DNA from: Gracilimonas mengyeensis
GTDB lineage: Bacteria; Bacteroidota; Rhodothermia; Balneolales; Balneolaceae
DNA length: 64,000 nt
Assembly: GCF_900182705.1 (NCBI RefSeq)
Contig: NZ_FXTP01000002.1
Location: forward strand, 124,001-188,000
Direction of reading: 5' to 3'
Position numbers and translations under genes: made by a program. Below are positions 1-64,000 of the stretch, piece after piece (position 1 is the stretch's first letter; every line of letters begins with the position of its first letter). The notes under the pieces are model-generated. The model saw only the letters and a list, made by a program, of their open reading frames with translations. It ran no database searches and was not told the origin of the DNA.

Positions 1-1450
1 ACAGTACTTTTTGCTTCGAGGGTTTTCTGGTGACCATGCATTCGCCTTCCTCTCCATCTTCCAGTGGAATGAGGCGAATAGTGGCTTTGGTTTCTTCTTT
101 GATTTTCTCTTCGGTTTCCGCTGTGCCGTCCCAGTGGGCCCATACAAAACCGCCTTTGTCTTCAATCACTTCCTTGAATTCATCGTAAGAATCCACTTCG
201 GAAGTCATCTCCTCGCGGCGTTTTTTGGCCTTTTCAAATAATTCGTTTTGAATATCATCCAGCAGTTTGTGTACGCGCTCGCCCAGGCCTTCGCGGCTTT
301 CTATGTTTTTCTCAAGGATATCGCGGCGGGCCAGTTCCACATTGTTGTTTTCCAGGTCACGGGGTCCTACGGCAATACGCAGAGGAATGCCGGCCGCTTC
401 GTGCTCGGCAAACTTGTACCCGGGATTCTGGTTGTCGCGGTCGTCTACTTTGATGCGTACGCCCAGTTCTGTGAGTTCTTCATAAATGCCGTCGGCGTAT
501 TCCAGTACGGCTTCGCGCTGTTCATCGCTGCGATAAATAGGTACAATCACCACTTGCGTAGGTGCCAGTTTTGGAGGAAGTACCAGTCCCTGGTCGTCGG
601 AATGGGTCATAATCAACCCGCCAATAAGTCGGGTGGATACGCCCCAGCTGGTAGCCCATACCAGTTTGTGCTCGCCGTCTTTATCCTGGAATTTTACATC
701 AAAAGCTTTGGCAAAATTCTGTCCCAGGAAGTGGGAGGTGCCGGCCTGGAGGGCTTTGCCATCCTGCATCAGGGCTTCAATACAATAGGTTTCCACGGCA
801 CCGGCAAAACGTTCGCTTTCCGTTTTCACGCCTTTCAGCACGGGCATGGCCATGAATTCTTCCGCGAAAGTGGCATATACGTCCAGCATCTGCCGGGTTT
901 CTTCAACCGCTTCCTCTTTGGTGGCGTGGGCGGTATGACCTTCCTGCCACAGGAATTCCATGGTGCGAAGGAACAGGCGGGTGCGCATTTCCCAGCGAAC
1001 CACATTTGCCCACTGATTCACCAGAATGGGCAGATCACGGTAGGATTGAATCCAGCTACGATACGTGTCCCAAATAATGGTCTCGGAAGTAGGGCGTACA
1101 ATCAGCTCTTCTTCCAGCTTGGATTCGGGATCTACTTCCACGCCGCCGTCCACACTTTTGAGTCGGCTGTGGGTTACGACGGCACATTCTTTGGCAAAGC
1201 CCTCCACGTGCTGGGCTTCTTTGGAAAGAAAGGATTTGGGAATAAACAGCGGGAAGTAGGCATTTTCATGGCCGGTATCCTTGAACATCTGATCGAGGGC
1301 GCCTTTCATGTTTTCCCACAGCGCCATACCGTTCGGTCGAATGACCATGCTTCCGCGCACGGGCGAGTGCTCGGCGAGTTTGGCTTCGCGGACCACGTCC
1401 AGATACCATTGTGAATAATCTTTTTCCTGAGAAGTAATGTTTTTAGCCAT
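1..1450 (-). CDS. proS: Prolyl-tRNA synthetase, 3' end cut by window edge
   Basis: Charges tRNA-Pro with proline in the cytoplasm. The minus-strand frame starts at the ATG at 1448-1450 ([16 protein letters not shown]) and is open to the left edge. It shows the class II hallmarks of the archaeal/eukaryal-type ProRS: the N-terminal motif 1 region ([13 protein letters not shown]), motif 2 ([25 protein letters not shown]), the substrate-binding [13 protein letters not shown] and the C-terminal anticodon-binding segment ending ...RKPSKQKVL. Only a handful of C-terminal residues should be missing, since the family usually ends in FARAY or similar. There is no editing (INS) insertion between motifs 2 and 3, as expected for this type. 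The long plus-strand frames over this interval are antisense shadows. No clear promoter was seen just upstream. Confidence 0.95.
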
Positions 1451-2151
1451 GAACCTGTTTTAGATTGATTTTCCTTGAAGCATGGAAGTTAAGAAATGTA
1501 GCGTAGAGATTAAGGGCGGGCAGCTGAATTTCTTTAAACTTGTAGTTGGAGGCTCGTTGTCACTCGTTGCGAACTTCTCGTTCGTAATGCCTTCCGGAAC
1601 CTCCGGTTCCAAATTGCTGGGGAGAGCATTTGAGGCATTGGCACCCTCCTTGTTCATTTTGGCTTGACCCAAAACGAACCAAAAACTCAAGAAAACTTGA
1701 ACTCCTCGTTTCGGGAAGAGGGTTTTTTCTTTTAGATGGTACGGGGCCGAAACTCGTCAAACAGAAAGTTTTCAAGGGGCTTTTGAGCGTTGTTACGCAG
1801 GGCTTTATTGAGAGAACACCCGTTACGTATTGTTTGCTCGTTTATCATATTCAGCAAATCGGGCGACTCCGTAGGAGTCACATGTTGGTAGCCCCGGGTA
1901 AGCCCGTTGGGATGTTTATTTGAGGAAATGCGCATGCCGGGCGCAACCCGGGGTGTTTAACAAGCAACGAAAAATTTTTGCCGCGATATTTCCAGAGGCA
2001 AAAAATGATTTATCAAAAATTGGGCAATGAATGTGTTTGTAGCTTCTGTCTACACAACCCAATATGGCCAAACCAAATCCAAAACCCGTGGTCCAAAAAA
2101 TCCGATTATTCTCAGCCAAAAAAATGTTTTACCCTTTGGTAGGAAAACCCG
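1451..2151. other. Gene-free spacer with remnant repeat
   Basis: About 700 bases between proS and the tRNA. Short frames exist on both strands, but none has a recognisable domain, a good ribosome binding site or plausible composition. The interval holds two palindromes (separate entry) and AT-rich filler. Its right part resembles, from memory, an interspersed sequence that is often mis-annotated as small hypothetical proteins in Bacteroidota genomes. That resemblance is recall, not a search. Confidence 0.6.
1865..1953. repeat. REP-like double palindrome
   Basis: GACTCC at 1865-1870 pairs perfectly with GGAGTC at 1874-1879 around a GTA loop. Just downstream, 1892-1906 (CCCCGGGTAAGCCCG) forms an imperfect inverted repeat with 1938-1953 (CGGGCGCAACCCGGGG). 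Neither hairpin is followed by a T-tract, so they are unlikely to be terminators. The arrangement resembles repetitive extragenic palindromes. No REP-type transposase gene is seen in the window. Confidence 0.55.
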
Positions 2152-2159
2152 TATATTTG
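2152..2159 (+). promoter_or_regulatory. TAnnTTTG promoter element for tRNA
   Basis: TATATTTG matches the -7 consensus TAnnTTTG of Bacteroidota sigma factors. It lies 20 bases before the mature tRNA 5' end, a normal distance for a short tRNA leader. A well-spaced -33 TTTG was not found. Confidence 0.55.
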
Positions 2160-2179
2160 GTTCCTTTGAAATTTAGGAT

Positions 2180-2253
2180 GCCGTGGTAGCTCAGATGGTT
2201 AGAGCGCACGACTCATAATCGTGAGGTCGACGGTTCAATTCCGTCCCACGGTA
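2180..2253 (+). tRNA. tRNA with CAT anticodon (Met, possibly Ile2)
   Basis: The cloverleaf can be folded by hand. The acceptor GCCGTGG (2180-2186) pairs with CCACGGT (2246-2252), with a G-U first pair. The D-arm is GCTCAGATGGTTAGAGC. The anticodon stem CACGA/TCGTG encloses the loop CTCATAA with CAT at 2214-2216. The T-arm is GACGG-TTCAATT-CCGTC, and the discriminator is A at 2253. CCA is not encoded. The anticodon stem lacks the three G-C pairs of initiator tRNA and there is no C1-A72 mismatch, so it is an elongator Met or a lysidine-modified Ile tRNA; the sequence alone does not decide. Confidence 0.95.
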
Positions 2254-2266
2254 CATAAAGAACTAC

Positions 2267-2300
2267 AAAGCCCGATTCGGAAACGAGTCGGGCTTTTTTT
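2267..2300 (+). terminator. Intrinsic terminator after tRNA
   Basis: AAGCCCGATTCG pairs with CGAGTCGGGCTT (one G-U) around a short GAAA-type loop and is followed by seven T. It sits 14 bases behind the tRNA. The same 33-base unit recurs at 2882-2914. Confidence 0.85.
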
Positions 2301-2328
2301 ATTTTCATTAGAAATTGATTCCAAAATA

Positions 2329-2598
2329 ATGCCAGCAATTTCTTCATTTTATGGAATTATAATTTATATGTACTTCTTCGATGAAGAGCGGCATAGCAAA
2401 CCTCACATTCATGCCAGATATTCTGATCAGGAGGCAGTTATCGAAATTCCTACAGGAGTGTTATTGGCAGGTGAGCTGAAAAGTAATAAGCTGAAATTGG
2501 TCGAAGCATGGATTGAAATACACAAAGATGAGTTGATGGCTAATTGGGAAATGGCTTCAAAAGGATTTCCAATTAAAGATATTGAACCACTCAAATAA
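2329..2598 (+). CDS. DUF4160 protein
   Basis: An 89-residue protein (MPAISSFYGIIIYMYFFDEERHSKPHIHARY...). The pattern FYGIIIYMYFxDExRHxKPHIHARY is the signature of DUF4160, whose function is not established. The open frame extends upstream through the tRNA and its terminator, so I take the ATG at 2329, after the terminator, as the start. The DUF2442 gene follows with an 8-base gap. These two families often occur as a pair, and a toxin-antitoxin-like role has been suspected, but nothing in the sequence proves it. The conserved His residues in HSKPHIH could be a metal or active site; that is inference. Confidence 0.85.
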   Translation: MPAISSFYGIIIYMYFFDEERHSKPHIHARYSDQEAVIEIPTGVLLAGELKSNKLKLVEAWIEIHKDELMANWEMASKGFPIKDIEPLK

Positions 2599-2606
2599 TC
2601 GAAGCA

Positions 2607-2861
2607 ATGGAAAAAACAAGACCAAAAATCACTAAAGCAACTCCACAAAAAGATCACACCCTGCTTTTAACCTTCGAAAATGGGGAAGAACGCGTCTTTG
2701 ATATCACCCCTTACCTGAAGAATTTCTTTTCAGAATTGGAAGACATCGAATATTTTCAAAAAGTATATGTGGAAAATGGCAGCATCGCCTGGCCACATGG
2801 GCAGGATTTAGCTTACGATATGCTCTATTATAAAAGTGAGCCGTTGGTTGTTTCTAAATGA
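2607..2861 (+). CDS. DUF2442 protein
   Basis: An 84-residue protein whose core, LLLTFENGEERVFDITPYL...F.....F..VYVENGSIAWPHGQDLAYDMLY, is typical of DUF2442 (small alpha/beta domain, often next to DUF4160 or an HTH). It is translated right behind the DUF4160 gene and is followed 20 bases later by a terminator. It probably forms a two-gene unit with DUF4160. Whether it is an antitoxin, an adaptor or something else is unknown. Confidence 0.85.
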   Translation: MEKTRPKITKATPQKDHTLLLTFENGEERVFDITPYLKNFFSELEDIEYFQKVYVENGSIAWPHGQDLAYDMLYYKSEPLVVSK

Positions 2862-2881
2862 AGCAGTATAAGAACTTTCAG

Positions 2882-2914
2882 AAAGCCCGATTCGGAAACG
2901 AGTCGGGCTTTTTT
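2882..2914 (+). terminator. Second copy of tRNA terminator
   Basis: All 33 bases are identical to 2267-2299. The hairpin and T-tract terminate the DUF4160/DUF2442 unit. Because the two copies enclose exactly this gene pair, they also act as a direct repeat. Confidence 0.85.
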
Positions 2915-2938
2915 GTTATATATCGTAATATCGAGGTG

Positions 2939-3202
2939 CTAAAGCCCTTCATAAATATCCCTGCGATGCCCAATGCGGATAATCAAAATCAGGAGCCTAT
3001 CGTCTTTGATTTGATATACCACGCGGTAATCACTTATGCGTATTCGCCAAAGGTTGTCAACTCCCTTTAATTTTGTACAGCTGGATGGTCTGGGATTTTT
3101 AGCCAGTTCGTCTATTGCCTCAATAATGTTTGATTTATAAGGCTCGGAAATCTTCTTCAGCGCTTTTTGGGCTTTGCGCTCAATTTGAATTTCCCAACGC
3201 AT
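2939..3202 (-). CDS. RelE/ParE family toxin
   Basis: An 87-residue protein (MRWEIQIERKAQKALKKISEP...). It shows the RelE/ParE fold pattern: an N-terminal strand, two helices rich in Lys (KAQKALKKI, IIEAIDELAKNP), then KLKG.DNLWRIRISDYRVVYQI and a terminal strand LIIRIGHRRDIYEGL. The basic residues R53 region, R58 and the HRRDIY end match mRNA-interferase members (YoeB/RelE-like) rather than ParE, but this is a soft call. It starts two bases after the stop of the antitoxin gene, so the two are cotranscribed with antitoxin first. Confidence 0.9.
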   Translation of the reverse strand: MRWEIQIERKAQKALKKISEPYKSNIIEAIDELAKNPRPSSCTKLKGVDNLWRIRISDYRVVYQIKDDRLLILIIRIGHRRDIYEGL

Positions 3203-3204
3203 GC

Positions 3205-3459
3205 TCAGGATAGTTCTTTCTTAGCCTGCTCCCAAGGTATGAACTCACTCTCCGCATCTTCTAGAATACGCTTCGCCTCTGAGGCATCTTTATTATCTTC
3301 CAATGCTTGAATGGCTTCAAGATCCTGGATGGAAACCATGGCGGCTATAGCTTTTCCTTTTCTTGTCACTACAATGCGTTTCCCTCCATAACCACTTTCA
3401 TTAAGCAATTCGGAAAAAGATTTGCGGGCACTGGCACTGTTTACTGTTTTTACATCCAT
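3205..3459 (-). CDS. Phd/YefM family antitoxin
   Basis: An 84-residue protein with the Phd/YefM DNA-binding N-terminus (VKTVNSASARKSFSELLNES...KRIVVTRKGKAIAAMVSIQDLEAIQALE) and an acidic, probably disordered C-terminal tail (residues 58-84) that would wrap the toxin. It is the first gene of the minus-strand pair and is expected to repress its own promoter through the repeated sites just upstream (3477-3508). The dimeric fold and conditional cooperativity are family knowledge. The tandem sites are visible. Confidence 0.92.
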   Translation of the reverse strand: MDVKTVNSASARKSFSELLNESGYGGKRIVVTRKGKAIAAMVSIQDLEAIQALEDNKDASEAKRILEDAESEFIPWEQAKKELS

Positions 3460-3476
3460 AGCAAAGTGATTTAAAC

Positions 3477-3508
3477 GTACAAGATGTACATAATGTACAA
3501 AATGTTCA
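3477..3508 (-). promoter_or_regulatory. Four-site operator of the toxin-antitoxin pair
   Basis: GTAC cores start at 3477, 3486 and 3495 and a variant GTTC at 3504, a strict 9-base period. The array sits 18-49 bases upstream of the antitoxin ATG, where an autoregulatory operator would be expected. Each core is itself palindromic, fitting a dimeric Phd/YefM repressor. Confidence 0.65.
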
Positions 3509-3541
3509 ATGTAATTTCTGTGGTAGGATTAACAGATCCCC

Positions 3542-4018
3542 CTAAAAATAATACCTCAACCCCACAGCGCCATTCCCTGCAAATTTCACATCAGGGGCGA
3601 GATCGAGGATAGGAACGGCTTCTACAAAGATATCGAGGGGCACGTTGGTAAATACGTAGGTGAGTCCCAGCGGAATGCGGGCACCGGCGGTGGGATTGTC
3701 GGCAAAGATGACGCGCCCGCCAATGCCGTAATAAAAAGCAACACCGTCGTTTTCAGGAAACCAGGAATGCATCAGGTAATCGGCGTGCATGTGGATGGCC
3801 TCATTGCGGCCGGTGAGCGACCACGCGGCCCCGATGTCAAAAGCAGAACGTTCGCTGAACCAGTTTTTGACGGTAACGCCGGAGGGTTCACCCAACATCA
3901 CCCCAACACCAAAGTTTTTACCATGACCGGGGGCAGACTGGGCCTGGGCGTTGGTGGTTGAAATGACGGTTAGTAACATTAAAACAGCAGAAAATAGAAG
4001 TGTATATAGCGTTCTCAT
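3542..4018 (-). CDS. Small outer-membrane beta-barrel protein
   Basis: A 158-residue protein. I chose the ATG at 4016-4018 (MRTLYTLLFSAVLMLLTVISTTNAQAQS) because it begins a normal signal peptide; an earlier in-frame start would add 21 residues ahead of it. The mature part has alternating hydrophobic strands (FGVGVMLGEPSGVTVKNWF, AFDIGAAWSL, GVAFYYGIGGRVIF, RIPLGLTYVF, LDIFVEAVPILDL) and ends in the aromatic GLRYYF, typical of an outer-membrane barrel C-terminus. The function is unknown. It stands alone between spacer regions. Confidence 0.8.
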   Translation of the reverse strand: MRTLYTLLFSAVLMLLTVISTTNAQAQSAPGHGKNFGVGVMLGEPSGVTVKNWFSERSAFDIGAAWSLTGRNEAIHMHADYLMHSWFPENDGVAFYYGIGGRVIFADNPTAGARIPLGLTYVFTNVPLDIFVEAVPILDLAPDVKFAGNGAVGLRYYF

Positions 4019-4159
4019 AGCGATTTTTTTGGAGTGATGGCAGGTATAAAAACGAAGGCTCAATATAGTTTTTTGAATCAACCAATACGAGAAATATTAA
4101 AGAAGATGGCACTCTGGTCGATAAAAGAAAAAGAACGGCATACAATAAATCATTTGCAT

Positions 4160-4192
4160 AAAAAAACCGCCTTCCAACTCAATGGAAGACGG
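4160..4192 (-). terminator. Minus-strand terminator-like hairpin
   Basis: CCGCCTTCCA at 4167-4176 pairs with TGGAAGACGG at 4183-4192 (one C-A mismatch). On the minus strand the stem is followed by a run of T (complement of 4160-4166). It would stop transcripts arriving from the S9 peptidase gene. Confidence 0.6.
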
Positions 4193-4273
4193 CAGATATC
4201 ATCTACAGACGGCTATTACCCCATTTGCATCTAAAACATACACGGAAAGCGTGGGCTCGTCAATGAGGGGATT

Positions 4274-4302
4274 TACGTAATTTTTGTACGTAAAATTACG
4301 TA
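4274..4302. repeat. Perfect 11-base inverted repeat (TACGTAATTTT)
   Basis: TACGTAATTTT (4274-4284) and AAAATTACGTA (4292-4302) flank a 7-base loop TGTACGT, which holds another TACGT core. Three TACGT cores in 30 bases look like a binding site rather than a terminator. The barrel-protein gene is about 255 bases away on the minus strand. Confidence 0.5.
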
Positions 4303-4323
4303 GTTCATCTCTTTGTCCATATA

Positions 4324-4355
4324 AGACCTCCAAGGTTTTGAAACCTTGGAGGTCT
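4324..4355. repeat. Palindrome of the CCTCCAAGGTTT family
   Basis: AGACCTCCAAGGTTT (4324-4338) pairs perfectly with 4341-4355 around a TG loop. Related arms recur at 39176-39239. It lies 16 bases beyond the S9 peptidase stop. Confidence 0.7.
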
Positions 4356-4370
4356 GTTGATGGTAGATTC

Positions 4371-6374
4371 TTATTCTTCCTTTTCGCCTTTCACATATGT
4401 ATCAAACCAACCTAAGAAGCGTTCAAAGCGGTCTTTTTGGAAGGTGGGGGTGCGGATGCCATGATGTTCGCCGGGATATACTACCAGCTGCGTTTCGAGG
4501 CCGAGGCGTTTCATGGCCTGGTACATTTGTTCGGAGCCCAGGATGGGTACGTTCCAGTCTTCCGCGCCACCTATCCATAGCGTAGGCGTGGTTACTTTGT
4601 CTACATCATTAAACGGGGAGATGCGTTCCCATTTCTCGGGGGTTTCCCAGGGCAGGCCCAGCTCTTTTTCCCAAGTAAGCTGGTAGTGATCATGGCCGTA
4701 ATTTGAACGGTAAAGCGTTTCGCTGGCTCCCGATATGGCGCCTTCAAATCGGTCGCTTTTCGTGATTACATAATTGGTGAGAATGCCGCCGTATGACCAT
4801 CCGCCCACGCCCAGCTTTTCCGGATCGGCCACGCCCATTTCAATGGCGTGATCTACCCCGGCTATCACATCTTCAAAATCCTTGTTGCCCCAGTCGGCAA
4901 ACAGGATGGAAGAAAAATCCTGCCCGTAACCGGAAGAACCTCGTGGGTTGATGAGTAGCACCGCGTATCCGTTGGCTGCAAACAATTGCGGGGTAAAATC
5001 AAAACTGTGATCGTATTGGGCAACCGGTCCGCCGTGCAGCCACAATATGGTGGGAACGCGCTCGCCGGATTCATATCCAACCGGCTTCAGAAGAAATCCT
5101 TCCACCATGGTTCCGTCTTCACTTTCAAACCGTATTTCTTCCATCTCGCCAAGTTCTTTCTGGCTGAGGAGTTCTTCATTCACTGAAGTGAGCTTCGACT
5201 TCTGATCGCCTTTATGTATATAAATAGCATCAGGTTGATTGAAGGTTCCTTGCCGGGTGGCAATCATTTGGTTGTGGAGATCAAAGCCGCTGATGGTGAG
5301 ATCACCAGACAGTACGCGTTCCAAATTTTGTCCGTTTGGTTTGATAGAAGCCAGCTGGGTTTCACCGGCATCTTCCAGTTCAAACCAGATTTTGTTGTCG
5401 TTATCGGAAAATTGCGGAGAGGAAATATTGCGATCCAGGTCGGCCGTGAGTACGCGCATCTCGCCGTTTTCTTTTGCTTCGGAGAGAGCAAGGTCGTTGG
5501 TGGCGTACCAAATCACGCTGGTGTCAATCACAGAAATATGGGCAATGTGTTTGCCATCGGGGCTCCAGGCCGGGGAGTAGTCACCACCGGGATTGGTGGT
5601 GACCTGGATTAGCTCTTCACCTTTGTTCGTGTTGTCGGCATCCACGATCCAGATGTCGCTGTTGGAGTTGCCGTCGGGATTGTCAGTACGGTTACTTACG
5701 AAGGCAATTTGGGTTCCGTCGGGACTCCAGGTGGGAGAGGAGTCGTCAAAGTCTCCTGAGGTGATTTGCACAGCAGCGGTATCGCCCGGGGTGAAGGTGT
5801 AAATATGCGTACGTCGACGGTCGAGGTAGCCTACATAATCCCGCTTAAACTGAAGACGGTCAATTACGTGAGGTTGAGGCCGTTTGGATTCTTCTTCTGC
5901 GTCCTTGATCATCAGCAAAAGGCGGCTGCCGTCGGGCGACCACTCATAACCGGATACGCCTTGTTTGATATCGGTAAATTGCTGTGCTTCGCCTCCTCTG
6001 CGATCCAGCACCCACACTTGTGTTTTCGGATCATCATCACCCCTCGAAGCTAAAAATGAAAGGTATTTGCCGTCGTGACTCCATTGAGGACTGCTGGCTG
6101 AAGAACCTTTGGCAGTCATAGGCAATGGATCTCCGCCATCAACAGGGCTCATCCAGATACGCGTTTCTGATTCGTCCTCTTCATAATCGGTTTCGGTAAC
6201 GGTGTAAGCCACCCATTTTCCATCCGGGCTGATAACGGGATCGCTCACCGATTTGAGTTTAAAGTAATCTTCAATTTTCAAGGGTTCGGATTCCGTTTGG
6301 GCAAGGGTGGTCGGGGAATCAACAAACATAAAGCAGACCAAAAGCAGCAGTAGAGGATAGTATCTGGAATACAT
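4371..6374 (-). CDS. Secreted S9 family (prolyl oligopeptidase-type) peptidase
   Basis: A 667-residue serine peptidase likely acting on oligopeptides in the periplasm or outside the cell. Signal peptide at residues 1-26. Residues about 40-400 carry repeated propeller blades with ISPDGKW, WSPDGS, WSPDGTQIAF and WSPDGKHIAH motifs (PD40/TolB-like). The alpha/beta hydrolase domain follows: oxyanion region LWLHGGP (445-450), nucleophile elbow GGWSYGG with Ser527, Asp606 in GGAEDWNVP and His638 in GEHHGI, so the triad is intact. The domain order matches acylaminoacyl-/dipeptidyl-peptidase members; exact specificity cannot be read. It is monocistronic, 129 bases from the regulator gene upstream. Confidence 0.93.
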   Translation of the reverse strand: MYSRYYPLLLLLVCFMFVDSPTTLAQTESEPLKIEDYFKLKSVSDPVISPDGKWVAYTVTETDYEEDESETRIWMSPVDGGDPLPMTAKGSSASSPQWSHDGKYLSFLASRGDDDPKTQVWVLDRRGGEAQQFTDIKQGVSGYEWSPDGSRLLLMIKDAEEESKRPQPHVIDRLQFKRDYVGYLDRRRTHIYTFTPGDTAAVQITSGDFDDSSPTWSPDGTQIAFVSNRTDNPDGNSNSDIWIVDADNTNKGEELIQVTTNPGGDYSPAWSPDGKHIAHISVIDTSVIWYATNDLALSEAKENGEMRVLTADLDRNISSPQFSDNDNKIWFELEDAGETQLASIKPNGQNLERVLSGDLTISGFDLHNQMIATRQGTFNQPDAIYIHKGDQKSKLTSVNEELLSQKELGEMEEIRFESEDGTMVEGFLLKPVGYESGERVPTILWLHGGPVAQYDHSFDFTPQLFAANGYAVLLINPRGSSGYGQDFSSILFADWGNKDFEDVIAGVDHAIEMGVADPEKLGVGGWSYGGILTNYVITKSDRFEGAISGASETLYRSNYGHDHYQLTWEKELGLPWETPEKWERISPFNDVDKVTTPTLWIGGAEDWNVPILGSEQMYQAMKRLGLETQLVVYPGEHHGIRTPTFQKDRFERFLGWFDTYVKGEKEE

Positions 6375-6503
6375 AGAAGTGATGTTGGTGAAAAGTTATG
6401 CGCCCGAGGTTATTAAAGCATCCGGGCAAGCGGAATATAATAGAATTCTGCTCTGGTGCCGTAAAGTATTACAGGCTTTTGCACTCTGTGGAGGGAGGGG
6501 AGT

Positions 6504-7157
6504 TTAAAGCAGGGCTTGTTCGTTTTCCATGGCAAAGCGAACGAGGGCGGCTGTGTTCTTCAGCTTTAATTTTTTCAACAGGTTGGTGCGGTGCTTGTCA
6601 ACCGTGCGGGGACTGATGTACAACTTTTTGGCAATTTCCGGACTGGTAAGGCCTTCGGTGAGCAGCGCTAAAATTTCACGCTCTCTTTTGGTGATGGATT
6701 TAACCGGATCGGGGTTCTTCTTCTTGCGGGCCAGGCGCATATATTCCTCCGTCATCATTTTGGAGAATTGCTTACCAATGAACCGTTCTCCTGCGGCCAC
6801 CTTTTTAGCGGCATCAATCAGTTCCAGACTATGGGCAGATTTATGAATCAACCCAAAGGCCCCCGAGTCCAAAAATTCATTGAGGGTTTTTTGGCGGGTA
6901 TCATCGGCCAGCAATAGGATGTTGGCATCGGGGTTTTTATCGATGATCTTTTTGGCAATAATGATGCCTTCCATTTCTGGCATGCGGAAAGAGAGAATAC
7001 AAAGCTGGGGTTTGACGCTTTCAAAAGCGGTAAGTACGAGCGCCCCGTTATCCACTTCACTACATATGGTGAACGTTTCCTGTTCACGTAAAATGGAACT
7101 GAGCCCGTAGCGGAAAATTTCATTGCCGTCCGCAACTATGGTTGTGATAGCGTTCAT
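6504..7157 (-). CDS. NarL/LuxR-type response regulator lacking phospho-acceptor Asp
   Basis: A 217-residue regulator. The ATG at 7155-7157 is preceded by a strong GGGGAGGT ribosome site, so the 11 residues upstream in frame are not used. The receiver (1-120) keeps D10 and K106, but the phospho-acceptor position is Ser56 (CILSFRMPEMEG, where members have LLDxxMP), the second acidic residue is G11 and the switch Thr/Ser position is A84. The C-terminal HTH (about 152-212: SITKREREILALLTEGLTSPEIAKKLYISPRTVDKHRTNLLKKL) is intact LuxR type. It probably works without phosphorylation. No kinase is adjacent. Confidence 0.92.
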   Translation of the reverse strand: MNAITTIVADGNEIFRYGLSSILREQETFTICSEVDNGALVLTAFESVKPQLCILSFRMPEMEGIIIAKKIIDKNPDANILLLADDTRQKTLNEFLDSGAFGLIHKSAHSLELIDAAKKVAAGERFIGKQFSKMMTEEYMRLARKKKNPDPVKSITKREREILALLTEGLTSPEIAKKLYISPRTVDKHRTNLLKKLKLKNTAALVRFAMENEQALL

Positions 7158-8020
7158 AGTACCTCCCCAGGAACAATGAAAACAGTGCAAATGGTTATCC
7201 CCAACCCAATTTGAATGGATAAGGATATATAATGTAGTTAAAAAAGGGGCAAGTTTGCCAGTTTTATTTGGGGTGATGAATTTTGTTGTGATTTAGATAG
7301 TATTTGTCTTGGGCACAAACACCCTCCGCAGGTTTTGACGGGCCAAAACCGAGCACCTCCCTCAAGGGAGGACTTATCAGTAGTGGAATTCTAGCACGAC
7401 AGCTTAGTATAAGTATCACAGCTATAATCTAATTTCGAAAAGTCTCTCCTTGAGGAGAGATAAATCAGTGCAGTTAGTTCCTGCACTGATTGTGAGAGGT
7501 GTTGGTGCCAAAGCGATAGTATCCTAAACGTTTTAAAAAAAATAGAAACTGATGAAGTGGTGATTATCCACATGCCTAAATCTTCGACCTCACCAACGCT
7601 CTCCTCCGCAAGGAGAGGCTTTTAAGAAACATGATTAAGATTGAAACCTTGATTGTACTTCTCATCAGTTAAAAGAGTTCTCCTCCTTGAGAAGGAGGAG
7701 CCAGAGGAGGTCGGAAAGATGGCGCACCAATGGTTGCTATAGTCTGACGGAAAGCTTCATTTAACAGATATACGAATGATCGATGGACCTAACAGTGATA
7801 TGCGATGGCTAATGGAATAATCTAGTTTGTGAGTAAATTCCTGCCCTGTACCTCGACCTCACCTCGGTCCTCTCCTTCACAAACCCAATCACCGCCAATA
7901 AAATGGAACATTATTAGGTTGTTTTATCTTAATAAGCCATGGAAGTCTCCTAAAACAGATTCAGAATTAAGTGGGAGAATCTTTATTTTGTCGTTCTGAA
8001 AAATTCACAAATCAAAGCTT
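7158..8020. other. Hairpin-rich gene-free spacer
   Basis: An 863-base interval between the divergent regulator and accD with no plausible gene. It contains a cluster of five perfect hairpins (7356-7700, separate entry) and related single-sided copies such as TCGACCTCACC near 7584 and again near 7852, and GGAGGTCGG near 7706. The last 60 bases should hold the accD promoter, but no clear TAnnTTTG element was found. Confidence 0.6.
7356..7700. repeat. Cluster of five CTCC/GGAG hairpins
   Basis: Perfect stems are: CCTCCCT/AGGGAGG at 7356-7371; TCTCTCCT/AGGAGAGA at 7443-7460; ATCAGTGCAG/CTGCACTGAT at 7464-7490; CTCTCCT/AGGAGAG at 7599-7617; CTCCTCCTT/AAGGAGGAG at 7680-7700. Four share the CTCC..GGAG theme with tiny loops. 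None has a terminator T-tract. They look like degenerate copies of one palindromic element. Confidence 0.7.
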
Positions 8021-8866
8021 ATGTCCTGGTTTAAACGCAAAGACGAAAACATCCAAACCGATACCCGCAAAGAAATGCCGGAAGGCGTTTGGGTAAAAGT
8101 GCCCACTACGGGTGAAACCATCCACAAGCGAGAACTGGAGGATAACCTTTGGGTTGATCCGCTCAGTGGCTACCATTTTCGCGTAGGCAGCGAGAAGTAT
8201 TTTGAGATTTTATTTGATGAAGGCAAGTTCAAAGAACTTGGCCAGGAAATTCAGCCTACCGATCCGCTGGAGTTTGAAGACCGCAAGAAATACAAAGACC
8301 GCCTGGAGCAATACCAGGATAAAACCGGCCTCAGCGATGCCGCCCGTGTGGGTGTAGGCAAAATGAACGGTTTGGATATTGTAGTGGGCTGCATGGATTT
8401 TTCTTTTATTGGCGGCAGCATGGGGTCTGTAGTAGGCGAGCGATTGGGTATTGCCATTGATCATGCCCGTGAAAAGAAATTCCCGCTGATCATTATTTCT
8501 CAAACCGGCGGTGCCCGCATGATGGAAAGCGTGCTCAGCCTGATGCAGATGGCCAAGACCTCGGCCAAACTTGCCCAACTGGATGAAGCCGGCGTGCCTT
8601 ACATTTCTTATATGACCGATCCTACCACCGGAGGCGTTACCGCCAGTTATGCTATGCTGGGTGATTTTAACCTGGCCGAGCCTGGTGCACTCATTGGATT
8701 TGCCGGGCCGCGTGTAATCCGCCAAACCATTGGCCGTGATCTGCCAGATGGCTTCCAAACAGCTGAATACCTGTTGGAGCATGGTTTCCTGGATTTCATT
8801 GTTCCGCGAACCAAAATGAAGTCCAAGCTCACAAAGTTGCTCAAGCTAACGCTTCAAAAAAATTAG
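8021..8866 (+). CDS. accD: Acetyl-CoA carboxylase carboxyltransferase subunit beta
   Basis: A 281-residue beta subunit of the carboxyltransferase that moves the carboxyl group from carboxy-biotin to acetyl-CoA, the first step of fatty-acid synthesis, in complex with AccA. The crotonase-fold core is clear: [48 protein letters not shown] and [17 protein letters not shown]. The N-terminus ([32 protein letters not shown], residues 24-55) aligns with the zinc ribbon of E. coli AccD, but all four cysteines are gone. I recall the same loss in other Bacteroidota. It appears monocistronic. accA is not in the window. Confidence 0.96.
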
Positions 8867-8918
8867 CCCTCACCTCCGCTGCCAGTTAGCGGTTTTCCAT
8901 TAACCCGGTTTTTACTCT

Positions 8919-11093
8919 ATGAAAGCATTAAAACTTACTGTTCTAATACTGGCTCTGTGTTCAGTGGCCACTGTTGCCCAACAGCAGAAACCCATCACCT
9001 TTGATCATTTATTTGATGATACCTTTGCGCCCAATAGCGTGGAGAATATTCGATGGATGAATGATGGAGAATATTACTCAGCTACCCGTGACAATCAGAT
9101 TGTGCGCTACAATATTGTTGACGGAGAGGAAGAAGTGCTTTTTGACGGAAGTAATTTTACCGGAACCGATGGAGAAAGCCCCTTTAACCTGCAAGGCTAC
9201 CAGTTTTCCGCCGATGAGAGCAAGCTGCTTCTAAAAACAGATGTTGAACAGATTTGGCGCCGCAGTACCCGCGAAAATTATTATGTGTATGACATTGATC
9301 AGGAGGAGCTGATTAAGCTCACCGATAGTGAGGAGAAGCAGCAATACGCTGAGCTATCTCCTGCCGGCGACCGTGCGGCTTTTGTGCGTAACAACAACCT
9401 GTTTTGGGTTGATCTGGAAACAGGAGAGGAAACTCAGATTACCTCTGACGGCGAATTCAATAAGATTATCAACGGAGCAGCCGACTGGGTATATGAAGAG
9501 GAATTCGGTTTTGCCAAGGCATGGTTTTGGTCGCCCGATGGAGACCGGATTGCGTTTTATCGTTTCAATGAGGAGCGGGTAAAAGAGTTTTTTATGACCG
9601 GCTGGGGCGGATTATATCCGCAACAGGTGCGGTTTAAATATCCCAAAGCCGGTGAGCAGAATTCCATCGTATCCATTCATGTATATCACATCTGCAACGG
9701 AGAAACCGTAACCATGGATGTGGGAGAGGAAGACAACCAATACATCCCCCGTGTAAACTGGACACGTAATAATAACCTGCTTTCCTTTTATCGAATGAAC
9801 CGTTTGCAGAACAAACTGGAACTGCTATTTGCCGATGCCGAGACCGGCGAATCTGAAGTGGTGCTGACGGAAGAAAGTGATGCCTGGATTGATGTGCATG
9901 ATAACCTCTATTTCCTGGAAAACGGAAAACAGTTTATCACCACCAGTGAGAAAGATGGCTACAATCACGTGTATCTCTACGATATGCAGGGCGAGGAACT
10001 GGAGCAAATCACCCGCGGCGAGTGGGAGGTCACGAACCTGATTGGCCACAATGAAGACAACTATCGTCTGTACTATGTGAGTACGGAAGAATCCCCACTG
10101 CAACGGCATTTATATAGTATTCGGGTTGATGGGGATCGTAAGAAAAAACTGACCGAGAAAGCAGGCTGGCACGGCATCAACATGAGCCGGGATTTTAAAT
10201 ATTACATTGATAACTGGTCGGATTACGACAAGCCGCCGGTGGTTACCCTGTATCGCCAGAATGGAAAAAAGGTGCGGGTGATTGAGCAAAACAGCGAACT
10301 GGCAGAAATGCTGGATGAATATGCTTTCATCAATAAAGAATTTTTGACGCTGGATGTAAACGGAGCCAGTTTAAACGGCTACATGATGAAGCCGGCAAAC
10401 TTTGACTCCACCCAACAGTATCCCATGTTGATGTATGTGTATGGAGGTCCGGGAAGCCAAACGGTGACCCGGCGTTTTGAAAGTGGTCAGCGGGGTATGT
10501 GGCACCAGTTTTTGGCCAACCAAGGCTACATCATTCTTTCCGTAGATAACCGTGGAACCGGCGCTCGGGGCAGAGATTTTGAGAAACAGACGTATAAGAA
10601 ATTAGGACAGTTTGAAACGGCCGACCAAATTGCAGCCGCTCAGCAAGTGGCGAAATTGCCTTATGTAGATGAAAACCGTGTGGGCATTTGGGGATGGAGT
10701 TACGGCGGGTATATGTCTTCGCTGGCCCTGGCCGAAGGAGCAGATGTATTTAGTACCGCCATCGCAGTAGCTCCGGTTACGCATTGGCGGTTGTATGATA
10801 CCATCTACACAGAGCGGTTTATGCAGACTCCTCAGATGAATCCACAAGGTTACAATTCGGGAGCTCCTCTGCTGAAGGCCGATCAAATTGAAGGAAATTA
10901 TTTGCTGGTACATGGTACCGGTGATGACAATGTGCATTTCCAGAATGCGGTGGAAATGGTGAATGCCCTGGTTGCTGCCGATGTGGATTTTGAAACGATG
11001 TTTTATCCGAACCGCAATCATGGCATTTATGGCGGAAATACGCGAAACCATTTGTACCGCCTGATGTCTGATTTCATCCTGGAAAACCTATAA
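8919..11093 (+). CDS. Secreted dipeptidyl peptidase IV-like S9 peptidase
   Basis: A 724-residue serine exopeptidase expected to remove N-terminal dipeptides in the periplasm. Signal peptide 1-20 (MKALKLTVLILALCSVATVA). An eight-bladed DPPIV_N propeller spans about 90-460 and includes the DWVYEEEFG segment whose Glu pair binds the substrate amino group in DPP-IV. The catalytic domain has YVYGGPGSQTV, nucleophile Ser594 in GWSYGG, the acid at Asp669/670 in GDDNVH and His701 in NRNHGIYGG. The start follows accD by 52 bases and may be partly cotranscribed. Proline specificity is inferred from the family. Confidence 0.94.
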   Translation: MKALKLTVLILALCSVATVAQQQKPITFDHLFDDTFAPNSVENIRWMNDGEYYSATRDNQIVRYNIVDGEEEVLFDGSNFTGTDGESPFNLQGYQFSADESKLLLKTDVEQIWRRSTRENYYVYDIDQEELIKLTDSEEKQQYAELSPAGDRAAFVRNNNLFWVDLETGEETQITSDGEFNKIINGAADWVYEEEFGFAKAWFWSPDGDRIAFYRFNEERVKEFFMTGWGGLYPQQVRFKYPKAGEQNSIVSIHVYHICNGETVTMDVGEEDNQYIPRVNWTRNNNLLSFYRMNRLQNKLELLFADAETGESEVVLTEESDAWIDVHDNLYFLENGKQFITTSEKDGYNHVYLYDMQGEELEQITRGEWEVTNLIGHNEDNYRLYYVSTEESPLQRHLYSIRVDGDRKKKLTEKAGWHGINMSRDFKYYIDNWSDYDKPPVVTLYRQNGKKVRVIEQNSELAEMLDEYAFINKEFLTLDVNGASLNGYMMKPANFDSTQQYPMLMYVYGGPGSQTVTRRFESGQRGMWHQFLANQGYIILSVDNRGTGARGRDFEKQTYKKLGQFETADQIAAAQQVAKLPYVDENRVGIWGWSYGGYMSSLALAEGADVFSTAIAVAPVTHWRLYDTIYTERFMQTPQMNPQGYNSGAPLLKADQIEGNYLLVHGTGDDNVHFQNAVEMVNALVAADVDFETMFYPNRNHGIYGGNTRNHLYRLMSDFILENL

Positions 11094-11114
11094 ATCATCA
11101 ATAATCAATCATAA

Positions 11115-13233
<2,119 letters not shown>

Positions 13234-13402
13234 GCACGCTCAAAAAATGGAAAACCAGTCTTTTAAGTTTATGGAGCTACAACCGATAACAGATTGTGTT
13301 AGCAATAGTAAGGTGCGGCAGGAAGACAATTGCTAAATCATTAAAATAATCTAATATTGTAGGCAATAATGTTAGGTTTCAATTTGTAGAAGTTGGTGAA
13401 TA

Positions 13403-14620
13403 ATGGAAGTAAACGTGCTTACTCCTGTTCCGGAAAAGGAATACGAACGCCTTAGAGAACTGTCTGATCTGGATGTTGACTATTCGGCTTTGGGTGAAGA
13501 GTTATATGATTTTGCCAAGCTGGCCGCTAAAATTGGCGGGGTAGAAAAGGCGCAAATAAATCTTATCGATTCAACCATCCTTTGGACGGTAGCAGCTTAT
13601 GGTTTTGCTGTGGGACAACAGCGGAGGGAGAATTCAGTTTGCCAATACACGATTATGAGCAATGAGCCTTTTGAATTAGAGGATTATCGCCTTAACGAGA
13701 AAGTAAAAGGCTTGCCCATTTTTGAGGAACATCCAGAGATCACCGGTTATTATGGGGTGCCTCTCAACATCCCAAATGGCTACAATATTGGAACTTTGTC
13801 CCTATTCGGTGCAGGATCTGTGCAGTTTTCTGTTGATCAAAAGGAGATGCTCGCCTTGGTGGCTGTACAGGTGGTGGAACGTATTATCAACCTGAAGGAA
13901 AAAAATGAATTGAGGAAAAAAGTAGATGATGAAGTAGCTCTGCGCAGAAGTTTGAGCCATGACCTGAGAGGCCCTGTAGGGGGCATTATTGGTTTGTCTG
14001 ATATGATTCGTGAGCAAGGCGAAGATAACGAAATGGACAGCGTGTTGGAGATGATTGAAATGATTCATGAAGGCGGAGAGGCCATCATTGAAAAAGTAAA
14101 TGACGTGTTGGCTCAGAAAAAGAAAAGAGGCCAAAACCGCGAACCTGAAGCACACGAATTTAGCTTGAGGACATTAAAAGCCAAACTTGAACAACTTTAC
14201 ACCCCTTTGGCTATTGAGAAAGAAATTGATTTAACGATCGTCCACCACTCAAAGCATGAAGATATTCCTTTTCCTAAAGCCAAATTGCTGCAAGTGGCTG
14301 GCAACATCATAGCCAATGCCCTTAAGTTCACACCAGAGGATGGGATGGTTATGGTTCGCCTTGAATACGATTTGAATGCTTCGGGTGATTTTTTATTGAT
14401 TACCGTTAAAGATACCGGCGAAATAGTCGATAACAGTAAAATAGAAGCACTGACTCAGTCAGTAGATCTTATTAATGGTCGTCATCTGCAGGATGAAAGA
14501 GGGTATGATGCAGGATTGACTATAGCCGCTAAATTAGTGAGAAAAGCTGAAGGGACTTTACGTATTGAGTGTGAGGAAGGGGAAGGATGTAAATTGGATA
14601 TCAAATATCCATTAACGTAA
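13403..14620 (+). CDS. GAF-domain sensor histidine kinase, degenerate G1 box
   Basis: A 405-residue soluble sensor with no membrane segment. A GAF-like domain spans about 25-165, a linker coiled coil 163-182, and the HisKA dimerisation domain has the H-box SLSHDLRGPVGG with His186. The HATPase domain has an N-box NIIANALKFTPEDG, but its G1 box reads KDTGEIVDN (the second Gly of DxGxG missing) and the G2 region is irregular (GYDAGLTIA). ATP use may be weak. No response regulator is adjacent. The Asp-less regulator lies 6 kb away and is not an obvious partner. Confidence 0.85.
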   Translation: MEVNVLTPVPEKEYERLRELSDLDVDYSALGEELYDFAKLAAKIGGVEKAQINLIDSTILWTVAAYGFAVGQQRRENSVCQYTIMSNEPFELEDYRLNEKVKGLPIFEEHPEITGYYGVPLNIPNGYNIGTLSLFGAGSVQFSVDQKEMLALVAVQVVERIINLKEKNELRKKVDDEVALRRSLSHDLRGPVGGIIGLSDMIREQGEDNEMDSVLEMIEMIHEGGEAIIEKVNDVLAQKKKRGQNREPEAHEFSLRTLKAKLEQLYTPLAIEKEIDLTIVHHSKHEDIPFPKAKLLQVAGNIIANALKFTPEDGMVMVRLEYDLNASGDFLLITVKDTGEIVDNSKIEALTQSVDLINGRHLQDERGYDAGLTIAAKLVRKAEGTLRIECEEGEGCKLDIKYPLT

Positions 14621-14637
14621 CGAATTAAAAAGAATAT

Positions 14638-14709
14638 CCGGTTCCGGCAGGTGTTGATGCATCTCAAAGCAGTAATGCAAAAACGTAGTACCTGGCTCCC
14701 CGGAACCGG
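14638..14709. terminator. Long inverted repeat between convergent genes
   Basis: CCGGTTCCGG CAGG at 14638-14651 pairs with CCTG at 14691-14694 and CCGGAACCGG at 14700-14709. The plus-strand side is followed by a T-rich ATTTTATTT. It sits between the convergent kinase and baeRF7 genes and could end both transcripts. The loop is long, so this is a tentative call. Confidence 0.5.
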
Positions 14710-14732
14710 TATTTTATTTCAAAGACTGACCA

Positions 14733-15878
14733 TTAGGTTTTATATCGGTAAATAGCTGCCAATCCTGAACTATTAGGTATTTCTGACTGTGGCAGTCCAT
14801 AGAGCGTACTGCCTGTGCGTATAGCGCTTACGGCTGCATAGTTGATTAAATCAATAGTGCTGCCATTCATCTGATCCGATATCTGCACTTCATTCTCATC
14901 GGTATCAAACACACCAAACTGGCGAAAGCCCATTGGCACGAAAAGCGTATCTACTTTTCCATAATAAGCGCCTTTCACAATGTCAGAAACATCAGTAGAA
15001 ATAAGTTCACTTCCATTCAGGTTATTGAAGCGCTCGATATCACTTTCAATCTCTTCTTTGAAGTAAGACTTGGCAATCTCCCACGACTCATCTTCAATTT
15101 CTTTCACGGATTTATCGTCGGCATTACCTGATAGTGTTTCATCCAGTACATTAAAGTACTTATTGCATTTTTTGTAATACGACACCAGCTTATCAGGTCC
15201 GGCAAGGATGAGCGGTCCGTTTACCTTCTTAAGGTATTTGGTAACCTTATTTTCGATATGCTTGAGAAAGAGTTCGAGCTCTTTATTGTTTTCATCCACG
15301 TCGGCTCCTTGTCCGTGGAATACCGCGCGCCCGCCTGATGTGGCCGTGTGATGCTGCACCGATCGTTCATGCTCGTGATATTTTAAATGCTCTTCCATGC
15401 TGGTGGGTACACTTTCAAAGGGTACTTTGGTAGTGGTGTCCGGAGCAATATTGAACATCTTTGTTTCACTTTGGCTTAATACCAGTACATGGTACACACC
15501 GTGGTGATTCTGGAGTTCAAGCAAAGGGGTTATCAAGAAGTTTTCAGCGATATAATAATTTTCTTCTGGACTTACCGGTATCTTGAAAAAGTCGAAATAA
15601 TGATCGTTTATATACAGAGCTAATCCCTTGTCCTGATGCAGCCAAAATTGATTTTCTTCCGTTTTAGCATGCACTTTTTTAAAGAGCTCATCAACGTCGG
15701 GCTCCTTCCAGCCATCTTCAAGCAAGTCCTTACGCACTTTTTGAAGGATATTCTTCAGCCGGATGGAATCCTGTTTGGCTTCTTCCCCTTTTTTATGCGT
15801 GGGAATAAATATGGAGATATTGGAATCTCCAGTTTCGCTGATCAGTTTTTCAATTGTTTCTCTATTTACGACACTCAT
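14733..15878 (-). CDS. baeRF7-type release-factor-like protein
   Basis: A 381-residue soluble protein (MSVVNRETIEKLISETGDSNISIFIPTHKKGEEAKQDSIRLKNILQKV...). The opening FIPTHKKGxEAxQDxIRLKNxL and the middle GPLILAGPDKLVSYYKKCNKY and later VDTLFVPMG segments fit the bacterial archaeo-eukaryotic release factor (baeRF) superfamily, family 7 type. These are predicted relatives of eRF1/Dom34 that may act on stalled ribosomes. A cluster of His and Gly residues around 168-195 (HEHERSVQHHTATSGG) resembles the loop carrying the presumed active motif. Its biochemical role is unproven. It is monocistronic. Confidence 0.75.
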   Translation of the reverse strand: MSVVNRETIEKLISETGDSNISIFIPTHKKGEEAKQDSIRLKNILQKVRKDLLEDGWKEPDVDELFKKVHAKTEENQFWLHQDKGLALYINDHYFDFFKIPVSPEENYYIAENFLITPLLELQNHHGVYHVLVLSQSETKMFNIAPDTTTKVPFESVPTSMEEHLKYHEHERSVQHHTATSGGRAVFHGQGADVDENNKELELFLKHIENKVTKYLKKVNGPLILAGPDKLVSYYKKCNKYFNVLDETLSGNADDKSVKEIEDESWEIAKSYFKEEIESDIERFNNLNGSELISTDVSDIVKGAYYGKVDTLFVPMGFRQFGVFDTDENEVQISDQMNGSTIDLINYAAVSAIRTGSTLYGLPQSEIPNSSGLAAIYRYKT

Positions 15879-16159
15879 GAATAACTCCTTTGTTTTTTCT
15901 TAGTGTATTGTATGTAACACAACACAAATAGCCTGATATTGTTCCATATATGGACAATAGTCTCAATAATTAATAGTGTTTTGGGGTGAAAGTAAAGACA
16001 TAGTGTAGAAATTTTGCGGCAAGCTGTAACGAAATATATAGAAGTTCTATTCGTGAACAGCCTGAATACTTACTTGTAATATCGGGCGGGAGCTTGGATA
16101 TTTGGGGCTAACAACTCCGCCGGTAAATACGCATTTAACGCTATTTTAAAAGTCAGTTT

Positions 16160-19100
16160 TTGATCGAAAAGGAAGAAATTTTATTAAAGTTCTATATCAA
16201 GATCATTCTTGTGTGGGGCCTGGTCTCGATAGCTCCGGTGTTGGTTCAGGCACAGTCCACGATTGAGCAAGAAATGGAGTTGAGGCCTGCTAAAACCGAC
16301 AGCGCTTATTTTCTGGGAGAGTGGGTGGAGCCTTCGTCTGTCAGATTGTTGCTGAACGGGGATACGCTGGCTACAAATTCCTGGGATTTTGATGAGCAAA
16401 CGGGGCTATTAAAGATTCAGCAAGAATTTCCTGCAGGCAGTGTAGTAGTCGTTAATTTTCAGTCTTTGCCCCTTAGCTTAAAACGAAGTTGGCAGCCTTT
16501 GAGACCGGTTGAGGCAGATTCTGCCCTGTTCGCTAATCCAGATTCGTTGGGAGAGGAATTACAAGGGTATTCTTCTGATGCAATTACGGATTTATCAAAC
16601 CTGAGGCAGTCGGGTAGCCTCAGTCGGGGCATTATCGTGGGGTCTAACCAGGATTTCTCCCTGGAGAGCGGCCTGAATTTTGAATTATCCGGAGCATTAA
16701 CTGAGAATATTGATATCAATGCCTCTTTAACGGATCAAAGCATTCCTATTCAACCAGATGGTACCACGCAAAACCTGAGAGAGTTTGACAAGGTATTCAT
16801 ACAGTTGCAGGCGCCATCGGCATCAGTTGAAATGGGAGATGTAGACATTAGTTTGGAGCAAAGTACTTTTGCCCAACTTAACCGGAGGTTGCAGGGCGCT
16901 GCGGGATATGTGGAATCTTCATATGGGGATTACAGCGGTGCGGTATCGGTGGTGAGGGGAACCTATAAATCCATGAACTTTAGCGGACAGGAAGGAGTCC
17001 AAGGACCTTACCGGTTGACGGGAAGAAACGATGAAGAATTTGTGGTGATATTGGCGGGTACGGAGCGCGTTTTTGTGAATGGCCAACAGGTGCAACGTGG
17101 CGCTGATAATGACTACGTAATTGATTATGGCCTGGGGGAGATTACCTTCACTAATAAGCTGTTGGTAAAAGACGAAACCCGAATTGTGGTAGAATACGAA
17201 TACATAGACCGTGATTTTAATCGAACCATGGTAGCCGCACAGGGGGGAGATGTGTTATTGGATGGACGACTCAAAATTGGTGCCACGGTAATCAGGCAGG
17301 CGGATGGTGACGATCTGCTATCACAGCAAACTCTATCTGAAGATGACATTGCTGAGTTAAGGCAAGTGGGGGATGATGTAGATCAGGCGGTAGTAAGTGG
17401 AGCAAGTGTAGCTACAGAAGAGGAGCGTCAGGAGTTCTTATTATACACGCGGGTTGATAGTACGATAAATGGCGAAGTCGTTTCTATATATGAACATCGC
17501 CCGGGTGGGAGTGAGAATATTTATCGGGTACGGTTCTCGCGGGTAGGCGAGAATGAAGGGAGTTATCGCAGAGCCAGCGGGCAGGCTAATGGCTTATTGT
17601 ATGAATGGGTAGGACCGGGGCAGGGCTCGTATGCTCCATTCCGGCAGTTGCCGGCGCCACAAGCACAGCAGATGGCTGCTATAAACGGGAGTTTTCAGGT
17701 GGCTCCTAAAATTGAAGTATTTGGCGAATGGGCCGTCAGTGATTTTGATGCCAACCGTTTTTCCTCCATAGATGATGACGACAACACCGATTTGGCTTAT
17801 GAATCAGGCATTAAGGTAGATGAAGTTAAAAGTGGGATTGGTGAAATAAGTGCCCGTGTATCCCGGCGCTTTTCTGGAGATCGTTTCCGATATTTCGAAC
17901 GTACGAGAGAAGTGGAGTTCGACCGCAAATGGAATATTATCCGAACCGGTCAATCCCGGGAGGCTTTAAACGAAGCAGTGGTTGAAGTGCGGCCATCTTT
18001 GAATACTATGGTAAGTGGAGAAATCGGAACCATAGACCGTCAGGACTTCTCCGGGATTCGGCAGGGAGCGTCGGTCACTAGTAACGAAGAAGGACTGCTT
18101 AATGTAGCCTATCAACAAGACTGGGTGCAAAGTGAGGATGAGGCGCTTGCCAGTGATGGAAACTGGTTCAGGCAAAATGGAAACATCTCAAAACCCCTGG
18201 AGACCGGACCAGTAGTGATTACGCCCTATGTTAGATTTGAGCAGGAAAACAGGGAGCAGCGAGATGCTAACAGCGATTCCTTGTTACAGGTATCTCAGGC
18301 TTTTTATGAGGTAGGTCCGGGCGTAAGATTAGATTGGCAGGACTTTGAAATAAATGCGAGTGTAGGCTACCGGGAACAGCAGGCGGTATTAGATAACAGT
18401 TTAAGAGATGAAGCAACCGCTTTGGAACAGCATTACCGGATTCGTTTCAGTCCCAGTCGTTTTTTTGAAACTTCCAATGAAGTTCGGTTGAGGGACAAAA
18501 CATATACCAATGCATTCAGACAAGAGGGCCGGGCCGGGCGACAGGGCTTGCTCATTAAATCGGTTACAAGTTATATGGATAAAAAAGAAGTGATTGACGG
18601 TGAGTTTTTCTATCAGGCCAATACCCGAAGACAAGCGCTGTTGCAAGAGGCCTATGTAGAAGTTGGTCCAGAGATCGGGCAGTATGTTTGGGATGATCTA
18701 AATGATGATGGCGTGCAGCAAATTGATGAGTTTTTTCCTGAGGTTAGTGCAAACGAAGGAACTTTTGTCCGCCAATTTTTGCCCTCCGATGAATTTTTCC
18801 CGGTCGTAGATCTCAATGTCAGGCTGATCAATACCATTCAGCCTTTTGCGAATATAGCAGGGGATGAAGACATAGAAGATCGGCCCTGGTGGTCTGGTAT
18901 GCGGCTGCGTTCAAGGATAGATATCAGGGAGAATTCAACTACCAGCAATTTGGCGGATGTATATCTGCTGAAGTTAAATACCTTTCGAAATGATTCGAAT
19001 ACGGTTGAAGGGCGGTTGTATTGGGAGAAAGAGCTGGACATCTTACCCGCTCTGGATGTAGCAGATGTAAGGATTGGATATTCTGAGAACAGAAGCTTAA

Positions 19101-19657
19101 ACAGGCGTAGCAGCGAATCACTCCGGAATTATACCAACCGGTTATTCCTGAGTAGCCGGTACGACTTAACGGGAAGATTACGTTTACTGCTAAATTCAGA
19201 AACATCTATAAATAGCAGCAAGAGCAGCAGGCTTCAAAACAGGAATTTTGATATACAATCCATGAGTGTGGAGCCAGGCATTGATGCCACAGTGAATCGT
19301 TCATGGAGTGCCGCACTAAATGTAGCTTATCTAAACAAAGAAGACCGCTACCCAAATCAGCCGGTAACGGCCAACATGATTAAAGTTGCTACCACGCACC
19401 GGGCCTGGCTCTGGAGAAAAGTACAGGCTAACCTTCGGCTTGAGTTAAGGAATACGGTTATTGACGGGAGTTCGTCCACCTATGGCAACTACGAGCTGAC
19501 GGAAGGCACAGGTGAAGGAACAAATCTGATATGGTCGGTTGGCAGTACATATCAGACTAACAGTTTGATTCGCTTTAGTTTTAATTACGACGGGAGAACG
19601 GTAAAAAATATGCCCGCTATCCATACTATTAAATTAGTTATGAGCGCAACCTTCTGA
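16160..19657 (+). CDS. Giant outer-membrane or surface protein, unknown function
   Basis: An about 1165-residue protein. The only start before the signal-like segment ([23 protein letters not shown]) is a TTG at 16160, so the start is uncertain. Residues 150-400 hold strands plus a conserved block ([33 protein letters not shown]...[32 protein letters not shown]) that I recall from uncharacterised Bacteroidota cell-surface proteins. The remainder alternates polar and aromatic strands like a large barrel and ends IKLVMSATF, a typical barrel C-terminus. A DxNDDGxxQxxEF stretch ([20 protein letters not shown]) could bind calcium. It may be a translocon or adhesin; nothing decides. Confidence 0.75.
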   Translation: [1165 protein letters not shown]

Positions 19658-19825
19658 TAAAAGTCGTTATAAAAAAATAACTTAGTTATTGTACCAGTTA
19701 AGTGGGTAACATTACGTAAAAATGCAATTTTAGATGGGATGTGACTTTGACATTTAGTGTAAAATGAACTATTCTTTCGCTTCATTAATCTTAGCCTTTA
19801 ACATTTAAACATTAGTGGAGTAGAC

Positions 19826-20554
19826 ATGATATCGTCGATTGCTCTTTTTCTTTTACAAGCCCCTGCTGACGAAGGGTTTTTCAATGTAGTTGTCGCAAAA
19901 TTTAACGAGGGTAACGAAGGTGGATGGATGTGGCCGGTATTGGTTACATTGATTCTTGGTCTTGCCATATTCCTGGAAAGGATTATTACCTTGAACCTCG
20001 CCGACATCAACACTCGCAAATTTATCGTTAATGTGCAGGAAGCACTTCAAGAAGGTGGCGTTGATGCTGCTGAAGAGCTTTGTGCCAAAACCCGTGGTCC
20101 GGTTGCTTCCGTATTTCAAGCTGGTTTGATGCGTTCTCACGAAGGTATCGAAGCTGCTGAAAAAGCAATTTCAGCTTACGGATCAATTGAAATGAGTTTC
20201 CTGGAGAGAGGGCTTGTTTGGTTGTCACTATTTATCGCCATTGCACCACTCTTTGGATTCCTTGGTACGGTAGTAGGTATGATCGAGGCTTTTGATGATA
20301 TTGAAGCTGCGGCTGATATTTCACCAAGTATTGTAGCCGGTGGTATTAAAACTGCTCTCTTGACAACCGCCGGAGGTTTGATAGCGGGTATTATTCTGCA
20401 GATTGGATACAACTACTGTGTATCTAAAATTGACCGCCTGATTGCCGAAATGGAAGAAAGTTCTATTACGCTGATTGACTCTATTATCCTTCTTCAGGAA
20501 GGTAAGCCCATTGTGCCTAACGCTGGGCCTGAAGCCGATTCAGAAGACGCTTAA
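19826..20554 (+). CDS. exbB: ExbB/TolQ/MotA proton-channel protein
   Basis: A 242-residue inner-membrane protein that with ExbD converts proton motive force into TonB-dependent transport. Three membrane segments lie at about 34-52, 136-157 and 171-195. The conserved LFGFLGTVVGMIEAF and GGIKTALLTTAGGLIAGI motifs of TM2 and TM3 are intact, and there is a cytoplasmic loop with GPVASVFQAGL. The first gene of a four-gene unit, it is followed after 35 bases by a small membrane protein and then two ExbD. The TonB receptors at 25392 and 51212 are likely clients; tonB itself is not in the window. Confidence 0.94.
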   Translation: MISSIALFLLQAPADEGFFNVVVAKFNEGNEGGWMWPVLVTLILGLAIFLERIITLNLADINTRKFIVNVQEALQEGGVDAAEELCAKTRGPVASVFQAGLMRSHEGIEAAEKAISAYGSIEMSFLERGLVWLSLFIAIAPLFGFLGTVVGMIEAFDDIEAAADISPSIVAGGIKTALLTTAGGLIAGIILQIGYNYCVSKIDRLIAEMEESSITLIDSIILLQEGKPIVPNAGPEADSEDA

Positions 20555-20589
20555 TAAATCATAATCCCAACAATAAATAGGATCATAAA

Positions 20590-20856
20590 ATGGTTGCAAT
20601 AAGTGTCGGACTTGCTTTTGGGTTGCTCGCTTTAGGTGTCCTCACCATGTTTGGTGCTGGTATCCGAAGCCTGGCCCTTGGCAAACAAGATTTTAAACGC
20701 ATTGGTATGATGGCTGTTCCATTTGTAGTATTTGGAATTTCCTATGGGGTATTTGGCGAATTCGCCAAGTCAGCAATTTTTACTGCTGCCCTGATGATGG
20801 CTGCCATGATACTGTCGATAGCTTTTACAGGCTTACGTGGAACTTTTAAGTTTTAG
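20590..20856 (+). CDS. Small three-TM protein within the exb operon
   Basis: An 88-residue hydrophobic protein (MVAISVGLAFGLLALGVLTMFGAGIRSL...). Membrane segments are at about 5-22, 38-55 and 61-81, with a short basic loop GKQDFKRIG. There is no recognised family. Its position between exbB and exbD, with gaps of 35 and 15 bases, implies an accessory subunit of the proton channel. Genes of this size at this place are, as I recall, common in Bacteroidota. It was kept as real because of operon spacing and uniform membrane composition. Confidence 0.8.
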   Translation: MVAISVGLAFGLLALGVLTMFGAGIRSLALGKQDFKRIGMMAVPFVVFGISYGVFGEFAKSAIFTAALMMAAMILSIAFTGLRGTFKF

Positions 20857-20871
20857 TAGTAGGACAACGAT

Positions 20872-21417
20872 ATGTTAATCAAGAAACGCAAAAGGGAGGA
20901 TGCCGATATCAATGGGTCATCTATGGCCGATATCGCCTTTCTGTTGCTGATCTTCTTCCTGGTTACCACCACGATTAACGTGGATACTGGTATCGGGCTG
21001 GTGCTGCCACCCCCGCTTGAGGAAGATCAGGAGCCACCTCCGATTAAAGAACGAAACCTGATGAACATTCTGGTGAATGCTCAGGGACGTATCCTGATGG
21101 ATGAAGAACCTTATCAACTTGATGAGGTGAAGCCCCGTCTTATAGAGTTCATTAAGAACCCTAATAATGAAGCTGACCTGGCAGAAAACCCTGAACTCGC
21201 GATTGTATCTATCAAAACACAGCGAGCTACTCCTTACCGCATCTACGTTGATATGTTGGATGAGGTAATGGGAGCCTACAAGGATCTCAGGGATGAGGCC
21301 TCGCGGACTAATTACGGTGTTCCTTATGGTGCACTTCGTGAAGAAAGCCCGCAACAGCAGCAGGTTAAGGATATGTACCCTAAGAAAATCTCAATCGCAG
21401 AACCAGACGAGAGTTAA
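20872..21417 (+). CDS. exbD: ExbD/TolR family protein (first copy)
   Basis: A 181-residue protein with a single N-terminal membrane segment (about 20-36: MADIAFLLLIFFLVTTTI) containing the proton-carrying Asp20, and a periplasmic domain. It is longer than usual ExbD (about 140), with extra periplasmic sequence after residue 80 and a Gln-rich patch near 160 (ESPQQQQV). It is cotranscribed, ending two bases before the second exbD. Two unlike ExbD copies suggest a hetero-oligomeric channel or separate partners. Confidence 0.93.
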   Translation: MLIKKRKREDADINGSSMADIAFLLLIFFLVTTTINVDTGIGLVLPPPLEEDQEPPPIKERNLMNILVNAQGRILMDEEPYQLDEVKPRLIEFIKNPNNEADLAENPELAIVSIKTQRATPYRIYVDMLDEVMGAYKDLRDEASRTNYGVPYGALREESPQQQQVKDMYPKKISIAEPDES

Positions 21418-21419
21418 TC

Positions 21420-21869
21420 ATGGCACATTTTAAGAAAAAACAAGCCGGTAGTAAGCAGGAGATCCCTACTTCTGCCATGCCCGATGTGGTTTTCATGTTG
21501 CTGTTCTTCTTTATGGTAACTACCGTATTGAGAGAAGTAACACTGAAAGTTCGTGTAAATCTTACAGACGCCGAGAATATTGAGAAGATTGAACAGAAGC
21601 GTCTCTTGTCCTATGTATACATAGGCCCTGAGCGACTTCCGGGTAATCGTCTCGGCGAAGATAAGGTGCAAATTGATGATGCCATTGTCGAAGACATTGG
21701 AGGAATCAGAACACTGATGTACGACAAACTCCGCGAACAACCCAAATTGATTGTATCACTTCGGGTTGATGAGTCTTCCGAATTCGGTCTTTTAACCGAT
21801 GTACAGGAAGAACTAAAAAAGGCTAGTACTTTTAGGATTAATTACTCTACCCGGCGAGAGGTCAATTAA
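21420..21869 (+). CDS. exbD: ExbD/TolR family protein (second copy)
   Basis: A 149-residue protein with an N-terminal membrane segment SAMPDVVFMLLFFFMVTTVL carrying Asp22, preceded by a Lys-rich cytoplasmic start (MAHFKKKQAGSKQEIP). The periplasmic domain ends FGLLTDVQEELKKASTFRINYSTR, typical of the family. It starts two bases after the first exbD stop, and the operon terminator follows 17 bases downstream. Confidence 0.93.
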   Translation: MAHFKKKQAGSKQEIPTSAMPDVVFMLLFFFMVTTVLREVTLKVRVNLTDAENIEKIEQKRLLSYVYIGPERLPGNRLGEDKVQIDDAIVEDIGGIRTLMYDKLREQPKLIVSLRVDESSEFGLLTDVQEELKKASTFRINYSTRREVN

Positions 21870-21886
21870 TTTATATCATTATTCAT

Positions 21887-21923
21887 AAAGGCAACTGTGC
21901 GAAAAGCGCAGCTGCCTTTTTTT
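21887..21923 (+). terminator. Intrinsic terminator of exb operon
   Basis: AAAGGCAACTGTGC pairs with GCGCAGCTGCCTTT (two G-U or mismatched pairs) around GAAAA, followed by seven T. thiL starts 14 bases later. Confidence 0.85.
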
Positions 21924-21937
21924 ATTTATAAAAACCT

Positions 21938-22978
21938 ATGGCTGATCCATCTAACGAATTTCAAACAATACAGAGCATTGGCAGTAAAGCCCTGCTCAAG
22001 CAGATCACCAATTTTGATGCGTACAAGAGAGAGGAGGTTGTTACTTCGGTAGGCGACGATGCCGCTGTAGTATCTGACGATGGCGACAGCCTTACCCTGC
22101 TTAGCAGCGATACTTATGTAGAGGGCGTAGACTTTGACCTGACTTACACTCCATTCCATCATCTTGGGTACAAAGTAGTGGCGGCTGCCATTAGTGACAT
22201 TTATGCGATGAATGGAGAACCGCACGGCATGCTAATCAATATGGCTGTGCCAAACAGGATTTCTGTTCAGATGATTAAAGAAATTTACCGGGGTATTTAT
22301 GCCGCTGGTGAAAATCATAAAACAGAAGTGATAGGCGGGGATCTCAAAGCCAACCACTCAAACCTGGTTATAACAGTCAGTGTGTATGGCAAGGCTGAGA
22401 AAAAACGAATTACGTATCGCAGTGGTGCTAATGAAGGGGATGCAATCTGCATATCCGGAGATGTAGGTGGTGCCTTGGCGGGTCTTCGAATATTGATGCG
22501 CGAGAAAAAATATTGGGAAGAGCATGGCGGTGACGAACAAATACAACCCGAACTGGGCGACTACGAGTTTGTGGTGAAAAGCCAGCTCGTTCCTGAAGCA
22601 AGAAGAGACCTGATTGAAACTCTCAAGACGCATGACATCATTCCTACTTCTATGATTGATGTGACCAAAGGCCTGGTGAATGAGATTAGTGAATTGTCAG
22701 AAGCTTCCGGTTTGGGAGCTTATATCTACCAAGCAGCCTTACCTATTGCCATAGAAACCCGTCATGTTGCGGATGAAATGGAGGAAGATGTGGATCGGTA
22801 CGCGCTATTTGGCGGTGAAGACCTTGAAATAATGTTTACGCTTCCCGAAAAAGAGGTCGAAGAATTTGTAAACCACTTCAATGATTTTGTTGTAATTGGG
22901 CGTATGGTGCCCCAGGAAGAGGGCATGCAGATGCAAACAGCAGAAGGTGCTGTTGTTTCTTTTGATGAATTGTCATAA
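21938..22978 (+). CDS. thiL: Thiamine-monophosphate kinase
   Basis: A 346-residue kinase that phosphorylates thiamine monophosphate to thiamine diphosphate with ATP. It has the PurM/ThiL fold, with SVGDDAAVV, LLSSDTYVEGVDFDLTYTPFHHLGYKVVAAAISDIYAMNGEPHG, VIGGDLKA and a C-terminal FGGEDLEIMFTL, all ThiL hallmarks including the metal-binding Asp clusters. No TPP riboswitch is seen before it. It is separated from the exb genes by a terminator, so it probably has its own promoter within or before the terminator region. No other thiamine gene is nearby. Confidence 0.95.
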   Translation: MADPSNEFQTIQSIGSKALLKQITNFDAYKREEVVTSVGDDAAVVSDDGDSLTLLSSDTYVEGVDFDLTYTPFHHLGYKVVAAAISDIYAMNGEPHGMLINMAVPNRISVQMIKEIYRGIYAAGENHKTEVIGGDLKANHSNLVITVSVYGKAEKKRITYRSGANEGDAICISGDVGGALAGLRILMREKKYWEEHGGDEQIQPELGDYEFVVKSQLVPEARRDLIETLKTHDIIPTSMIDVTKGLVNEISELSEASGLGAYIYQAALPIAIETRHVADEMEEDVDRYALFGGEDLEIMFTLPEKEVEEFVNHFNDFVVIGRMVPQEEGMQMQTAEGAVVSFDELS

Positions 22979-23066
22979 AAGGAGAAATGGCACGTTTTTT
23001 GCCAATTAACCGTTCAATGCGTAATAAGTAAGCGATCTGATTAACCCATCTAAGTTGCAGGTTCGT

Positions 23067-23074
23067 TATATTTG
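23067..23074 (+). promoter_or_regulatory. TAnnTTTG promoter element for ftsH
   Basis: TATATTTG lies 33 bases upstream of the ftsH ATG, a spacing giving a leader of about 25 bases. No good -33 element was recognised. Confidence 0.5.
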
Positions 23075-23106
23075 ATGTCTAATGTAATTTTTTAAGCTTT
23101 TATTTA

Positions 23107-25254
23107 ATGGCCCAGAACAGTCCAAAACAAAACAAACCCCTTAAACCAAAAGGAAAGAAAGGTGGTAATGCGCCTAAATTTCCTACTTGGAGTATTTTCC
23201 TGCTGTTTTTTGTATTGCTAGCAGCACAGTTTCTTTTCATGAGTACGGAACAAGGCAACCGTATCAAATACAGTGAATTCCTTGAATATGTTGAAGAGGG
23301 TTATGTTTCCGAAATAACCATTACTAACGGAGTAAATGTTACCGGAACCTATTCTGATCAGGCCATTTCAGATGGTATCATCACGCGACCAGAAGAAACG
23401 GACAGCAATATGCCTTTTGCTTCCGAAGATACGGAGCAATTCAAGAAATTTAGCACCACCATGCTGCGGGATGATGAAATCCGACCTGTTTTGGATGAAA
23501 ATGGCGTAGCGTATGATGTCCGTATTGAAGAAGACTGGTTTAGCGGAATTTTAATATGGCTGATTCCCCTGGGCATTTTGATTGTGATCTGGATTTTTAT
23601 CTTCCGAAAGATGAATCCCGGACAGCAAGTGCTGAATATTGGCAAGAACAAAGCCTCGTTGTATGATCAGCAGAAGGATACCAAGGTTACTTTCGAAGAT
23701 GTAGCCGGACTGCAAGAAGCTAAAGCCGAGGTAGAAGAAGTAGTAGAATTCCTTAAAAACCCACAGAAGTTTACCAAGCTTGGTGGTGTACTACCCAAAG
23801 GTGTATTACTGGTGGGCCCTCCCGGAACCGGTAAAACCTTGCTTGCCAAAGCTACTGCAGGTGAAGCAAGTGTGCCGTTCTTTAGCTTGAGTGGTTCTGA
23901 TTTTGTAGAGATGTTTGTAGGCGTTGGAGCAGCCCGTGTTCGCGACTTGTTTAAGCAAGCCAAAGAGCAAGCACCATGTATCGTATTTATTGATGAGATT
24001 GACTCCATTGGTCGTACCCGCGGACGCGGAATGGCTATGAGCAGTAACGACGAGCGTGAGAATACGCTGAACCAGCTCTTAAGTGAGATGGACGGATTCA
24101 ACTCCGATAAAGGCGTTATTTTGATGGCGGCGACAAACCGCCCCGATATTTTAGACTCTGCCTTGCTGCGCCCCGGCCGTTTTGATCGTCAGATCATGAT
24201 TGATAAGCCCGACCTTAATGGACGTGTGGAGATTCTGAAAGTACATACCAAGAAATTAAAGCTTGGCCAAAATATAGACTTGCGTGTATTGGCTTCCCAA
24301 ACACCTGGTTTTGCCGGAGCTGACCTTGCTAACCTCTGTAACGAGGCTGCTCTGTTGGCTGCCCGACGTGAAAAGGATAGCATCGAAATGGTGGATTTCC
24401 AGGATTCCATCGAGAAAGTAATTGCCGGCCTGGAGCGCAAGAACAAACTTATTAGCCCTGATGAGCGCAAGATTGTGGCTTATCATGAGGCAGGACACGC
24501 TATTGTAGGCTGGTTCCTTGAGTACACTGATCCGGTATTGAAAGTGAGCATTGTGCCGCGTGGCCTTGCTGCACTGGGTTATACCCTTCAGACGCCTCTC
24601 GAAGAGCGCTTCCTCATGACTACCGAAGAACTCAACGACAAGATTTGTGCGTTGCTGGGTGGGCGTGTGGCCGAGGAAATTATTTTTGGCAAGATTTCTA
24701 CCGGTGCTCAAAATGACTTGGAGCGTATAACCAAGATGGCTTTTGCCATGGTAGCTGAGTACGGGATGAGTGAGAAGCTGGGATACATTTCCCTGAAAGA
24801 TTCTCAAAGCCCTGAAAACAGCTTTGGCTTCAACAAGAAATACTCTGACGTAACCAGCCAGCAGATTGACAAAGAAGTGCGCCGTATCATTGATATGAAT
24901 CACGAGCGTACTATCGATCTCTTAAACAAGCATAAAGAAGAACTGGAGAAACTGGCTGATGCGCTTCTTGAACGCGAAGTATTGGATCACCATGCGCTGC
25001 GCGATCTGTTAGGTGACCGCCCACATGGCAAGTATCCTGATGGCATCTTTCAGAAACCTTCTGATAGTTCCCAAAACGGGGTTTCAGAAAACGGTAAGGA
25101 AGGGGATTCTGCTAACGAAGAGGAAGACTCTAAAGGCACCCCGAAAAAATCTGAAGATTCTGTGAAATCAGACGAAGAAAAAAAGTCTGATGCATCAGAG
25201 AATGGAAATGGTGCTCCTGAGAATGAAGAAGAATCATCCGAAGAAAAAAAATAA
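23107..25254 (+). CDS. ftsH: ATP-dependent zinc metalloprotease FtsH
   Basis: A 715-residue membrane-anchored AAA protease degrading membrane and regulatory proteins. TM1 is at about 29-45, a periplasmic FtsH_ext domain follows, and TM2 is at 146-166. In the AAA domain, Walker A is GPPGTGKT (237-244), Walker B is [11 protein letters not shown] (near 291-301), and the second region of homology has [21 protein letters not shown]. The peptidase domain has HEAGH (460-464) and a distal Asp in [10 protein letters not shown]. The C-terminal 60 residues are a low-complexity acidic/Ser/Lys tail (from about 655) not found in E. coli FtsH. It has its own promoter element. Confidence 0.97.
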
Positions 25255-25373
25255 CGCCCTTGACGCGGTTGAAAAGCCCTTCTTAACAGTCGCGTAATAT
25301 GGGTTTACGGTAAATTAATGTTTGGGTAAAGAAAGCATAACCCCGCGTTAACAGTAGCGAAAAGGCTGAGGTT

Positions 25374-25381
25374 TAGTTTTG
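25374..25381 (+). promoter_or_regulatory. TAnnTTTG element at TonB receptor start
   Basis: TAGTTTTG matches the -7 consensus but ends only 10 bases before the ATG at 25392, leaving almost no leader. A start at the GTG at 25422 would leave a normal leader. Confidence 0.5.
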
Positions 25382-25391
25382 CATCACAGTA

Positions 25392-28295
25392 ATGAAAGCA
25401 AAACTAAACACATCAGCACACGTGAAAAAACACATAATATCAGCACTCGTTTGTTTTGCGCTTTCTATTTCATTTCAACTCAAAGCGCAAGATGCAAGTA
25501 CGGGTACCGTTTCTGGTACCGTTGTAGACGCCGAAACCGGCGAAACCCTGATTGGGGTTAATATTGTAATCGAAGGAACCACAACCGGTACCTCAACCGA
25601 CTTGGATGGCCGCTATGCCATCCGAAATATCGAGCCTGGCACTTACACCTTAATTGCCAGCTACGTTTCTTTTCAAAGGCAAACTATCACCGGCGTAGAA
25701 GTAGAAGCCGGCGATGTTACACAGCTTGATCTCACTCTTCAGCCCGAGACCGAAGAGTTAGAAGATGTGATAATCACTGCCGACGCCATTTTGGACAACG
25801 AAGCAGGATTACTTCGTCAGCGCCAAAAGTCAATTTCCTTCAGTGATGCCATTTCTGCTGAGTCTATTTCCAATTCCGGAAGTGGAGATGCAGCAGGAGC
25901 CTTGAAAAAGGTAGTTGGAGCTTCGGTAGTAGATGGTAAATATGTATACATCCGCGGCTTGGGTGATCGCTACACCAGTACCCACCTAAACGGCTCGGAG
26001 CTGCCCAGTGCCGATCCTAACCGGAAATCATTCCAGCTGGATATTTTCCCAAGTAATTTGCTAGAGAATATCGTTACCCTGAAGACCTTCACCCCCGACA
26101 AGCCGGGGAACTTTAGCGGTGGATTGGTAGATATTGCTACCAAAGATTTTCCCGAGCAATTCTCGTTTCAGATATCAGCATCCACAGGGTTTAACACCAA
26201 AGCCTCGTTTAGCAATTTATTGGTAGGTGAATCCAGTGATACCGATTTCCTTGGATATGATGGAGGTCGCCGGGCTATTCCTCAAGAAGTACGCAATTAC
26301 CTGAACAGCGGACAGGAGATTCCCTCCTTAAGAGACACACGTAACGATGAAGAGGCCGCTCAAACCCTCGACCGTCTTTCTAAATCATTTAATAATGAAT
26401 TTCGCCCACGCCAGCAGTATGGTTCCATGAACCAAAGCTATGGTTTTTCTATTGGAAACCAAGTGTCCTTGCTTGGGAAGGATTTGGGCTATACAGCCAG
26501 TTTTTCCTACGGACAAAGTTACTCCGGTTATGATGATGGCGGGGTGTCACGATATGACCTGGTAGGGAATTATTATGAATCGGATCAATTATTCCGGCGC
26601 CTTGACGTAACGGATATTAAAGGAGAGCGAAGCGTAGACTGGGGCGGAATGGCGACTCTTTCCTATCGGTTTGCTCCCAATCATAAAGTTTCTGCACGTT
26701 TTTTACGCACCCAAAGCGGCGTAGCGGAAGGCCGGTACCTGGAAGGCTTTCAGTATGATATCCCCGACGCCCTTTTCCAGACGCGTACTATCCGGTACAC
26801 CGAGCGTAGCCTGACTTCCTTACAATTGAGCGGGAAGAGCTATTTCGAGGATTTTTTGAAGATGTCAATAGAATGGAAAGGATCAACGGCAACCAGCATT
26901 CAGGATGAACCTGATCTGCGCTATTTCACTACCCAGGTAGATACTTTCCCTTCCGGTGCAATCCTGCACTCCAGTCCAACCAACAATTTCCAACGACCGG
27001 GCCGATTCTATCGTGACCTGGAAGAAAGCAACAATACGGCTGGAGTAGACATCAGCATTCCGTTTAACTCCTTCAACCAAAACAAAGGTAATATTAAGTT
27101 TGGTGGAAACGTGGTGGATGTAGATCGGGATTTCCGGGAACAACGTTTCGACTTCTATACCGACGTAACCAATTTTACGCTGAACGATGTAGAAGGCAAT
27201 GTGGACGCGTTTTTTGATTCCTTGGGAATTCTGGGCTACAGCAATAGTGGTCGTCCACAGTTTGGTAATTATGTGCAAAATGCTTCTACCCCGCGTAGTA
27301 ATTATGATGCTACCAAGCAGGTAAATGCCGCCTACATTATGGCGGAACTTCCACTAAGCGATTGGTTTAAGTTGGTGGGTGGGGTTCGTCTCGAAGATGC
27401 CAAGCTTGAAGTGACCAGCATGGATACTTCGCTACAACAGGGAATCCTTGAAAATACCGATCTACTCCCATCAATCAACGGTATTCTGAGTTTGTCCGAA
27501 AACATGAATATTCGTGCAGCTTACACGCGTACGGTGGCGCGACCTACTTTCCGTGAATTGGCCCCTTATATCACCTTCGATTTTGTAGGTGGCTTGTTGT
27601 TCCAGGGGAATGCCAATCTGAAGCGTACCATGATTACCAACTATGACGTACGCTGGGAATACTTTACTTCACCGGGCGAGATATTTGCGATTAGTGGTTT
27701 CTATAAAGAAATGGAAAACCCGCTGGAGCGCGTGATCCGCACTGATCTCGGGAATGACGCTCTTTCCATTCAAAACGTAGAAGAGGGACGTGTTTATGGG
27801 CTGGAAATGGAAGTGCGAAAGAATCTTGGTTTTGCAGGCGATTTCTTCCGCCACTTAACCCTTGGATCTAATTTTACGCTGGTTCGTTCCGAAGTGGATA
27901 TTCCTGAACTGGAATTAAAGGTTATTCGAAACGCTAAACCCGATGCAGAATCTACCAGAAGTCTGCAGGGCCAATCCCCTTATCTCTTCAATATGGACTT
28001 GGGGTACATGAACCCGGATATTGGTTTTAATTCGTCCCTAAGCTACAACTATTTCGGAGACCGGCTCACCATCGTGGCTGAGGGTGCCACCCCAGATATT
28101 TACGAACGCGGATATTCTTCGCTGAACTTCACCGCCAATAAGACCATAGCTGAGAGATTTGAGCTCAGCTTGAAGGCAAACAATCTCCTGAATCCGGACA
28201 TCACATCGTCCCAGATGTTCCAGGACACGGAATACTATTATCAGCGATACAAGCGTGGAATCTCTTTCTCTTTAGGAATTAAGTACAAGATTTAA
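25392..28295 (+). CDS. TonB-dependent receptor with CarboxypepD-like domain
   Basis: A 967-residue outer-membrane importer. A signal peptide ends near QLKAQ (residue 32). A CarboxypepD_reg-like domain (about 38-125: GTVSGTVVDAETGETLIGVNIVIEGT...) is followed by the plug (about 130-250, with VYIRGLGDRYTSTHLNGSELPS) and the 22-strand barrel ending ISFSLGIKYKI. The start may be the ATG used here or the GTG at 25422 (VKKHIISALVCF...), which gives a cleaner signal peptide. It is cotranscribed with the T9SS protein 36 bases downstream. The substrate is unknown; there is no SusD partner, so it is not a classical glycan pair. Confidence 0.92.
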   Translation: MKAKLNTSAHVKKHIISALVCFALSISFQLKAQDASTGTVSGTVVDAETGETLIGVNIVIEGTTTGTSTDLDGRYAIRNIEPGTYTLIASYVSFQRQTITGVEVEAGDVTQLDLTLQPETEELEDVIITADAILDNEAGLLRQRQKSISFSDAISAESISNSGSGDAAGALKKVVGASVVDGKYVYIRGLGDRYTSTHLNGSELPSADPNRKSFQLDIFPSNLLENIVTLKTFTPDKPGNFSGGLVDIATKDFPEQFSFQISASTGFNTKASFSNLLVGESSDTDFLGYDGGRRAIPQEVRNYLNSGQEIPSLRDTRNDEEAAQTLDRLSKSFNNEFRPRQQYGSMNQSYGFSIGNQVSLLGKDLGYTASFSYGQSYSGYDDGGVSRYDLVGNYYESDQLFRRLDVTDIKGERSVDWGGMATLSYRFAPNHKVSARFLRTQSGVAEGRYLEGFQYDIPDALFQTRTIRYTERSLTSLQLSGKSYFEDFLKMSIEWKGSTATSIQDEPDLRYFTTQVDTFPSGAILHSSPTNNFQRPGRFYRDLEESNNTAGVDISIPFNSFNQNKGNIKFGGNVVDVDRDFREQRFDFYTDVTNFTLNDVEGNVDAFFDSLGILGYSNSGRPQFGNYVQNASTPRSNYDATKQVNAAYIMAELPLSDWFKLVGGVRLEDAKLEVTSMDTSLQQGILENTDLLPSINGILSLSENMNIRAAYTRTVARPTFRELAPYITFDFVGGLLFQGNANLKRTMITNYDVRWEYFTSPGEIFAISGFYKEMENPLERVIRTDLGNDALSIQNVEEGRVYGLEMEVRKNLGFAGDFFRHLTLGSNFTLVRSEVDIPELELKVIRNAKPDAESTRSLQGQSPYLFNMDLGYMNPDIGFNSSLSYNYFGDRLTIVAEGATPDIYERGYSSLNFTANKTIAERFELSLKANNLLNPDITSSQMFQDTEYYYQRYKRGISFSLGIKYKI

Positions 28296-28331
28296 TCATC
28301 ACTAAAACCTAACAAAAACAAACACGCACTT

Positions 28332-31244
28332 ATGAAGAAAGCAACGCTACTTATTGCAGCACTTTTGTTGGTGCCCGTCCTTGCGATGGCACAAACAACA
28401 GTGACTGTGAGTTCAAATATCACCACTGATACAGAGTGGACCGCCGATAATGAATATCTGCTGGATGGCATGATTTTCGTTACTAACGAAGCCGATCTGT
28501 ATATCGAAGCTGGAACCACCGTTCGCGGTGCTCAAGGTCAGGACTTAGATGCATCCGGACTGGTTATTACCCGCGGTTCCCGAATTTTTGCAGAAGGAAC
28601 AGCTGACAATCCCATCATCTTCACCGCTGAGGACGATGAAGGTCTCACCAAAGACGATGTTGGTGAGTGGGGTGGTGTAATCCTGCTGGGTCGGGCTTCT
28701 ACTAACAACACGGTTGAAGCTACCATCGAAGGTGTAAACGAGATTACCGACGATCCTGCATTGGTAGGATACGGTGGTGATAATGATATGGACGACTCAG
28801 GAGTGTTACGATACGTATCTATCCGTCACACGGGTATTAATATCGGATCCAGCTCTGGTAACGAAATTCAGGGCCTGACCCTTGGTGGCGTTGGTGCAGG
28901 AACAACCATTGAATATGTAGAATCTTTCGCTTCTGGCGATGATGGCTACGAATGGTTTGGTGGTACAGTAAATACCAAGTACTTGATTTCTGCTTTCAAT
29001 AACGATGATGCGTTTGACTGGGATCAGGGATTCCGTGGAAAAGGCCAATTCTGGTTCGTAATCCAGGATGAAGACCAGGCTGGACGCTCGGCTGAGATGG
29101 ATGGAGCCGGTGGAGACGAGACTGGGACTCCCTTTGCTTATCCAGTGATTTCCAACGCTACTTACATTGGTCCTGGCGTAACATCTACTCCGTCCGGAGA
29201 CCCTGGGCAGATGCTGCAGTTCCGTGATAACACCGGAGCCCTGTACACCAATTCTATCTTCACAGATCACCCCGGCGAAGCGGTAAATGTTGAAGATGTA
29301 GATGGTACGGATGCATTCGATTCCCGTGCCCGTCTGGAAGCTGATTCGCTGAACATCAGCAATAGTGTTTTCTTTGCCTTCGGAACAGGTAGTACTATTG
29401 CTGATATTGCCAATGCTGACTACACAGCCGGCATGCTGAGTGCCAACAATAATGAAATTACCGATCCTGAGATCAACGGTGTAAGCCGTACTGACGATGG
29501 CGGCTTGGATCCTCGTCCGGGTAACAGTGCAGTGCTGAGCGGTGCTCAAATTCCAAATGACCCATTCTTTAGCCAGGTTTCCTACAAAGGTGCTTTTGGT
29601 GGCAAGAACTGGGCAGCCGGATGGACCGCTCTCGAAGAATACGGATACCTCTCTGCTGCAGATGCACCAGGTATGGTGACGGTTTCTGAAAACATCACCG
29701 AAGATACTTACTGGACTGCCGACAACGAATACTTGCTGGATGGTATGATCTTCGTAACAGAAGGCGCTGATTTATACATCGAAGCAGGTACCACTGTGCG
29801 GGGTGGCGAAGGCCAAGATCTGGACGCTACCGGACTGGTTGTTACACGGGGATCTCGTCTTTTTGCTGAAGGTTCTCCAAGCAACCCTATTATCTTTACT
29901 GCTGAAAACGACGAAGGTTTGACTAAAGATGATGTTGGCGAATGGGGTGGAGTGATCCTGCTTGGACGTGCTTCAACCAACAATACCGTAGAGGCAACCA
30001 TCGAAGGCGTAAATGAAATCACTGACGATCCTGCACTGGTAGGTTACGGCGGCAATGACGACATGGATGATTCCGGGGTACTCCGTTATGTATCTATCCG
30101 TCACACAGGTATTAATATTGGTTCCAGTTCCGGTAATGAAATTCAGGGACTGACCCTTGGTGGAGTAGGTGCTGGTACTACGATCGAATACATCGAGTCT
30201 TTTGCTTCTGGCGATGATGGTTATGAGTGGTTCGGCGGTACGGTAAATACCCGTTACCTCGTATCTGCTTTCAATAACGATGATGCCTTTGACTGGGATC
30301 AGGGTTTCCGTGGTAAAGGACAATTCTGGTTTGTAATCCAGGACAGCGACCAAGCCGGACGTTCGGCTGAGATGGACGGTGCCGGTGGCGACGAAACAGG
30401 AACACCCTTTGCTTATCCTGTGATCTCTAATGCTACTTATATTGGTCCTGGCGTATCAGCTACTCCATCCGGAGACCCTGGCCAGATGCTACAGTTCCGT
30501 GACAACACCGGTGCATGGTATACTAACTCCTTGTTTATGGATCACCCCGGTGAAGCGGTGAACGTTGAAGACGTAGATGGTACGGATGCATTCGATTCTC
30601 GTGCCCGATTGGAAGCTGATTCTCTGAACATCAGCAATAGCATCTTCTTTGAATTCGGTACCGGAAATACCATCGCTGACATTGCGAATGCTGACTATAC
30701 AGCCGATATGTTGAGTGCGAATAACAACACAATTACCGATCCGGGTTTACGTGGCGTATCCCGCACCAATGATGGCGGACTGGACCCTCGTCCTAATCCG
30801 AACAGTGCCGTGTACGGTGTAGCGCAAAGCACAGGCGATAGCTGGTTCCACAGCGTGAATTACGCAGGTGCTTTTGACGGCTCAAACTGGCTAGCAGGCT
30901 GGACGGCTCTTGATGAATACGGATTCCTGGGTGACGGTCTGGTTACGGATGTTGAAGAAAAAGAAAGCAGCCTTCCAACTTCCATCAAGCTGAATCAAAA
31001 CTATCCAAACCCATTCAACCCAACTACACAAATCAGCTTCAGCCTGCCGAAAACGCAGCAGGTTAGCCTGAAAGTGTATGATCTGCTGGGTCGCGAAGTG
31101 GCTACCCTGGCTGAACGTCAAACGTTCTCAGCCGGCATGAATAGCCTGAACTTCGATGCATCTTCACTATCAAGTGGTATCTACATTTACCGTCTGGTAA
31201 GTGCCGATGTAACACTGACAAAGAAAATGACGCTTATTAAGTAA
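28332..31244 (+). CDS. T9SS-secreted protein with two long tandem repeats
   Basis: A 970-residue secreted protein. Signal peptide 1-20 (MKKATLLIAALLLVPVLAMA). Two repeats of about 420 residues start at residues 24 and 449 (VTVSxNITxDTxWTADNEYLLDGMIFV...). They share almost all sequence, including DVGEWGGVILLGRASTN and FASGDDGYEWFGGTVNT; the composition suggests a right-handed beta-helix. The last 85 residues are a type IX secretion sorting domain (LNQNYPNPFNPTT...YDLLGREVATL...GIYIYRLVS). It is likely surface-exposed and paired with the receptor encoded upstream, perhaps as a binding or degrading partner. Enzymatic activity is not evident. Confidence 0.9.
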   Translation: MKKATLLIAALLLVPVLAMAQTTVTVSSNITTDTEWTADNEYLLDGMIFVTNEADLYIEAGTTVRGAQGQDLDASGLVITRGSRIFAEGTADNPIIFTAEDDEGLTKDDVGEWGGVILLGRASTNNTVEATIEGVNEITDDPALVGYGGDNDMDDSGVLRYVSIRHTGINIGSSSGNEIQGLTLGGVGAGTTIEYVESFASGDDGYEWFGGTVNTKYLISAFNNDDAFDWDQGFRGKGQFWFVIQDEDQAGRSAEMDGAGGDETGTPFAYPVISNATYIGPGVTSTPSGDPGQMLQFRDNTGALYTNSIFTDHPGEAVNVEDVDGTDAFDSRARLEADSLNISNSVFFAFGTGSTIADIANADYTAGMLSANNNEITDPEINGVSRTDDGGLDPRPGNSAVLSGAQIPNDPFFSQVSYKGAFGGKNWAAGWTALEEYGYLSAADAPGMVTVSENITEDTYWTADNEYLLDGMIFVTEGADLYIEAGTTVRGGEGQDLDATGLVVTRGSRLFAEGSPSNPIIFTAENDEGLTKDDVGEWGGVILLGRASTNNTVEATIEGVNEITDDPALVGYGGNDDMDDSGVLRYVSIRHTGINIGSSSGNEIQGLTLGGVGAGTTIEYIESFASGDDGYEWFGGTVNTRYLVSAFNNDDAFDWDQGFRGKGQFWFVIQDSDQAGRSAEMDGAGGDETGTPFAYPVISNATYIGPGVSATPSGDPGQMLQFRDNTGAWYTNSLFMDHPGEAVNVEDVDGTDAFDSRARLEADSLNISNSIFFEFGTGNTIADIANADYTADMLSANNNTITDPGLRGVSRTNDGGLDPRPNPNSAVYGVAQSTGDSWFHSVNYAGAFDGSNWLAGWTALDEYGFLGDGLVTDVEEKESSLPTSIKLNQNYPNPFNPTTQISFSLPKTQQVSLKVYDLLGREVATLAERQTFSAGMNSLNFDASSLSSGIYIYRLVSADVTLTKKMTLIK
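28401..30930 (+). repeat. Two 1275-base-period coding repeats
   Basis: Unit 1 starts at 28401 and unit 2 at 29676, a period of 1275 bases (425 codons). The proteins are nearly identical, while the codons differ at many third positions, so the duplication is not recent at DNA level. Confidence 0.9.
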
Positions 31245-31302
31245 GTAGCTTTTTTCACTACTCAAGAAACGTCTCACATCACTGTGAGGTGTGCTGATCA
31301 AG

Positions 31303-31336
31303 GAGAGCCCCGAGGAATTGGGGCTCTCTTTTTTTT
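31303..31336 (+). terminator. Intrinsic terminator of receptor/T9SS unit
   Basis: GAGAGCCCC (31303-31311) and GGGGCTCTC (31320-31328) form a perfect 9-base stem followed by eight T. Confidence 0.92.
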
Positions 31337-31542
31337 GATCACAGATCTGTAAGGATTGCGCAGATTGCACTGATTTTGATTAGAGATTTAAGGATTTGGT
31401 CATTCACATGGGTGTGGTTGCTCGTACCACACGCTCTGCGCCTGTCCCGTACAAACCTGTCGGGATTGGAACGGAATGAGGTGAGTATATGCAGAAAGCC
31501 CAATAACCATAACACCATTCACCAATAACCACTCCCCGATTC
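31337..31542. other. Spacer with interspersed-repeat-like sequence
   Basis: No gene. ATCACAGATCTGTAAGG... GCGCAGATTGCACTGATTTTGATTAGAGAT (31338-31387) resembles, from memory, a short dispersed sequence seen in many Bacteroidota genomes. GTGTGGT (31412-31418) and ACCACAC (31426-31432) form a hairpin. Confidence 0.45.
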
Positions 31543-31550
31543 TAATTTTG
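31543..31550 (+). promoter_or_regulatory. TAnnTTTG promoter element for MFS gene
   Basis: TAATTTTG lies 51 bases upstream of the ATG at 31602. It overlaps the alternative TTG at 31548, which therefore is not the start. Confidence 0.55.
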
Positions 31551-31601
31551 CATTCATCGCACCATCAGCGATATTCGACTACCAATTCAATTAAGGATGC
31601 T

Positions 31602-32891
31602 ATGACAAAAAAACCATCAAAAGGCCTGTTTGCATGGGCCATGTACGACTGGGCCAACAGTGCGTATTTTGTGATGATCCAAACTTTCGTGTTTGCTACT
31701 TACTTTTCGCAATCCATTGCAGAAAATGAAATTTCAGGCACAGCCCTGTGGGGTAATATGATTGGACTTGCTGCTTTTGTAGTCGCTTTTTCAGCTCCCT
31801 TTTTAGGAGCCATTGCAGATGAAGGTGGCCGTCGTAAGCCATGGATTATGTTTTTTACCGTGCTATGCGTGTTTGCCTGCAGTATGCTGTGGTTTGCAGA
31901 GCCTTCTCCCGAATACATATGGTTCGCCTTGGCTATGGCATTTTTGGCTACAGTAGGGGCCGAGTTGTCGTTCATTTTTTACAATGCGATGTTGCCAGAT
32001 TTAACCACCAGTAAGAACATTGGAAAATGGTCGGGCTGGGGTTGGGGCATGGGCTATGCCGGAGGCCTGGTTTGTCTGATTGTAGGTTATTTTGGCTTCG
32101 TTCAATATGGAGAGCCACTGCTGGGGCTAAGCGAAGAATCACTGCAGAATGTACGTATTACCTTTGTGTTTACGGGGCTTTGGTATGCGGTCTTTAGTCT
32201 GCCTTTATTTTTAAAAACACCCGATACACCCTCCAGGAATAAGTCGGCCAAAGTAGCCATCAAAGACGGAATGAAGGAGCTTAAAAATGGGCTAAAATTA
32301 CTCAAGGAAGAACCCAATATTGGTAAATTCTTAGTAGCCCGTTTGTTTTACAATGATGGGCTGGCTACTATTTTTGCTATGGGGGGCGTGTATGCAGCCG
32401 GTTCGTTTGGTTTTGATACCGGAGATATTTTCATCTTTGGAATCGCTCTCAACATCACGGCAGGGCTGGGTGCACTTGTATTCTCGTGGATGGACGATAT
32501 CGCAGGTAGTAAGCGTACAATTTTGTGGGCTTTGGCTGGTCTGACTGTGCCCGTGTTTGCCGTGCTTCTGACGGAGTCAGTAACCTGGTTTTGGATTTGG
32601 GGAGTTGCCCTTGGAATATTTGTAGGACCGGTGCAGGCATCGAGCCGTACTTTTATGGGTAGAATCGCCCCGCAAGATAAACGAAATCAAATGTATGGGC
32701 TGTTTGCTTTATCGGGTAAACTAACCACTTTTGCAGGTCCATTATTGGTAGGATGGATAACCCTTTTAGCGGATAGTCAGCGCTGGGGAATGAGTGCCAT
32801 ATTATTGCTGCTTTTAATAGGGCTTGGATTGATGTTTTTTGTACAAGATGTACAGGGAACAGAGCGTGAAAAAGTGCCTATAAATAACTGA
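31602..32891 (+). CDS. UMF1-type MFS transporter
   Basis: A 429-residue inner-membrane transporter. I chose the ATG at 31602 (MTKKPSKGLFAWAMYDWANSAYFVMIQTFVFATYF) because it follows an AAGGA site and because the promoter element overlaps the upstream candidate start. About 12 hydrophobic segments and the family signature AMYDWANSAY at the first helix place it in the UMF1 (Atg22-like) branch of the major facilitator superfamily. Substrates of bacterial members are mostly unknown; amino acids have been suggested from the yeast homologue. The gene is monocistronic. Confidence 0.88.
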   Translation: MTKKPSKGLFAWAMYDWANSAYFVMIQTFVFATYFSQSIAENEISGTALWGNMIGLAAFVVAFSAPFLGAIADEGGRRKPWIMFFTVLCVFACSMLWFAEPSPEYIWFALAMAFLATVGAELSFIFYNAMLPDLTTSKNIGKWSGWGWGMGYAGGLVCLIVGYFGFVQYGEPLLGLSEESLQNVRITFVFTGLWYAVFSLPLFLKTPDTPSRNKSAKVAIKDGMKELKNGLKLLKEEPNIGKFLVARLFYNDGLATIFAMGGVYAAGSFGFDTGDIFIFGIALNITAGLGALVFSWMDDIAGSKRTILWALAGLTVPVFAVLLTESVTWFWIWGVALGIFVGPVQASSRTFMGRIAPQDKRNQMYGLFALSGKLTTFAGPLLVGWITLLADSQRWGMSAILLLLLIGLGLMFFVQDVQGTEREKVPINN

Positions 32892-33030
32892 CTAAGAAAG
32901 AAATATATTTATTCGCGTATTTGTTAAATTAACGCAGATTTTATTACTGTTAATTGCAGTACCAACTAACAGCGGGTGTTTTTTTAATGAATGCCCTTAA
33001 CCGTAACTAAATTCTAAAGGAGTACTACAT

Positions 33031-33207
33031 ATGAGTAGAATGGACGATATCAATAATGTAATTGAAGAATTACAAGTTGACATGAATAAGTTTTATGAAA
33101 AAGGAAATAAAGCTGCAGGAACTCGTGCCCGTAAGCATTTGATGAACCTGAAAAACCTAGCCCACGAAATCCGTCAGGAAATTCAGGCTAAGAAAAACGC
33201 TATGTAA
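33031..33207 (+). CDS. Histone H1-like (Hc1-type) DNA-binding protein
   Basis: A short 58-residue basic protein (MSRMDDINNVIEELQVDMNK... KGNKAAGTRARKHLMNL... AM). The FYEKGNKAAGTRARKHLMNLKNLAHEIRQEIQ core matches the small Hc1-family histone-like proteins of Bacteroidota, thought to bind DNA non-specifically. It is predicted to be two helices, with Lys/Arg-rich faces. A strong AAAGGAG (33016-33022) precedes the ATG and a good terminator follows, suggesting a highly expressed single gene. The function is inferred from family resemblance. Confidence 0.85.
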   Translation: MSRMDDINNVIEELQVDMNKFYEKGNKAAGTRARKHLMNLKNLAHEIRQEIQAKKNAM

Positions 33208-33234
33208 TTTCTTCATTACATTGAAGATCTACTA

Positions 33235-33262
33235 AAAAGCCACCATTGTGTGGCTTTTTTTA
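33235..33262 (+). terminator. Terminator of histone-like gene
   Basis: AAAAGCCAC (33235-33243) pairs with GTGGCTTTT (33250-33258) around CATTGT and runs into seven T. It overlaps an upstream in-frame start of the next gene, supporting the later ATG there. Confidence 0.9.
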
Positions 33263-33324
33263 TTAGTTGGTGTTTCCATTTTCTTCTTATACTCCCTAAT
33301 CACATCTGCATTAACCTATTTGCA

Positions 33325-33834
33325 ATGAACCAAGAGCCTGGTACAAGAATTAATGAAAATGCCGTCAAAGCCTGGACGGTAAACGCCTGTTTATATGGAT
33401 TACTTTGGTTTATACCACCTGCTTTGTATGTGGCTATAGCTGTAGGAGAAACTATAGATAGCTCAGCAGCATGGTACAGTCAAATTAGCTGGTTGCTGAT
33501 GGGATCACTTACGGTTGTCGCTTTGACGCTCTATGTACTGACAGCCTTAGTATTTCCCAAGTTGCGCTGGAAACGCTGGAAGTACGACGTGAGCGAGAAA
33601 GAGGTTGATATGCTGAGAGGAATCATCATCAAGAAAAGAACACTGGTACCTATTAACCGCGTACAGCACGTGGACACAAGGCAGGGGCCGGTGTATCGCA
33701 AATTCGGGCTTTCTTCGGTCACTATATCCACCGCTGCCACCACACATGAGATCCCTGCGCTGGATGACCAAACGGCAGATGACCTGAGAGATAAAATTTC
33801 AACCCTGGTTAGAAAAGTTAAAGAGGATGTCTGA
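33325..33834 (+). CDS. bPH2 (YdbS-like) membrane protein
   Basis: A 169-residue protein. The ATG at 33325 (MNQEPGTRINENAVKAW) is preferred over an upstream in-frame TTG/ATT region that lies within the previous terminator. Two membrane segments are at about 18-40 and 55-78. They are followed by a bacterial PH-like domain (bPH2, DUF304: WKYDVSEKEVDMLRGIIIKKRTLVPINRVQHVDTRQGPVYRKFGLSSVTISTAA). Like B. subtilis YdbS, it is encoded just before a larger YdbT-type protein, with an 8-base overlap. The pair likely forms a membrane complex; in B. subtilis related proteins affect resistance to certain bacteriocins. Confidence 0.87.
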   Translation: MNQEPGTRINENAVKAWTVNACLYGLLWFIPPALYVAIAVGETIDSSAAWYSQISWLLMGSLTVVALTLYVLTALVFPKLRWKRWKYDVSEKEVDMLRGIIIKKRTLVPINRVQHVDTRQGPVYRKFGLSSVTISTAATTHEIPALDDQTADDLRDKISTLVRKVKEDV

Positions 33835-35323
33835 GTTTAAGCGTCAACATCCTATTGCAGCCGTTTCCCGTGTGCTGTCTCTTATTCGGGAGAACCTGAT
33901 AACCATTATCATCTTGTTGTTCATCGGGACTTCACGCACGCAGGGATACTTCATCTACTTTCTGTTGGGTGGTTTGGCCATTGCCCTCATCGGCGGGGTG
34001 TTTGGCTGGTGGGTTTTCAAATACCGGGTGTATGAGGAGGAGCTGCAGATAAAAAAAGGAATTTTTGTAAAGAACCAGCTCTATCTCTCCAAAGATCGTA
34101 TTCAGGTCATTGATATAACGGAAGGCATTTTACAGCGAATGTTTGGGCTGGTAAAGGTGGAGGTGAAAACTGCCGGTGGTGGTACCGAAACAGCCACCAT
34201 CAGTGCGATTACCCGTGAGGAAGCCGAGGCTTTACGTACAGAGCTGCGGAAAAGGAAAAACGGTAAAGAGCAAGAGCTACAGGAAGAGTCTGAAGCTGTA
34301 GCCCAGAATCAGGAGGAGGAAGTTGAGGTTCTTGATAGCTGGAAATTATCCACCCGGGATCTGGTTTTTGCAGCTTTCACTTCCAGTAATTTTGGGGTAA
34401 TCGCATCAATATTGGGTGCTGTTTCCGGTCAGCTTGACGAATTCATAAATGAGGAAACGGTAAGGTATGTATATGATATGGCCCCGGGCTACAGTAATGT
34501 GACCGTAATCGTAGGGTTGGTGGTAGCTATTATCGTTATTTCCTGGCTGCTTTCATTTCTTGGGGTGATTTTTAAGTATTCTGATTTCAGGCTCCAGAAG
34601 ACAAAAAAAGAATTGATCATAACCAGCGGTTTGCTGGAGCGCAAGCACATCACGGTTCCGTTTAACCGAATTCAGGCTGTTCGATATGTGGAAGGTGTTA
34701 TTCGTCAACCGTTGGGTTATGGCATGTTATATGTGGAGAGTGCGGGTTTTAATCAATCAGATAAGGGGCGTTCCATTGTGTTGGTGCCCTATCTGGCTGC
34801 CAGCCGAATAACAGAGTTTTTAGGAGATTTTTTGGATGATTATTCTATGCCGGAGTTGAATGTCACTCCTCCAAAGCGTGCAAAGTGGCGATATATACGT
34901 CGCATAAACTATGCCATGCTGGTAATCGTGCCTCTGCTTTGGTGGCTGTTGGATTATGGCTGGCTGTCTATTCTGGCGGTTCCAATACTTTCCTGGTTAG
35001 GCTGGCTGCGCTATCGTGATGCTGCCTATGGTGTTTCTGAAGAACTGATCCATTTGCGGTACCGTACTATCTCGCGTACTACGGCTGTGGTAAAACGTCG
35101 CCGGGTACAAAATGTGGAATTAAGCGAGAATCCCTTTCAGAAAAATAAACAGCTGAACACCCTGAAGGTCACCGTAGCATCAGGGGCTGGCGGCATGGGC
35201 TTTGAAATTGAAGATCTGGACTCGGGGCAGGCCCACCAGGTTTTACAATGGCTGATGGAAGGCAAAGCCACATTGACATCTGCAGATACAGAAATTGAAG
35301 AAGGAGTTCCTCAACAGGATTAA
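33827..35323 (+). CDS. bPH2 (YdbT-like) membrane protein
   Basis: A 498-residue protein with three bPH2-type segments. The first is near 60-130 (YRVYEEELQIKKGIFVKNQLYLSKDRIQVIDITEGILQRMFGLVKVEVKTAGG). The second is around 255-330 (FRLQKTKKELIITSGLLERKHITVPFNRIQAVRYVEGVIRQPLGYGMLYVESAG). The third is around 405-480 (YGVSEELIHLRYRTISRTTAVVKRRRVQNVELSENPF). Membrane helices separate them (about 18-55, 180-245, 363-395). A charged linker (about 143-170) is rich in Glu/Gln. It is translationally coupled to the YdbS-like gene. Confidence 0.87.
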   Translation: MSEFKRQHPIAAVSRVLSLIRENLITIIILLFIGTSRTQGYFIYFLLGGLAIALIGGVFGWWVFKYRVYEEELQIKKGIFVKNQLYLSKDRIQVIDITEGILQRMFGLVKVEVKTAGGGTETATISAITREEAEALRTELRKRKNGKEQELQEESEAVAQNQEEEVEVLDSWKLSTRDLVFAAFTSSNFGVIASILGAVSGQLDEFINEETVRYVYDMAPGYSNVTVIVGLVVAIIVISWLLSFLGVIFKYSDFRLQKTKKELIITSGLLERKHITVPFNRIQAVRYVEGVIRQPLGYGMLYVESAGFNQSDKGRSIVLVPYLAASRITEFLGDFLDDYSMPELNVTPPKRAKWRYIRRINYAMLVIVPLLWWLLDYGWLSILAVPILSWLGWLRYRDAAYGVSEELIHLRYRTISRTTAVVKRRRVQNVELSENPFQKNKQLNTLKVTVASGAGGMGFEIEDLDSGQAHQVLQWLMEGKATLTSADTEIEEGVPQQD

Positions 35324-35402
35324 ATCCTCTGCAAAAGCTGTATATTTAGTACCTGATTGCAAGATATCATCATCAAAATTACATTAACTACGCGGACGCA
35401 CT

Positions 35403-36617
35403 ATGTCTATCCCTTTACTTGATTTAAACCGGCAATATGAATCTATCAAAGACGAGGTACAGCAAGCCATAGATGAGGTGTTGGAGAGCCAGTATTTCAT
35501 CATGGGAGATCAGGTTAAGGAGTTTGAGCAGGCCGTTGGCCGCTATTGCGAAGTAAACCATGCCTACGGATGTGCTTCTGGCTCTGACGCTCTGCTGCTG
35601 GCTTTGATGGCCATGGATATTCAACCCGGCGATTATGTACTGACCTCACCTTTCACTTTTTTTGCCACGGCAGGGGCTATTTCTCGATTAGGCGCTATTC
35701 CTGTTTTTCTGGACATTGAAAAAGATTCCTACAATTTGGATCCTAAACAGGTGCAGCAGTTTTTAGAAGGAGAACATCCGCTGTATGCCAAACTCAATCC
35801 CGAGCCCGAACAGATTAAAGCTGTGATTCCGGTGCACTTATACGGCCAGATGGTCGATATGAAGCCTTTGCAGGAATTAGCAAAGGCACACGGTCTTATG
35901 GTTATAGAAGATGCCGCACAAGCTATAGGAGCGGCTTATAATAACCAGAAAGCAGGCAGTGTGGGCGACTTTGGCTGTTTTAGCTTCTTTCCCAGTAAAA
36001 ACCTGGGTGCATTCGGGGATGCCGGTCTGATTACCGTGAAAGATAAAGCGCATGCGGAGAAAGCAGACATTCTGCGTCTTCATGGTGCTAAGCCCAAGTA
36101 TCATCACAGTATGGTTGGCATCAATAGCAGGCTTGATACCATACAGGCAGCGGTGTTATTAGTAAAATTGAAGTACCTGGATGACTGGTCGCAACGCCGA
36201 CGGGAGATTGCCCATACCTATAACCGCATGTTTGAAGAAGCCGGTGTTACTGCAGATGTAAGTACGCTGGGTGAACATGGAAGCCTGGAGGAGGCCGATA
36301 AGATTATCACCCCGGTAGAAACAACCGGAAGCGAGTCGGAGGGTGGACGCCATATTTATCACCAGTACACCATCCGTACCGGACAGAGAGATAAAGTACA
36401 TGATGCTTTGAAAGAACATGAGATAGGGCACTCGGTTTATTACCCTGTGCCTTTACATGAGCAGGAATGTTTTGCTGATTTAGGTTATAAGCCCGGAGAT
36501 TGTCCCGTGGCAAATGTTGCTGCTAAAGAAGTAGTTTCCCTGCCGATTTTTCCTGAGCTCACCCAATCTGAAATAGAAAGAGTTGTAGAAGTGGTTTCTA
36601 AGGCTGTTAAGAGCTAA
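35403..36617 (+). CDS. DegT/DnrJ/EryC1/StrS aminotransferase
   Basis: A 404-residue PLP-dependent sugar aminotransferase, converting a keto-sugar nucleotide to the amino sugar. Hallmarks are the N-terminal PLLDLNRQYESIKDEV, YGCASGSDALLLAL, TSPFTFFATAGAISRLGAIPVFLDI, VIPVHLYGQMVDM, VIEDAAQAIGAAY and the PLP lysine in CFSFFPSKNLGAFGDAG. Such enzymes feed O-antigen or capsule sugar synthesis. No partner glycan gene is adjacent, so the product cannot be named. The insertion at 290-320 (ADKIITPVETTGSESEGGRH) is longer than I expect and may be lineage-specific. A near-consensus TATATTTA precedes it at 35341-35348. Confidence 0.92.
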   Translation: MSIPLLDLNRQYESIKDEVQQAIDEVLESQYFIMGDQVKEFEQAVGRYCEVNHAYGCASGSDALLLALMAMDIQPGDYVLTSPFTFFATAGAISRLGAIPVFLDIEKDSYNLDPKQVQQFLEGEHPLYAKLNPEPEQIKAVIPVHLYGQMVDMKPLQELAKAHGLMVIEDAAQAIGAAYNNQKAGSVGDFGCFSFFPSKNLGAFGDAGLITVKDKAHAEKADILRLHGAKPKYHHSMVGINSRLDTIQAAVLLVKLKYLDDWSQRRREIAHTYNRMFEEAGVTADVSTLGEHGSLEEADKIITPVETTGSESEGGRHIYHQYTIRTGQRDKVHDALKEHEIGHSVYYPVPLHEQECFADLGYKPGDCPVANVAAKEVVSLPIFPELTQSEIERVVEVVSKAVKS

Positions 36618-36787
36618 TGGGAAAACATGTTAATGCAGATATGCGAATATGTGTATAATTTAGATGGCATATCAAGCTTTTGGTAACACTGACTTTACAT
36701 CAGGATGAATACTTTAAAATTTATTACTGAAACAAAGGTTATGAAAGCTCTATCTTAAACCGTTCAACAAAAAAGAACTAAGGTATT

Positions 36788-37807
36788 ATGATCTGGGAAA
36801 ACACCTCATATTTGTGGTTACTACTGCTGTTGCCAGCTGTAATAGGAGCACTTTGGTGGCGCGGGCGACAGATGCGCACCCAAAGAGCACAGTATTTTGG
36901 TGAAGAGTTGTTTGCTTCCTTGAGACGGGGTTTTTGGCCATTAGCCAATCGATTTAAACAGATATCACTTTTTGCGGGATTATTTTTCCTGATTATTTCA
37001 CTGGCGGGCCCTAAAATTGGTACGGAAGTGCGAGAAATAAAACGGCAAGGGGTTGATATGCTGATAGCCTTGGATCTTTCCGCCAGTATGAATGCCGAGG
37101 ACGTACGTCCCAGCCGGCTGGAAAAGGCTAAGTTTGAAATTAACCGCCTGATCGAGCGATTGAGAGGAGATCGCGTGGGCTTGGTTGTGTTTACCGGTGA
37201 GGCGTATCTGCAAAGTCCCATGACCCTTGATTATTCTGCCCTAAGACTGTTCCTGGAGATTGCAGATACGAACCAGATGCCGAGTTCCGCCACCGATTTT
37301 CAAGCGGCTATGGCAACTTCCATGGAAGCTTTTGAAGCCCTGGAAGATGATGACAGTAATGCCTCTCGTGTATTACTCATCGTTTCTGACGGGGAAGATC
37401 ACGGTCAACAGTACAAGGAAACACTGGAAGAATTGACCAGCCAAAATATCTCGGTGTATACGCTCGGCGTAGGAACGGAAGATGGCACCACCATTCCCAT
37501 TTATGAAGAAGGCACCAACCAGTTGGTAGGCTATAAAAGGGATGGAAGCGGACAAGTGGTAACCACAAGCCTGCAAAGTGAGACGCTGCGCAGAATCGCC
37601 AATTTGGGCAACGGAGACTATTATTCTATTGAGCGCGGCAATGACGGAATTGATGCCTTTTTGGCCCGAATCGATGAACTGGAAAAAGGAGAATTTTCGA
37701 GCCAGGAATACGCTGATTATAAAAACCAATATCAATGGATGGGCGCCCTGGCACTGTTTTTTATTGTGGCTTCGGTGTTAATTCCATCCTACAAACATCA
37801 AAAATAA
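36788..37807 (+). CDS. BatA/BatB-type VWA membrane protein
   Basis: A 339-residue inner-membrane protein with helices at about 8-24, 59-76 and 318-335. In between is a von Willebrand A domain with an intact metal site: Asp96, Ser98 and Ser100 in DLSAS, Thr169 in SSATD and Asp201 in VSDGEDHG. The layout (2 TM, VWA, 1 TM) is that of aerotolerance/Bat operon proteins. The usual partners (MoxR ATPase, DUF58 protein, TPR BatC) are not in the window, although a DUF4175 protein, often near Bat genes, lies 2 kb downstream on the other strand. The role in envelope stress is inferred. Confidence 0.88.
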   Translation: MIWENTSYLWLLLLLPAVIGALWWRGRQMRTQRAQYFGEELFASLRRGFWPLANRFKQISLFAGLFFLIISLAGPKIGTEVREIKRQGVDMLIALDLSASMNAEDVRPSRLEKAKFEINRLIERLRGDRVGLVVFTGEAYLQSPMTLDYSALRLFLEIADTNQMPSSATDFQAAMATSMEAFEALEDDDSNASRVLLIVSDGEDHGQQYKETLEELTSQNISVYTLGVGTEDGTTIPIYEEGTNQLVGYKRDGSGQVVTTSLQSETLRRIANLGNGDYYSIERGNDGIDAFLARIDELEKGEFSSQEYADYKNQYQWMGALALFFIVASVLIPSYKHQK

Positions 37808-37829
37808 CAGATAACGGGATAATCTAAGA

Positions 37830-38330
37830 ATGAGTACAGATATCAAGACTGAACTATTTGCAAACACACGGGAAAAGCTCAAAGAACAAGGATTTACAGT
37901 TGTAGATAAAGATTCAGAACGGCCCTGGGGCGGTTTTTTTGTAATTGATGAAAGCCAAGCGGCTGAATTTATCGGCCACTATTTTGATGACGTTTCCATG
38001 GGTGATGTAAACATTTCCGGTAAACTGAGTCCTAAGATTTTATTGGTTCAGCCCAATAAGCGTCTTTCCTGGCAATACCATCACCGCCGTGCCGAAATGT
38101 GGCAGGTTGTAGAAGGACCAGTTGGAGTTATCCGCAGCCATACAGACGAACAGGGAGAGGTGCAGACTTACGAAGCAGGCGATCTCATCACCCTCGAACA
38201 AGGCGAACGTCACCGTTTGGTTGGGTTAGACAACTGGGGTATTATTGCCGAAATCTGGCAGCACGTGGATTCCGACAATCCTTCAGACGAAGAAGATATC
38301 GTGCGTCTGCAGGACGATTTTGGAAGATAG
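37830..38330 (+). CDS. Cupin mannose-6-phosphate isomerase-like protein
   Basis: A 166-residue cupin. The N-terminal ERPWGGFF motif and the cupin strands with metal ligands His84, His85 and Glu89 (WQYHHRRAEMWQVVEG) and His128 (GERHRLVGLDNWGIIAEIW) fit the type II phosphomannose isomerase/GDP-mannose pyrophosphorylase C-terminal family, acting on mannose-6-phosphate/fructose-6-phosphate. It stands alone rather than fused to the pyrophosphorylase domain. It lies 22 bases after the VWA gene and 59 before the HAD phosphatase, so the three may be one transcript. Confidence 0.82.
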   Translation: MSTDIKTELFANTREKLKEQGFTVVDKDSERPWGGFFVIDESQAAEFIGHYFDDVSMGDVNISGKLSPKILLVQPNKRLSWQYHHRRAEMWQVVEGPVGVIRSHTDEQGEVQTYEAGDLITLEQGERHRLVGLDNWGIIAEIWQHVDSDNPSDEEDIVRLQDDFGR

Positions 38331-38389
38331 CCCCGTTTTTTAACAGGCTGAGTAAAGCTCATTCATCATCATTATTTATACCTTTTTTC

Positions 38390-39145
38390 ATGATTAAACT
38401 ATTCATCACAGATCTGGACGGATGCATTTCTATGCCTTTTATCAGTCCCGATTGGAAAGCTATTTCAGAAATCAAGTCATTAAGTGAACGTAGTAAGACG
38501 GAGGAAGAAATTCCCGCACTTACGATCTGTTCCGGACGTCCCTTTCCTTATGTAGAAGCGGTAGGACAATGGCTCAATGTAGAAACCCTTATGGTATTTG
38601 AAAGCGGGGGAGGGATGTATGATATCAAGACTAACGAGATATCCTGGAACCCAAAATTTGACGATGAAGCCAAGAAAGCCGTAGAGGAAATTAAAGAGTG
38701 GCTTAGGGTTTTGATCAAAAATTACAAGGGAACCTATCCCGAGTTCACGAAATACACCGATGCCGGACTGGTCAACCCCGATCCTGCAAAAGTGAAACGC
38801 ATGCACGAAGAAGTGCTGAACCACGTAACGGATAACTACCCGATGTTTGAAGTGCACGACACGGATATCTCGGTGAATATCATCCTGAAGGAAGCCAACA
38901 AGGGACAGGGTATCCGGCTGTTATGTGAAAAGTTGGGCCTTGAGCTTGATGAAGTAGCCTACATTGGAGATAGCAGCGGTGATATCCCGGGCTTAGAAAT
39001 TGTGGGAAGATCGTTTGCCCCGGCCAACGCCAAAGACTTTGTGAAAGAGGCAGTGGATCACGTAACCGTTGAAACCACCGAAGGCGTGCTGGAAGCTTAC
39101 CACCAGCTCATCGAGATGAATAAGAAGGAGCTGCTGGGTGGGTAG
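38390..39145 (+). CDS. HAD-superfamily (IIB-type) sugar phosphatase
   Basis: A 251-residue phosphatase; the start is ATG 38390 (MIKLFITDLDGCIS). The open frame extends upstream but is antisense-like filler over the cupin gene. Motif I DLDGC (Asp8, Asp10), motif II ICSGRPFPY, the Lys of motif III in NKGQGIRLLCEKLGL and motif IV YIGDSSGDIPGLEIVG are all present. A C2B-type cap lies between motifs II and III (FTKYTDAGLVNPDPAKVKRMHEEV). Relatives include sucrose-phosphate, mannosyl-3-phosphoglycerate and phosphoglycolate phosphatases. Next to a mannose-6-phosphate isomerase, a mannosyl or sugar-phosphate substrate is plausible but unproven. Confidence 0.88.
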   Translation: MIKLFITDLDGCISMPFISPDWKAISEIKSLSERSKTEEEIPALTICSGRPFPYVEAVGQWLNVETLMVFESGGGMYDIKTNEISWNPKFDDEAKKAVEEIKEWLRVLIKNYKGTYPEFTKYTDAGLVNPDPAKVKRMHEEVLNHVTDNYPMFEVHDTDISVNIILKEANKGQGIRLLCEKLGLELDEVAYIGDSSGDIPGLEIVGRSFAPANAKDFVKEAVDHVTVETTEGVLEAYHQLIEMNKKELLGG

Positions 39146-39175
39146 GTTTTTTAGTGAGTATTATTCTTGTCCCAA

Positions 39176-39294
39176 AAACCTCCAAGGTTTCCGAGAATTT
39201 GCCTGAGGCCGGCTTTATCGGTACAAACCTTGGAGGTTTGGGAAGGGCTCCGAGCTTGATATAAAAAACCTTGGAAGGGTTTTAAACCCTTCCA
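39176..39294. repeat. Palindromes of the CCTCCAAGGTTT family
   Basis: AAACCTCCAAGGTTT (39176-39190) pairs perfectly with AAACCTTGGAGGTTT (39225-39239). A second palindrome, TGGAAGGGTTT (39272-39282) with AAACCCTTCCA (39284-39294), follows. The first shares its arm with 4324-4355. It sits between convergent genes. Confidence 0.7.
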
Positions 39295-39340
39295 GAGTTG
39301 GCCAATGGCTTCAAAAGCATCAGCCCGTTTAGCAGCTTTT

Positions 39341-42300
39341 TTACTGAATCTCGCGATTCTGTTCCTGCAGTTCTTTCAGCAGCTCAAAGTAGTTTTCAAT
39401 CAGCCGCTGGTAATCCGGAGAATACTTGGTGAAGTTGGGATCATTCAGGCGGTTTCTGATTTCTTTTTCCAATTCTTCCAGGGTCATTTCAGGGGATTGT
39501 TGGCGGGCAAACTCTTCCGGCGCATTTCCTTCTCTTTTGTTTTCTTCGTCTTGTTCCTGCATGGCCTTTTCGGCTTCCAGCATGCGTGAAAGGATATTTT
39601 GCTGGCGTTTAATCATCATCGGATCGGTTGAGCCACCGCGTAAATCGTTGATGGTATCTTCCATATCTTCAATCATGCGCTGCAATTCGCTGCCGATACG
39701 ATTTCCATCCAGTTCACCGCTGCGCTGCATCTCTTCCAGCTGTTTGCGAATTCGGTTCTGTTCCTTTGCAATTTGATTCAGGCGCTCCATCTGGTTCTGT
39801 GTCAACCGATCCCCTTGCATATCATTGATCATCTCCTGCATGCGTTGATTTAACTGCTGCTGGCTTTCACCGGTTTGCTGCATCTGCTGCATCATTTGCT
39901 GGGCACTCATTCCGCTACCACCGCCACTTCCACCTTGTTGTAGTTGCTCCAGCAGGTTCATAATCATAAAAGACAACTCGTTGATACCACCCAAAGACTG
40001 ACGTGAAGCCACGGAAGCCTGGTTACGGTTACGCTCCGACATCTGGTTGAGGCTTTTATCAAGGCTTTTCTCAATCTCCAGCGTTCGTTTGTTGATTTGA
40101 TTTGAAAGCTGAGGGATGTCTTTAGAAAGACTAAAAAGGGAATCGGAAACCGAATTGAAGATTTCTTCGATATTGCGCTGATCGCGGGCGTAGGTCACAA
40201 AAGCCTGGCTTCTGTTTTCTGCGGATGAAGCCAGGGCGTTCAGTTCTTCCTGTTCCAGGGAAAGATTTAGCAGTGAATACAACACGTACTGCAGGCCCGC
40301 TATGTTGATGTTCATTTGCTGCTGGCTCATGCCCTCCATAAGCTTTTGGGTTTTCGTTGCCAGCTGCTCATATCTTTCCTGCGGACTACTTTCTTGTTGC
40401 CCGCCATCTTTTTGTTTTTCGCTTGATTGGGACTGTTGCTGTTGTTGCCCATTCTTCTGGCCATCGAGCTTTTTCTTCATCTCTTTCATGAGTTCATCCA
40501 GCTCTTTGCGGGTCTCTTCCTGGTATTCACTTACCTGGTTTTCATTTTTTGGGGATGTATTTTGAGATAGTGAATCTACCTGTTGCTTCAGTTTCTCATT
40601 TTCTTTCAGGGATTGTTCCATCTCTTGGGCCGAAGCAGAGGAAGAGTCAGCTTTTTGGGCCTGCTCGGCAGCTTTACGGGCCATGTCTTCAAAAGAGCGC
40701 GCCAGTTTGTCAAGATCGGAGTTAAGCTTAAGTTGTTTAAACAACTCAAGAGTACGTTCCAGCCGTTCTCGATACAGTTCCTCATTAAACTCAAGATTCT
40801 CCATCGCTTCCCGCATTTGATCGGGATTCATCTGTCCCAGTTCTTCCTGCATTTTCTGCAAAGCTTCCATCAAGGCAGGATCATCAATTTCCTTCATCAG
40901 TTTTTGGAGCTCTTCGTAGGCCTTCTGCGTATCTTCCGAAAGCATATTGTCGCGGCTTAGCTCGTTTTTTAGCTCCTCGAATTTCTTATTCAGCTCATCA
41001 ACCCTTTTCTGTACTTCCTCTTGTTGTCGGCGCACTTGCTCCAGCTGCTGCTTTTCTTCATACCCGGTTTGCTCGGGATTATCCCGCATTTTCTCTTTAA
41101 ACTGCTCGTATTGATCCTGAGTTTGTTTGAAAGACTCGGAGAGATCGTCAAGATCTTTTTCAACTTCGGACTCTTTTTCGTCCACCTCATCAAAATAATC
41201 TACCAGTGATGGCACAGTCAGAGTTAGTGATTCAGACCGTGAGGATTTATAGCCCTGGTACCCATCGTTGTCAGTAACGGTGACCCAAAAAGTAAGTTCA
41301 TCTTGCGGGCGTAAGCCAAAGTCTTCCAGGTTCCAGCTGTAGGAACCTAAGCCTCCGTTGCCGGGCACCTCAACTGATACCGATCCGGTAATTGGTTCCT
41401 CAACATATGCCCGGGTGAGTTCATAATTTAAGCTTGCAGCTGTAAGCCCAAAATCATCCGAGGCCTGGTACAATAGGTTGATAGCCTGTGGATTGACTTC
41501 CTGTATATCATCTTCAGGCTCTTCAATACTCACCAGCGGATATTCATCCTTAAGCGGTACTACGGTAATTTGAAAAGGGTTTTTGTTGGATAATTCATTT
41601 TGGTCTTCAATGTAAAAACGTAAAGTATCTGCTTCAGTAACCTGCATTGAGTGGGTGAAAGAAAGATCATCCTGCACATCCAACACTATGCTGGTGTCAG
41701 CAGAAAGCAAGCGGGCTTCGGCTACTGTTTTATTAAGGGTTCCTTTCAGGGTGATATTGGTTCCCTGGTAGGCCCTCAGTTCGGAAAAGGGATAGTGCCG
41801 GGTAGTGGAATCCAGTTGTGTGTAGGTCGGAGGAAATTGCGTAACGCTGAGCGCACTAAAGCGGGGGCGCAGTTGAACATCCGCTGAATACAAATCACTT
41901 CTATAGCCGTCCATCAGCACAAAGTATTCCATATCGTTATTCAACTCCATGGGTAAGGAGGTGAAAGAGTTGCCAGCTTTTTCCATGGCACGGCTACGGA
42001 AATCTTTCTCAACGGACGTCTTAAACTGTAGCGTTACATCTTCTGGTGTACTACCTCCCTGGAAATCGATCCGTGCTTCAAAGTTACTGCCTTGCTCCAG
42101 CGTAACGTTTCCGGGATATACTGCAAAATTATACGGATTAGGTTTTTGATAGGCTTGCCAAAAAGTGGTGGTGCGTAAAAGGGCGTCACTAAAATTGAAA
42201 GCCGTTAAGGCCAATACAAAAATAGAAGCAATGCCCAGTGTGGCGAACTTTTTATAAGATGAGCTGGCCTCAGATTCCTGAACATACTCATTAAGGCTTT

Positions 42301-42715
42301 TAGATAGTTTATCAGGTTTGATACGACTAAGATTTTGAAGAATGGCCGCATCGATAAGAGCCCGGTTTCCTTTAGCTGATTTTTCGAGATCCAGTGTATC
42401 TTTTAACTCCGGCAAGTCACTGGCCCGGCTAAACTTTCGGTAGAATGAAGTAAAATCTTCCTCCGGCAGCTCTTTAAATCCCCTATAAAGGATAGCTACT
42501 GCTGCTACTGACAGAAGCGCCAGTAAACCCGTTTTGAGCGGCACAGAAAGGTAAAACAGCTCTTCAGCAAGAGTGATGGCAATAAGACTCGCTATCACAA
42601 TAAAAACAGCTCGCAGAACCACGGCGACTTTGTGGCGGCTCTGTAATCGCTTAAAGGCAGACCGCAGTTTTTCTTGAACTGTTTTAGCCGATGTGTTTTG
42701 GGATGATGTACTCAT
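39341..42715 (-). CDS. DUF4175 membrane protein with long coiled coil
   Basis: A 1124-residue protein. Membrane segments are near 30-50 and 54-75 and at about 155-175 (FATLGIASIFVLALTAFNF). Strand-rich, Ig-like periplasmic regions follow (about 190-510: YAVYPGNVTLEQGSNFEARIDF..., ITVVPLKDEYPLVSIEEPEDDIQEV). From about 515 to the C-terminus it is almost entirely Glu/Gln/Lys/Met-rich coiled coil, with Gly-Ser-Met patches near 925-940. This matches the large DUF4175 family of Bacteroidota, of unknown function. The single-domain run suggests a structural or mechanical periplasmic protein. It is convergent with the HAD gene and monocistronic. Confidence 0.85.
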   Translation of the reverse strand: MSTSSQNTSAKTVQEKLRSAFKRLQSRHKVAVVLRAVFIVIASLIAITLAEELFYLSVPLKTGLLALLSVAAVAILYRGFKELPEEDFTSFYRKFSRASDLPELKDTLDLEKSAKGNRALIDAAILQNLSRIKPDKLSKSLNEYVQESEASSSYKKFATLGIASIFVLALTAFNFSDALLRTTTFWQAYQKPNPYNFAVYPGNVTLEQGSNFEARIDFQGGSTPEDVTLQFKTSVEKDFRSRAMEKAGNSFTSLPMELNNDMEYFVLMDGYRSDLYSADVQLRPRFSALSVTQFPPTYTQLDSTTRHYPFSELRAYQGTNITLKGTLNKTVAEARLLSADTSIVLDVQDDLSFTHSMQVTEADTLRFYIEDQNELSNKNPFQITVVPLKDEYPLVSIEEPEDDIQEVNPQAINLLYQASDDFGLTAASLNYELTRAYVEEPITGSVSVEVPGNGGLGSYSWNLEDFGLRPQDELTFWVTVTDNDGYQGYKSSRSESLTLTVPSLVDYFDEVDEKESEVEKDLDDLSESFKQTQDQYEQFKEKMRDNPEQTGYEEKQQLEQVRRQQEEVQKRVDELNKKFEELKNELSRDNMLSEDTQKAYEELQKLMKEIDDPALMEALQKMQEELGQMNPDQMREAMENLEFNEELYRERLERTLELFKQLKLNSDLDKLARSFEDMARKAAEQAQKADSSSASAQEMEQSLKENEKLKQQVDSLSQNTSPKNENQVSEYQEETRKELDELMKEMKKKLDGQKNGQQQQQSQSSEKQKDGGQQESSPQERYEQLATKTQKLMEGMSQQQMNINIAGLQYVLYSLLNLSLEQEELNALASSAENRSQAFVTYARDQRNIEEIFNSVSDSLFSLSKDIPQLSNQINKRTLEIEKSLDKSLNQMSERNRNQASVASRQSLGGINELSFMIMNLLEQLQQGGSGGGSGMSAQQMMQQMQQTGESQQQLNQRMQEMINDMQGDRLTQNQMERLNQIAKEQNRIRKQLEEMQRSGELDGNRIGSELQRMIEDMEDTINDLRGGSTDPMMIKRQQNILSRMLEAEKAMQEQDEENKREGNAPEEFARQQSPEMTLEELEKEIRNRLNDPNFTKYSPDYQRLIENYFELLKELQEQNREIQ

Positions 42716-42778
42716 GTACGGGGATTAAAGGACGGAATTACTTATTCAAAAAACCTACATACAGGTTTTTTATTGCAA

Positions 42779-43654
42779 CTAAAGGTCATTCAGGGTCAGG
42801 TGGTCTGATACCGAAAATCGCCCGTCGTTTTTTTCTACGCGGATGATTTCAGTATTCAAATCATGTTCCATATACAGGTACCAGTTTTCCTCTGCTGCCT
42901 GATTCAAAAACGTTTCTTTTTCCTTCAGCGTTTGTATGGCGCACATATCGTAACCCATCACCCAGGGCAGAGGCACATGAACAGGAGTGGGAAGCAAGTC
43001 TGCCGCAAACACCAGGGTCTTGTCATCGCCTTCAATTTTTGGCAGTTGCTGGCCAACGGTATGTCCATCGGCCGGAATTGCGGATAAACCGGGTTCATAT
43101 TCGTGATATTCGCCCACCACATTCACCTTCCCGGATTCTTTAAGCGGGTTGATGTTTTCAGGTAAAAAACTGGCCTTTTCACGTTGATTTGGATTCAAGG
43201 CGTTTTCCCAGTGACTTTCAACCACATGGTAATTGGCATCGGGAAAGCTAAGCTGAAGGTTGCCCTCTTCGTCGAAATACGTGCTGCCTCCGCAATGATC
43301 AAAGTGGAGATGGGTAAAAATGATATCGGTTACGTCATCAAAACTAAATCCATGCTCGGCAAAAGAATTCTCCAGGTTTTTGTCCTGGTAATCCAACTGG
43401 TAGATGTCTTCCATCTTATCATTGAACTTGGTACCGGAACCATTATCTACTAAATACAACTTTCCGGTATTTGTAGACTTTATGAGCATGCAGCGCATCG
43501 TCATGGGAATACGGTTTTTGTCGTCAGGCTGCAGCTGCCGAGCCCATAGTGTTTTAGGCACCACTCCAAACATGGCACCTCCATCTAAACGGAAATCTCC
43601 GGCGTCTATAGTGTATAATTCAAAAGGTCCAATGGTGGTTTTGCTCAGGCTCAT
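42779..43654 (-). CDS. MBL-fold metallo-hydrolase
   Basis: A 291-residue cytoplasmic hydrolase with the metallo-beta-lactamase fold. The metal-binding signature HLHFDHCGG carries His115, His117, Asp119 and His120. A further His lies in ADGHTVGQ, an Asp in VFAADLLPT and a terminal His in MEHD. The N-terminal FRLDGGAMFGVVPKTLW and LVDNGSG stretches are those of the lactonase/AttM-like and ComA-type quorum-quenching relatives. Substrates cannot be assigned. It appears alone; the 5' flank has no clear promoter motif. Confidence 0.9.
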   Translation of the reverse strand: MSLSKTTIGPFELYTIDAGDFRLDGGAMFGVVPKTLWARQLQPDDKNRIPMTMRCMLIKSTNTGKLYLVDNGSGTKFNDKMEDIYQLDYQDKNLENSFAEHGFSFDDVTDIIFTHLHFDHCGGSTYFDEEGNLQLSFPDANYHVVESHWENALNPNQREKASFLPENINPLKESGKVNVVGEYHEYEPGLSAIPADGHTVGQQLPKIEGDDKTLVFAADLLPTPVHVPLPWVMGYDMCAIQTLKEKETFLNQAAEENWYLYMEHDLNTEIIRVEKNDGRFSVSDHLTLNDL

Positions 43655-44252
43655 AACTGCAATTTTTTAATGAATAATGAATATAACAATCAGCGGAGAA
43701 GATACAGAATTAAGCGGGCTGGCGTGAAATATTTTAACGTTAAGGCGGGCTGAAGGACTTTTAGTAACGTTACAAGATGGTAAGTTTTAAAATGGGATAA
43801 CTGTATCATTTCCATCACTACCTGTATTGATCTCTTAAGTCTTGAGCGAGGAAAGTATGTAGCCAAGGAAGATGATGTTTACCGAGCGTTGACTTAAGAG
43901 TTTAAGCGAAGTAAGTCTCCCGACTTATGCTGCCTTGGCTTCACGCAAGTCAGGAGACTTGCACTGCTTTAACTTTCCAGTCTCCGCTGTGCTAAAGACT
44001 GAAAAGATCGTGGGAGGGGAATAGTGAAAGCCCAAAGAAACTCGTCCGACCACTGAAAAGGTAAATCTGGTTGAATATGCTCATGATAGCCTATAAGTAA
44101 ATTCCACTTGAACCAAGCCAGAAGTGGTCTGACGATTGGAAGGGGCGTGAAGTTGGGAGGGGCGTGAAAATGGCTTGTCAGTATTCAATAGTCGGACGAA
44201 TTGTAGTCGTCGGACGATGTACGGGAGATGGTTAGGATCCAGCACCTTCAAC
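43655..44252. other. Structured gene-free spacer
   Basis: A 600-base interval without a gene. Inverted pairs are AGCCAAGG (43861-43868) with CCTTGGCT (43933-43940), and 43913-43926 with 43947-43960 (one mismatch). GTAACGTTAC (43764-43773) is a perfect palindrome. Direct repeats are AGGGGCGTGAA (44141-44151, 44158-44168) and GTCGGACGA (44191-44199, 44209-44217), the latter with an inverted CGTCCGAC at 44043-44050. The 18-base ACGTTAAGGCGGGCTGAA (43737-43754) recurs at 51562. A non-coding RNA is possible but unproven. Confidence 0.5.
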
Positions 44253-44289
44253 AAAAAAACCCTGCTTGGCTAATGCAAAGCAGGGTTTT
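44253..44289 (-). terminator. Terminator of the SusCD locus
   Basis: AAAACCCTGCTT (44256-44267) and AAGCAGGGTTTT (44278-44289) form a perfect 12-base stem. On the minus strand it runs into seven T. It lies 48 bases beyond the phosphoesterase stop. Confidence 0.9.
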
Positions 44290-44336
44290 GGGATGAAGCT
44301 TATTGATAGATGAAGGGAAAGAGCTTGTCGGCTCTT

Positions 44337-45947
44337 TTACCTCTTCACAATACGGTAGTTGTATTCGTCAAAAAATTCCCTGCCAAACATATCTGATACC
44401 CGGATGATAAGCGTTTGTTCGCCTTCGGGTAAGTTTTTAGGAATACGGGTTTTCCACAAGTGACTGGAGGCAACGGCGTTATTCGGTCGCTTTCCTTTAA
44501 TCAGGCTTTCAGACAGATCCCATTTATTGCGTAATGAAGTTACGTAGGGATCGCCGAGTTCTATTTTGGTCATCTGCCTCCAATTGTCCTGTCCTTTGAC
44601 TTGGTATTCAACTTTTGTGGAATCGTTGCCCATAAAATAGTTCACGTATAAATCGGCATTAAACCACTCGCGTTGCGGTAGTACTTTAGGTCCCCATATG
44701 CTCATTTTTTTGGAATGATCTTCCCCGGCTACTTTATAATCAAGCACAAACTTATTACCCTCAAACTGAATGATGGAGTATCCGTTTGGAGTGCCATCTC
44801 TCATGAGGGTGGGAGGGATGTTATTCTCGTTGGGTTCCCCCGACCACCAATCACCACCGGTTGTACCTACATTATAGTGTAAATGAGGCGTTTCCCTTGT
44901 CCAGCCCCCATCACTCACAAACTGTAGTTGTTGAACGTGAGTATGAGCAGAGAGAGAAAGCGTATTTGGATATTCTGATAGCAAACCGAGTAGTCTGTTT
45001 CGGTTCTCTTCTAAAAAGTAACTGTTGATTGTTCTGGAATCAGAGGCATATCCCGGCACAGTAATAGGAATATGGAAAGCCAGCACAATTAAATGATCCT
45101 GGGGGACATGCTTAAGATCATTCTCGATAAAAGTGATTTGTTTGTCAGTCAGTCCTCCGATATAACCGGAGCCGCCATTTGGATTTGGATAAATCACATC
45201 ATCAATAATGATAAAATGAACCTTGCCTTTGTTGAAGGAATAGGTAGCAGGACCGAAGGTAGCCTCAAAGGTTTCATCGGCCAGCGAATCATGTTCCACA
45301 TCAAAGTTCATGTCGTGGTTTCCATACACATTAAACCAGGGCAGGCCTATACGGGCCACAGATTCTGAGTAGGGTTTGAAGAGGTCCAAGTCATCACCAA
45401 CCAAGTCGCCAAGTGAGATGCCAAATTCGTAGCCTTGTTCATCTACCAATTCGTCAACGATATCCCTGTCAAAGTAGTCCACTTCTTTCATGTTGTAGGG
45501 CTGCGGATCACCAAATACAAGTATATCGAAGTTGTCTTTTTGTTCTTCTTTGAAAAGCCCAAAGTTGATGGAACCGGGAAGGGGGCCGGAGGGAGAGACT
45601 CCCTGGTACTCTAGCTCCGGCGAACCGTTTGGTTTATGGATGTAATAAAATTGAGGACGGTTTAATTTGTCAACAGGCGTCTTATAGCCATCGGGTTTGA
45701 TGACAAATATGATGGTATCATCATTGACAGGAAGTTCATAGCGCCCTTGATGGTCCGTCAATACCACGTCTTCTCCATTGGAAACAGCTACCTTTGGTAG
45801 TGGTTCTTCGGAGCTATCTAACCGGCCATTATGGTTTTCGTCGTGGTAAAGAATTCCAGTAGCAGTTTTTTGGGCCAGCGCTGTATTTGAAGCAAGCAAT
45901 AGTAGTATAAGTACTAAAGCTGAAAAATATTTCATCATTGCATTCAT
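44337..45947 (-). CDS. Secreted calcineurin-like metallophosphoesterase
   Basis: A 536-residue secreted enzyme. Signal peptide 1-25 (MNAMMKYFSALVLILLLLASNTALA). The N-terminal beta domain (about 30-115: GILYHDENHNGRLDSSEEPLPKVAVSNGEDVVLTDHQGRYELP) resembles Cna-B/SdrD and the MetallophosN domain. The metallophosphatase core has FGDPQPYN, LGDLVGDDLDLF, YGNHDMNFD, FHIPI and SAHTHVQQL, the five conserved metal-ligand blocks. A C-terminal MetallophosC domain follows (about 400-536). It is the last gene of the SusC-SusD unit, so it probably attacks a phosphate-containing polymer or ester outside the cell, whose products the SusCD pair would import. The substrate is not identifiable. Confidence 0.9.
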   Translation of the reverse strand: MNAMMKYFSALVLILLLLASNTALAQKTATGILYHDENHNGRLDSSEEPLPKVAVSNGEDVVLTDHQGRYELPVNDDTIIFVIKPDGYKTPVDKLNRPQFYYIHKPNGSPELEYQGVSPSGPLPGSINFGLFKEEQKDNFDILVFGDPQPYNMKEVDYFDRDIVDELVDEQGYEFGISLGDLVGDDLDLFKPYSESVARIGLPWFNVYGNHDMNFDVEHDSLADETFEATFGPATYSFNKGKVHFIIIDDVIYPNPNGGSGYIGGLTDKQITFIENDLKHVPQDHLIVLAFHIPITVPGYASDSRTINSYFLEENRNRLLGLLSEYPNTLSLSAHTHVQQLQFVSDGGWTRETPHLHYNVGTTGGDWWSGEPNENNIPPTLMRDGTPNGYSIIQFEGNKFVLDYKVAGEDHSKKMSIWGPKVLPQREWFNADLYVNYFMGNDSTKVEYQVKGQDNWRQMTKIELGDPYVTSLRNKWDLSESLIKGKRPNNAVASSHLWKTRIPKNLPEGEQTLIIRVSDMFGREFFDEYNYRIVKR

Positions 45948-46040
45948 GTTATTGTAGTTGAGAATGTTGGGGAGGATTCACAAAAAAAAGCCATGCCATG
46001 CTCTGTAAACTGAAAGCATGACATAAACTTAAATTCTTGA

Positions 46041-47780
46041 TTACCACCCCGGGTTTTGTTCTAAATTTTCGTTTAGCGTTAAATCCTCTTTTGGAATGGG
46101 GTAGTAGTAGTCCTTAGGCTCTTCGAATGTGCCTCCAGGAAATAACTGCAGGTTGCCAGATGTGCCATTTGTAAGCGGCCGCTCATTAATATTGATTAAA
46201 GCTGTTACTTCAGACGGGGCACCGGAGGCATCTCCATCGTGTAAGTATACATCGTCCATGCCGTCATTATTAAAATCATGCCCTCCTAAACCTGAGAAGT
46301 AGATTCCATTGATAGGATCTTCTACAATGTTTCCTTCCTTCCATCGCATCAGGTCGTCCCATCGCAACCCTTCATTCACCAGTTCAACCCGCCGTTCTCG
46401 GCGAATTTCCAGCAAAACTCCTGTATTAGCACCGGATTCAAGGTTCTCATATAGAGATTCCTGGTATGGATCGGGGTTTGCGTTGGCATCCGCCATAATT
46501 AAGTGTGGCATATCAACCCGGTCTCTCAGCTTATTGATAGTAATATCCAGGTCACCCTGGGAAAGGGTTCCTAATTCTGCTTTTGCTTCGGCATAAATCA
46601 ATAATGCTTCTGCGTAACGGAAGAGAATGACATCGTTGAAGGAACCACCGGAACCCCACTCAGGACCTTTGGCCGGCAATGCTTTAATCACTCTATAGCC
46701 CGTTCTGGTAATATCTAAGTCAACCGGTTCGCGGTCTTCTGAGCCATAGGTTGAAAACTCAGGACCCGCCGTGGTTTGGGTTAATCGCGGATCACGATTT
46801 TGCATCTCCTGGTAAAACTCCATGGTTTCATACCCGGGCTGAGCGGTAAAGGGCGTACCGTCTGCCATCAGGTAGCTGTTGACCAATACTTTTGAAAGCC
46901 CCCATCTACCCTGGGTGGGCGCGGTCATGCGGTAAGCCAAATCATGTGTTCTTTTACCGAATTCATAATCTACAGCGAGGATGGTTTCTGTCATGTCCTG
47001 GTTATTTCGCGCAAAAAGATCCAGGTAGGCCTGATCCGGTCCGCCATTTGTGTACAAGGTGTAGGCTCCGGAGTCTATTAATTCCCTGGCGGCTGATGCG
47101 GCTTCTTCTAAAAAGCGCTCATGGTCACCTAATTCATGATATTTTCTAAAAGTACCTTCAAATAAGCAGATACGTGCTTTCAAAATGAGGGCCGTATATT
47201 TTGTGATTTGGTTTAATTTCTTTTCTGCAGGTATATTTTCAACCGCATAATTGATGTCGGCAAGCACAGAATCCATAACCAGGGCTCTGGGGTCGCGTGC
47301 TTTCTTTAAAAGGGCTTCATCACTTGCATCAATCACTTCGCTATACCAGGGTACATCACCAAACTGTTTTACTTTATCATAGTAAAAGTAGGCTCTGAAA
47401 AACCGGGCTATTTCCGAATACTTAGCTTTTGCAAAGCCATCATCTACCCGTCTGTAATTTTCGAGGAAGTAATTGATCTTGCGAAGATGTCCCCAAGACC
47501 ATCCTCCACTTCCACTATTTGTGGGAACAATACGTGTTCCTTCAACTCTTGCAGAGGCGCTAACACCTAGTATATTATCAGACTCAGCATCTTGCATATA
47601 GACTGATTTTGTTGGCAGAACCTCATAGAGATCATTGGTATAGACCCTCAGGTCGTTACCCGTATTAAAGAATTCATCGGAGGTGATAGCATCATCGGGG
47701 GGCTGATTAAGTATATCCTGGCAACCTGCATTGATCAGTAAAAGAAATGCGAATAGTGATAGTTGTTTTATCCTGTTCAT
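46041..47780 (-). CDS. SusD/RagB family lipoprotein
   Basis: A 579-residue surface lipoprotein that captures substrate for its SusC partner. I took the ATG at 47778-47780 (MNRIKQLSLFAFLLLINAGCQDIL) because the lipobox LINAGC sits at a normal distance. SusD marks include DEFFNTGNDLRVYTNDLYEVL at the N-terminus, AEARFFRAYFYYDKVKQFGDVPW-type helices (here IARFFRAYFYYDKVKQFGDVPW) and the C-terminal ILFRYAEALLIYAEAKAELG...INKLRDRVDMP and RRERRVELVNEGLRWDDLMRW. It lies 63 bases behind the susC stop in the same unit. Confidence 0.94.
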   Translation of the reverse strand: MNRIKQLSLFAFLLLINAGCQDILNQPPDDAITSDEFFNTGNDLRVYTNDLYEVLPTKSVYMQDAESDNILGVSASARVEGTRIVPTNSGSGGWSWGHLRKINYFLENYRRVDDGFAKAKYSEIARFFRAYFYYDKVKQFGDVPWYSEVIDASDEALLKKARDPRALVMDSVLADINYAVENIPAEKKLNQITKYTALILKARICLFEGTFRKYHELGDHERFLEEAASAARELIDSGAYTLYTNGGPDQAYLDLFARNNQDMTETILAVDYEFGKRTHDLAYRMTAPTQGRWGLSKVLVNSYLMADGTPFTAQPGYETMEFYQEMQNRDPRLTQTTAGPEFSTYGSEDREPVDLDITRTGYRVIKALPAKGPEWGSGGSFNDVILFRYAEALLIYAEAKAELGTLSQGDLDITINKLRDRVDMPHLIMADANANPDPYQESLYENLESGANTGVLLEIRRERRVELVNEGLRWDDLMRWKEGNIVEDPINGIYFSGLGGHDFNNDGMDDVYLHDGDASGAPSEVTALININERPLTNGTSGNLQLFPGGTFEEPKDYYYPIPKEDLTLNENLEQNPGW

Positions 47781-47843
47781 GGTATGACGTGTTTTAAAAT
47801 TGTTCATAAAATTCTTCGGTTTTTCTGTTTCAGAGGAGGTGAA

Positions 47844-50800
47844 TTAGAAGCTAATTTCGACCCCTGCTGAGAAGGTTTTACCCATAGGATAGAGTTGGGT
47901 ATTGGTTGCAGGTTTGGCACTAACACCATTAGGATTTGAATAGCTAACATGAGCCCCAACTTCTTCAGGGTCCAAGTACTTGGTTAAGTCTCCAAATCTC
48001 CACGTAAACAAATTCTCTCCACTGAAGTAGATCCTGAATTTTTTGATATTCGCTTTATTTACAAGACTTGCGGGAAGGGTAAAGCCTACCGTCAGGTTTT
48101 TTATTCTCAGATAGCCAATGTTGGTGAGATAGTAATCATTAATATTAGCCGACATGCGCCCTGAACTTAGAGCATTATAGGCTCTTTGTCTTTGAGGATA
48201 AATTCTATTCGGATCATTTGGATGTTCGGGATCCCACACTTTGTTTACGATGTCTTTTCTGATAAAAGACACATAGGGACGGTGGAATGTAGCCCAGTAA
48301 AGCGGCCCTGACGGATACCAATCTTGTTTGGCAACGCCTTGCCCAATGATTCCGAGATCAAAATGTTTCCAGTTTGCATTTATATTGAAGCCAAAAGGGA
48401 ATTGAGGCATTGCATTACCAATACGCTGCAAATCTCCTGGATTATCGAGGGTGTTGTCTCCATTGTTGATTTGGCCATCCCCGTTCACATCAACATATCT
48501 GAGGTCGCCACCTTTCAGGTAATTCCAGTCAGAGTTCGATCCATAGTCAAGAATTCCACGGTAAACCTCGACGATATTTTCTGCTCCAAATGAATTTTGA
48601 AAAGCAGCTGCTTCTTCATCGGATTGAAACTGTCCGTCAATGCGATAGCCCCAAATTTCGCCAAGCTTCTGACCTTCCCAAAAAGTACTTAATAGCCCAT
48701 TCGGGTTATCAAACTTGGTAATTACTCCTTCATTGTTTGAGACATTGGCCCGGATGTTAAAAGCAAGCGGGGAACCAAAAACATCAAACTGATCATTATA
48801 GCCAAGGCTGACTTCGAAACCTCTGTTTCGCATAGAAGCGTAATTTCTGCGTGGCTCTGAAGCGCCAAACACAGCCGGCAGCGGTTGCCCGGGCAGATAC
48901 ATATCGCTGGTATTTCGTTCATACAGATCAACAGACGCTGTCAAACGATCTTGCAGGAATCCCATATCCACCCCAAGGTTTGTAGAAACAATTTTTTCCC
49001 ATCCAATGTTAGCTGACAGGGGTTCCGGGGCTCTGGCATAATTTACTTCCTGCCCGTCGATGAGCCATGAGGTTCTGCCCATGCCAATTAGTTGCCTAAA
49101 GGTATTAACGCCCACATTTTGATTTCCAAGTTTACCGTAGGAAGCACGGATTTTTAAAGAGGAAATCACATCATCCAGAGCAGGAGTCCAAAAATTTTCC
49201 CGGTCTACCTGCCAGCCGAGACCCACGGATGGAAATAGTCCCCACCTGTTGTCTTCGGGGAATCTGGACGACCCATCATACCGGGCGTTCACTTCTAAGA
49301 GGTATTTGCCATCGTAATCGTAATTAAAACGTCCAAAGTATCCTTGCAGAGCCCATTCCAGCGTAGAACCTTCCATATCCAGTATTTGGGTTCCGAATGC
49401 AATGTTTGATTTTTCTACCGTAAGTAAGTCTTCAATCCGGGCTCCTATTCTGTCCCGGTCAAATACTTCCTGGTTAAAGCCAAGCATAAGTTTAAAATTA
49501 TGCCTGGAAGCTATATCCTCTGTATAAGTTCCGTAGATATTCAGCGCTGTGTAATAATCTTTCCAGCGATATTCATTGTGACGATTCAAGCCGGCATCTT
49601 CAATGAGCTCAAGTTCATCACCTGATAAATAACTAAAGGGTTTATATGTGTAGGTTCTGTCCGTTCGGTCAATACTGTAATTGTAATCCATATTGAGCTC
49701 CAATTGGTCGAATGGACGTACTTCGGCTTTAAGCGTATTCGTCTGTTTTTCGTACTGCCATTGGCGATGAGCGGCGCCTTCCATTAAAGCTCCAAGCCGA
49801 CCTACGTATCCGTTCCTGGTACGTCCTACACTTACACCTACTCCATCCACAGATACCGGGTGATTTGGAAAGAGGTCTCGCCATTTACTTACTCCAAGCG
49901 TACCACCCCAGCCATTTTTGGTACCCGCATACTGTTCATCATATCTGCTGCTAAACCTGCTAATAGCAGAAAGCTTGAGCCAATCATAAGGTGTAGCTGC
50001 TAAATTAAGTTGAAGGTTATATCTCTTCATCTCTGCATCCTGTATGTTTTGGATTTTCTCTCTTTCATATATTCTTCCTGATATGACGCCGGATAATTGT
50101 TCAGATCCTCCGGAGATAGAAATATTATGTGATGCATGTGGGCGCCTTTCCTTGAACAGCACATCGTAGAAGTCGGTATTCATAAAAAACTTGTAAGAGC
50201 CATCTGGTTGCTGTTCATAGAAAGGGTCTCGTTCGCCGTTGCCTACTTGCCGGGCAATTTCCCAGTCTTCTCCCTCATAACACACATAGCAGCCACTATG
50301 GTACGAGCCAATGGCTCCATCTGCCCATTGAGCATAGGTATAGGGATTTGTTACAAAATCAGTACGCGCCGTATTTTTGGTAAATCCAAAATTGTTGGAG
50401 TAGCTCACCTCAAATTCTCCTTCCCGGCCAGTTTTTGTTGTTACCAGTACTACCCCAAAGGATCCTCTGGCACCGTAAATGGCGGCTGATTGGGCATCTT
50501 TTAATACCGTTATACTCTCAATGTTATTCGGGTTGATATTTGCGAGATCTTCCTCTATCCCATCCACTAAAATAAGTGGCGAACCTCCGTTTATGGAGTT
50601 GAAACCACGAATATTGATTTCGGGTGTTTGTGAAGGATCACCACCCGATGCCGAGCGGATGTTTAAGCCGGGAACGGCGCCTTGTAAGGAGGTAGCAATA
50701 TCAGCCGAAGGACGGCTTACTATGCCATCAACTTCTACCTGAGCAACCGAGCCAACAATGTTTTCTTCCCTTTGGGTACCATATCCTACAACTACAATGT

Positions 50801-51212
50801 CTTCGCCTGTCATTGTTGCTAACTGTAATTGTACATTGATAACTGTCCTGCCGTTAATGGGTATTTCCTTGTTCTCAAATCCAATAAAAGAGAACCTAAG
50901 TGTATCTTGGGGGGAAAGAGCCGTCAGAGAATATCGGCCTGTACTGTCCGTTGAGGTACCAATTGTTCTGCCATAAGTTTTGGCAGATCCTTTAACTCTT
51001 ACGTTTACCCCGGTTAATGATTCAGAGTTTGAAGCGTCCGTAACACGTCCGGTTATTTCAAAGCTTTGTTGGTTGTCGGATCCTTCTGTAGTGTTTGATT
51101 GGCCATAAAGGGTATGATGGGAGAAGATAAAAACGAATAATATTAAGCAGAGAGTCGTTTGCTTAAGAATTCGTAGCCTATCTTTCCTTTGGTTGGGAAA
51201 GTAATTTTCCAT
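47844..51212 (-). CDS. SusC/RagA family TonB-linked receptor
   Basis: A 1122-residue outer-membrane importer. The start is ATG 51210-51212 (MENYFPNQRKDRLRILKQ...), preceded by AAGGAAGG; an upstream in-frame TTG lies beyond the likely transcription start. Signal peptide about 1-38. A CarboxypepD_reg-like domain (FEITGRVTDASNSESLTGVNVRVKG) is followed by the SusC plug signature (GYGTQREENIVGSVAQVEVDGI, RGFNSINGGSPLILVDGIEEDLANINPNNIESITVLKDAQSAAIYGARGSFGVVLVTTK) and a large barrel ending TFSAGVEISF. It is paired with SusD and a secreted phosphoesterase. No sigma/anti-sigma or HTCS regulator is adjacent. Confidence 0.95.
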   Translation of the reverse strand: MENYFPNQRKDRLRILKQTTLCLILFVFIFSHHTLYGQSNTTEGSDNQQSFEITGRVTDASNSESLTGVNVRVKGSAKTYGRTIGTSTDSTGRYSLTALSPQDTLRFSFIGFENKEIPINGRTVINVQLQLATMTGEDIVVVGYGTQREENIVGSVAQVEVDGIVSRPSADIATSLQGAVPGLNIRSASGGDPSQTPEINIRGFNSINGGSPLILVDGIEEDLANINPNNIESITVLKDAQSAAIYGARGSFGVVLVTTKTGREGEFEVSYSNNFGFTKNTARTDFVTNPYTYAQWADGAIGSYHSGCYVCYEGEDWEIARQVGNGERDPFYEQQPDGSYKFFMNTDFYDVLFKERRPHASHNISISGGSEQLSGVISGRIYEREKIQNIQDAEMKRYNLQLNLAATPYDWLKLSAISRFSSRYDEQYAGTKNGWGGTLGVSKWRDLFPNHPVSVDGVGVSVGRTRNGYVGRLGALMEGAAHRQWQYEKQTNTLKAEVRPFDQLELNMDYNYSIDRTDRTYTYKPFSYLSGDELELIEDAGLNRHNEYRWKDYYTALNIYGTYTEDIASRHNFKLMLGFNQEVFDRDRIGARIEDLLTVEKSNIAFGTQILDMEGSTLEWALQGYFGRFNYDYDGKYLLEVNARYDGSSRFPEDNRWGLFPSVGLGWQVDRENFWTPALDDVISSLKIRASYGKLGNQNVGVNTFRQLIGMGRTSWLIDGQEVNYARAPEPLSANIGWEKIVSTNLGVDMGFLQDRLTASVDLYERNTSDMYLPGQPLPAVFGASEPRRNYASMRNRGFEVSLGYNDQFDVFGSPLAFNIRANVSNNEGVITKFDNPNGLLSTFWEGQKLGEIWGYRIDGQFQSDEEAAAFQNSFGAENIVEVYRGILDYGSNSDWNYLKGGDLRYVDVNGDGQINNGDNTLDNPGDLQRIGNAMPQFPFGFNINANWKHFDLGIIGQGVAKQDWYPSGPLYWATFHRPYVSFIRKDIVNKVWDPEHPNDPNRIYPQRQRAYNALSSGRMSANINDYYLTNIGYLRIKNLTVGFTLPASLVNKANIKKFRIYFSGENLFTWRFGDLTKYLDPEEVGAHVSYSNPNGVSAKPATNTQLYPMGKTFSAGVEISF

Positions 51213-51270
51213 AGTATAATGCCTTCCTTTAGTGTTACTGGTTATAGTTATTTCCGGTGATGCTAAATTC

Positions 51271-51334
51271 GGCCCGATTTCTAATCGATGACTGACGTGC
51301 AAATCTATTATCGAATTAGGTCGGGCTTTTTTTT
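51271..51334 (+). repeat. Inverted repeat with T-tract around susC promoter
   Basis: GGCCCGATTTCTAATCGA (51271-51288) pairs imperfectly with TCGAATTAGGTCGGGCT (51311-51327). On the plus strand the stem is followed by eight T, so it could end a transcript antisense to the susC leader. The susC -7 element lies in the loop. Confidence 0.5.
51300..51307 (-). promoter_or_regulatory. TAnnTTTG promoter element for susC
   Basis: CAAATCTA on the plus strand reads TAGATTTG on the minus strand, a full -7 consensus match, 87 bases before the susC ATG. It gives a leader of about 80 bases. No correctly spaced -33 was found. Confidence 0.55.
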
Positions 51335-51592
51335 AGATGTCAAAGAAAGGGAAGACCTCGATTTATTTCTTTATGGGAATGTTACTAAACTGTAACTCTT
51401 CTGTTGGCTTGTAATCAATTATTAATTTTGCACTTCTTTATTGGAAAAATGGTTTGCGCTATTACTGTTAAGCGTAAAGAAGCCCAGGCAATCTTTAAGC
51501 GGGCATAAGTTCGGGATGAGAAGTCAGCCTGTGGCTGATGAACAGATAGGTGAGATTTTTTACGTTAAGGCGGGCTGAAAGGGGGGGATAAT

Positions 51593-51620
51593 AAAAAAGC
51601 CCTTCGGATGAAGGGCTTTT
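51593..51620 (-). terminator. Terminator of respiratory supercluster
   Basis: AAAAGCCCTT (51595-51604) and AAGGGCTTTT (51611-51620) form a perfect 10-base stem. On the minus strand it ends in a T run (complement of 51593-51598), 24 bases after the subunit IV gene. Confidence 0.9.
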
Positions 51621-51644
51621 CAAAAAGTTCTCAAATGATGTGTC

Positions 51645-51962
51645 CTAAAATGAGGGGACTACATCAACGCGGTAAAGCATATCCAATAGAGTGATGCTGA
51701 CCATCAGTATAAAAAAGGCAACGGCCATAAGCAGCAACATAGCATTGAACTTGGTATCCCAGTATAGGTTCATAAAGAAAGCGGCTACCAGGAAAGCTTT
51801 CACCAGGGCGATGCTCAAGGCTACAATAACATCAAACGGTGGGGGGATGGCAACAAATTTTGCCATTACCACTGTCAATATAGTTAAGATGAATAACCCT
51901 GCAGCAACGGCCCAAAGTTGGCCTGCAGAAGAAACATGGTGTTCGTGATTTTGTCCGCTCAT
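51645..51962 (-). CDS. ctaF: Cytochrome c oxidase subunit IV family protein
   Basis: A 105-residue membrane protein with three helices (about 16-34, 43-65 and 74-95). The pattern ALSIALVKAFLVAAFFMNLYWDTKFN is that of the prokaryotic subunit IV (CtaF/CyoD) family, which stabilises the oxidase without cofactors. A His-rich start (SGQNHEHHVSS) is present. It is the last gene of the cluster, followed by a strong terminator. Confidence 0.88.
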   Translation of the reverse strand: MSGQNHEHHVSSAGQLWAVAAGLFILTILTVVMAKFVAIPPPFDVIVALSIALVKAFLVAAFFMNLYWDTKFNAMLLLMAVAFFILMVSITLLDMLYRVDVVPSF

Positions 51963-52017
51963 AGCTTGTAAAAGTAATTAATTCGGTGTTGAAAGAGTTG
52001 GTTGAGAAGGATAGCTG

Positions 52018-52668
52018 TCATTCAATGAGATATAACAGAGGGAACAGGAAGATCCAGATCAGGTCAACCAAGTGCCAGTAAAGGCCTGTCATTTCCACAG
52101 GAGTGTAGTAATCGCTGCCAAACTCTCCGCGTCGGGCACGTACGTAAATCCACATCATCAACCCAATACCAATGATAACGTGCAAGGCGTGAATGCCGGT
52201 CATCATATAGTAGATGCTAAAGAAAATGGGCGCCTGTGCATGTTGCAGCCCTTCATAGCTGTAAAACTGTCCGGGGAAGATGCCTAAATGGAATTTATGG
52301 GAGTATTCAAAGCCTTTAATCACCATAAACACAATGGCAAGGCCAATGGTTATAAGCAGGTTTATTTTAAGGCCTTTGGTCTGATTCTTCTGTGCCGAAC
52401 GGATAGCCATGGCCACGGTTAAACTACTACCAATAAGCACGATAGTGTTTACTGCTCCCCAGAACGTATTCAGTTCAAGGGCGGCTTCCGTAAACAGTTC
52501 GGGATACCAGGCTCTGTACACGATATAAGCCATGAAGAGCCCGCCGAAGAATAAGATTTCATTTACCAGAAATACCCACATGCCCAGTTTGGCGGTATCA
52601 AATTGCTGATCTCCATCAACAAAGTGATGCTGCACATGAGCCGTTTGTGTTGTCGAATGATTCGCCAT
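52018..52668 (-). CDS. ctaE: Cytochrome c oxidase subunit III
   Basis: A 216-residue protein with five helices, the short form of subunit III typical of caa3 oxidases. Motifs include LGMWVFLVNEILFFGGLFMAYIVYR, FWGAVNTIVLIGSSLTVAMAIRSAQ, IYYMMTGIHALHVIIGIGLMMW and the terminal EMTGLYWHLVDLIWIFLFPLLYL. It surrounds but does not bind the redox centres. It lies 35 bases behind subunit I. Confidence 0.95.
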   Translation of the reverse strand: MANHSTTQTAHVQHHFVDGDQQFDTAKLGMWVFLVNEILFFGGLFMAYIVYRAWYPELFTEAALELNTFWGAVNTIVLIGSSLTVAMAIRSAQKNQTKGLKINLLITIGLAIVFMVIKGFEYSHKFHLGIFPGQFYSYEGLQHAQAPIFFSIYYMMTGIHALHVIIGIGLMMWIYVRARRGEFGSDYYTPVEMTGLYWHLVDLIWIFLFPLLYLIE

Positions 52669-52703
52669 TTACTTGCGGAGTTATGTTAGTTTTAAAAAAT
52701 GTT

Positions 52704-54443
52704 TTAGTGAGCCGAGACTTTTTCTACGTCGATGTCTTCGGCGTGTCCATGACCATTATGGGAGTTTGCCAGCCCAAGCTGAAATTCTTCCATTGGTTTG
52801 TGATAGTCATATGGTCCATGAATTACTACCGGAGTGTGATCAAAGTTGTGCAGATCGGGAGGGGAGGTAGCTTGCCATTCCAGTCCACGGCTTCCCCATG
52901 GATTTGAAGGAGCTTTCTCTCCGCTCATCAGCGAACGGAACAAGTACCAGGCTATCAATAAAAAGCCAACGCCGAGGATGTACGATCCAAGGGTGGATGT
53001 TTGATGGAAAATGGTGAACTGATCGATGTAGTTGTAATAACGACGTGGCATCCCTTGCGAACCCATAATGAATTGGGGCAGGAAGGTCATGTTAAAGCCG
53101 ATGAAAATTAGCGCGGCTCCAATCTTAGCCTGGAACTCATTGTACATCTTACCCGTCATTTTTGGCCACCAGTAGTGGATACCGGCCAGGAGGGCAATCA
53201 GCGTTCCGCCCATCATCACATAGTGGAAGTGAGCCACTACGTAGTAGGTGTCGTGCAAGTGGATATCAGCGGCCAGAGAACCCAGCATAATACCGGTGAA
53301 ACCACCAATCGAGAATAGGAACAGGAAGATGAATACATAAATCATCGGGGTCTTCATCTCGATAGAACCTTTGTATAAGGTTGCCACCCAGTTCAAAATC
53401 TTAATACCGGTTGGAATTCCTACCAGGAAGGTGAGGAATGAGAAAATGGTGGTAGCAACGCCACTTTGGCCAGAGGTAAACATGTGGTGTCCCCAAACCA
53501 GGAAGCCGATAAAGGCAATGGCAAGGGAGGACAAGGCAATAGCCCAGTATCCAAAAATGTGTTTCTTGGAGAAGGTGGTAATCACTTCAGAAATAATACC
53601 GAAGCCCGGTACAATCATGATATATACCGCAGGGTGTGAATAGAACCAGAAAAAGTGCTGGAATAAAATCGGGTCACCGCCCATAGAGGCATCAAAGATT
53701 CCCATTCCAAGCACACGCTCCATAGTTAGCAGCAACAGGGTAATAGCTAATACCGGAGTAGCCAGAATCTGAATGATACTGGTGGCATACAAGGCCCATA
53801 GGTTCAATGGCAACTTGCCCCAGGTGATACCCGGTGCACGCATCTTGTGGATAGTGGCAATAAAGTTGGTTCCGGTTAAAATAGATGAGAACCCAAGTAT
53901 AAAGACGCCTAAAGTAACCCAGATAACGCTGGAGGTTGAATCGGTACTGTAAGGAGTGTAGAAAGTCCAGCCGGTATCTAAGCCATTGTTAGCCAGAGCA
54001 ATAAATGTAAAGACGGCACCAATCACGTAGATATAGAAACTGGTGAGGTTAAGTTTGGGGAAGGCTACATCCTTGGCTCCCAATTGCATAGGCAATATGA
54101 AGTTGCCAAGGGCGGCTGGAATGGAGGGGACCAGTACAAAAAATACCATAATGGCCCCGTGCAGTGTGAAAAACTGATTGTAAGTGTCAGCTTCAATAAA
54201 GGTTTTAGCTGGTGTTAGCAGCTCGGTACGTAGTAACAGGGCAAGAGCTCCGCCCAGTAGAAAGAAAAATGTTACCGAACCCAAATACATCAGGCCAATT
54301 TTCTTATGGTCAACGGTAGTTAACCAAGACCACAGACCCTTCTCTTCGGTCAGGTAGGTTTTCTTAGGATTTTCAGACGGTTTATAGCGCTTTACCTGTA
54401 GGGTCTTCATATTCCCTGAGGGTGATGCTTCAGCAGTTGCCAT
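52704..54443 (-). CDS. ctaD: Cytochrome c oxidase subunit I (caa3 type)
   Basis: A 579-residue catalytic subunit that reduces O2 to water at the haem a3-CuB centre and pumps protons. It has about 12-13 membrane helices. The haem ligand HGAIMVFF, the CuB/Tyr segment [21 protein letters not shown], the CuB ligand pair WGHHMFTSG and the haem-binding [17 protein letters not shown] are all intact. The Tyr of YSHPAVY is the covalently linked residue of A-type oxidases. It starts right at the end of subunit II, one base apart. Residues after about 500 form a soluble tail with His-rich [14 protein letters not shown]. Confidence 0.97.
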
Positions 54444-54444
54444 A

Positions 54445-55389
54445 TTATTCTTCTAAAGTTTTTATGTATTCAATAATGTCGGAAATGTCATCGTCACTCA
54501 AACGGCCCTCATAGCTGACCATTTGGTTTTGGTAGCCTTCAACAATCTTGGCCCCGGGATCGAGAATGGACTCACGAATGTAGTTTTCATCAGCTGTGAT
54601 CGTAGATCCGTCACTCATTGTTTCTTCACGTCCGTATAAGCCCTGGAAAGAAGGACCGATTTTTTGGGAACCATCCACAGAGTGGCAGGTTACACAGCCT
54701 TGGAGGGTAATGAGGTTTTCGCCGCGTTCAGCAGGAGTTCCGCCTCCACCTGAGCTTTGTTCAGATAGCCAGTTTTCAAAATCTTCCGGGGTATGTACTA
54801 TTACTTTGGCAAGCATGTCAGAGTGGGAGGTACCACAATACTCAGTACAAAATACCTGTGACTCGCCGGCTTCCTCTGCCTGGAACCAAACGTAGGTGTA
54901 TCGGTTTGGCAGTACATCCTGCTTAATCCGGTAATCCGGTACAAAAAAGGAATGGATAACATCCTCTGAACGCATCACAAGTTTTACGGGTTGCCCGGCG
55001 GGTACGTGCACTTCGTTACCAACCTGGGCACCATTTTCATACGAAAAAGTCCAGCCCCACTTGTAAGCAGAAACCTGGATTTCATACGCATTATCCGGTA
55101 CGGATTTGAGATTAAGCCAACCTTTATATCCCCAGCCAAACACGATAAACACCAAGAGCAGCGGTATAACCGACCAGGTGATTTCCAGTTTGTTATTGTG
55201 AGTGATTAAAGGGGTTTTATCATCGTCTGATCTACGCCGGTATTTGATGGCGAAATAAATCATGGCGACGGTAACACCGGCCAAAATGATGAAACTGACG
55301 ATGTGGATGAAACCCATCAGCGCATCGGTAGTAGCCCCCGTCATCGGAGATTTAAGCTCCGGGAGCATAAAGTCGAATAAACTGCCCAT
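54445..55389 (-). CDS. ctaC: Cytochrome c oxidase subunit II with fused cytochrome c
   Basis: A 314-residue subunit that takes electrons from c-type cytochromes. There are two N-terminal helices (about 28-48 and 72-92). The CuA domain has ligands His146, Cys181, Glu183, Cys185, His189 and Met192 ([14 protein letters not shown]), all present. After a Gly-rich linker (about 211-218) comes a cytochrome c domain with CVTCH (232-236) and an axial Met near 288, which defines the caa3 type. This domain closely resembles the second haem domain of ActE in the same cluster. No lipobox is seen. Confidence 0.96.
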
Positions 55390-55401
55390 TATGTAGTGAA
55401 T

Positions 55402-56223
55402 TCAGTTATTAAGATTGGATTTTCTTCGTTTTTCTCGAAGCCATAGCATACCAAGGAATATACCGAGAATAATCAGCGTAGCCAAGCCGCCCAGCTTCAT
55501 AATATTGATCGCAACCGGAGCATAACTTCCGGATTCGGGATCATATTGGTAGCAATACATCACCACTTTATCGATGGTACTGCCAATATTGCCGTCCGCC
55601 GCTTCGTAGAGAGCGTTACGAACGTTAAATTCATCGTAGGAAATACCGTATAAGTACCGGGTTATTTTTCCCTCGGGACTCAGGAGCATAATAGCCGCTG
55701 AATGGGCATATTCTCCAGTTTCTTGTATTTCTTTGTATTGAAAACCAACTGATTGAACCACCTTGTCGATTTGGGATTTCTTGCCGGTTAAAAAATGCCA
55801 GCTGTCCCGTTCGCTTTCGGTCAGGTTTTTCAGATAGTTTTGTTTTGATGTTCTAGCCAGCGTTGCATCCTCTTGAGGATCAATACTGAACGAAATAACA
55901 ACAAAGTCTTTGCCGGGTTTCCAGCTTAAATCATTCACCACATTTATCACACCGTCAATCACCAGGCCGCAAAGCATGGGACAGTCATAATAAAGGGGAT
56001 TAAGCAGAACCGGTTTTCCTTCCTCCAACAAATCGCCTAAACGTACAGAATCACCTTCCGAGGTTGCAAATACAGCATCCAAGGGGATGGTCTCTCCAAG
56101 GTTTTCATCAATGCCGAGCTCTTGCAGCGCATCCGGCTGTTCACGGTTTAACTGCGCTTGTGCAGCTTGTGAAGTCAGAAGCACTGTGAGCCCAACAACT
56201 GCTAACAGTGCAAAGCGTCTCAT
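55402..56223 (-). CDS. SCO1/SenC copper-delivery protein
   Basis: A 273-residue copper chaperone that inserts copper into the CuA site of subunit II. Signal or anchor segment 1-23. A thioredoxin-like fold has the copper motif YYDCPMLCG (Cys81, Cys85) and the conserved His in EYAHSAAI (about 168), with VVISFSIDPQEDA between them. A second membrane segment is at about 245-262 near the C-terminus, so both ends may be anchored. The gene is adjacent to subunit II, supporting its role in oxidase assembly. Confidence 0.95.
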   Translation of the reverse strand: MRRFALLAVVGLTVLLTSQAAQAQLNREQPDALQELGIDENLGETIPLDAVFATSEGDSVRLGDLLEEGKPVLLNPLYYDCPMLCGLVIDGVINVVNDLSWKPGKDFVVISFSIDPQEDATLARTSKQNYLKNLTESERDSWHFLTGKKSQIDKVVQSVGFQYKEIQETGEYAHSAAIMLLSPEGKITRYLYGISYDEFNVRNALYEAADGNIGSTIDKVVMYCYQYDPESGSYAPVAINIMKLGGLATLIILGIFLGMLWLREKRRKSNLNN

Positions 56224-56230
56224 GTATTAT

Positions 56231-56761
56231 TTAGTCGACAGCTATTTTACTAATAGCGCTATCTATTGGGATTCTATAAATACCTTCTTCAATGTCTACT
56301 ACGCCAAAACTATTCAATTCTTCTTCCTGGCGTTCATACAAATCATTAACATCGGAAAAAACTGTTTGGTTCGAAACTTCCCGCTGTGCTTCAAACAAGC
56401 TGTATTGCGAGAAGAACACCAAACCAATCACAAAAATGATAACAAGTGCTGTACCAAAGGATGACCAGAAGATCAGCTTCTTATAATTGAGCTCATCACT
56501 CATTACTCCCTGGCTTACGGCCACTGCAAACTCATCATCTTCCGTAGCAATTTCTACGTCTTCGGCATCACTCTCTTCTTCATGGGCTGATTGTGCCGCA
56601 AAAATGCGAGCAGCATCCTCATGTAACTGAGCTGTCCAGGCAATCACCTGGTCTTCAGACAGGTCGTACTTTTCAGCAATCTTCTCAATTACGGTACGGC
56701 CTTGTGAAACAGCTTCGAGAGCAACTTTTGCTTTAAATTCTGAACTATACTTTTCTGACAT
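56231..56761 (-). CDS. Transposase-type HTH fused to a membrane domain
   Basis: A 176-residue protein not matching a known characterised family. Residues 1-50 (MSEKYSSEFKAKVALEAVSQGRTVIEKIAEKYDLSEDQVIAWTAQL) look like the N-terminal helix-turn-helix of IS3-type transposases. An acidic linker (57-80) leads to one membrane helix (97-118). After a short Gln/Glu-rich helix, the C-terminal segment FGVVDIEEGIYRIPIDSAISKI carries a GxxRIPIDxAI motif that I recall in small proteins of other oxidase clusters. It sits between actF and SCO with 7-12 base gaps, so it is cotranscribed. A possible assembly or anchoring factor; no transposase catalytic domain is present. Confidence 0.85.
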   Translation of the reverse strand: MSEKYSSEFKAKVALEAVSQGRTVIEKIAEKYDLSEDQVIAWTAQLHEDAARIFAAQSAHEEESDAEDVEIATEDDEFAVAVSQGVMSDELNYKKLIFWSSFGTALVIIFVIGLVFFSQYSLFEAQREVSNQTVFSDVNDLYERQEEELNSFGVVDIEEGIYRIPIDSAISKIAVD

Positions 56762-56773
56762 CGGTCAAATCAA

Positions 56774-57985
56774 TTATTGATGATAAGTTTTGGATAAACA
56801 ATCTTCGAGCTTCGGATCGTTCTTTGGCACCATATTGTGCTTTTTAAACGTTCTGAAGAATAATCCAAAGAAAATTCCTCCCAATCCAAGGAAGGCCGCA
56901 ATGTCCATCCAGCTGAAGTGGATGCCGTGATCATAAAAAGCGGGCATCGCAATCCAGTAAATTTCTGCAAAGTGAACAATCAGTACCAGGGCTGACACAA
57001 GGCCAAGCACGGTACGGTTTTTCTTGGCTTCCCGGTTCAACAAAACAATAAAAGGAAGCACAAAACGGAAAATGAGTAAGCTGTACGCAATGTATTGCCA
57101 GCCACCCTCCAAACGGTGGTAATACCACAGGGTCTCTTCAGGAAGGTTTGCATAATAGATCAATAAGAATTGGCTAAATGCGATGTAAGCGTAAAATACA
57201 GTGAATGCGAAGAACCATGCGCCAAGATCGTACACATGTACTTGTCGGATGGTTTCTTGCAGCAGGCCTTTGCGGTGCAGGTAAAACACGGTAAGAATCA
57301 TAACCGCCCAGAAAGCCTGGAAGCTCATGGCGAAAAAGTACACGCCAAACATGGTAGAGAACCAGTGTGGATCCAGAGACATCAACCAGTCAAAGCTTGC
57401 AAAAGCAACGGTAAAGGCAAATAACAGGATGCCTGGTGCACTGAACTTTCGTAGCAGGGAAGTAAGTCCCCAGTCGTTGGTTCTGTCCATCTTAACAGAC
57501 ACTTGATGGAGTTTATATCCTAAAAAGCCCCAGATGGCGAAATAGATGAACTGACGAATTACAAAAAAGGTAGAGTTCAGGTAGGCGGATTTACCACTGA
57601 TAATCTTGTCGTACTCTTCGGTGCCGTATTCCAATAATTCAGGATGACTCCAGTGGAACAGGTTATGAATACCTAAAATGATAGGCAGTACAAAGATAGC
57701 CCATATCCAAAGGTTTGAGAAGAAAGACTCGGATATCCGGCGAACTACTACGCCCCAGCTGCTGCGTGTTATGTGATGTAACATCACCATAAGAAGAGCG
57801 GCCAGTGCAATACCGGTAAAAAAGACAAAACTAACCAGGTACGAGAAAAAGAACTGGTCGGCATCCAGGAAATAGCCGATAATAGTGGCAATTAAGCCTG
57901 CGGCACCCAATCCAAACAGGGCGCGCGGAACTTTGCTGTCGGCTGGAAATTGTAAAGAATCTGTAATTGTAGGCTTATGACTCAT
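56774..57985 (-). CDS. actF: Alternative complex III subunit ActF
   Basis: A 403-residue integral membrane subunit of quinol:cytochrome c oxidoreductase. Roughly ten hydrophobic segments are present (for example SYLVSFVFFTGIALAALLMVMLHHIT, SNLWIWAIFVLPIILGIHNLFHW, FFVIRQFIYFAIWGFLGYKLH, ILLFAFTVAFASFDWLMSLDPHWFSTMFGVYFF). The LMSLDPHWFSTMFGVYFFAMSF block is characteristic of ActF, a NrfD-related quinol-side subunit paired with ActC. The conserved His residues likely sit near the quinol site. Gene order after actE is as in Rhodothermus. Confidence 0.93.
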   Translation of the reverse strand: MSHKPTITDSLQFPADSKVPRALFGLGAAGLIATIIGYFLDADQFFFSYLVSFVFFTGIALAALLMVMLHHITRSSWGVVVRRISESFFSNLWIWAIFVLPIILGIHNLFHWSHPELLEYGTEEYDKIISGKSAYLNSTFFVIRQFIYFAIWGFLGYKLHQVSVKMDRTNDWGLTSLLRKFSAPGILLFAFTVAFASFDWLMSLDPHWFSTMFGVYFFAMSFQAFWAVMILTVFYLHRKGLLQETIRQVHVYDLGAWFFAFTVFYAYIAFSQFLLIYYANLPEETLWYYHRLEGGWQYIAYSLLIFRFVLPFIVLLNREAKKNRTVLGLVSALVLIVHFAEIYWIAMPAFYDHGIHFSWMDIAAFLGLGGIFFGLFFRTFKKHNMVPKNDPKLEDCLSKTYHQ

Positions 57986-58010
57986 TGTGTAAGTGTATTA
58001 AGCAAAGTTC

Positions 58011-59039
58011 TTAGTTATTAAGATTTTCGATGTACAGGATAATGGACTCAATCTCTTGCTCTGAAAGATAGCTGTAGGAGGCCATAACACCCTGTTCAAA
58101 ATCTACAGGTTTCTTGGCTTCGGGGGAAACTATCGATTCGCGAATGTAGTCTTCATCTTTGGTTACAGTGATGGTTTCGCCTTCAGCTGTCACTACCTCG
58201 CCAACACTGCCAAATAATCCTGCCCAAGTAGGTCCAATTCCGGAAGAACCGTCTTCGCTGTGGCAAGTACCGCAGGCATTTGCGGTGATAGCTTCTTTAC
58301 CCATTTCTATAGATGGTTCGGCGCTTCCGGCACTATCTTGCTTAGCTGCTGCAGCAGAATCGGCTGCAGCCTGCTTTTCTCTAAATTCTGCCTGCATTTC
58401 AGAAAGGTCTACATCATATTGATTCATTTCGGCTTCAGGCACGTTTTGGCTGGCCTGTAACGCTCTGATGTAACCAACAATAGCCCAGCGGTCTTTAGGT
58501 GCAATCTGCGTTGCATACGAAGGCATCGTTCGTACACCGCTGTAGATAGCATCGTATAGCTGGCCGTCTGGTAAATCAAGAATTCTTTGGTCGTGATAGG
58601 AAGGAGCAGGTACATATCCGTAGTTACCTTCCATGATTACTCCGTTGCCGGCTCCGCCTTTACCGTGGCAAGGCATACAGTACACTTCGTAGCGGTCTTT
58701 ACCGCGGTAGAGAAATGATTTTGTGAGCTCAACGGGGATATAGTCAATGTAATCGCCGTTCTCGTCAACGCCTTCGTAATAGGCACGATCGGTTTTGGCG
58801 TAACCGCGGGCAACCGTCCCTTCAACCGGGGCACGCATAGAGCGTCCATCTGCAAAGAAGTTGTTTTCTTCCTGTGCTTCCATGCGAGGCTGCTGATCCA
58901 TGTTCATATTGGGATGAACAGGGGGCTTGTCGGAAAGTTGTCCCTGGCAGGCCGTAAGCCCAAGACCGAGCGCAACAATACCGGCAAGTTTAAACATTCC
59001 TTTAATCTTCATTCCTGGAAATGATATGTAGGTATTCAT
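58011..59039 (-). CDS. actE: Alternative complex III cytochrome c subunit ActE (two haems)
   Basis: A 342-residue lipoprotein cytochrome. The ATG at 59037-59039 sits one base beyond the actD stop; a longer in-frame start inside actD is less likely. Lipobox LTAC with Cys31. The first haem site is CMPCH (121-125) with axial-type Met at TMPSYA (172). The second, CGTCH (256-260), is in an extra C-terminal domain joined by an Ala/Lys/Asp-rich linker (216-245). That extra domain matches the cytochrome domain of subunit II (IGPTWAGLFG, YIRESI, PEAK). As far as I recall, Rhodothermus ActE has one haem, so this one is extended. Confidence 0.93.
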   Translation of the reverse strand: MNTYISFPGMKIKGMFKLAGIVALGLGLTACQGQLSDKPPVHPNMNMDQQPRMEAQEENNFFADGRSMRAPVEGTVARGYAKTDRAYYEGVDENGDYIDYIPVELTKSFLYRGKDRYEVYCMPCHGKGGAGNGVIMEGNYGYVPAPSYHDQRILDLPDGQLYDAIYSGVRTMPSYATQIAPKDRWAIVGYIRALQASQNVPEAEMNQYDVDLSEMQAEFREKQAAADSAAAAKQDSAGSAEPSIEMGKEAITANACGTCHSEDGSSGIGPTWAGLFGSVGEVVTAEGETITVTKDEDYIRESIVSPEAKKPVDFEQGVMASYSYLSEQEIESIILYIENLNN

Positions 59040-59040
59040 G

Positions 59041-59586
59041 TTAGTCATATACTTCCTCGATGTGGGTAGCACCGGCTTCTTCAAATAATGCTTTGACTTT
59101 CTCAGTCTCAAACAGCTTGTCGTCTGCTTCAATGCAGGCAAAAAAGCCATCGTCGGTTACTTTTTTAAATCTTTTTGAATTGAATAGCGGGTTGTGAAGT
59201 TTTGGCAGGCCGTTCAGGAAAAACATCCCGAAAACAGCGCCAAAAGCTGAAAGCAACACCGTTAGCTCAAAAGTAATGGGCACCCATGCCGGAGCATTTA
59301 AAAAGGGTTTACCACTAATATTGATAGGATAATCCACTACTGACATGAAATACATCATGGCAATAGCACCGGTAAATCCTACAAGCCCATGGCCAAGTAC
59401 AATCCAGCCCAGTTTTGATTTTTCCAACTTCATAGCCTTATCCATTCCATGAATAGGGAAGGGGCTGAAAGTATCAAATTGCTTATAGCCGGATTCGGAC
59501 ATGACTTTAGCCACGTCTGTTAACTCCTTGGGGTTTTTAAATTCGGCGAGTATGCCGTGTAATTCTTTTTCTTCAGTCGTACTCAT
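59041..59586 (-). CDS. actD: Alternative complex III subunit ActD (DUF3341)
   Basis: A 181-residue subunit with two membrane helices (about 60-82 and 101-124) and soluble ends. The segments KVMSESGYKQFDTFSPFPIHGMDKAMKL and PKLHNPLFNSKRFKKVTDDGFFACIEA are typical of ActD. It carries no haem or metal site and is thought to help hold the peripheral subunits to the membrane part. It is positioned between actC (8 bases) and actE (1 base). Confidence 0.95.
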   Translation of the reverse strand: MSTTEEKELHGILAEFKNPKELTDVAKVMSESGYKQFDTFSPFPIHGMDKAMKLEKSKLGWIVLGHGLVGFTGAIAMMYFMSVVDYPINISGKPFLNAPAWVPITFELTVLLSAFGAVFGMFFLNGLPKLHNPLFNSKRFKKVTDDGFFACIEADDKLFETEKVKALFEEAGATHIEEVYD

Positions 59587-59594
59587 AATCTTTC

Positions 59595-61022
59595 TTATAC
59601 CTTCTCTGGTTGAGGTTCAGGTACTTCTACTTTCGGTTCGTGGAATTCACCGGTTTCCTCATCATAGTTATGAGGATCGCCCAATGGGATTACCGCCTTA
59701 ACTTCGGCGAGAGCAATCATAGGCAGGAAGCGCAGGAACAAGAGGAACATGGTAAAGAACAGTCCGAATGTGCCTACGTAAGTCAACACGTCCCAGATGG
59801 TTGGTGAGAAATAATCCCAGCTGGAAGGTAAATAGTCATTTGCCAGTGAAGTTACGGTAATTACAAAACGCTCAAACCACATACCGATGTTCACTACAAT
59901 AGAAATAAAGAAGGTAAAGCCTACACTACGGCGTAATTTCTTGGACCAGAAGAACTGGGGAGAAAGCACGTTACAAGTCATCATAATCCAGTAAGCCCAG
60001 GCGTAAGGTCCGGTAGCACGCAAAATAAAGATGGCTTTTTCATATTCAACGCCACTGTACCAGGCGATGAAGAACTCCATCATGTAAGCAAAGCCTACCA
60101 TAGAGCCGGTAACCAGGATCACAATATTCATTTTCTCCATGTGATCGTCGGTCATAATGTCTTTCATGCCGTAGATCTTACGAGCGATAATCATCAGCGT
60201 AAGCACCATGGCGAAACCGGAAAAAACAGCACCGGCAACAAAGTAGGGAGGGAAAATGGTGGTGTGCCAGCCGGGAATCATGGAAACGGCAAAGTCAAAA
60301 GATACAATGGTGTGTACTGAAAGTACCAGTGGAGTAGCCAGACCGGCCAGAATCATATAAGCTTTTTCATAATTCCACCAGTGACGGTTGCTACCGGTCC
60401 ATCCCAGCGAGAAAATACCGTAAGCTACTTTTCGAATCTTGTCGGTAGCGCGGTCACGGATAGTGGCAAGGTCAGGAACCAGGCCTACATACCAGAATAG
60501 CAGTGAAACGGTGAAATAGGTGGAAACCGCAAACACATCCCAAAGCAGGGGAGAGTTAAAGTTGGGCCACATGGCCATTTGATTGGGGATGGGGAATACC
60601 CAGTAAATCACCCAAATACGACCTACGTGAATGGCGGGAAATACCCCGGCACACATTACGGCAAAAATGGTCATAGCTTCCGCAAAACGGTTAATGGCGG
60701 TACGCCAGTCTTGGCGGAAGAGGAACAGGATAGCGGAAATCAAGGTTCCGGCGTGGCCGATACCAACCCACCATACAAAGTTAATAATGGCCCATCCCCA
60801 GCCTACAGGGTTATTTAGTCCCCATATTCCGGTTCCTTCCCAAATCAAATATCCAATAGCTACTACCATAAGCATCAGCAGTGCATTGGCCCCAATCATG
60901 GCTACATACCATGCTTTGGGAGTGGGTCGTAAATTTATATCAGTAACCAGTCGTGTTAGGCTCGAAAAATCGTGATCGCCTTTTACAAGAGCGGGTTCCG
61001 GTACGTATTGGTATTTACTCAT
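59595..61022 (-). CDS. actC: Alternative complex III subunit ActC (NrfD-like)
   Basis: A 475-residue integral membrane subunit of the PSRC/NrfD family with about ten helices, forming the quinol-oxidising membrane core together with ActF. Marks include [73 protein letters not shown] and [63 protein letters not shown]. The His residues in GIGHAG and the HT of [10 protein letters not shown] are those usually placed near quinol. It lies 27 bases behind actB. Confidence 0.96.
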
Positions 61023-61049
61023 CTTTTGGTTCTGTTCCTGATTAATATC

Positions 61050-64000
<2,951 letters not shown>

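Follow-up and report, generated by a model that had tools for sequence, protein, structure and literature searches.

The window, a 64,000-nucleotide stretch of a Gracilimonas mengyeensis contig, carries on its reverse strand a cluster of genes for alternative complex III (ACIII) and a caa3 oxidase. Six ACIII genes come first in the direction of reading: actB (61050..63929, putative start codon, with Fer4 and Molydop_binding domains), actC (59595..61022; Pfam NrfD, E 4.7e-26), actD (59041..59586; Pfam ActD, E 4.3e-64; PDB 6f0k_D, E 6.4e-49), actE (58011..59150, putative start codon, with two cytochrome c domains matching Pfam Cytochrome_CBB3 and Cytochrom_C), actF (56774..57985; PDB 6f0k_F, E 2.6e-107; 8k9e_F, E 1.4e-67) and actG (56231..56761), of which actB, actC and actE are named by position. 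A gene for an SCO copper chaperone follows (55402..56223; Pfam SCO1-SenC, E 1.6e-11), and then the genes for oxidase subunit II with a cytochrome c domain (54445..55389; Pfam COX2 and Cytochrom_C), subunit I (52704..54443; Pfam COX1, and TIGR02891 above its cut-off), subunit III (52018..52668; Pfam COX3) and subunit IV (51645..51962; TIGR02229 caa3_sub_IV above its cut-off). Two separate stretches of the window actE product match cytochrome c, as against the one-heme form described for R. marinus in PMC5928083.

The actG product is a protein of 176 aa with an OrfA-type HTH at its N-terminus. The gene begins with ATG, and the stop-to-stop frame adds one residue ahead of it, so that the start is hardly in doubt. 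The 3' end of actF lies 12 bases upstream and the SCO start 7 bases downstream; the tight packing within an electron-transport cluster, as proposed from the sequence alone, is thus borne out by these gaps and by the matches of the ACIII–caa3 genes. The HTH spans residues 3–55 (56597..56755; Pfam HTH_Tnp_1, the predicted model and the IS3 OrfA match) and is followed by an acidic linker of residues 56–96 (56474..56596), which ends in a segment around G85...LNYK94 that is conserved in the family alignment (A1). A single predicted membrane helix covers approximately residues 97–119 (56405..56473), placed by eye as a hydrophobic stretch on the sequence and the alignment. The conserved C-terminal stretch LNSFGVVDIEEGIYRIPIDSAI... 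(56234..56317), which is marked by the alignment and the match to 8k9e_G, closes the protein with ...GIYRIPIDSAI. Linker, helix and RIPIDSAI end are all visible in the sequence, as the earlier reading had described them.

The membrane half of 56231–56761 is assigned as ActG, an optional seventh subunit of ACIII, because of its position after actF and the profile match to a solved ActG chain, 8k9e_G. On this assignment, the anchor half is a known accessory subunit, not a new protein. actF is the next labelled open reading frame upstream of actG at 43 of the 44 family loci, some of which share a genome, and the remaining locus starts at a contig end. With a profile of the C-terminal part built on 46 class-wide sequences (A5), 8k9e_G is the first match in the PDB (E 4.9e-4; domain E 0.0019), the next being at 0.1; this alignment spans 37 profile positions only, over the C-terminal motif. 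The family profile of the membrane half (A2) places the same chain third, at E 1.2, behind two interferon matches which are taken as chance; DUF7358, FumaraseC_C and other Pfam matches below the cut-off are set aside likewise. The F and D chains of 8k9e match the window ActF and ActD. The two ActG proteins share a C-terminal LNS(Y/F)G...IPID.A motif, but 8k9e_G has 112 aa and is too short for an additional domain, whereas the window ActG has an extra OrfA-derived HTH of about 55 aa and the acidic linker in front.

In the alignment of 37 family members (A1), a conserved block precedes the helix, LNSFGVVDxEEGxYRIPIDSAI follows it, and G153, Y162, P165 and D167 are invariant. Lys and Arg average 1.78 per 15 aa on the N-terminal side of the helix and 1.03 on the C-terminal side (67 sequences; a small difference), and no signal peptide is seen by eye. 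The N-terminus would therefore be cytoplasmic and the C-terminus periplasmic. Prediction of the full-length structure from five sequences is poor (mean pLDDT 46.9).

According to PMC5928083, R. marinus ActG was predicted to be single-span and was found by mass fingerprinting, without density, and the ActG gene is missing from some act clusters; the single helix likens this protein, by description, to the window ActG. A passage of PMC9316378 contradicts this, giving ActG as absent from R. marinus. By gene order, the window ActG can be likened to those of Chloroflexus aurantiacus (Caur_0627 and Caur_2139), as one Chloroflexus actG is followed by SCO1/SenC and oxidase genes in the order seen in the window (PMC3150298). 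Nitrospirales genomes with ACIII that have neither actF nor actG are noted in a part of PMC12342949, and a term search of PMC8552683 gave no mention of ActG. Searches of open-licence papers brought up no statement on the function of ActG, and none of the titles and abstracts that they listed concerns an ACIII subunit with an HTH.

At E <= 0.01 with A2, the ActG half is present in 84 of 92 family, 114 of 128 order and 209 of 244 class genomes, the order and class sets including the smaller ones; the family figure becomes 85/92 if G084 is included, whose sole match is an HTH-only frame and not ActG. Among 296 genomes sampled from the phylum, A5 matches 85 at E <= 0.001, of which 72 belong to the class and 13 do not; a few of the latter are apparently chance matches. 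The RIPID.A motif unites the ActGs of the class with some found elsewhere in the phylum. At two phylum-level loci (L207 and L215), the protein between actF and SCO ends in SYGWV(S/N)KDSGIARIPIERAM, a type of motif that also occurs in small proteins beside oxidase genes elsewhere. In G057, an assembly of about 330 contigs, three ActG matches lie on contigs C37, C52 and C130 (L051, L052), perhaps because the genome has more than one ACIII cluster or the assembly is mixed.

The N-terminus of the window ActG is identified by sequence comparison as the HTH of an IS3-type OrfA. Residues 3–50 match Pfam HTH_Tnp_1 with E 1.1e-5 and 25.9 bits, above the gathering score of 24.1, and the HTH as a 55-aa fragment gives E 2.4e-6. 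Among 30 HTH-bearing family members scanned, 24 match the same model at E <= 0.1 and six do not. Profile–profile comparison (hhalign) of the ActG HTH with 11 HTH_Tnp_1 domains from outside ActG yields a probability of 97.4 and E 1.3e-11. The best of three OrfAs compared, that of L168 (genome G109), is 35% identical over 63 aa; the similarity extends beyond the HTH into the residues behind helix 3 and ends by residue 67. At L168, as at L154, an OrfB with an rve domain follows OrfA in another frame, and the two OrfBs match the NCBIfam IS3 transposase model with 246 and 235 bits, respectively, against a cut-off of 160. ActG and the OrfAs themselves match an IS66 TnpA model and an IS3 model of NCBIfam, both below the cut-off. 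These results uphold the IS3-type HTH that the sequence-only reading had seen at the N-terminus, as well as its observation that a DDE domain is missing behind it. IS3 elements encode the DDE domain in OrfB and not in the HTH protein, as is seen at L154 and L168, and its absence from ActG is thus expected. ActG resembles IS3-family OrfA in the sequence of the HTH and of the residues that follow helix 3, but differs from it in having no adjacent OrfB (SCO is next downstream, and no OrfB with a DDE domain is found there), in having lost most of the basic surface and in being fused to a membrane subunit. The C-terminal end of IS3 OrfA carries heptads; this end is absent in the window ActG, which has the acidic linker and membrane helix instead.

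Within the family, probably Balneolaceae, the HTH is present on 71 of the 83 ActGs with a readable N-terminus, that of G048 being entered as HTH-bearing and G036, in which the N-terminus is off the contig, being dropped from the 84 ActG-bearing genomes. Outside the family, the HTH profile (A3, E <= 10) finds it at none of the 59 ActG loci read: 20 lie in other families of this order, with two in a single genome, 31 elsewhere in the class and eight elsewhere in the phylum; the only HTH match in that scan, L218, is a family member. In the proposed survey of clusters, as run within the phylum, the fusion stands at the same place across the family, but it is absent from 20/20 order and 39/39 class and phylum loci.

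The 12 family ActGs without the HTH (G021, G027, G033, G035, G038, G039, G040, G074, G081, G082, G085 and G086) show that this domain is dispensable, as ActG stays after its loss. In a FastTree phylogeny of ActF and SCO from 105 loci, all 55 HTH-bearing tips and 12 HTH-less family tips form one clade of 67 (support 0.945), and all 38 outgroup loci fall outside it. On this tree a single-gain model takes six losses, and plain parsimony takes five changes, interpreted as a single gain and three losses, with the HTH regained in G031/G032. Both the G021/G027 loss (support 0.98) and that in G074 (0.893) are nested within HTH-bearing groups; apparent remnants of helix 1 are seen by eye for both (L034/L035 and L043), and the G021 and G027 ActGs align to the window protein with a gap of 42 residues. 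The data fit a single gain of the HTH at the base of the family, followed by three to six losses, some of which left remnants.

Two alternatives concern the origin and the persistence of the HTH. One is that the three-helix bundle has no relation to IS3 elements and is a product of convergence. Three-helix bundles are common. For the first 58 residues, three helices are predicted (7–18, 22–31 and 36–57; mean pLDDT 84.7, from three input sequences); a Foldseek search with this model finds nothing at E <= 0.001, and VIA-align gives middling Z scores, at best 7.0, with many homeodomains. The same search ranks TnpE (2rn7) third, at Z 6.7, tied with the neighbouring ranks, and the Pfam, profile–profile and direct BLAST matches to OrfA, with a similarity that goes beyond the HTH, largely refute convergence and make it very improbable. 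The other is that a segment of OrfA was captured by chance and persists as a tolerated N-terminal extension which is slowly disappearing. This would suit the loss of the HTH at least three times, its absence from 59/59 loci outside the family and its divergence in several genera. However, 71 of the 83 readable genomes, across the family, retain it, and the HTH is under purifying selection. pN/pS, given as uncorrected proportions with pS partly saturated, was taken from the HTH-bearing genomes of three genera (8/8 of g1, 7/8 of g2 and 10/12 of g3). In g1 and g3 the HTH (0.22 and 0.18) lies below the linker (0.32 and 0.50), with the membrane half at 0.16 and 0.25; in g2 the HTH (0.42) is less constrained than the membrane half (0.22) and also exceeds the linker (0.36), as a passenger might. 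Across 30 members, the columns of K10, A17 and W42 show a conservation of 90% or more. A relict of this kind thus seems improbable, though less so than convergence.

A third alternative retains the original activity of the domain: ActG would be a membrane-tethered transcription regulator like ToxR or CadC, its HTH binding DNA near the operon and tying transcription to the state of the complex. OrfA is a DNA-binding protein, the HTH fold is predicted, and a membrane helix with a cytoplasmic N-terminus would fit. In ToxR and CadC, too, the HTH is N-terminal, a single membrane helix is present and the C-terminus is, as in ActG, probably periplasmic; the class of their HTH differs from the HTH_Tnp_1 type. 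Unlike these regulators, ActG has a mostly acidic helix 3 and belongs to a respiratory subunit family that is mostly without the HTH. Across 30 ActG HTHs, chosen as representatives of the 71, the mean net charge is -2.37 for the domain and -1.80 for helix 3, as compared with +2.50 and +1.89 for 18 other HTH_Tnp_1 domains of related genomes (Mann–Whitney p 7e-8 and 6e-7, respectively, both ignoring kinship). The 18 are what is left of 30 HTH_Tnp_1 matches after removal of nine ActGs and of L162 (a duplicate lying at the end of a contig), L173 (incomplete) and L174 (which has a stop); some pairs among them are near-identical, and only L154 and L168 were traced to an OrfB. Helix 3 of the window ActG has a net charge of -3, and the residue after the conserved Trp, Lys or Arg in OrfA and in most of the other domains, is mostly neither in ActG. 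A few ActG HTHs are not acidic (L020, domain +2 and helix 3 +3; L014 and L050, domain +1). As helix 3 is acidic on average, DNA binding by the ActG HTH is unlikely. The sequence-only reading had left two options for the domain, gene regulation and protein binding: the predominance of an acidic helix 3 and the repeated loss of the HTH, three to six times while ActG was retained, speak against the former and leave a regulator unlikely, more so than a relict, and the latter is favoured.

The preferred reading is that this actG carries a domesticated OrfA HTH which serves as a cytoplasmic docking module on the ACIII–caa3 supercomplex, with a probability of roughly 60%. A domesticated HTH, apparently membrane-anchored, in such a cluster is what had been suggested at the outset, and the OrfA match, the selection on the domain and the matches of the operon genes agree with it. 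The short N-terminus of ActG gained the IS3-type HTH at the base of the family; the domain has since retained a three-helix fold under selection, whereas the basic surface is gone in most members. On the cytoplasmic side it most likely acts as a small docking module that holds ACIII, the oxidase partner or an assembly factor, and the periplasmic RIPIDSAI segment probably anchors ActG to the complex. Co-varying subunit lengths gave no convincing partner for the HTH among nine neighbours: the lengths of nine neighbour proteins compared with HTH loss give p 0.0003 for cox4, 0.005 for actE, 0.029 for cox3 and >0.1 for the other six, values which ignore kinship and nine-fold testing and come from at most 27 HTH-bearing and 12 HTH-less loci.

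The N-terminal end of ActG looks like a grafting site that varies among lineages. A different N-terminal domain is found at 16 of the 31 class loci (L126-L131, L136, L139-L144, L204, L216 and L217; tool families f7, f9, f10, f15 and f18). It has a W...Y.LQVA...F...FFWRV-like pattern and lies apparently on the cytoplasmic side. The domain may be weakly fibronectin-III-like: Pfam fn3 is matched below the cut-off in two of ten proteins (E 0.091 and 0.043), and there is one match in the PDB, Titin, at E 0.9. The fibronectin-like profile by which the 16 loci are counted (A6) was built from 13 of them, the other three being new. Fibronectin-III domains on the cytoplasmic side are unusual. The occurrence of a second type of N-terminal domain in related families points to this end of ActG as a convenient place for attaching one. 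A broader and tentative possibility, rather doubtful at present, is that ACIII–caa3 has a plug-in site at the cytoplasmic end of ActG, to which separate lineages have added unrelated domains, a disarmed OrfA HTH in one family and the fibronectin-III-like domain in others of the class, that dock the supercomplex to lineage-specific cytoplasmic partners.

The OrfA-type HTH also occurs on sensor kinases. In G034 (660 aa; L219:2552-4534, forward strand) and G074 (659 aa; L220:471-2450, reverse strand), the first approximately 60 residues of a PAS-PAS-HisKA_2 kinase are an OrfA-type HTH, and both match the ActG HTH by tblastn; the L219 kinase has HTH_28 and HTH_Tnp_1 matches in Pfam below the cut-off, and the L220 kinase has no Pfam HTH match. 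The first 90 residues of the kinase have matches in 35 of the 244 class genomes, largely ActGs and short frames of transposase size. Among the matches listed, only the frames in G034 and G074 exceed 600 aa, and one in G037 has 410 aa. G074, a tree neighbour of G034, has lost the HTH of its own ActG. That two related genomes have a similar HTH fused to a PAS histidine kinase hints that the OrfA-type HTH has been reused as a protein adaptor.

If the docking reading is true, this is a clear case in which the DNA-binding domain of an insertion sequence was recruited as a structural component of a respiratory complex, and the N-terminal end of ActG would thereby be given a testable role, for which the HTH-less ActGs of the family are natural deletions that may serve as controls.
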